17,841 nt of DNA. Source: Lachnospiraceae bacterium (GTDB lineage: Bacteria > Bacillota > Clostridia > Lachnospirales > Lachnospiraceae). A program made the position numbers and the translations under genes. Positions 1-17,841 of the stretch are shown here, piece by piece. A model generated the notes under the pieces. The model was not told the DNA's origin and ran no database searches. It saw nothing but the letters and a program-made list of their open reading frames with translations. How positions within the stretch are numbered: position 1 is the first letter of the stretch; each line of letters opens with the position of its first letter. The stretch lies in contig JAFUXY010000530.1 in NCBI GenBank assembly GCA_017477005.1, forward strand, positions 1-17,841, in the 5' to 3' direction.

Positions 1-145
1 GAATGTTTTTATCTGGATGTTTCACTGTCACCCGTCCTTTTTTGTCAGGATGTTTGAACTGGTAGTGGCTTCCCTTTGTGCTGACAAGATACCAGCCGTC
101 CGATTCAAGTATCTTTATGACTTCCCTTGAAGAATAGCTTTTCAT
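1..145 (-). CDS. hicA: HicA-type mRNA interferase toxin, C-terminus beyond the window
   Basis: This is the N-terminal 48 codons of a HicA-family toxin, normally about 60 residues, which cleaves mRNA and is neutralised by HicB. The reading begins MKSYSSREVIKILESDGW and continues through the family's GSHYQFKHP segment, where the His of GSH (residue 27) is the catalytic residue, and on to the GRVTVKHPDK strand. It is a single dsRBD-like fold. An AAGGAG ribosome binding site (156-161, complement) lies 10 bases before the ATG. The last residues and any hicB gene, which usually follows hicA, would lie beyond the left edge, so it cannot be said whether the antitoxin is intact. The family call comes directly from the sequence; toxicity is inferred from the family. 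Confidence 0.93.
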   Translation of the reverse strand, partial: MKSYSSREVIKILESDGWYLVSTKGSHYQFKHPDKKGRVTVKHPDKNI

Positions 146-431
146 ATCTGCTTTGCTCCTTGCAAGTATAAAATAACACATATAAAAGTATTTGCCAATA
201 GGTATAACAAATGTCCCCCATGATCTTTTTTTTCAACTGTCCTTATTATATTCTGTAAGTATAAAAGTAAAAGACAGATTGCACAAATATACTTTCGTAA
301 GTTATAAAAGTATGGTATAGTTACGGAAAATAATCAAAGGTGATCGCAAAAACGGCAGGGGCAGTCATTCAATGAATATGTTACTGGGGTAATCAAAGAA
401 AAGTGGAGAGGGACACTGGGGAGGAATTGAC
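146..431. promoter_or_regulatory. Divergent spacer with repeated TATAAAAGTA motifs
   Basis: This AT-rich spacer between hicA (minus) and the TMEM175-like gene (plus) holds three exact copies of TATAAAAGTA at 181-190, 260-269 and 303-312. The last two sit in GTAAGTATAAAAGTA and GTAAGTTATAAAAGTA. A partial copy, AAGTATAAAA, is at 165-174. TACTTT (290-295) and AAAGTA (307-312) form an inverted pair around the last copy. Such iterated sites could be operators for the HicAB complex or for the plus-strand genes. No convincing consensus promoter was found; a TTGCAC at 279-284 is the best -35 candidate. The remainder up to 431 shows only short palindromes such as ATTCAATGAAT. Confidence 0.4.
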
Positions 432-1016
432 ATGGGAAAAGAACGATTGATCGCATTTACAGACGCTGTGTTGGCGATTATTATGACAATTCTTGTATTG
501 GAGCTGAAAAAGCCGGATGCGCCTACGATAGAGGCCTTCTATGAGCTGAGGCAAAATTTCTTTGCGTATTTTCTGTCCTTTTTCTGGCTGGGATCTTTGT
601 GGATGGCTTTGAATACACTGTGGGAGAAGGTGGAGGAAATTTCACCGGCAGTTATCTGGTGGAATTTGTTGTTGTTATTTTTGGCTTCTTTTCTGCCGTA
701 TGCAACGGGATTGGTCAGCACGTATTTCAACGACAAAACGATACAGGGGTTCTATGGGATTATTGTGATTACGACGACTGTTTGCAATTGGTTTTTGCAC
801 AAAGCGTTGGATAAACCGAACGCCGGAAACGCGGATTTACTTGCGGCGACGGAGGCGTACCGCCGTTTGTTGATTCCAGATATAGCAATAAAGGTAGTCG
901 GTTTTGTCTTTGCGATTGTGGTATATCCGCCTATTATGATGTATAGTGTGCTTTTGGCGGCAGCGTATATTATTTCTTTGAAGCATTTCAAGGATTCTAT
1001 GAGCGAGAGCAGATAG
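432..1016 (+). CDS. TMEM175-family (DUF1211) membrane protein, probable ion channel
   Basis: This is a 194-residue, highly hydrophobic protein of the TMEM175/DUF1211 family; characterised bacterial members are potassium-permeable channels of six transmembrane helices per subunit. The family signature lies at residues 5-25, RLIAFTDAVLAIIMTILVLEL, matching the usual RxxxFSD motif and pore helix but with Thr in place of the Ser. Further helices fall at about 42-61, 74-94, 104-120 and 148-188. The length is typical for a one-repeat bacterial form. GGGGAGGAA (418-426) sits just before the ATG. It is followed after 14 bases by the PgeF-like gene, probably in one transcript. Ion selectivity cannot be read from the sequence. 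Confidence 0.88.
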   Translation: MGKERLIAFTDAVLAIIMTILVLELKKPDAPTIEAFYELRQNFFAYFLSFFWLGSLWMALNTLWEKVEEISPAVIWWNLLLLFLASFLPYATGLVSTYFNDKTIQGFYGIIVITTTVCNWFLHKALDKPNAGNADLLAATEAYRRLLIPDIAIKVVGFVFAIVVYPPIMMYSVLLAAAYIISLKHFKDSMSESR

Positions 1017-1030
1017 AAGGTGGGAATATT

Positions 1031-1771
1031 ATGTACACGACAATAGATGAATTCAAGCGATGGGGAATCGTTGCGGGGTACACGTCGGCCGGGGGCGGTT
1101 ATTGGAGATATTTTCCATCGGAGGATATTGCAAATTATGAGTCTTTGGGAGAAGCGTTCAAGATAACGCCCGACCAAATGGTGCGAGTCCACCAAACACA
1201 TTCGGCGAAGGTTTTTTGCGCAGACCGATCTCACGGAGGAATGGGTGTATGCAGAAACGGCGACGGACAGGATTATGATGGATTGATCACGGATGAAAGA
1301 GGGTTGATGCTGACGATCGTTACGGCGGACTGCGTGCCGTTGTTTTTGTTCGACCCGATCAAGAGGGTGATCGCCCTTGTACATAGCGGACGCATAGGAA
1401 CCTTCCTTGAAATCGCGGCTGAGGCGGTGCGGAAAATGCAGGAAGTGTATGGACCGGATCCATTGGATCTTTGCTGTGTGTTGGGACCGCATATGTGCAC
1501 CGAACATCATGTGATACAAAAGAAGGATGTGGAAGCTCTTTCTAGGGAGGGTTCTGCCACGGAACCGATTCCTTGGATCTCAATGGAAAAGAGTGGGAAC
1601 TGTCATGTCGATATGGGAGCCGGAATAGTGGCCTCTCTCGAGAGTACAGGTGTTAAAAAAGAAAATATTGTAGACCAGCATATTTGTACCTATGAACGTG
1701 CCGATCTGTATTCTTGGAGACGGGATCATCTGCGGGAGAAGCGAAATCTGTCGTTTATGATGATTCCGTGA
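1031..1771 (+). CDS. pgeF: PgeF/YfiH-family protein (multicopper polyphenol oxidase-like, Cu-oxidase_4)
   Basis: This 246-residue cytosolic protein belongs to the YfiH/YlmD/LACC1 family. Characterised members act as purine nucleoside phosphorylase/adenosine deaminase enzymes or as a peptidoglycan editing factor. The three metal/catalytic positions are visible: His57 in VHQTHS, Cys101 in TADC, and His118 in LVHSG. The C-terminal CTYERADLYSWRRD matches the family's CT...LFYSxRRD signature. Two family elements are altered: the usual HAGWRG is HSGRIG, and the usual GPCIGPCCYEV region reads GPHMCTEHHVI. A GAAGGTGG Shine-Dalgarno sequence lies at about 1017-1024, and the short gap suggests co-transcription with the TMEM175-like gene. 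The family is secure; the exact substrate is not. Confidence 0.9.
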   Translation: MYTTIDEFKRWGIVAGYTSAGGGYWRYFPSEDIANYESLGEAFKITPDQMVRVHQTHSAKVFCADRSHGGMGVCRNGDGQDYDGLITDERGLMLTIVTADCVPLFLFDPIKRVIALVHSGRIGTFLEIAAEAVRKMQEVYGPDPLDLCCVLGPHMCTEHHVIQKKDVEALSREGSATEPIPWISMEKSGNCHVDMGAGIVASLESTGVKKENIVDQHICTYERADLYSWRRDHLREKRNLSFMMIP

Positions 1772-1786
1772 TATAGAAAACGAATT

Positions 1787-1978
1787 TAAGGAAACGCTGA
1801 TTATACTAGTTAAACTTATTATTTGCCGCAGGCAAATGATTTAGCTTAACTGCATATACCGTGTCCGGAAATTGCAAACGGCAGCTAATTTCGTTCGCGA
1901 GTATAAAGCGAGTTTGTTCTGTGTGCAGAGGTTTTAAGGAAATATGATTAAACCAGTCCTTCCTTAAGCGTTTCCTTA
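1787..1978. mobile_element. MITE-like element with 12-bp terminal inverted repeats
   Basis: This 192-bp non-coding element is bounded by perfect 12-bp terminal inverted repeats: TAAGGAAACGCT at 1787-1798 and its reverse complement AGCGTTTCCTTA at 1967-1978. The outermost TA at each end could be a TA target duplication. A TTAAGGAAATATGATTA near the right end resembles the left terminus and pairs with TTCCTTAA (1960-1967). An internal hairpin has arms ATTTGCC (1821-1827) and GGCAAAT (1831-1837), and GTTAA/TTAAC extend its base to 1809-1850. There is no ORF, so movement would need a transposase from elsewhere. It fills the gap between the pgeF-like gene and msrA and could also affect termination there. 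Confidence 0.72.
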
Positions 1979-2006
1979 TAATACTTGGGGCGGTTTTTGT
2001 GTGTAA

Positions 2007-2024
2007 ATGAGGGAGGGAAAATTG
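2007..2024 (+). promoter_or_regulatory. Ribosome binding site deciding the msrA TTG start
   Basis: GAGGGAGGG at 2009-2017 ends four bases before TTG (2022-2024). The in-frame ATG at 2007 overlaps its 5' edge and so cannot use it. Confidence 0.75.
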
Positions 2025-2522
2025 AAGACGATTTATTTAGCGGGCGGATGTTTTTGGGGAACACAGAAATTTCTTGATCAGTTCGATGGCGTGATCAAGA
2101 CCACAGTAGGGTATGCAAATGGAAAAAAGGCGAATCCAACGTATGAAGAGGTCTGCAACGATTCCGGTCATGCGGAGACGGTGAAGGTTGAGTACGATGA
2201 AGAAGTAATGCCCACAAGTCAGCTGTTGAACTATTATTTCATGACAATCGATCCAACCAGTGTCAACCGGCAGGGGGGCGATGTGGGGATTCAGTATCGA
2301 ACGGGAATTTATTATGAGGACGAGGAACTTTGTCCTGTGATCCAGTCGGCTATTGAGGAGCTTGGAAAGCGGTATGCGGATCCCATTGTTGTGGAGGTCG
2401 GCAGATTGCAGAATTTTTTTGACGCAGAGGAGTATCATCAGAAGTACCTGGACAAGAATCCGGGCGGGTATTGCCATATTAGCCCGGCACTTATGAGAAT
2501 TTCCGGGGAAAATGCGAAATAA
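2022..2522 (+). CDS. msrA: Peptide-methionine (S)-S-oxide reductase MsrA
   Basis: This cytosolic repair enzyme reduces methionine-S-sulfoxide in proteins using thioredoxin. The catalytic motif GGCFWG is at residues 8-13 (Cys10). It is followed by VGYANG and NPTYEEVC, then by the family's HAETVKVEYD, and by SQLLNYYFMTIDPTSVNRQGG with the conserved DPTS and RQGGD elements. GGYCHI near the C-terminus holds a likely resolving Cys. A TTG start at 2022 is preferred because GAGGGAGGG (2009-2017) lies directly before it; the upstream in-frame ATG at 2007 has no ribosome binding site and would place that purine tract inside the coding sequence. The protein is 166 residues, a stand-alone MsrA with no MsrB domain. 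Confidence 0.96.
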   Translation: MKTIYLAGGCFWGTQKFLDQFDGVIKTTVGYANGKKANPTYEEVCNDSGHAETVKVEYDEEVMPTSQLLNYYFMTIDPTSVNRQGGDVGIQYRTGIYYEDEELCPVIQSAIEELGKRYADPIVVEVGRLQNFFDAEEYHQKYLDKNPGGYCHISPALMRISGENAK

Positions 2523-2530
2523 GATACCAA

Positions 2531-2595
2531 TAGCAATCGCCGTAGATGCATGCTATAATATTCTGTGCAGGCAATTTCGGGTGACTTTGCCTGCA
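2531..2595 (+). promoter_or_regulatory. Extended -10 promoter and 9-bp inverted repeat before the nuclease gene
   Basis: TGC TATAAT at 2551-2559 is a perfect -10 with the TGn extension; the -35 is weak (TAGCAA near 2531). Just downstream, TGCAGGCAA (2566-2574) and TTGCCTGCA (2587-2595) form a perfect 9-bp inverted repeat with a 12-base loop. It would lie at the very 5' end of the transcript, so it could be an RNA hairpin or an operator over the start site. Confidence 0.6.
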
Positions 2596-2620
2596 TAAAG
2601 GAACTAGGGAGGGAGCAAAC

Positions 2621-3619
2621 ATGGGCGCTTTGGACGCGGTGGGGAAGCGGTATTTCTCCGACAATTTCCGTTTTGCCGACGCTTTTAATTATCTGATATA
2701 CGACGGGGAGCCAGTCATAAAGGCGGACGAGCTTGCGGAGTTGGACGCCACGCAGATAGCTGTTCCGTTTGGAAACGAGGCGAGCCTTCCCATGCAAAAG
2801 TATCGGGATCTGCTGAAAGTCTGGGAAGCGAAGAGGGACGCCAATATGATCTACGTCATTCTGGGAGGCGAGATGCAGGGCAGCATCCACTACGGGATGC
2901 CGGTGAAGGACGGGCTCTACGACATGATCGGCTATTCGAAACAGATAGAGGAGGCGCGGCGCTCTTATAGGAGGAAAGGGAAGAGGGATGATGGACGGCC
3001 TGTTGGGAACCCGCAGGAAGGGGAGGGGAACCTTGTCATTGAAAACGGGACTCTGAGAGTCAAATTGACCAACGACGAGTTCTTGTCCGGCTTCCGGAAG
3101 GAGGACAGGCTGGTGCCGATCGTGACGGCCGTGATCTATGTGGGGGCGAGCCCGTGGGACGGCTCGATGTCGCTGCATGAGATGATGGAGTTCAGGGACG
3201 AGCGGATCCGACGGTTTGTCCCGGATTACAGGATCAACCTGATCTCGCCCGCGGACATGGGGGAGGCGGAAATCGAGAAGTTCCGCTCGGATTTGGGCTT
3301 TTCCATGGACGTTCTCAAGCATCAGAACGAGGATGCCGACAAGATAATAGAATCGGTTGGTCACAAGAATATAAACGGGGATACTGCAAGATTTCTAAAT
3401 GTAGCAGCAAACATGGGATTTAAGATAGACGAGAAGGAAGGAGAGATAGATATGTGCTTGGCTATGGAGAGGCGGTCTCAGAAAGACCAGATAACTGGCG
3501 CAATCAATGGGATGCGGGCGATGGGGGCATCAGATTCCGATATTATTGAAAAGGTTATTGAATTGTATAGTGTCACTAGGGAGTATGTTCTTGCGCTGCT
3601 TGCCCCGCAGACGGCATGA
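2621..3619 (+). CDS. PD-(D/E)XK nuclease / Rpn-type transposase-family protein
   Basis: This 332-residue protein resembles the Rpn-like or 'PD-(D/E)XK nuclease family transposase' proteins of Lachnospiraceae. The layout fits: FADAFNYLIYDGEPVIKADEL at residues 18-38, then a YRD segment (Asp62), then ExQ in GGEMQGSIHYGMPV (Glu84, Gln86), followed by a tyrosine/glycine segment, GYSKQ. The middle holds PIVTAVIYVGASPWDG and a DYRINLISPADM stretch typical of these proteins. AGGGAGGGAG (2606-2615) precedes the ATG. Base composition jumps inside the gene: 3121-3180 is about 67% G+C while 3361-3420 is about 37%, so the last 90 or so codons look grafted on. The role (DNA cleavage or RecA-independent recombination) is known only for relatives. 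Confidence 0.75.
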   Translation: MGALDAVGKRYFSDNFRFADAFNYLIYDGEPVIKADELAELDATQIAVPFGNEASLPMQKYRDLLKVWEAKRDANMIYVILGGEMQGSIHYGMPVKDGLYDMIGYSKQIEEARRSYRRKGKRDDGRPVGNPQEGEGNLVIENGTLRVKLTNDEFLSGFRKEDRLVPIVTAVIYVGASPWDGSMSLHEMMEFRDERIRRFVPDYRINLISPADMGEAEIEKFRSDLGFSMDVLKHQNEDADKIIESVGHKNINGDTARFLNVAANMGFKIDEKEGEIDMCLAMERRSQKDQITGAINGMRAMGASDSDIIEKVIELYSVTREYVLALLAPQTA

Positions 3620-3631
3620 ATGAATCGAGTA

Positions 3632-3766
3632 TATTTTAGGGGAGGGTGGTCTCCCAATATAGCGGGGTATTGGTGTGGATTGTACCAACACCCCGTTTTT
3701 GATTTCCCAAGCAGACTTTCCTGGTGCCGGTCTGTCTGGTCGGTATGGAGAAGATTTGGGTGATTG
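3632..3766. repeat. 135-bp hairpin-rich repeat, copy R-A
   Basis: The same 135-bp sequence recurs at 4360-4494 with no indels and about 18 substitutions counted by eye. It begins TATTTTAGG and ends GATTG. It contains a G+C-rich hairpin (arms 3663-3674 and 3684-3695) and a second stem-loop around GTGCCG...CGGTAT (3724-3746). Copy R-A begins 13 bases after the nuclease stop codon. On its other side it is joined directly to a second copy of the nuclease 3' end. Confidence 0.85.
3663..3700 (+). terminator. Rho-independent terminator within R-A
   Basis: The stem CGGGGTATTGGT / ACCAACACCCCG has 11 of 12 positions paired and a 9-base loop, and is followed directly by TTTTT (3696-3700). It lies 43 bases after the nuclease gene, so it probably ends that transcript. 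Confidence 0.75.
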
Positions 3767-3968
3767 GTTCAAGATAGACGAGAAGGAAGGAGAGATGGAT
3801 ATGTGCTTGGCGATGGAGAGGCGGTATAAGAAGGAGCAGATAACTGGTGCAATCAATGGGATGCGAATAGCGGGTCTGGATGACGAAACAATTATAGACA
3901 AAATCATTGAAGCTTATAATGTCACCAGGGAATATGTTCTTGCGTTGCTTGCTCCGCAGACGGCGTGA
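3767..3968 (+). pseudogene. Truncated second copy of the nuclease gene 3' end
   Basis: From 3767 the sequence matches 3418-3619 closely, reading FKIDEKEGEMDMCLAMERR and ending VTREYVLALLAPQTA, the same C-terminal tail as the full-length gene. About 260 N-terminal residues, including all of the nuclease core, are absent, and the upstream sequence is repeat R-A. The frame stays open upstream to a GTG at 3675, but that codon lies in the terminator loop and has no ribosome binding site, so translation is unlikely. The two tails differ most in the middle (GMRAMGASDSDI versus GMRIAGLDDETI) and share their ends. The pattern is conservative, which may mean both copies evolved under selection before this one was cut down. 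Confidence 0.8.
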
Positions 3969-4004
3969 ACGGTATTGAGTATATTCTATGGAGAAAAGAT
4001 AATA

Positions 4005-4300
4005 TTAGCTGGGGTGTTTATCAGATTGAAGTAAGATTCCACCCCTAAGTGCGAGTTTCGAACCCGCAGTTGGGATGAAAGTGACAAAAATCGGTTGAAA
4101 TCCTTTCCGTATTATGATAAATTGTATTCGTAACTGTTCATTATGAGAAATCAAGAATACGGGTTGTTGTGTACCACCTTGAGGAGCTGCAACTCCCCAA
4201 GGCAAGGTATGGTATTCAGACTGCCACACAATACAGCCAAAGCTGCGATACACATTCGCATTATAACACAAAAAAGACCATGATTACTAGATGCATTTAA
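4005..4300. other. Unidentified structured non-coding stretch, possible mobile-element remnant
   Basis: There is no credible gene here. The sequence is rich in pairings: GGGGTG (4011-4016) with CACCCC (4040-4045); GCGAG/CCCGC around TTTCGAA (4051-4067); and a stacked hairpin at 4172-4214 with TACCA/TGGTA outside, CCTTG/CAAGG and GGAG/CTCC inside. TTGTGT (4167-4172) and ACACAA (4226-4231) extend it. An 88-codon minus-strand frame (4005-4271) crosses the structure, but its codon at 4271 has no good ribosome binding site. The stretch separates the truncated nuclease tail from repeat R-B and may be an insertion between them. I do not recognise the family. Confidence 0.4.
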
Positions 4301-4359
4301 GCGATTTCACGTTCACGGGAGCTTTTCTTTTGGTGTCTTTTTGGGTTTGTTTTGCATCG

Positions 4360-4494
4360 TATTTTAGGCGAAGGCGGCCTCCAAATATAGCGGGGTGTTG
4401 GTGTGGAATTTACCAGCACCCCGTTCTTGATTTCCCAAGCATACTTTCCCAGTGCCGGTCTGTCTGGTCGGCACCGGGAAGATTTGGGAGATTG
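4360..4494. repeat. 135-bp hairpin-rich repeat, copy R-B
   Basis: This is the second copy of the repeat at 3632-3766. Both hairpins are kept: CGGGGTGTTGGT / ACCAGCACCCCG (4391-4402, 4412-4423) and GTGCCG / CGGCAC (4453-4458, 4470-4475). Changes in the arms trade Watson-Crick pairs for wobble pairs, so the fold rather than the exact sequence is preserved. The tail after the first hairpin is TTCTTG, a poorer T-run than in R-A. Confidence 0.85.
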
Positions 4495-4506
4495 AGATTG
4501 AAAGGA

Positions 4507-4555
4507 AGCTGTCAGGAGACGGATTTGTTTCAGTCTGTTTTCTGACGGCTTTTTT
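4507..4555 (+). terminator. Rho-independent terminator
   Basis: AGCTGTCAG (4507-4515) pairs with CTGACGGCT (4542-4550) over 9 bp with one G-T wobble; AGAC/GTCT extend the pairing inside, and TTTTTT follows (4550-4555). It insulates the recombinase gene from upstream transcription. Confidence 0.85.
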
Positions 4556-4647
4556 GTGTTATGGAAATGGCATGATAGAGTTTTCCTGAAAACATAGTTT
4601 GTATGCTCAACTTGGCTCAAAAGTCATGAGGGAGGAAGGAGGACTCT

Positions 4648-5265
4648 ATGGAAAAAACAAGTATCACTTATGGTTATGCGAGGGTCAGCACAGCACATCA
4701 AAACGAAGAACGCCAACTGGTCAAACTGAAGGACTATGGAATCGATCCCGACAACATCTATACGGATCATATCACAGGGAAGAGCTTCAACCGTCCCGGA
4801 TATGCAAAGATGCTGCAAAATTTGCGTCCGGAGGATGTGGTCGTTGTCACAAGCCTGGATCGGCTGGGGCGAAGCTATACAGAAATTCCTGAGCAGTGGA
4901 AAATCCTGACAAAAGAGAAAAAGGTGGAGATTGTCGTCCTTGATATGCCGATTCTCAACACAAAAGACAGGACGGATGATCTGATGAAAACCTTCGTCTC
5001 GGATTTGATACTGGGCATCCTGTCCTACACTGCGGACATCGAGCGGAAAATGAACCATCAAAGGACGATGGATGGGATTGCGGCAGCGAAGGCGAGGGGC
5101 GTGAAATTCGGGAAAAAGCCGTTGGTTGTGCCGGATGAATTTCCGCAAGTCTACAAACTGTGGGAGAGCGGAGAATTGTCGGCGAACAAGGCTTCGCAGA
5201 GGCTCGGAGTGTCGAGAAATACGTTTCTGAAGTGGGCCCGTTCCGTAGTGTCTAGTGGGTGTTGA
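4648..5265 (+). CDS. Serine recombinase, DNA invertase/resolvase type (Hin/Gin/Mpi-like)
   Basis: This is a 205-residue small serine recombinase. The catalytic domain has YARVSTAHQ with nucleophile Ser14 and Arg12, then SLDRLGRS (69-76) with the conserved Arg pair, and the E-helix signature TADIERKMNHQRTMDGIAAAKARG (128-151; Glu132-Arg133). A short C-terminal helix-turn-helix (176-198, GELSANKASQRLGVSR) binds DNA. Length and order match Hin, Gin, Cin and Mpi, not the large serine integrases. A very strong GGGAGGAAGGAGG site precedes the ATG. The gene ends 23 bases before the first of two inverted hix-like sites, so its likely job is to invert the 5302-5464 segment. It stands outside the segment and keeps its own upstream region in both orientations. 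Confidence 0.96.
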   Translation: MEKTSITYGYARVSTAHQNEERQLVKLKDYGIDPDNIYTDHITGKSFNRPGYAKMLQNLRPEDVVVVTSLDRLGRSYTEIPEQWKILTKEKKVEIVVLDMPILNTKDRTDDLMKTFVSDLILGILSYTADIERKMNHQRTMDGIAAAKARGVKFGKKPLVVPDEFPQVYKLWESGELSANKASQRLGVSRNTFLKWARSVVSSGC

Positions 5266-5288
5266 TGAGTTTGGAAGAGAAGAATGTC

Positions 5289-5314
5289 GGTCAATATTCC
5301 TTGGTTTTTTGACC
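5289..5314. repeat. Left recombination site (hix-like, 26 bp)
   Basis: Two 12-bp half-sites face each other around a 2-bp TT core at 5301-5302. Read inward, the outer half is GGTCAATATTCC and the inner half is GGTCAAAAAACC, alike at 9 of 12 positions. The layout (12 + 2 + 12 with ...ACC AA GG... on the other strand) is that of hix, gix and cix crossover sites. The 16 bp TCCTTGGTTTTTTGAC (5298-5313) recurs inverted at 5453-5468. Confidence 0.88.
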
Positions 5315-5378
5315 ACATACATAGCACTCTATTATGCCAATACAGCATTGTAAACTATGCACAAAATTAAGTTATTTT

Positions 5379-5407
5379 ATAATAGCATCATATAGGAAAT
5401 ATGTCAA
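5379..5407 (-). promoter_or_regulatory. Strong sigma-A promoter inside the invertible segment, pointing left (OFF state)
   Basis: On the minus strand: -35 TTGACA (5402-5407), exactly 17 bp, then TGC TATTAT, an extended -10 with five of six consensus bases (5379-5384). The start site would be near 5372, running toward the recombinase 3' end as antisense RNA. On the plus strand a TATAAT overlaps (5378-5383) but no acceptable -35 lies 16-18 bp upstream, so rightward initiation should be weak in this orientation. Confidence 0.85.
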
Positions 5408-5451
5408 ATTTATGAATGCTATATTTCCAGACAACATCCTTCCGCAAGACC

Positions 5452-5477
5452 TGTCAAAAAACCAAGGATTTTCTACC
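5452..5477. repeat. Right recombination site (hix-like, 26 bp)
   Basis: The half-sites are TGTCAAAAAACC (5452-5463) and, on the other strand, GGTAGAAAATCC (5466-5477), around an AA core at 5464-5465. It is inverted relative to the left site, and the cores read as TT and AA on the same strand, as inversion rather than deletion requires. It ends 24 bases before the ATG at 5502, so the downstream ribosome binding site stays outside the segment. Confidence 0.88.
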
Positions 5478-5501
5478 GTAGATTGTGGAAGGAGGGCAGA
5501 A

Positions 5502-7487
5502 ATGTTTCAAAAGATGAGAAAGGGATTGGCGATTGGATTGGCGGCATCGATGTTGATAGGGAGCGTGTTTTGGGTCACAGCTCCAAGGGCTGTATATGCG
5601 GCTGAATGGATGGATGTGGAGGGAGAAGCGGAAGGTTCTGAGCAAACATATGTTAGTAGTGAGATTGAAGACACAACAGATGTTGATATTTCCAAATTTG
5701 AGGAAAGTATTCCAGACGAGGGTATGGAGGATTCAGAAGAGGAGGATTGGAAAGAGGATTTTGCGTCACAGTATACAGGTGAATCTGAGGATGTGGGGGA
5801 AGATTCATACGGAGTCATAGAACCAAATTCGCAAGAGGAGAACTTGGCCGTTGAGGGTGGAGAAGACGAAACGATATATGGCTTGGATGAGAGTGAAGAA
5901 ACAGAGGATGAGGCAAAGCCTGAGTTGGATTTTGAAGAATCACCTAGAAATGAAAAGGAGGATTTACAAGAACAGACGAGGGATGAGGATTGGAGTGAAA
6001 GGAATGATTTTGAGTATAATGAATTAAAGGCGAAAAGCGAAGAAGAGATTTCAGATGTGGTGGATGGCGTTGTTGAAGAAAGTTTAGAGGAAGATACAGA
6101 GAGCGCGCAGGCAGACAGGCTTGGATACAGTGGGTTTAATACGCAAGGAACCGCTATGAATATTTCTCTCAATAAGGAATATACGGATTTTCTGGATGCT
6201 AGTAGTGATAATGTTTACATTGAAAACTATTATAAATTTAAGATAAAGAATCCGGGATATATACGTTTATCTTACAAGCATTACAGCTACGATGACGACG
6301 GGGATGCTTTGTGGTGGTACTATATTTATAAAGAGGGGAATGAGAATATTTTTGACGCAGGAATTTGGGAAGATATTACCTCAGACACGGTGCTGATTTC
6401 AGGAGTTTCCCCGGGGACATATTATCTAAGGGTTACAACAGGGTGGGCGAAGAAAGGGTATACTGCTGCTTATTACGGAATTTATGGGAGTTATAATGAT
6501 TATAGTAGAGGGGTGACTGATGCAAACTATTCGTTCAAAATAAACTACTCTGCATCTTCGGTATGGGAGAGAGAGATGAACAATAGCATTGCAACTGCAA
6601 ATAAAGTGGCAATAGATAAGAAGTATCACGGAAATAGTGGTTCTTCTGATGGATATATAGACAATGACTACTACAGTTTGACGTTGGATAGTGAAAAGAA
6701 ATTAAATTTTAATTTCAAGCATAGTCGCATTGACGATGGCCATGAGGATTTCACTCATGCCTTTGAAGTGTACAAGGGTGGTGTGGATCAATGCATAACA
6801 AGGGAAGTGGTTTCCGAAAAAGTTGAGTCGAAGACAGTAAAATTGGGTACACTGGCTAAGGGAACCTACTACATCTGTATTCATAGATATAGAGATGACT
6901 ATTTAGACAAGAGTGAGTATTCATTCAGTGTAGACAGAGTCAAACTCAACCAGTCGCTCAGCTTCAAGTCCCCATCCTCCTTGGTTCAGGGGAAAAGCAG
7001 CACCTTAACAATCAATGGAGCGAAGGGGGCTTTATCCTATAAATCGTCCAATCCAGGGATAATTTCGGTATCGAAGATAGGGAAAAATAAGTGCAAGGTG
7101 TCTGCCAAATCTCCAGGCACTGCTAAAATCACTATTACGGCGGCTGCTACGAATGACTATTATGCGAAAACAAGCACAGTTTCCATAAAGATTTATCCTG
7201 CAGGAACAGCGATTACCTCATGCAAGAATATAAAAGGCAAAAAATTACAGATAAAATGGAAGCGGAATAGCAAAGTTTCAGGCTACCAAGTGCAATACTC
7301 CCGTTCGAAAGCATTTAAGACCTCGAATAAATCCAAATTGTTGAGTGGGAATTATTCCACAACATTTACCGCAGAGAAGCTTTCGAAAAAGACCTATTAT
7401 GTGAGGGTTCGTACTTATAAATTGGTCGGCAGCAAGAGGTATTATTCCGCATGGTCACAGGTCAAAACTGTGAAAATCAAAAAATAA
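5502..7487 (+). CDS. Exported acidic-leader protein with PPC-like, Ig-like and fn3 domains
   Basis: A 661-residue secreted protein and the first gene after the invertible promoter. The start at 5502 is chosen because GGAAGGAGGG (5487-5496) precedes it and a signal peptide follows at once: basic MFQKMRKG, a hydrophobic core, and a VYA-A cleavage site near residue 33. The upstream in-frame codon at 5334 lies inside the invertible segment. Residues about 38-205 are extremely Glu/Asp-rich and low in complexity. Next come two PPC-like beta domains (about 216-350 and 355-478, with GTYYLRV and GTYYICI strands), a BIG2-like domain (483-563) and an fn3 domain (568-661, with GYQVQYSRSK) that is rich in lysine. 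There is no LPXTG motif. Binding to wall polymers through the basic end is inference. Confidence 0.88.
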   Translation: MFQKMRKGLAIGLAASMLIGSVFWVTAPRAVYAAEWMDVEGEAEGSEQTYVSSEIEDTTDVDISKFEESIPDEGMEDSEEEDWKEDFASQYTGESEDVGEDSYGVIEPNSQEENLAVEGGEDETIYGLDESEETEDEAKPELDFEESPRNEKEDLQEQTRDEDWSERNDFEYNELKAKSEEEISDVVDGVVEESLEEDTESAQADRLGYSGFNTQGTAMNISLNKEYTDFLDASSDNVYIENYYKFKIKNPGYIRLSYKHYSYDDDGDALWWYYIYKEGNENIFDAGIWEDITSDTVLISGVSPGTYYLRVTTGWAKKGYTAAYYGIYGSYNDYSRGVTDANYSFKINYSASSVWEREMNNSIATANKVAIDKKYHGNSGSSDGYIDNDYYSLTLDSEKKLNFNFKHSRIDDGHEDFTHAFEVYKGGVDQCITREVVSEKVESKTVKLGTLAKGTYYICIHRYRDDYLDKSEYSFSVDRVKLNQSLSFKSPSSLVQGKSSTLTINGAKGALSYKSSNPGIISVSKIGKNKCKVSAKSPGTAKITITAAATNDYYAKTSTVSIKIYPAGTAITSCKNIKGKKLQIKWKRNSKVSGYQVQYSRSKAFKTSNKSKLLSGNYSTTFTAEKLSKKTYYVRVRTYKLVGSKRYYSAWSQVKTVKIKK

Positions 7488-7510
7488 TATAATGGTAGAG
7501 GGGAACAAAA

Positions 7511-8494
7511 ATGATAAAGAGATTGATTATTATATCCATTTGTATAAGTTTGATATGTGGATTATGGGGATATGATATAAATGCAAAAGCTAATAAAGTG
7601 CAAGCACTGGAGGCATATGCGGGCTTTATGGGGGAGCCGCATAAATTATGGAATGATAGCAGGTACACAACGGATGAAGGAGTCGAGTTTAAGACAATTG
7701 ACGTAAATAAAGACGGCACCCCAGAACTATTGATCTATGACAAAGGAAGTTATGTGGCGTTAGGATATTGGGGACTGTATGCTTATGTACAAGGAAAAGT
7801 CAAATTGATACAAGACTTCGTGGAATCGGTGGATTTTTATCCGAACAAAAGGGGAGTTATCTTTATCGATGAGAATCATGGAGGAGGTCATCGGGAGGAG
7901 TGTTGGACCTTTGACGGGGAGAATTCAACCTTACAAGTCAAACTTGTTGCCGGTTTTGATTCCAATTATCAGGTTGATTACAGTACAGCGGAATGTATAG
8001 ATGGAAATGGAAATAAAATAACGATGGACGAATTCTATTCTGTTAAGAACAACCTTGTTGGAAAGAGCAAAATGGTAAGAGGATATGACGACAAATTACT
8101 AAAGAATACGAAATCCAATAGGAAAAAGTTTCTGTCGGAGGCAGTAAATAATAGTAAATCCAAAGGGGAATACTGGCTATATGGAATCGGTCCCGGAGGA
8201 TCAGGAGGGACATCGGACGATGCGGTTGTGGATTATTCTCACGGTAAGTTGACAATATCCGGTCTTTGGGGGAAAGGAAAGACGAAAGAGCAGGCACAAG
8301 ACGCACATCGTGCCTGGGTGGATGAGACTTTTCCAGTAGCAGATGATTGCAAATACGTGACAGTCGATGACGAGGTGGTCACTAGAAAATTAAATCAGAG
8401 TTTGGTGGATCAGAAAGGGATATATTTCTGTGCGTTTGGTGTAAATATCCATGTTAAAAATGGAAAAATTACTCAGATAATAGAAACAAACTGA
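7511..8494 (+). CDS. Exported protein with calcium-loop-like motif, unknown function
   Basis: A 327-residue protein that follows the previous gene by 23 bases with its own AGAGGGG site. The N-terminus is a signal peptide (MIKRLIIIS, hydrophobic to about residue 19, possible cleavage after AKA at about 27). Residues 64-72 read DVNKDGTPE, a calcium-binding-type loop seen in EF-hand, dockerin and many Lachnospiraceae secreted proteins, followed by ELLIYDKGSYVALGYWG. A glycine-rich GIGPGGSGGTSDD stretch separates the N-terminal part from a C-terminal domain (about 235-327). I do not recognise a family for the whole protein. Its place in a run of exported proteins suggests an extracytoplasmic role. 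Confidence 0.82.
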   Translation: MIKRLIIISICISLICGLWGYDINAKANKVQALEAYAGFMGEPHKLWNDSRYTTDEGVEFKTIDVNKDGTPELLIYDKGSYVALGYWGLYAYVQGKVKLIQDFVESVDFYPNKRGVIFIDENHGGGHREECWTFDGENSTLQVKLVAGFDSNYQVDYSTAECIDGNGNKITMDEFYSVKNNLVGKSKMVRGYDDKLLKNTKSNRKKFLSEAVNNSKSKGEYWLYGIGPGGSGGTSDDAVVDYSHGKLTISGLWGKGKTKEQAQDAHRAWVDETFPVADDCKYVTVDDEVVTRKLNQSLVDQKGIYFCAFGVNIHVKNGKITQIIETN

Positions 8495-8519
8495 GAGGTA
8501 GGAAGGAGAATGAAAGATT

Positions 8520-9095
8520 ATGAAGCTTAGAATTCAAACAGGTGCGATGATCCGATGGTTGACAGCCTTAATAATCATTACTTTGAGTTCAGTATTTTTC
8601 GTACCCTTAAACGCAGAGGCAGCGAGAACGATCAACCTCAGAGACAAATATGCCGCGGACACGGGAAAGACATTTGTAGAAATAAAGGCAAAATATGGAT
8701 GGACTGCCGAAATGGGACAGAACAATGCCGGGCATGGAGCGTTAGTAGATTTTACAGTACCAGGAACAGGTGTTTGTTATTATTTTTTCGGGAACACGGA
8801 TACTTGGAAGGTAGAGGAAACTTCTAACCTTTCGACAATCGAAGGAACTGTCGAGGAATTATTTAAAGGCGTAAAGAAGGACTATTCTCTTGCGTGGTTT
8901 GTCAACAAGCTTTCAAAACAAGGGGCGGCAGAGTATGATATCATAGGCGACACAGGATCGCCGTACCTTCCGGAAGGAAGTTTTGCATCGATCAATTATA
9001 CCACGAAAAGTGGGAAGGTGATTAATATCAATATAAAGCTACAAAGCGACTCAGACCTAACAATATATAGGAATGCGTATGTACAAATACGCTGA
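8520..9095 (+). CDS. Small exported protein, unknown function
   Basis: A 191-residue protein with a clear signal peptide: MKLRIQTGAMIRW, a hydrophobic stretch to about residue 29, and an AEA-A cleavage site after residue 34. The mature part (about 157 residues) is mixed polar with aromatic strands such as GVCYYFFG and ends in a beta-rich ININIKLQ region; it has two internal lysine-rich helical candidates. AAGGAG (8503-8508) is 11 bases from the ATG, slightly long. No domain is recognised. It lies 25 bases after the previous gene with no terminator between. Confidence 0.78.
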   Translation: MKLRIQTGAMIRWLTALIIITLSSVFFVPLNAEAARTINLRDKYAADTGKTFVEIKAKYGWTAEMGQNNAGHGALVDFTVPGTGVCYYFFGNTDTWKVEETSNLSTIEGTVEELFKGVKKDYSLAWFVNKLSKQGAAEYDIIGDTGSPYLPEGSFASINYTTKSGKVININIKLQSDSDLTIYRNAYVQIR

Positions 9096-9156
9096 CGTGA
9101 CAGAATTTTGATATCTTTTGGAATACCAACAATAGTTCATTTGGGGAGGATAAGTA

Positions 9157-9579
9157 TTGAGGAAAAAATGGTTATCTTTTATATTTTGTATTACTATTTC
9201 TATAATTATCAGTTTTTCACATAGCCAGGTGGTGGAAGCGTCAAGAAATGGATGGTATTATAGCTATGAGGCAAATCTAGTGCCGACTCTGTCTGGATAC
9301 TCTTATGATAGCATCTTCATTGAAGGAAACACGCTATGTGTCAATGGTTCTCTTAGAAAAGCTTCATCGAAAGGCGAATTATTCGGAGAAAATTCAAAAA
9401 TATCAAAGAGGAAAGATTGGAGATTTAAATTTTCTGATAAAGTAAAATATTATAACAGTCTTGGCGAGGAGGAGCCATATCCTGTCTCAAAGGAAGATTT
9501 TTCCAAGATGGGATATGTGGACATTCTATTTCATGTAAAAGGTGGGGAAATCGTGTATATTAAGGGGGCACTTCACTAG
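9157..9579 (+). CDS. Small exported protein, TTG start, unknown function
   Basis: A 140-residue protein read from TTG at 9157, six bases after GGGGAGGA (9143-9150); no in-frame ATG offers a better start. The N-terminus RKKWLSFIFCITISIII is a typical signal peptide with likely cleavage after VEA (residue 28). The mature part is about 112 residues, rich in Tyr, Ser, Gly and Lys, and ends GGEIVYIKGALH. A possible weak internal promoter (TTGATA 9108-9113, 17 bp, AATAGT 9131-9136) precedes it. No family is recognised. Confidence 0.72.
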   Translation: MRKKWLSFIFCITISIIISFSHSQVVEASRNGWYYSYEANLVPTLSGYSYDSIFIEGNTLCVNGSLRKASSKGELFGENSKISKRKDWRFKFSDKVKYYNSLGEEEPYPVSKEDFSKMGYVDILFHVKGGEIVYIKGALH

Positions 9580-9615
9580 AATGACAGAGAAGCGTGACCT
9601 ATGAAGGGAGGGGCA

Positions 9616-10356
9616 ATGGAGATTCACAAAATACAAATAAAAAAGATAGTGTGTTTAGTTGCTATTTCAATCATACTTACACACATATATGCCTTACATT
9701 TCGATGCTGAAATAGAAGTAAAGGCGGCAGGAAAATCTTTGCCGGTTGCATTATCTTTAGAACAGCAGTATGAGGCAAATATATTTATGAGCAATTTTGC
9801 TGAATTAATTATTAGGAAGTTTAATGTGGACAAAGCAGGCGTAGGAGAGATGGTGAATTTCGCGGTTTTGCATGCTATTGTGAATAGAAAGAGCATGATT
9901 TTGTTTGATGGGACCATGGAGCGAATGTCATTGCAGGATGTAAACATTATTTTGTTGCGGTTTTTTGGGAAATCATTGTCCGACCAGCAGATTGTGGAGT
10001 ATCAGGCGTCCGGTGGCAAGGAATATTTTTTTGAGCATGGATATTATTCAAACGGGTATTTTTATTGGCCAGTAGGAAATGGTGAATCCTATGTCGGGGT
10101 ATGTATTGTGGATAGGGTAGAAAGCTACAAGGATGGTTCCCAGAGACTGTGGTACACCTTGTATGACTATGACGTAGACGAATATTGGAAGAATGACTGG
10201 AGAGTTCCAGATGCGATTTACAGGATGACTCCTTCGGAAGCTGCATCAAACCAGTATCTGAGCAGGTCGGGAAGCGGTTTTGCGGATGTGGTTCCCTATT
10301 CATATAACGGGAGAAGCTCGTACCAATTGAAGAGGATGAAGACGAACAAGAAGTAA
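9616..10356 (+). CDS. Exported or membrane-anchored protein, unknown function
   Basis: A 246-residue protein. The ATG at 9616 is preferred over the in-frame ATG at 9601 because GGGAGGGG (about 9606-9613) lies between them and would serve only the second. A hydrophobic segment (about 11-28) follows a basic IQIKK, and VKA-A near residue 37 could be a signal peptidase site, so it is either secreted or N-terminally anchored. The mature part contains a mostly helical region (about 45-135) and then a Tyr/Trp/Gly-rich region (GYYSNGYFYWPVGNGESYVG) of likely beta structure. The C-terminus is basic. No family is recognised. Spacing to its neighbours is 36 and 54 bases. Confidence 0.75.
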   Translation: MEIHKIQIKKIVCLVAISIILTHIYALHFDAEIEVKAAGKSLPVALSLEQQYEANIFMSNFAELIIRKFNVDKAGVGEMVNFAVLHAIVNRKSMILFDGTMERMSLQDVNIILLRFFGKSLSDQQIVEYQASGGKEYFFEHGYYSNGYFYWPVGNGESYVGVCIVDRVESYKDGSQRLWYTLYDYDVDEYWKNDWRVPDAIYRMTPSEAASNQYLSRSGSGFADVVPYSYNGRSSYQLKRMKTNKK

Positions 10357-10410
10357 TGTAAAATTTCATTCAAGTTATGGCGGCGTATAAGAGTTGAGAG
10401 GTTTATATGA

Positions 10411-11067
10411 ATGAGTAGGTTTAGGATAGTTTCATTATTGGCGGCCTCAAGCCTGATGGCGTTTACAGGTTGCTCAACGACCGGATCCGGCGAGCCACAG
10501 ACGGAGGTTCAGGTAGTTAATAATCTTGGCAGTGCCGATGGAAATGTTTATTCTGAGTCTGATGAATCTAGAATCGCAGATGTGTTGGAAGATGCTGGTG
10601 CTTTGGCAGATAGCGGAGACTATGAGGCGGCACTTATACTGATTAAGAAAGGCCTAAAAGAGTTCCCGAATTCAAAAGCCTTAGAAAATATGCGGAAGAA
10701 ATATAGAAAACAAATCCGAGCAAGCACTGAAGTAACGGAATCTGAGAATGTTTCTGATATGGATGCGAAGCCCGCATCTTCTGTGCCTGCTTCTGTAGAT
10801 GTTCACCAACCTTTCTACGGAATATGGGTCATTGGCACGAAGGATTATACAGAAGCCAACAATAAAGCACAGGAGGTCAGAAATAACGGGTTCGATGGTC
10901 AAGTGTATGTCACAACAGATTGGAGCAATCTGAATAGTGAAAGGTGGTTTGTAGTGACCGCTGGATCGTATCCAAATGAAGAATCCGCGAAAGAAAAGTT
11001 GCCAAATGTACAGGCCTTATACAAGGACGCATATGTGAAATACTCTGGATCTTGGAAAGGGTATTGA
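10411..11067 (+). CDS. Lipoprotein with TPR-like helices and a SPOR-like C-terminal domain
   Basis: A 218-residue predicted lipoprotein. A lipobox AFTG-C with Cys21 follows MSRFRIVSLLAASS, so the protein should be lipid-anchored to the outer face of the membrane. Residues about 55-102 (ALADSGDYEAALILIKKGL) look like one or two TPR-type helical hairpins. After a Ser/Pro-rich spacer comes a domain (about 132-212) with the paired-repeat pattern of SPOR domains: FYGIWVIGTKDYTEA early and RWFVVTAGSYPNEESA late. SPOR domains bind glycan-denuded peptidoglycan. It could therefore tie other products of this operon to the cell wall. The SPOR call rests on pattern only. GAGAGG (10396-10401) is the ribosome site. 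Confidence 0.8.
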   Translation: MSRFRIVSLLAASSLMAFTGCSTTGSGEPQTEVQVVNNLGSADGNVYSESDESRIADVLEDAGALADSGDYEAALILIKKGLKEFPNSKALENMRKKYRKQIRASTEVTESENVSDMDAKPASSVPASVDVHQPFYGIWVIGTKDYTEANNKAQEVRNNGFDGQVYVTTDWSNLNSERWFVVTAGSYPNEESAKEKLPNVQALYKDAYVKYSGSWKGY

Positions 11068-11148
11068 AAAGGAAAAGCCAGTAATATGATCTGAGCCTTT
11101 GGGTGTTGATTTCGATATAAAAAAATGGATTTGGAAGGAGGGAATGCG

Positions 11149-14100
11149 ATGCTAAAAAACGTGAGAAAAGGGTTGGCATTGGGAATGGCTGCTTCCATGC
11201 TCATGGGGAGCGTGTATGGGGCTGCAGGTCTGAGGGTGATGAATGCGGCAGAAATTAAAGAAGGTGAAGTAGGATTGGATGATTCTATAGATATAGAAGT
11301 GAACGATTCCGAGGAAATCAGCGCTCAGGTTGAAGATACAGAGTCCGAGGAGATGGAATCCTCTGAGCAGGAAGAAAACGCAGAGTTAGATAATGAGATT
11401 AGGGATACGGATGGAGCGGAGGAGTTATTGGAGTCTAAATCTGTAGAGGAATCGGAAGCATTCCTGGCCGATGAGGAAATAGAGATCGAAACGGTTACAG
11501 AGATATCGGAAACATTGGGAGCAGAAATTGTAGCTTCAGGAGAATGCGGGGCTGACGGCGATAATGTTACTTGGATGCTGGACTCCAAAGGAACTTTGAC
11601 AATTAGTGGGACTGGAGATATGAATAATTACGATCTCTTGTGGGATAATGATTATCCGCCATATTATGACTATAAAAATGATATCGAACATGTAGAGATT
11701 AAAGATGGAGTGGTGAGCATCGGACACTTCGCTTTTATCCACTGCCTAAACTTAAAGAGCATATCCATTCCCGTTGGCGTAACAAGCATCGGGAATGACG
11801 CTTTTGAGAGTTGTGAGAGCATGGAGAGCCTATTTATTCCCAATAGCGTAACAAGTATTGGAGAGTGGGCTTTTGCTGCTTGTTACAGTTTGAAAAGCAT
11901 ATCTATCCCCAACAGTGTGACGAGCATTAAAGACGGTGCCTTTTGCTATTGCAAGGGGGTGGAAAGCGTATCCATTTCTAGCAACGTGGAAAGTATTGGT
12001 AAGTGGGTTTTCTATGATTGTGAGAGCTTAGAAAGCGTATCCATTCCTGAAGGGGTGAGAAACATTGAGGGTTATTCTTTTTACGATTGCAGTAGTCTGA
12101 AAAGCATATTTATTCCAGAAAGCACAATGGTGATTGGGGAGCAAGCTTTTATAAATTGCGCATCTTTGTCAGATGTTTATTACTCTGGGTCCGAAGAACA
12201 ATGGGAGAGAATTACTAAAGAGAAAGGGAATGAATGTCTGGAAAACGCAACCATCCACTACAACAGTAGGGGCAGTATTGGAGAAGATAGGGCATTGAAC
12301 AACTGTCTGATCATTTTATCTCCTACGTCTTTTAGTTATGATGGTACGGAGAAAAAACCAACAATCACTGTGAAAAGATTGGAGAATGGCAGTTTGAAAA
12401 ATGACTATCTTCTCGAAGAGGGGAAGCACTACACGGTTTCATACGAAAACAATGTTGATGCTGGTAGGGCTAAGGTGATTTTGCAAGGGATCGGCGATTA
12501 CACAGGAAAAATCATAAAATATTTCGATATCGTTAGCGAAAAGTCGGATAACACAAGTCAGGCATCTGATTTCAAAATCGGCTCATCCCAATCCGGAGAA
12601 TCAAAAGATCCTGAGTTACTTCGGTTCTTTCCTGGGGATTGGAAGCTATCTGTCGCTAATTATCCTGTTAAGCTAAAAAAAACAACGGAGACGGACGGCA
12701 GCTATAAAGTAAAATTATCCATTGGAATCGGGAGAGAAGATATTTTAGACGATGAAACGGAATGGGACAAATTAAAAAAATGCATCGATGATGCCGAAAA
12801 AAGTGAAAAAACCTATGCGAATTTAGCTAGGCTTATAGACGCTAATGGCAAGTGGCGAGAGAATATAAAAACCAATCATTTTGATGTCATGCCGAAGCTT
12901 GGATGTATGGGTTATGGAGAGATAAAGTTGGACAAGGACGGAAATGTCTTGTCCCAAACCGTGAAAGTGGCTGCAACAGCCGATTGGAAAAAAGGAGCAA
13001 CTTGGGCGTTTGCGACTCCCATTGGACCGATGTACTTTGAGTGGAAGTTCGGGGCAAAAGCAAAGGGAAAAATTGGACCAAAGTATGACATAAAGAATGA
13101 CAAATGGGTAATCATGGACGGCAGTTTTTCTGTTGAACCATATGGTTCAATAGAAGGCGGGTACGGGTTTGCAAAAATAGCGACCATCGGTGCCAAAGGT
13201 GAAGCTAAAGTTCCCATTACCATTATTCCCCAAAGTAGTGGAAAAATAGAAGCATCTGCCAATGTGCATTTGTATGCGATGTTCCTGGTCGATGAAGAGT
13301 ACACACTTGCAAAGCTCACGGTACCGCTGTGGGGAGATAATTCAAATATGACAAATGTGTCCTATAGTGCAGATACTTTGTTTTCACCCGAGGAGTATCT
13401 GCTTGAACCGATCAGTGAAGACTATATCGACACCGCCTTTACCAAAGAGACTACTGAATGGGAAGGAGAAGTTGATGTCTTGACCTCTTCTAGAGAGAGC
13501 GGCGTAAACATTTTACAGGAGGGGATATTGCCGTCATCGTTACCCATGATGACTAGCATTGGGAGTAAAAAAGTACTTGTATGGCAGGCATTTGACAAAG
13601 ATGGAGACAAACTCAATGCATGCAAATTGATGTACTCTGTGTTTGAAAACGGACAGTGGTCGGAGCCTAAAATAGTAAATAATGATGGAACGTCTGATTT
13701 TTACGCAGATTTCAAAACTATAAATGGGAAAGCGGTTCTTGTATGGCAAAATATGGACACAAAACTGGGGAGTGAAGAGGATGTGAAGAGTGCGTTAATG
13801 GAAATGGGTTCTCATTCAAAAATATATGCCGCTATATTTAATCCAAATCACAACCAATTTGAAACCGTTATGAGCGTGAGTGGCGAAGAAACAGGCATGA
13901 TGCCGCAAGTCTTTGAAGATGGAACGAAAACAGTTATTACCTATGTGCAGAATTCGAATGATGATATGATGCAGGCTTCAGGAACAAATTCTATCTTGCG
14001 AAGAACATTAGAAGCTGGTGATCTGTCTGGGAAAACGACGCTCATTACCACGAAAGATATGGTGGAAAATTATGTATATCAAAATGGCGATGTGTACTAT

Positions 14101-16815
14101 GTGTCAAGAAATGCTTCTGATGATACGCAGGCAGCGGCTCTCCGCAATAAAGCGGGACAAGTCGTTTCATCTTCAGATGGAATAGCGGAGAATGTATCCA
14201 ACGTTATGAATGCAGGCGGAAAAATTGTATACCTTGAAAATGGACTGTTGTACGTTTGCGGATCTGGAAATACATCTAGCCTGATAGGAGACGTAATTCT
14301 GGGAAGCGGAACTAAATTCTGCACGAATGGCTCAAAAACTGGATTTGTATGGACTGAATATGACGAAGCATCGGACGTAGGTAGAATAAAAGCTTCCTTG
14401 TTGGGAGATAGCGGATATTCCGAGGCAATAACCCTTTATGAAACGGAGGGTTCTATCTATCGCTGCATCAGTCCGGAATTGGATGACAATGACCAATGGC
14501 AGATTGCCGCTTGCGTGGAGAACTCAAAATCGGGTTTATGTTCCCTTGTATATATAGAACGGAACGAGGCGACAGACATGGCGCTGGATTATGCTTCCAT
14601 AAATGAGTTTGACGTTCAAGAGAATGGTGACACCGGTGTAGATTATTATGTGACCAATACGTCTGACAAGAAGATTTCCGACGTTATTATGGAAGTAAAG
14701 GCCTCAGATGGTTCTTTATTGGCAACAAAGGAAGTTGACATCACTATTGCTCCTGGAGAAAGCACATCTGGAACGGAATATTTAGACTTAAGTGGGCTAT
14801 CAGGGGCAACTGACGTGGAACTTCTTGTATATGCGAAGGGGCAAAACGACATAGTTGACAACGTTGTGTCTGAAACTGTCGGATTGCCTGACGTGAGCGT
14901 TTCCGCCAACTATGCCGAGGATGAGGAGAACGTGTATATATTCACTGATCTGAGCAATACTTCTGCAAACGATGCAGAGAATGTCCGATTGTCTATTTCA
15001 GAGGATGATAAAAACTTGCATTCGGAAAGCGGAATTTCCATCTCTTCAAGAGGGGAGAAAACCATCGAGTGTTCGCTGGCAAAATCCGACATCTTCTATA
15101 ATTCAGACGGAATAGCGTACTTAAAACTAGAAGCAGAAGCTGGAGATGGAGATTATAGCCTTGATAACAACGTGGATTATGTGATTCTATATGGCGATAA
15201 ATACGACGGTGGGAAGGGTGATGACTATGATCCATTCCCGACTGTTGCCCCTGATTCTGATTCAATTCCAGATCCAGAGTCTGACCCAACACCTTCGCCT
15301 ACTCCAAGTACTGTTTCCGTTACCGGCGTGAAACTAAATAAAGAATCCGATTCCATCGAAGCAGGGAGAGCTATCACACTCCAGGCCATTGTGTCGCCTG
15401 TTGACGCGTCAAACAAGTCAGTTACGTGGAAGAGCAGCGATGAGAAAATAGCTACGGTTGATTCGTCAGGCAAGGTTACAGGAATTGCCGAAGGAAAGGC
15501 AACCATAACTGTTACGACTGAAGATGGTAACAAGACAGCGGTATGCGAGATTACGGTAAATCCTGAAAAAAAGAATATTTCGAACGCTACAATAGAGGCG
15601 ATAGGCGATCAAAAGTATACTGGAAAAGAAATAAAGCCTACGGTTGTCGTAAAGTACGATGGGATTACCCTGGTCGAAGGGACAGACTATAGTGTAACAT
15701 ACAAGGACAATGTGGACGTAGGTGATGCAAGCATAATCATTGAAGGTAAGGGCGAATACGCTGAATCTAAAACGGTCACATTCGCCATTGTTCCGGTCAA
15801 CGTTACAGGTGTGTCGCTCAGCAAAACAGATTTGTCCATCGTCGAAGGCAAAACGGCTACGCTTACAGCCACTGTGGCTCCTGCAGATGCGACAAACAGG
15901 AAGGTGGCGTGGAAGAGTTCAAATACTAACATTGTCTCTGTTGACTCTAACGGAAAAATAAGCGCTTTGAAGGTGGGTACTGCGGATATTATCGTCACAA
16001 CTGATGATGGAAACAAGACGGCAAAGTGCAGCGTGACTGTAAAAAGTGCCACAGTTGCTGTGACGGGGGTAAAACTTAATAAGTCATCTGCGAGTGTAAA
16101 TGTAGGCAAGGAAGTGACGCTTAGCGCGACTATTCTTCCAAAGAATGCCACAAATAAAAAAGTTACCTGGAGTTCCAGCAACAAGAGCATTGCTACAGTA
16201 AATTCTTCTGGTGTTGTGAAGGGAGTCAAGAAAGGAAGCGCCACAATCACCGTAACAACAATAGACCAGAAGAAGACGGCGAAGTGTACCGTAACTGTAA
16301 AACCGATTTCTGTATCTAGTGTTTCGTTAGATAAGAAAACGTCATCTATTGTAAAGGGTAAGATATTCACACTCAAAGCGACAGTGAGTCCTTCTGATGC
16401 CACAAACAAGAATGTGACTTGGAAATCGAGCAATACGAAGATAGCAACTGTTTCATCGAAAGGAGTGGTTAAAGGGGTTAAAGCCGGAACTACTACCATT
16501 ACCGTTACTACAAAGGACGGTAAGAAAACAGCGAGCTGTAAGGTCAAGGTCACCAATCCGGTTGTCAAAGTAAAATCCGTGAAGCTGAACAAGAAGTCAG
16601 CGTCTGTTAAGAAAGGAAAGACACTTACGCTGAAAGCCACAATTAGCCCTTCAAATGCCACAAACAAATCGGTTACTTGGAAAACCTCTAATAAGAAGAT
16701 TGCCGCGGTGACAAGCAAGGGCGTTGTCAAAGGCGTCAAGAAAGGCACAGCGACTATCACAGCGACAACAAAGGACGGGAAAAAGACTGCAAAATGCAAA
16801 GTAACAGTGAAATAA
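11149..16815 (+). CDS. Giant surface protein: LRR_5, MBG-like, CARDB-like and five BIG2 domains
   Basis: A 1888-residue exported protein. The start at 11149 follows GGAAGGAGGG (11133-11142); the in-frame ATG at 11125 lies before that site. The signal peptide (MLKNVRKGLALGMAASMLMG, cleavage near NAA, residue 34) and the acidic leader (about 36-125) resemble those of the 661-residue protein. A GTLTISGTGDM cap (about 131-160) leads into BspA-type leucine-rich repeats (178-371), ending in YYSGSEEQW. An MBG-like domain follows (about 386-460), then a long unrecognised middle, a propeller-like region (about 790-1140), two CARDB-like domains (about 1144-1354), a Pro/Asp linker (1361-1388), a BIG2, an MBG-like domain (1473-1549) and four BIG2 domains to the end. 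There is no LPXTG motif or S-layer domain; the C-terminus is strongly basic. Adhesion is inferred. Confidence 0.92.
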   Translation: MLKNVRKGLALGMAASMLMGSVYGAAGLRVMNAAEIKEGEVGLDDSIDIEVNDSEEISAQVEDTESEEMESSEQEENAELDNEIRDTDGAEELLESKSVEESEAFLADEEIEIETVTEISETLGAEIVASGECGADGDNVTWMLDSKGTLTISGTGDMNNYDLLWDNDYPPYYDYKNDIEHVEIKDGVVSIGHFAFIHCLNLKSISIPVGVTSIGNDAFESCESMESLFIPNSVTSIGEWAFAACYSLKSISIPNSVTSIKDGAFCYCKGVESVSISSNVESIGKWVFYDCESLESVSIPEGVRNIEGYSFYDCSSLKSIFIPESTMVIGEQAFINCASLSDVYYSGSEEQWERITKEKGNECLENATIHYNSRGSIGEDRALNNCLIILSPTSFSYDGTEKKPTITVKRLENGSLKNDYLLEEGKHYTVSYENNVDAGRAKVILQGIGDYTGKIIKYFDIVSEKSDNTSQASDFKIGSSQSGESKDPELLRFFPGDWKLSVANYPVKLKKTTETDGSYKVKLSIGIGREDILDDETEWDKLKKCIDDAEKSEKTYANLARLIDANGKWRENIKTNHFDVMPKLGCMGYGEIKLDKDGNVLSQTVKVAATADWKKGATWAFATPIGPMYFEWKFGAKAKGKIGPKYDIKNDKWVIMDGSFSVEPYGSIEGGYGFAKIATIGAKGEAKVPITIIPQSSGKIEASANVHLYAMFLVDEEYTLAKLTVPLWGDNSNMTNVSYSADTLFSPEEYLLEPISEDYIDTAFTKETTEWEGEVDVLTSSRESGVNILQEGILPSSLPMMTSIGSKKVLVWQAFDKDGDKLNACKLMYSVFENGQWSEPKIVNNDGTSDFYADFKTINGKAVLVWQNMDTKLGSEEDVKSALMEMGSHSKIYAAIFNPNHNQFETVMSVSGEETGMMPQVFEDGTKTVITYVQNSNDDMMQASGTNSILRRTLEAGDLSGKTTLITTKDMVENYVYQNGDVYYVSRNASDDTQAAALRNKAGQVVSSSDGIAENVSNVMNAGGKIVYLENGLLYVCGSGNTSSLIGDVILGSGTKFCTNGSKTGFVWTEYDEASDVGRIKASLLGDSGYSEAITLYETEGSIYRCISPELDDNDQWQIAACVENSKSGLCSLVYIERNEATDMALDYASINEFDVQENGDTGVDYYVTNTSDKKISDVIMEVKASDGSLLATKEVDITIAPGESTSGTEYLDLSGLSGATDVELLVYAKGQNDIVDNVVSETVGLPDVSVSANYAEDEENVYIFTDLSNTSANDAENVRLSISEDDKNLHSESGISISSRGEKTIECSLAKSDIFYNSDGIAYLKLEAEAGDGDYSLDNNVDYVILYGDKYDGGKGDDYDPFPTVAPDSDSIPDPESDPTPSPTPSTVSVTGVKLNKESDSIEAGRAITLQAIVSPVDASNKSVTWKSSDEKIATVDSSGKVTGIAEGKATITVTTEDGNKTAVCEITVNPEKKNISNATIEAIGDQKYTGKEIKPTVVVKYDGITLVEGTDYSVTYKDNVDVGDASIIIEGKGEYAESKTVTFAIVPVNVTGVSLSKTDLSIVEGKTATLTATVAPADATNRKVAWKSSNTNIVSVDSNGKISALKVGTADIIVTTDDGNKTAKCSVTVKSATVAVTGVKLNKSSASVNVGKEVTLSATILPKNATNKKVTWSSSNKSIATVNSSGVVKGVKKGSATITVTTIDQKKTAKCTVTVKPISVSSVSLDKKTSSIVKGKIFTLKATVSPSDATNKNVTWKSSNTKIATVSSKGVVKGVKAGTTTITVTTKDGKKTASCKVKVTNPVVKVKSVKLNKKSASVKKGKTLTLKATISPSNATNKSVTWKTSNKKIAAVTSKGVVKGVKKGTATITATTKDGKKTAKCKVTVK
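11680..12262 (+). repeat. BspA-type leucine-rich repeat array
   Basis: About seven 23-residue units share the pattern SLKSISIPNSVTSIGxxAFxxC. Related units include the segments beginning at about 11743, 11812, 11881, 11950 and 12019, a 69-bp period. LRR_5 arrays of this kind form curved solenoids on bacterial and protozoan surface proteins. Confidence 0.85.
15319..16812 (+). repeat. C-terminal BIG2 domain array with one MBG-like insertion
   Basis: Five BIG2 units begin at about 15319, 15799, 16057, 16312 and 16567; each opens VTGVKLNK-like and holds NKxVTWKSSN and GxATITVTTxDGxKTA. An MBG-like domain (15568-15795, YTGKEIKPTVVVKYDG) sits between the first and second. Acidic residues drop and lysines rise toward the C-terminus. 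Confidence 0.88.
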
Positions 16816-17241
16816 ATAGGCAACTAAAAGCCGAGGTATAGAGAGGAGAAAAAATGATATCATTTGTGTATTTATCAAGAAATACATCCATTAGCTTTCG
16901 CAAGTTAGTGGGGTGTTTATGCTTGATTGTTGGGCGACGAATTGTACGCGGCAGCGACGACGAATTGTATGAGGGAACGAATGTAGCAAGAACGACAGTT
17001 TTTTATCGGAACCACAGGTTTATTGTGGTGTGTGCGACACATTGTCATAGCCCTTTCAGACGGCTGGACAGGGTTGATCCCCAGTCATCTTCCAGTCGCG
17101 TGAAAAGGCTATGCATGCAAACCATAGCCATTAAAGTAACCAGTTATTGTTGAAGAAATGGGGGTGTTAGCAAGGAAGGAAACTATGCCGCATTGGCGGG
17201 CTCCAACAGTAAAAGCATCCCCCAGTTGGGAAGTCTGGCCG
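16816..17241. other. Region with palindromes and no well-supported gene
   Basis: No terminator with a T-run follows the giant gene. A 99-codon plus-strand frame (16854-17153) has an AGAGGAG site six bases before its ATG, but its product resembles nothing I know and it contains a large palindrome, so it is probably not a gene. CGACGAATTGTA occurs twice (16935-16946, 16958-16969). ACCACA/TGTGGT form a small hairpin (17011-17029). Imperfect 23-bp arms pair at 17046-17068 and 17091-17113. TGGGGG (17159-17164) and CCCCCA (17219-17224) may pair at longer range. Confidence 0.35.
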
Positions 17242-17272
17242 AAAAAAAGCCATAACCCCGAAGGGCTATGGC
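17242..17272 (-). terminator. Rho-independent terminator (minus strand)
   Basis: On the minus strand GCCATAGCCC, a TTCG tetraloop, GGGTTATGGC and then TTTTTTT. The 10-bp stem has one C-A mismatch. It lies 22 bases beyond the stop codon of the 83-residue gene. Confidence 0.9.
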
Positions 17273-17293
17273 CGGTGCTGTGACATTGTCTGG

Positions 17294-17545
17294 TTATAGA
17301 AGAGGCTGGAAGGCCATGCTGCCAAAGTCAAACGGCGTGGCATACTCCTGGCGTTCCTGGATGCAATCCCAGGCTTCGTCCCATACGTCCTCGCTTACCA
17401 GATAAGACCAAAGCAGGGCGAGTGTGTGCCGGAGGTTCCTGACCTCGCGCCGTGACTCGCTTAACGCCGCCTCGTTCGGGCAGCTATGGGCCGGGACGGC
17501 CAAGCTTCCATGGTCATTGTTTTCAAAGGGTGATCCGCAGCACAT
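17294..17545 (-). CDS. Small hypothetical protein downstream of an AAA+ ATPase gene
   Basis: An 83-residue protein of unknown function. AAGGAGA (17551-17557, complement) lies five bases before its ATG, and a strong terminator follows the stop, so it reads as the last gene of a minus-strand unit. The N-terminus has CC and a Cys at residue 22; residues about 28-68 are predicted helical, with Trp-rich LLWSYLVSEDVWDEAWDCIQERQ. G+C is higher than in the exported-protein operon, like the adjoining ATPase gene. Small helical proteins often accompany ExeA/MuB-type ATPases in transposable elements, which is the only hint to its role. Confidence 0.7.
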   Translation of the reverse strand: MCCGSPFENNDHGSLAVPAHSCPNEAALSESRREVRNLRHTLALLWSYLVSEDVWDEAWDCIQERQEYATPFDFGSMAFQPLL

Positions 17546-17622
17546 AAGGTTCTCCTTTCCAGATGTTAGCTGTTTTATAGCGGTGATTGCTTCAAAGTGA
17601 TGGTTGTTTTAAGGTGATGATT
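17546..17622. other. Short spacer with repeated GTGAT/TTCAAAG words
   Basis: GGTGATTGCTTCAAAG and GGTGATGATTTCAAAG recur within 50 bases (17582-17627), with GTGATGGTTGTTTTAAG between them. This could be binding sites or simple local duplication. The ribosome binding site of the 83-residue gene lies at its left end. Confidence 0.35.
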
Positions 17623-17841
17623 TCAAAGACCCGGCAGATGGTCGATCGCAAACCTGACCGCTTCCGCGTCGATGTGTGGCCTGCCGAGCTGGGCGCAGTA
17701 AGCCATGGCGTTTGTCATGATCTTGTCGATCCTGCGGCTGTTCCCGTCCGTGTACTCTGAAAGCAGCGGATAAACGGCTTCATCGACGAGGACATCCGAG
17801 CCGCCGGCAAACGAGAGCTTGTGGACCACGTAGCCCTTTAC
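17623..17841 (-). CDS. C-terminus of an ExeA/MuB-like AAA+ ATPase, N-terminus beyond the window
   Basis: The open frame enters from the right edge with no start codon required, and its last 72 residues are visible. They match the C-terminal lid region of ExeA-type ATPases linked to transposases: a helix with VDEAVYPLLSEYTDGNSRRIDKIM, where NSRRIDKI corresponds to the usual G-x-PRxIN sensor-2 segment, then an ALA/AYCA helix and IDAEAVRFAIDHL. Such proteins activate DDE transposases in Mu-like or Tn7-like elements. Walker motifs are outside the window, so the assignment rests on this end only. It precedes the 83-residue gene by 77 bases. Confidence 0.6.
   Translation of the reverse strand, partial: VKGYVVHKLSFAGGSDVLVDEAVYPLLSEYTDGNSRRIDKIMTNAMAYCAQLGRPHIDAEAVRFAIDHLPGL

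Follow-up and report, generated by a model that had tools for sequence, protein, structure and literature searches.

A predicted promoter-inversion switch beside a small serine recombinase gene in a Lachnospiraceae bacterium, and the phased site pairs of its family

In the Hin/hix type of switch (Salmonella Hin, with Gin and Cin), a small serine recombinase inverts a promoter between 26-bp sites (PMC3798978, in the sections available to us). The segment that Hin inverts spans about 1 kb, and the reaction depends on an enhancer, bound by Fis and placed about 100 bp from one of the hix sites (PMC3798978 and PMC4817059, likewise in part). The locus described here, in a stretch of 17,841 nucleotides from a Lachnospiraceae bacterium (the window), shares the type of enzyme, the size of the sites and the enclosed promoter with Hin. 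Unlike in Hin, its segment is only 165 bp long and the recombinase gene lies outside it.

Mpi of Bacteroides fragilis is also a serine recombinase that inverts promoter regions of surface genes, and its targets are 13 or more regions dispersed over the genome (PMC5903667, PMC5386303, both in excerpt). The window enzyme, unlike Mpi, adjoins its site, and the 14-mer CCTTGGTTTTTTGA has exact copies only in the two window arms within the assembly (2.60 Mb, 76.4% complete), four further places carrying it with one base changed. Its match to the NCBIfam Mpi model NF009949 reaches 53.3 bits against an equivalog cut-off of 272 and does not class it as a master invertase. By score the locus is thus a small serine recombinase system other than Mpi, one that would work like the Hin and fim switches.

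The order of recombinase gene, invertible promoter and surface operon is that of the fim switch of Escherichia coli (fimE-fimS-fimA). There FimB and FimE are tyrosine recombinases, with 9-bp repeats of a 314-bp element; the switch shows a strong OFF bias with FimE present, and its orientation feeds back on the neighbouring fimE via the fimE terminator in fimS (PMC9993118, PMC5386303, as far as the available text goes). In the window system, unlike in fim, such feedback is a proposal by analogy.

Bacterial invertons were reportedly charted by read mapping with PhaseFinder by Jiang et al. in 2019. Like the predicted segment of the present locus, read-mapped invertons are invertible promoter segments near recombinase genes, in Clostridia-like Firmicutes_A (PMC11892184), and Clostridia made up 14 of the 15 signature-positive Firmicutes in PMC5903667 (both sources in part). 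For the linked groups PMC11892184 names tyrosine-type recombinases or integrases; its main text, in the form available, has no word beginning with "serine", and its available description includes neither stop-codon docking nor helical phasing. Here we describe a locus that is, in all likelihood, a switch working by promoter inversion and carrying its own invertase, of the serine type, and place it among its relatives.

Sites, promoter and operon of the window

An earlier note on this DNA had proposed an on/off switch built on a 16-bp perfect inverted repeat. The repeat reads as claimed (TCCTTGGTTTTTTGAC at 5298-5313, its complement at 5453-5468), and so does the position of the segment between a small serine recombinase gene and an operon (Table 1). 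The arms are parts of two 26-bp imperfect palindromes of 12-2-12 layout with a TT/AA centre, inverted relative to each other. Palindromic matches number 9/12 in one site and 8/12 in the other, in the zero register only (at most 4/12 after a shift by 1 to 3), and the two sites agree at 21 of 26 positions. Hin-type sites have a 2-bp non-palindromic core, and the hix sites have the same 12-2-12 layout, with a CC-AA-GG centre similar to that of the window sites. We therefore find in the window both the site form of the Hin type, two inverted 26-bp imperfect palindromes (12-TT-12), and the arrangement of a promoter inverton, two inverted sites that enclose a promoter next to a gene of the same direction.

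The site pair is beyond chance. Taken as 26-mers, the inverted pair has 22/26 matches, and the best pair in 300 dinucleotide shuffles averaged 15.7 (maximum 20) for the 236-bp intergenic stretch and 16.4 (maximum 19) for a 601-bp stretch. A third copy of the site above the shuffled best is absent from the window (the next has 18/26; 20 shuffles gave 16-19). The left site begins 23 bp past the recombinase stop codon, and the first ATG of the operon is 36 bp beyond the right core.

Table 1. Features read or predicted in the window, by position in the whole stretch
Feature	Position	Strand	Detail
Terminator-like hairpin upstream of invertase gene	4505..4552	+	another at 4389-4425
Small serine recombinase, invertase candidate, 205 aa	4648..5265	+	catalytic domain and C-terminal helical DNA-binding region
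Left recombination site (predicted)	5289..5314	+	GGTCAATATTCC-TT-GGTTTTTTGACC
Predicted invertible segment, core to core	5301..5465	.	165 bp; core spacing 163 bp (15.5 turns)
Strong sigma-70-type promoter	5379..5407	-	TTGACA-17-TATTAT, TG extension; 11/12 consensus bases; faces invertase
Right recombination site (predicted), inverted	5452..5477	-	GGTAGAAAATCC-TT-GGTTTTTTGACA on minus strand (5477-5452)
GGAGG ribosome-binding site, operon gene 1	5491..5495	+	read in the sequence
Operon gene 1, 661 aa	5502..7487	+	hydrophobic N terminus (export inferred), acidic region
Operon gene 2, 327 aa, probably exported	7511..8494	+	hydrophobic N terminus
Operon gene 3, probably exported	8520..9095	+	no Pfam match
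Operon gene 4, probably exported	9157..9579	+	no Pfam match
Operon gene 5, probably exported	9616..10356	+	no Pfam match; alternative longer start 9601 is the form scanned
Operon gene 6	10411..11067	+	lipoprotein-like N terminus (by eye); weak SPOR match, 20.3 bits, cut-off 21
Operon gene 7, 1896 aa	11125..16815	+	signal-peptide-like N terminus (by eye); BspA-type leucine-rich and Big_2 Ig-like repeats
Terminator-like hairpin past operon	16887..16912	+	

The window protein is a small serine recombinase by its catalytic domain and, in the structure model, by its fold. It matches Pfam Resolvase (PF00239) with 104.6 bits, and the residues that are invariant across 25 family members (Y10, R12, S14, which we take to be the nucleophile, R22, D71, R72 and R75) are intact. 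The model (mean pLDDT 87.0, pTM 0.61) aligns to gamma-delta resolvase (1zr2_A) with TM scores of 0.69/0.76 and to a resolvase:Hin chimaera (2gm4_A) with 0.67/0.76. Elsewhere in the window, a gene that weakly matches YhgA/Transposase_31 appears, by eye, to have its end duplicated as a second fragment downstream (2621-3968).

The earlier note had also placed a strong promoter between the repeats. The promoter is there; what the claim lacked is its direction, which is on the minus strand, leftward and away from the operon. It is the best of 11 promoter-like sites in 4300-7600 (7.2 +/- 2.9 in shuffles). By weight-matrix score it reaches 12.4, the best plus-strand site in the segment 7.8 and shuffled segments a mean of 6.9 +/- 1.3; the weights, here and in the family scoring below, were typed from general knowledge. 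Since the strong promoter faces the invertase, the assembled orientation is, as read from sequence, probably OFF for the operon. A computed core-to-core reversal puts the promoter at 5359-5387 on the plus strand, the end of its -10 element 115 bp before the ATG.

The proposed course of events follows from these parts. The recombinase would bind both sites as dimers, pair them, cut the 2-bp cores and exchange strands, so that the 165 bp are reversed; by analogy with a pair of related loci (L274/L275, below), crossover in the window sites would fall inside the core region. In the assembled orientation the operon would be disconnected and antisense transcription from the promoter would enter the invertase gene at its 3' end, and after inversion the promoter would transcribe the operon.

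The seven genes spanning 5502-16815 are separated by gaps of about 20-60 bases and probably form one operon; the only other plus-strand terminator-like site between 5265 and 16887, at 8967, is weak and inside a gene. Six of the seven have hydrophobic N termini by a crude measure, and the start of the seventh looks similar by eye. The first and last genes have, also by eye, near-alike signal-peptide-like starts (MFQKMRKGLAIGLAASMLIGSV at 5502, MLKNVRKGLALGMAASMLMGSV at 11134). A weak fn3-like match at the C terminus of the first gene product (23.5 bits) is below the Pfam cut-off of 25. The second gene product found itself alone in a search of 5.8 billion proteins (1 protein of 968 candidates), and in 98 genomes it had, besides itself, one match at 24% identity.

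Site pairs, promoters and inversion across the family

The recombinase has at least 7999 relatives (of 8000 candidates scored; E <= 0.001). A comparison with 145 related genomes gave no close copy of it. Four of five listed genomes of the same genus gave no match and the fifth a best match at 32% identity. An inverted copy of the window locus was not found among the genomes compared; there is one assembly of the species to compare.

The geometry of the window recurs at the 3' ends of recombinase genes. In a first set of 63 recombinase ORFs (60 with room, window included; first site within 75 bp of the stop), a site pair scoring at least 28 was found at 39/60 recombinase 3' ends vs 4/221 other 3' ends in the same contexts, and at a score of at least 29 at 38/60 vs 0/221. 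An enlarged set, partly hand-picked and again including the window, gave pairs of at least 28 in 106/172 and of at least 29 in 101/172, the remaining 66 of 172 having no pair of at least 28 by the stop codon. It consisted of 100 regions hand-chosen among the matches listed (397 genomes, E <= 1e-60; some near contig ends omitted), the window, L002, L041-L100 and L188-L226, duplicates and six genes without room being excluded; because the regions were chosen by hand, 106/172 is not a random sample. The genus searches around G044, G127 and G139 took in 4, 10 and 3 genomes, respectively. In the enlarged set the first site starts at a median of 9 bp past the stop codon (5-95% range -19 to +33, with -75 to +75 allowed in the scan), a range that includes the +23 of the window, and the median core-to-core distance is 138 bp.

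Relatives also occur on viral contigs. A single-protein scan of these contigs found none; an alignment scan gave, among the best 80 of 256 relatives, 61 testable loci, with pairs of at least 29 at 12 downstream and 3 upstream of the gene. A DNA search of plasmids gave no match, and searches with the protein gave, among the matches listed, only relatives below 60% identity, both in phages (230 records) and in plasmids (at least 5000 records).

Several variants of the arrangement were seen. In some loci (e.g., L048 and L052) the site pair is upstream of the recombinase gene instead. In L264 (G396:C1:1979017-1980441) two convergent recombinase genes seem to share one invertible segment, and L032/L051 (G019:C51) has three site copies, so that more than one segment could invert. 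Two genomes of one family have a second 16-bp inverted repeat around the recombinase gene, about 50-100 bp outside (L012:1433-1448/2148-2163 and L029:1413-1428/2161-2176). Six contigs end within about 150 bp downstream of the recombinase (G265:C29, G269:C19, G388:C100, G008:C35, G186:C29 and G287:C24); mixed inverton orientations might break the assembly there, downstream ends only having been counted.

The orientation of the promoter is biased across the family segments scored. In the first 39 segments the better promoter was toward the recombinase in 29 and toward the downstream gene in 5 (score difference >1), and in 106 segments in 51 and 18, respectively (difference >2; the rest undecided). 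The bias is seen in the 37 strong promoter cases (30 and 7) and when each cluster is represented by a single locus (25 and 10 of 52), whereas the same stretch at pair-negative recombinases gave 13 toward the recombinase and 17 downstream (of 58). The distances from the -10 element to the core downstream of it form groups near 30 and 41 bp, in loci with OFF-facing and with ON-facing promoters alike, as expected if the ON forms are the same cassettes reversed. In the window the distance is 78 bp, outside these groups.

A co-directional gene follows within 260 bp in 86 of 105 loci with room. The earlier note spoke of surface genes, which fits the window operon and does not extend to the family: exported targets were not enriched, with a hydrophobic N terminus (the crude measure) in 30/86 downstream genes vs 24/77 in the background. 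The genome of the window has two more family recombinases with site pairs. In L041 (contig C228; 2593-2805, 3095-5580) the pair stands before a sigma-70-type factor and a peptidase/ABC exporter closest to the NHLP family (627 bits, cut-off 853). In L060 (contig C155; 5718-5904, 5933-7075) it follows a 334-aa recombinase and precedes a LoaP-like antiterminator (85.3 bits, cut-off 125) and a CpsB/CapC gene, so that this organism may also have a capsule-type locus under phase variation; with its first site 122 bp from the stop, L060 scored negative in both sets.

For one related locus both orientations exist in nature. L274 (G335) and L275 (G453), from two genera, are identical over 598/600 positions upstream and 1000/1000 downstream, and their 118-bp core-to-core segment is identical at 118/118 positions when reversed and at 42/118 when read forward; in a BLAST comparison the middle forms a separate opposite-strand match. 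The outer left half-site is constant and the inner half-site is swapped, and the crossover therefore occurred in the shared centre of the site. G422 (L357) has the orientation of G335, and these three genomes are the only full-length matches among the 397. Behind the L274 switch (L274:601-3897) lie genes for a C5 DNA methylase and an NgoFVII-type restriction enzyme, together with a helicase-like gene. The inverton before this type II restriction-modification island is in one orientation in L274 and L357 and in the other in L275. This is the one clear case. Similar spacer pairs in the enlarged set (score >=38) have the same orientation in 13 of 21 and are reversed in eight. Among these eight are a locus compared with itself, L274/L275, two pairs with relatives of L274/L275 and two that score at the threshold; the reversed pairs other than L274/L275 are weaker. 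At a score of at least 40, none of the 4 pairs of the first set or the 5 of the viral set was flipped, all having the same orientation.

Enzyme-site matching and helical phasing

The sites vary together with the DNA-binding domain of the neighbouring enzyme. Across 103 loci, half-site similarity correlates with identity of the DNA-binding domain at r 0.39 (500-permutation maximum 0.13) and with identity of the catalytic domain at r 0.21. Removing pairs of at least 75% catalytic identity lowers the two correlations to 0.31 (permutation maximum 0.12) and 0.11, respectively; these permutations do not take out every effect of relatedness. L188 and L002, whose DNA-binding domains are closest to that of the window, also have the two most similar sites.

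The distance between the sites is periodic. Core-to-core distances bunch near 84, 95, 105, 116, 126, 137 and 147 bp with gaps between. With viral loci included, 94 representatives of 113 loci give a best period of 10.40 bp, and its R of 0.57 exceeds that of all 2000 jittered sets (mean maximum 0.20). The best-scoring decoy pairs lack a 10.5-bp period: R is 0.07 for 258 other 3' ends and 0.05 for 51 pair-negative recombinases. Within a quarter turn of whole 10.5-bp turns are 93 of 101 genome loci (window included), 10 of 12 viral loci, 44 of 52 distinct lengths and, with one locus per cluster at three clustering levels, 57/63, 20/23 and 11/13. The whole-turn rule is clean for short loops only: up to 155 bp 64 of 66 loci are phased and beyond it 29 of 35, the best period of the 32 distances above 155 bp being 9.35 bp (R 0.48, vs 0.42 at 10.5 bp).

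Most simply read, two sites on a short loop can pair only if both face the same side of the helix, and the phased pairs would then be in use now or have been so in the past. Helical phasing as such is known from invertase systems, earlier experiments on the Hin enhancer being mentioned in PMC3798978 (in the part available). Phasing of paired recombination sites across a natural family was not found in the open-access literature searched.

The window is an exception to the rule. Its spacing of 163 bp (15.52 turns) falls where the distances of the family are sparse, in a trough, and is one of eight exceptions among the 101; it is the main doubt over the activity of the window switch, which may flip slowly or be locked because its 15.5-turn spacing breaks the rule. 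We give some weight, clearly the smaller part, to the reading that the locus is a former switch that is now locked or very slow, which in part is a sub-case of the explanation we prefer. In such a locus the out-of-phase spacing or other damage would block pairing, and the operon would stay OFF or depend on read-through transcription that starts at the invertase promoter. The differences between the two window sites at 5 of 26 positions point the same way as the spacing. Against this, the conserved residues of the recombinase are intact, seven other loci are also off phase and, as seen above, the phasing of loops as long as that of the window is less strict.

Other readings and the meaning of the predicted switch

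Taken together, the observations make the module of the window most likely genuine, a working or recently working switch, and at present probably OFF. The inversion-switch proposal of the earlier note is thus supported in part: the order of recombinase, sites and promoter stands, with the direction of the promoter added and the surface genes confined to the window operon. That switching is the function of such modules is supported in the family by the geometry, the L274/L275 inversion, the phasing and the co-variation of the sites with the enzyme.

The recombinase might instead be a resolvase, and what look like the ends of an invertible segment might be accessory sites that it binds in a res-like element, as could be suspected from the closest solved structures by sequence and fold, which are Sin, the gamma-delta/Tn3 resolvases and the resolvase:Hin chimaera, with the Gin invertase behind. 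We regard this as very improbable: the sites are near-identical and inverted with matching cores, a strong promoter lies between them, and the same geometry is found inverted in nature in L274/L275. The window also has no clear transposase gene, only the weak YhgA/Transposase_31 match (2621-3619; 18.3 bits, cut-off 21). Least credible of all is a static operator pair for a regulator of the operon or the invertase, without recombination, which the palindromic sites around a promoter would suit, as operators can have such sites, but against which stand the co-variation of the sites with the DNA-binding domain of the neighbouring recombinase, the occurrence of the pairs by the stop codons of recombinase genes rather than by other gene ends, and the inversion observed in L274/L275.

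To return to the promoter-inversion switch, a broader view of the family can be offered as a tentative one, more doubtful than the switch itself. The window would belong to a large family whose short invertons each sit at the stop codon of their own recombinase gene, and in which helically phased loops replace the enhancer and an OFF-facing antisense promoter lowers the recombinase that made it, stabilizing the OFF state; the window would be an out-of-phase member with a strong OFF memory. Feedback like that on fimE could, by analogy, account for the OFF bias as well as for the position of the invertons at recombinase 3' ends, the antisense step being the hypothetical part.

Invertible promoters let clonal bacteria hedge between states, and the same device is found here before unlike genes: exported proteins in the window, a capsule-type locus in L060, a sigma factor and peptide exporter in L041, and restriction-modification in L274. 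The phasing rule makes it testable how a serine invertase pairs sites that are mostly about 84-220 bp apart. If the rules of the family hold, switches could be found, and enzymes assigned to their site pairs, from sequence alone and without read mapping.
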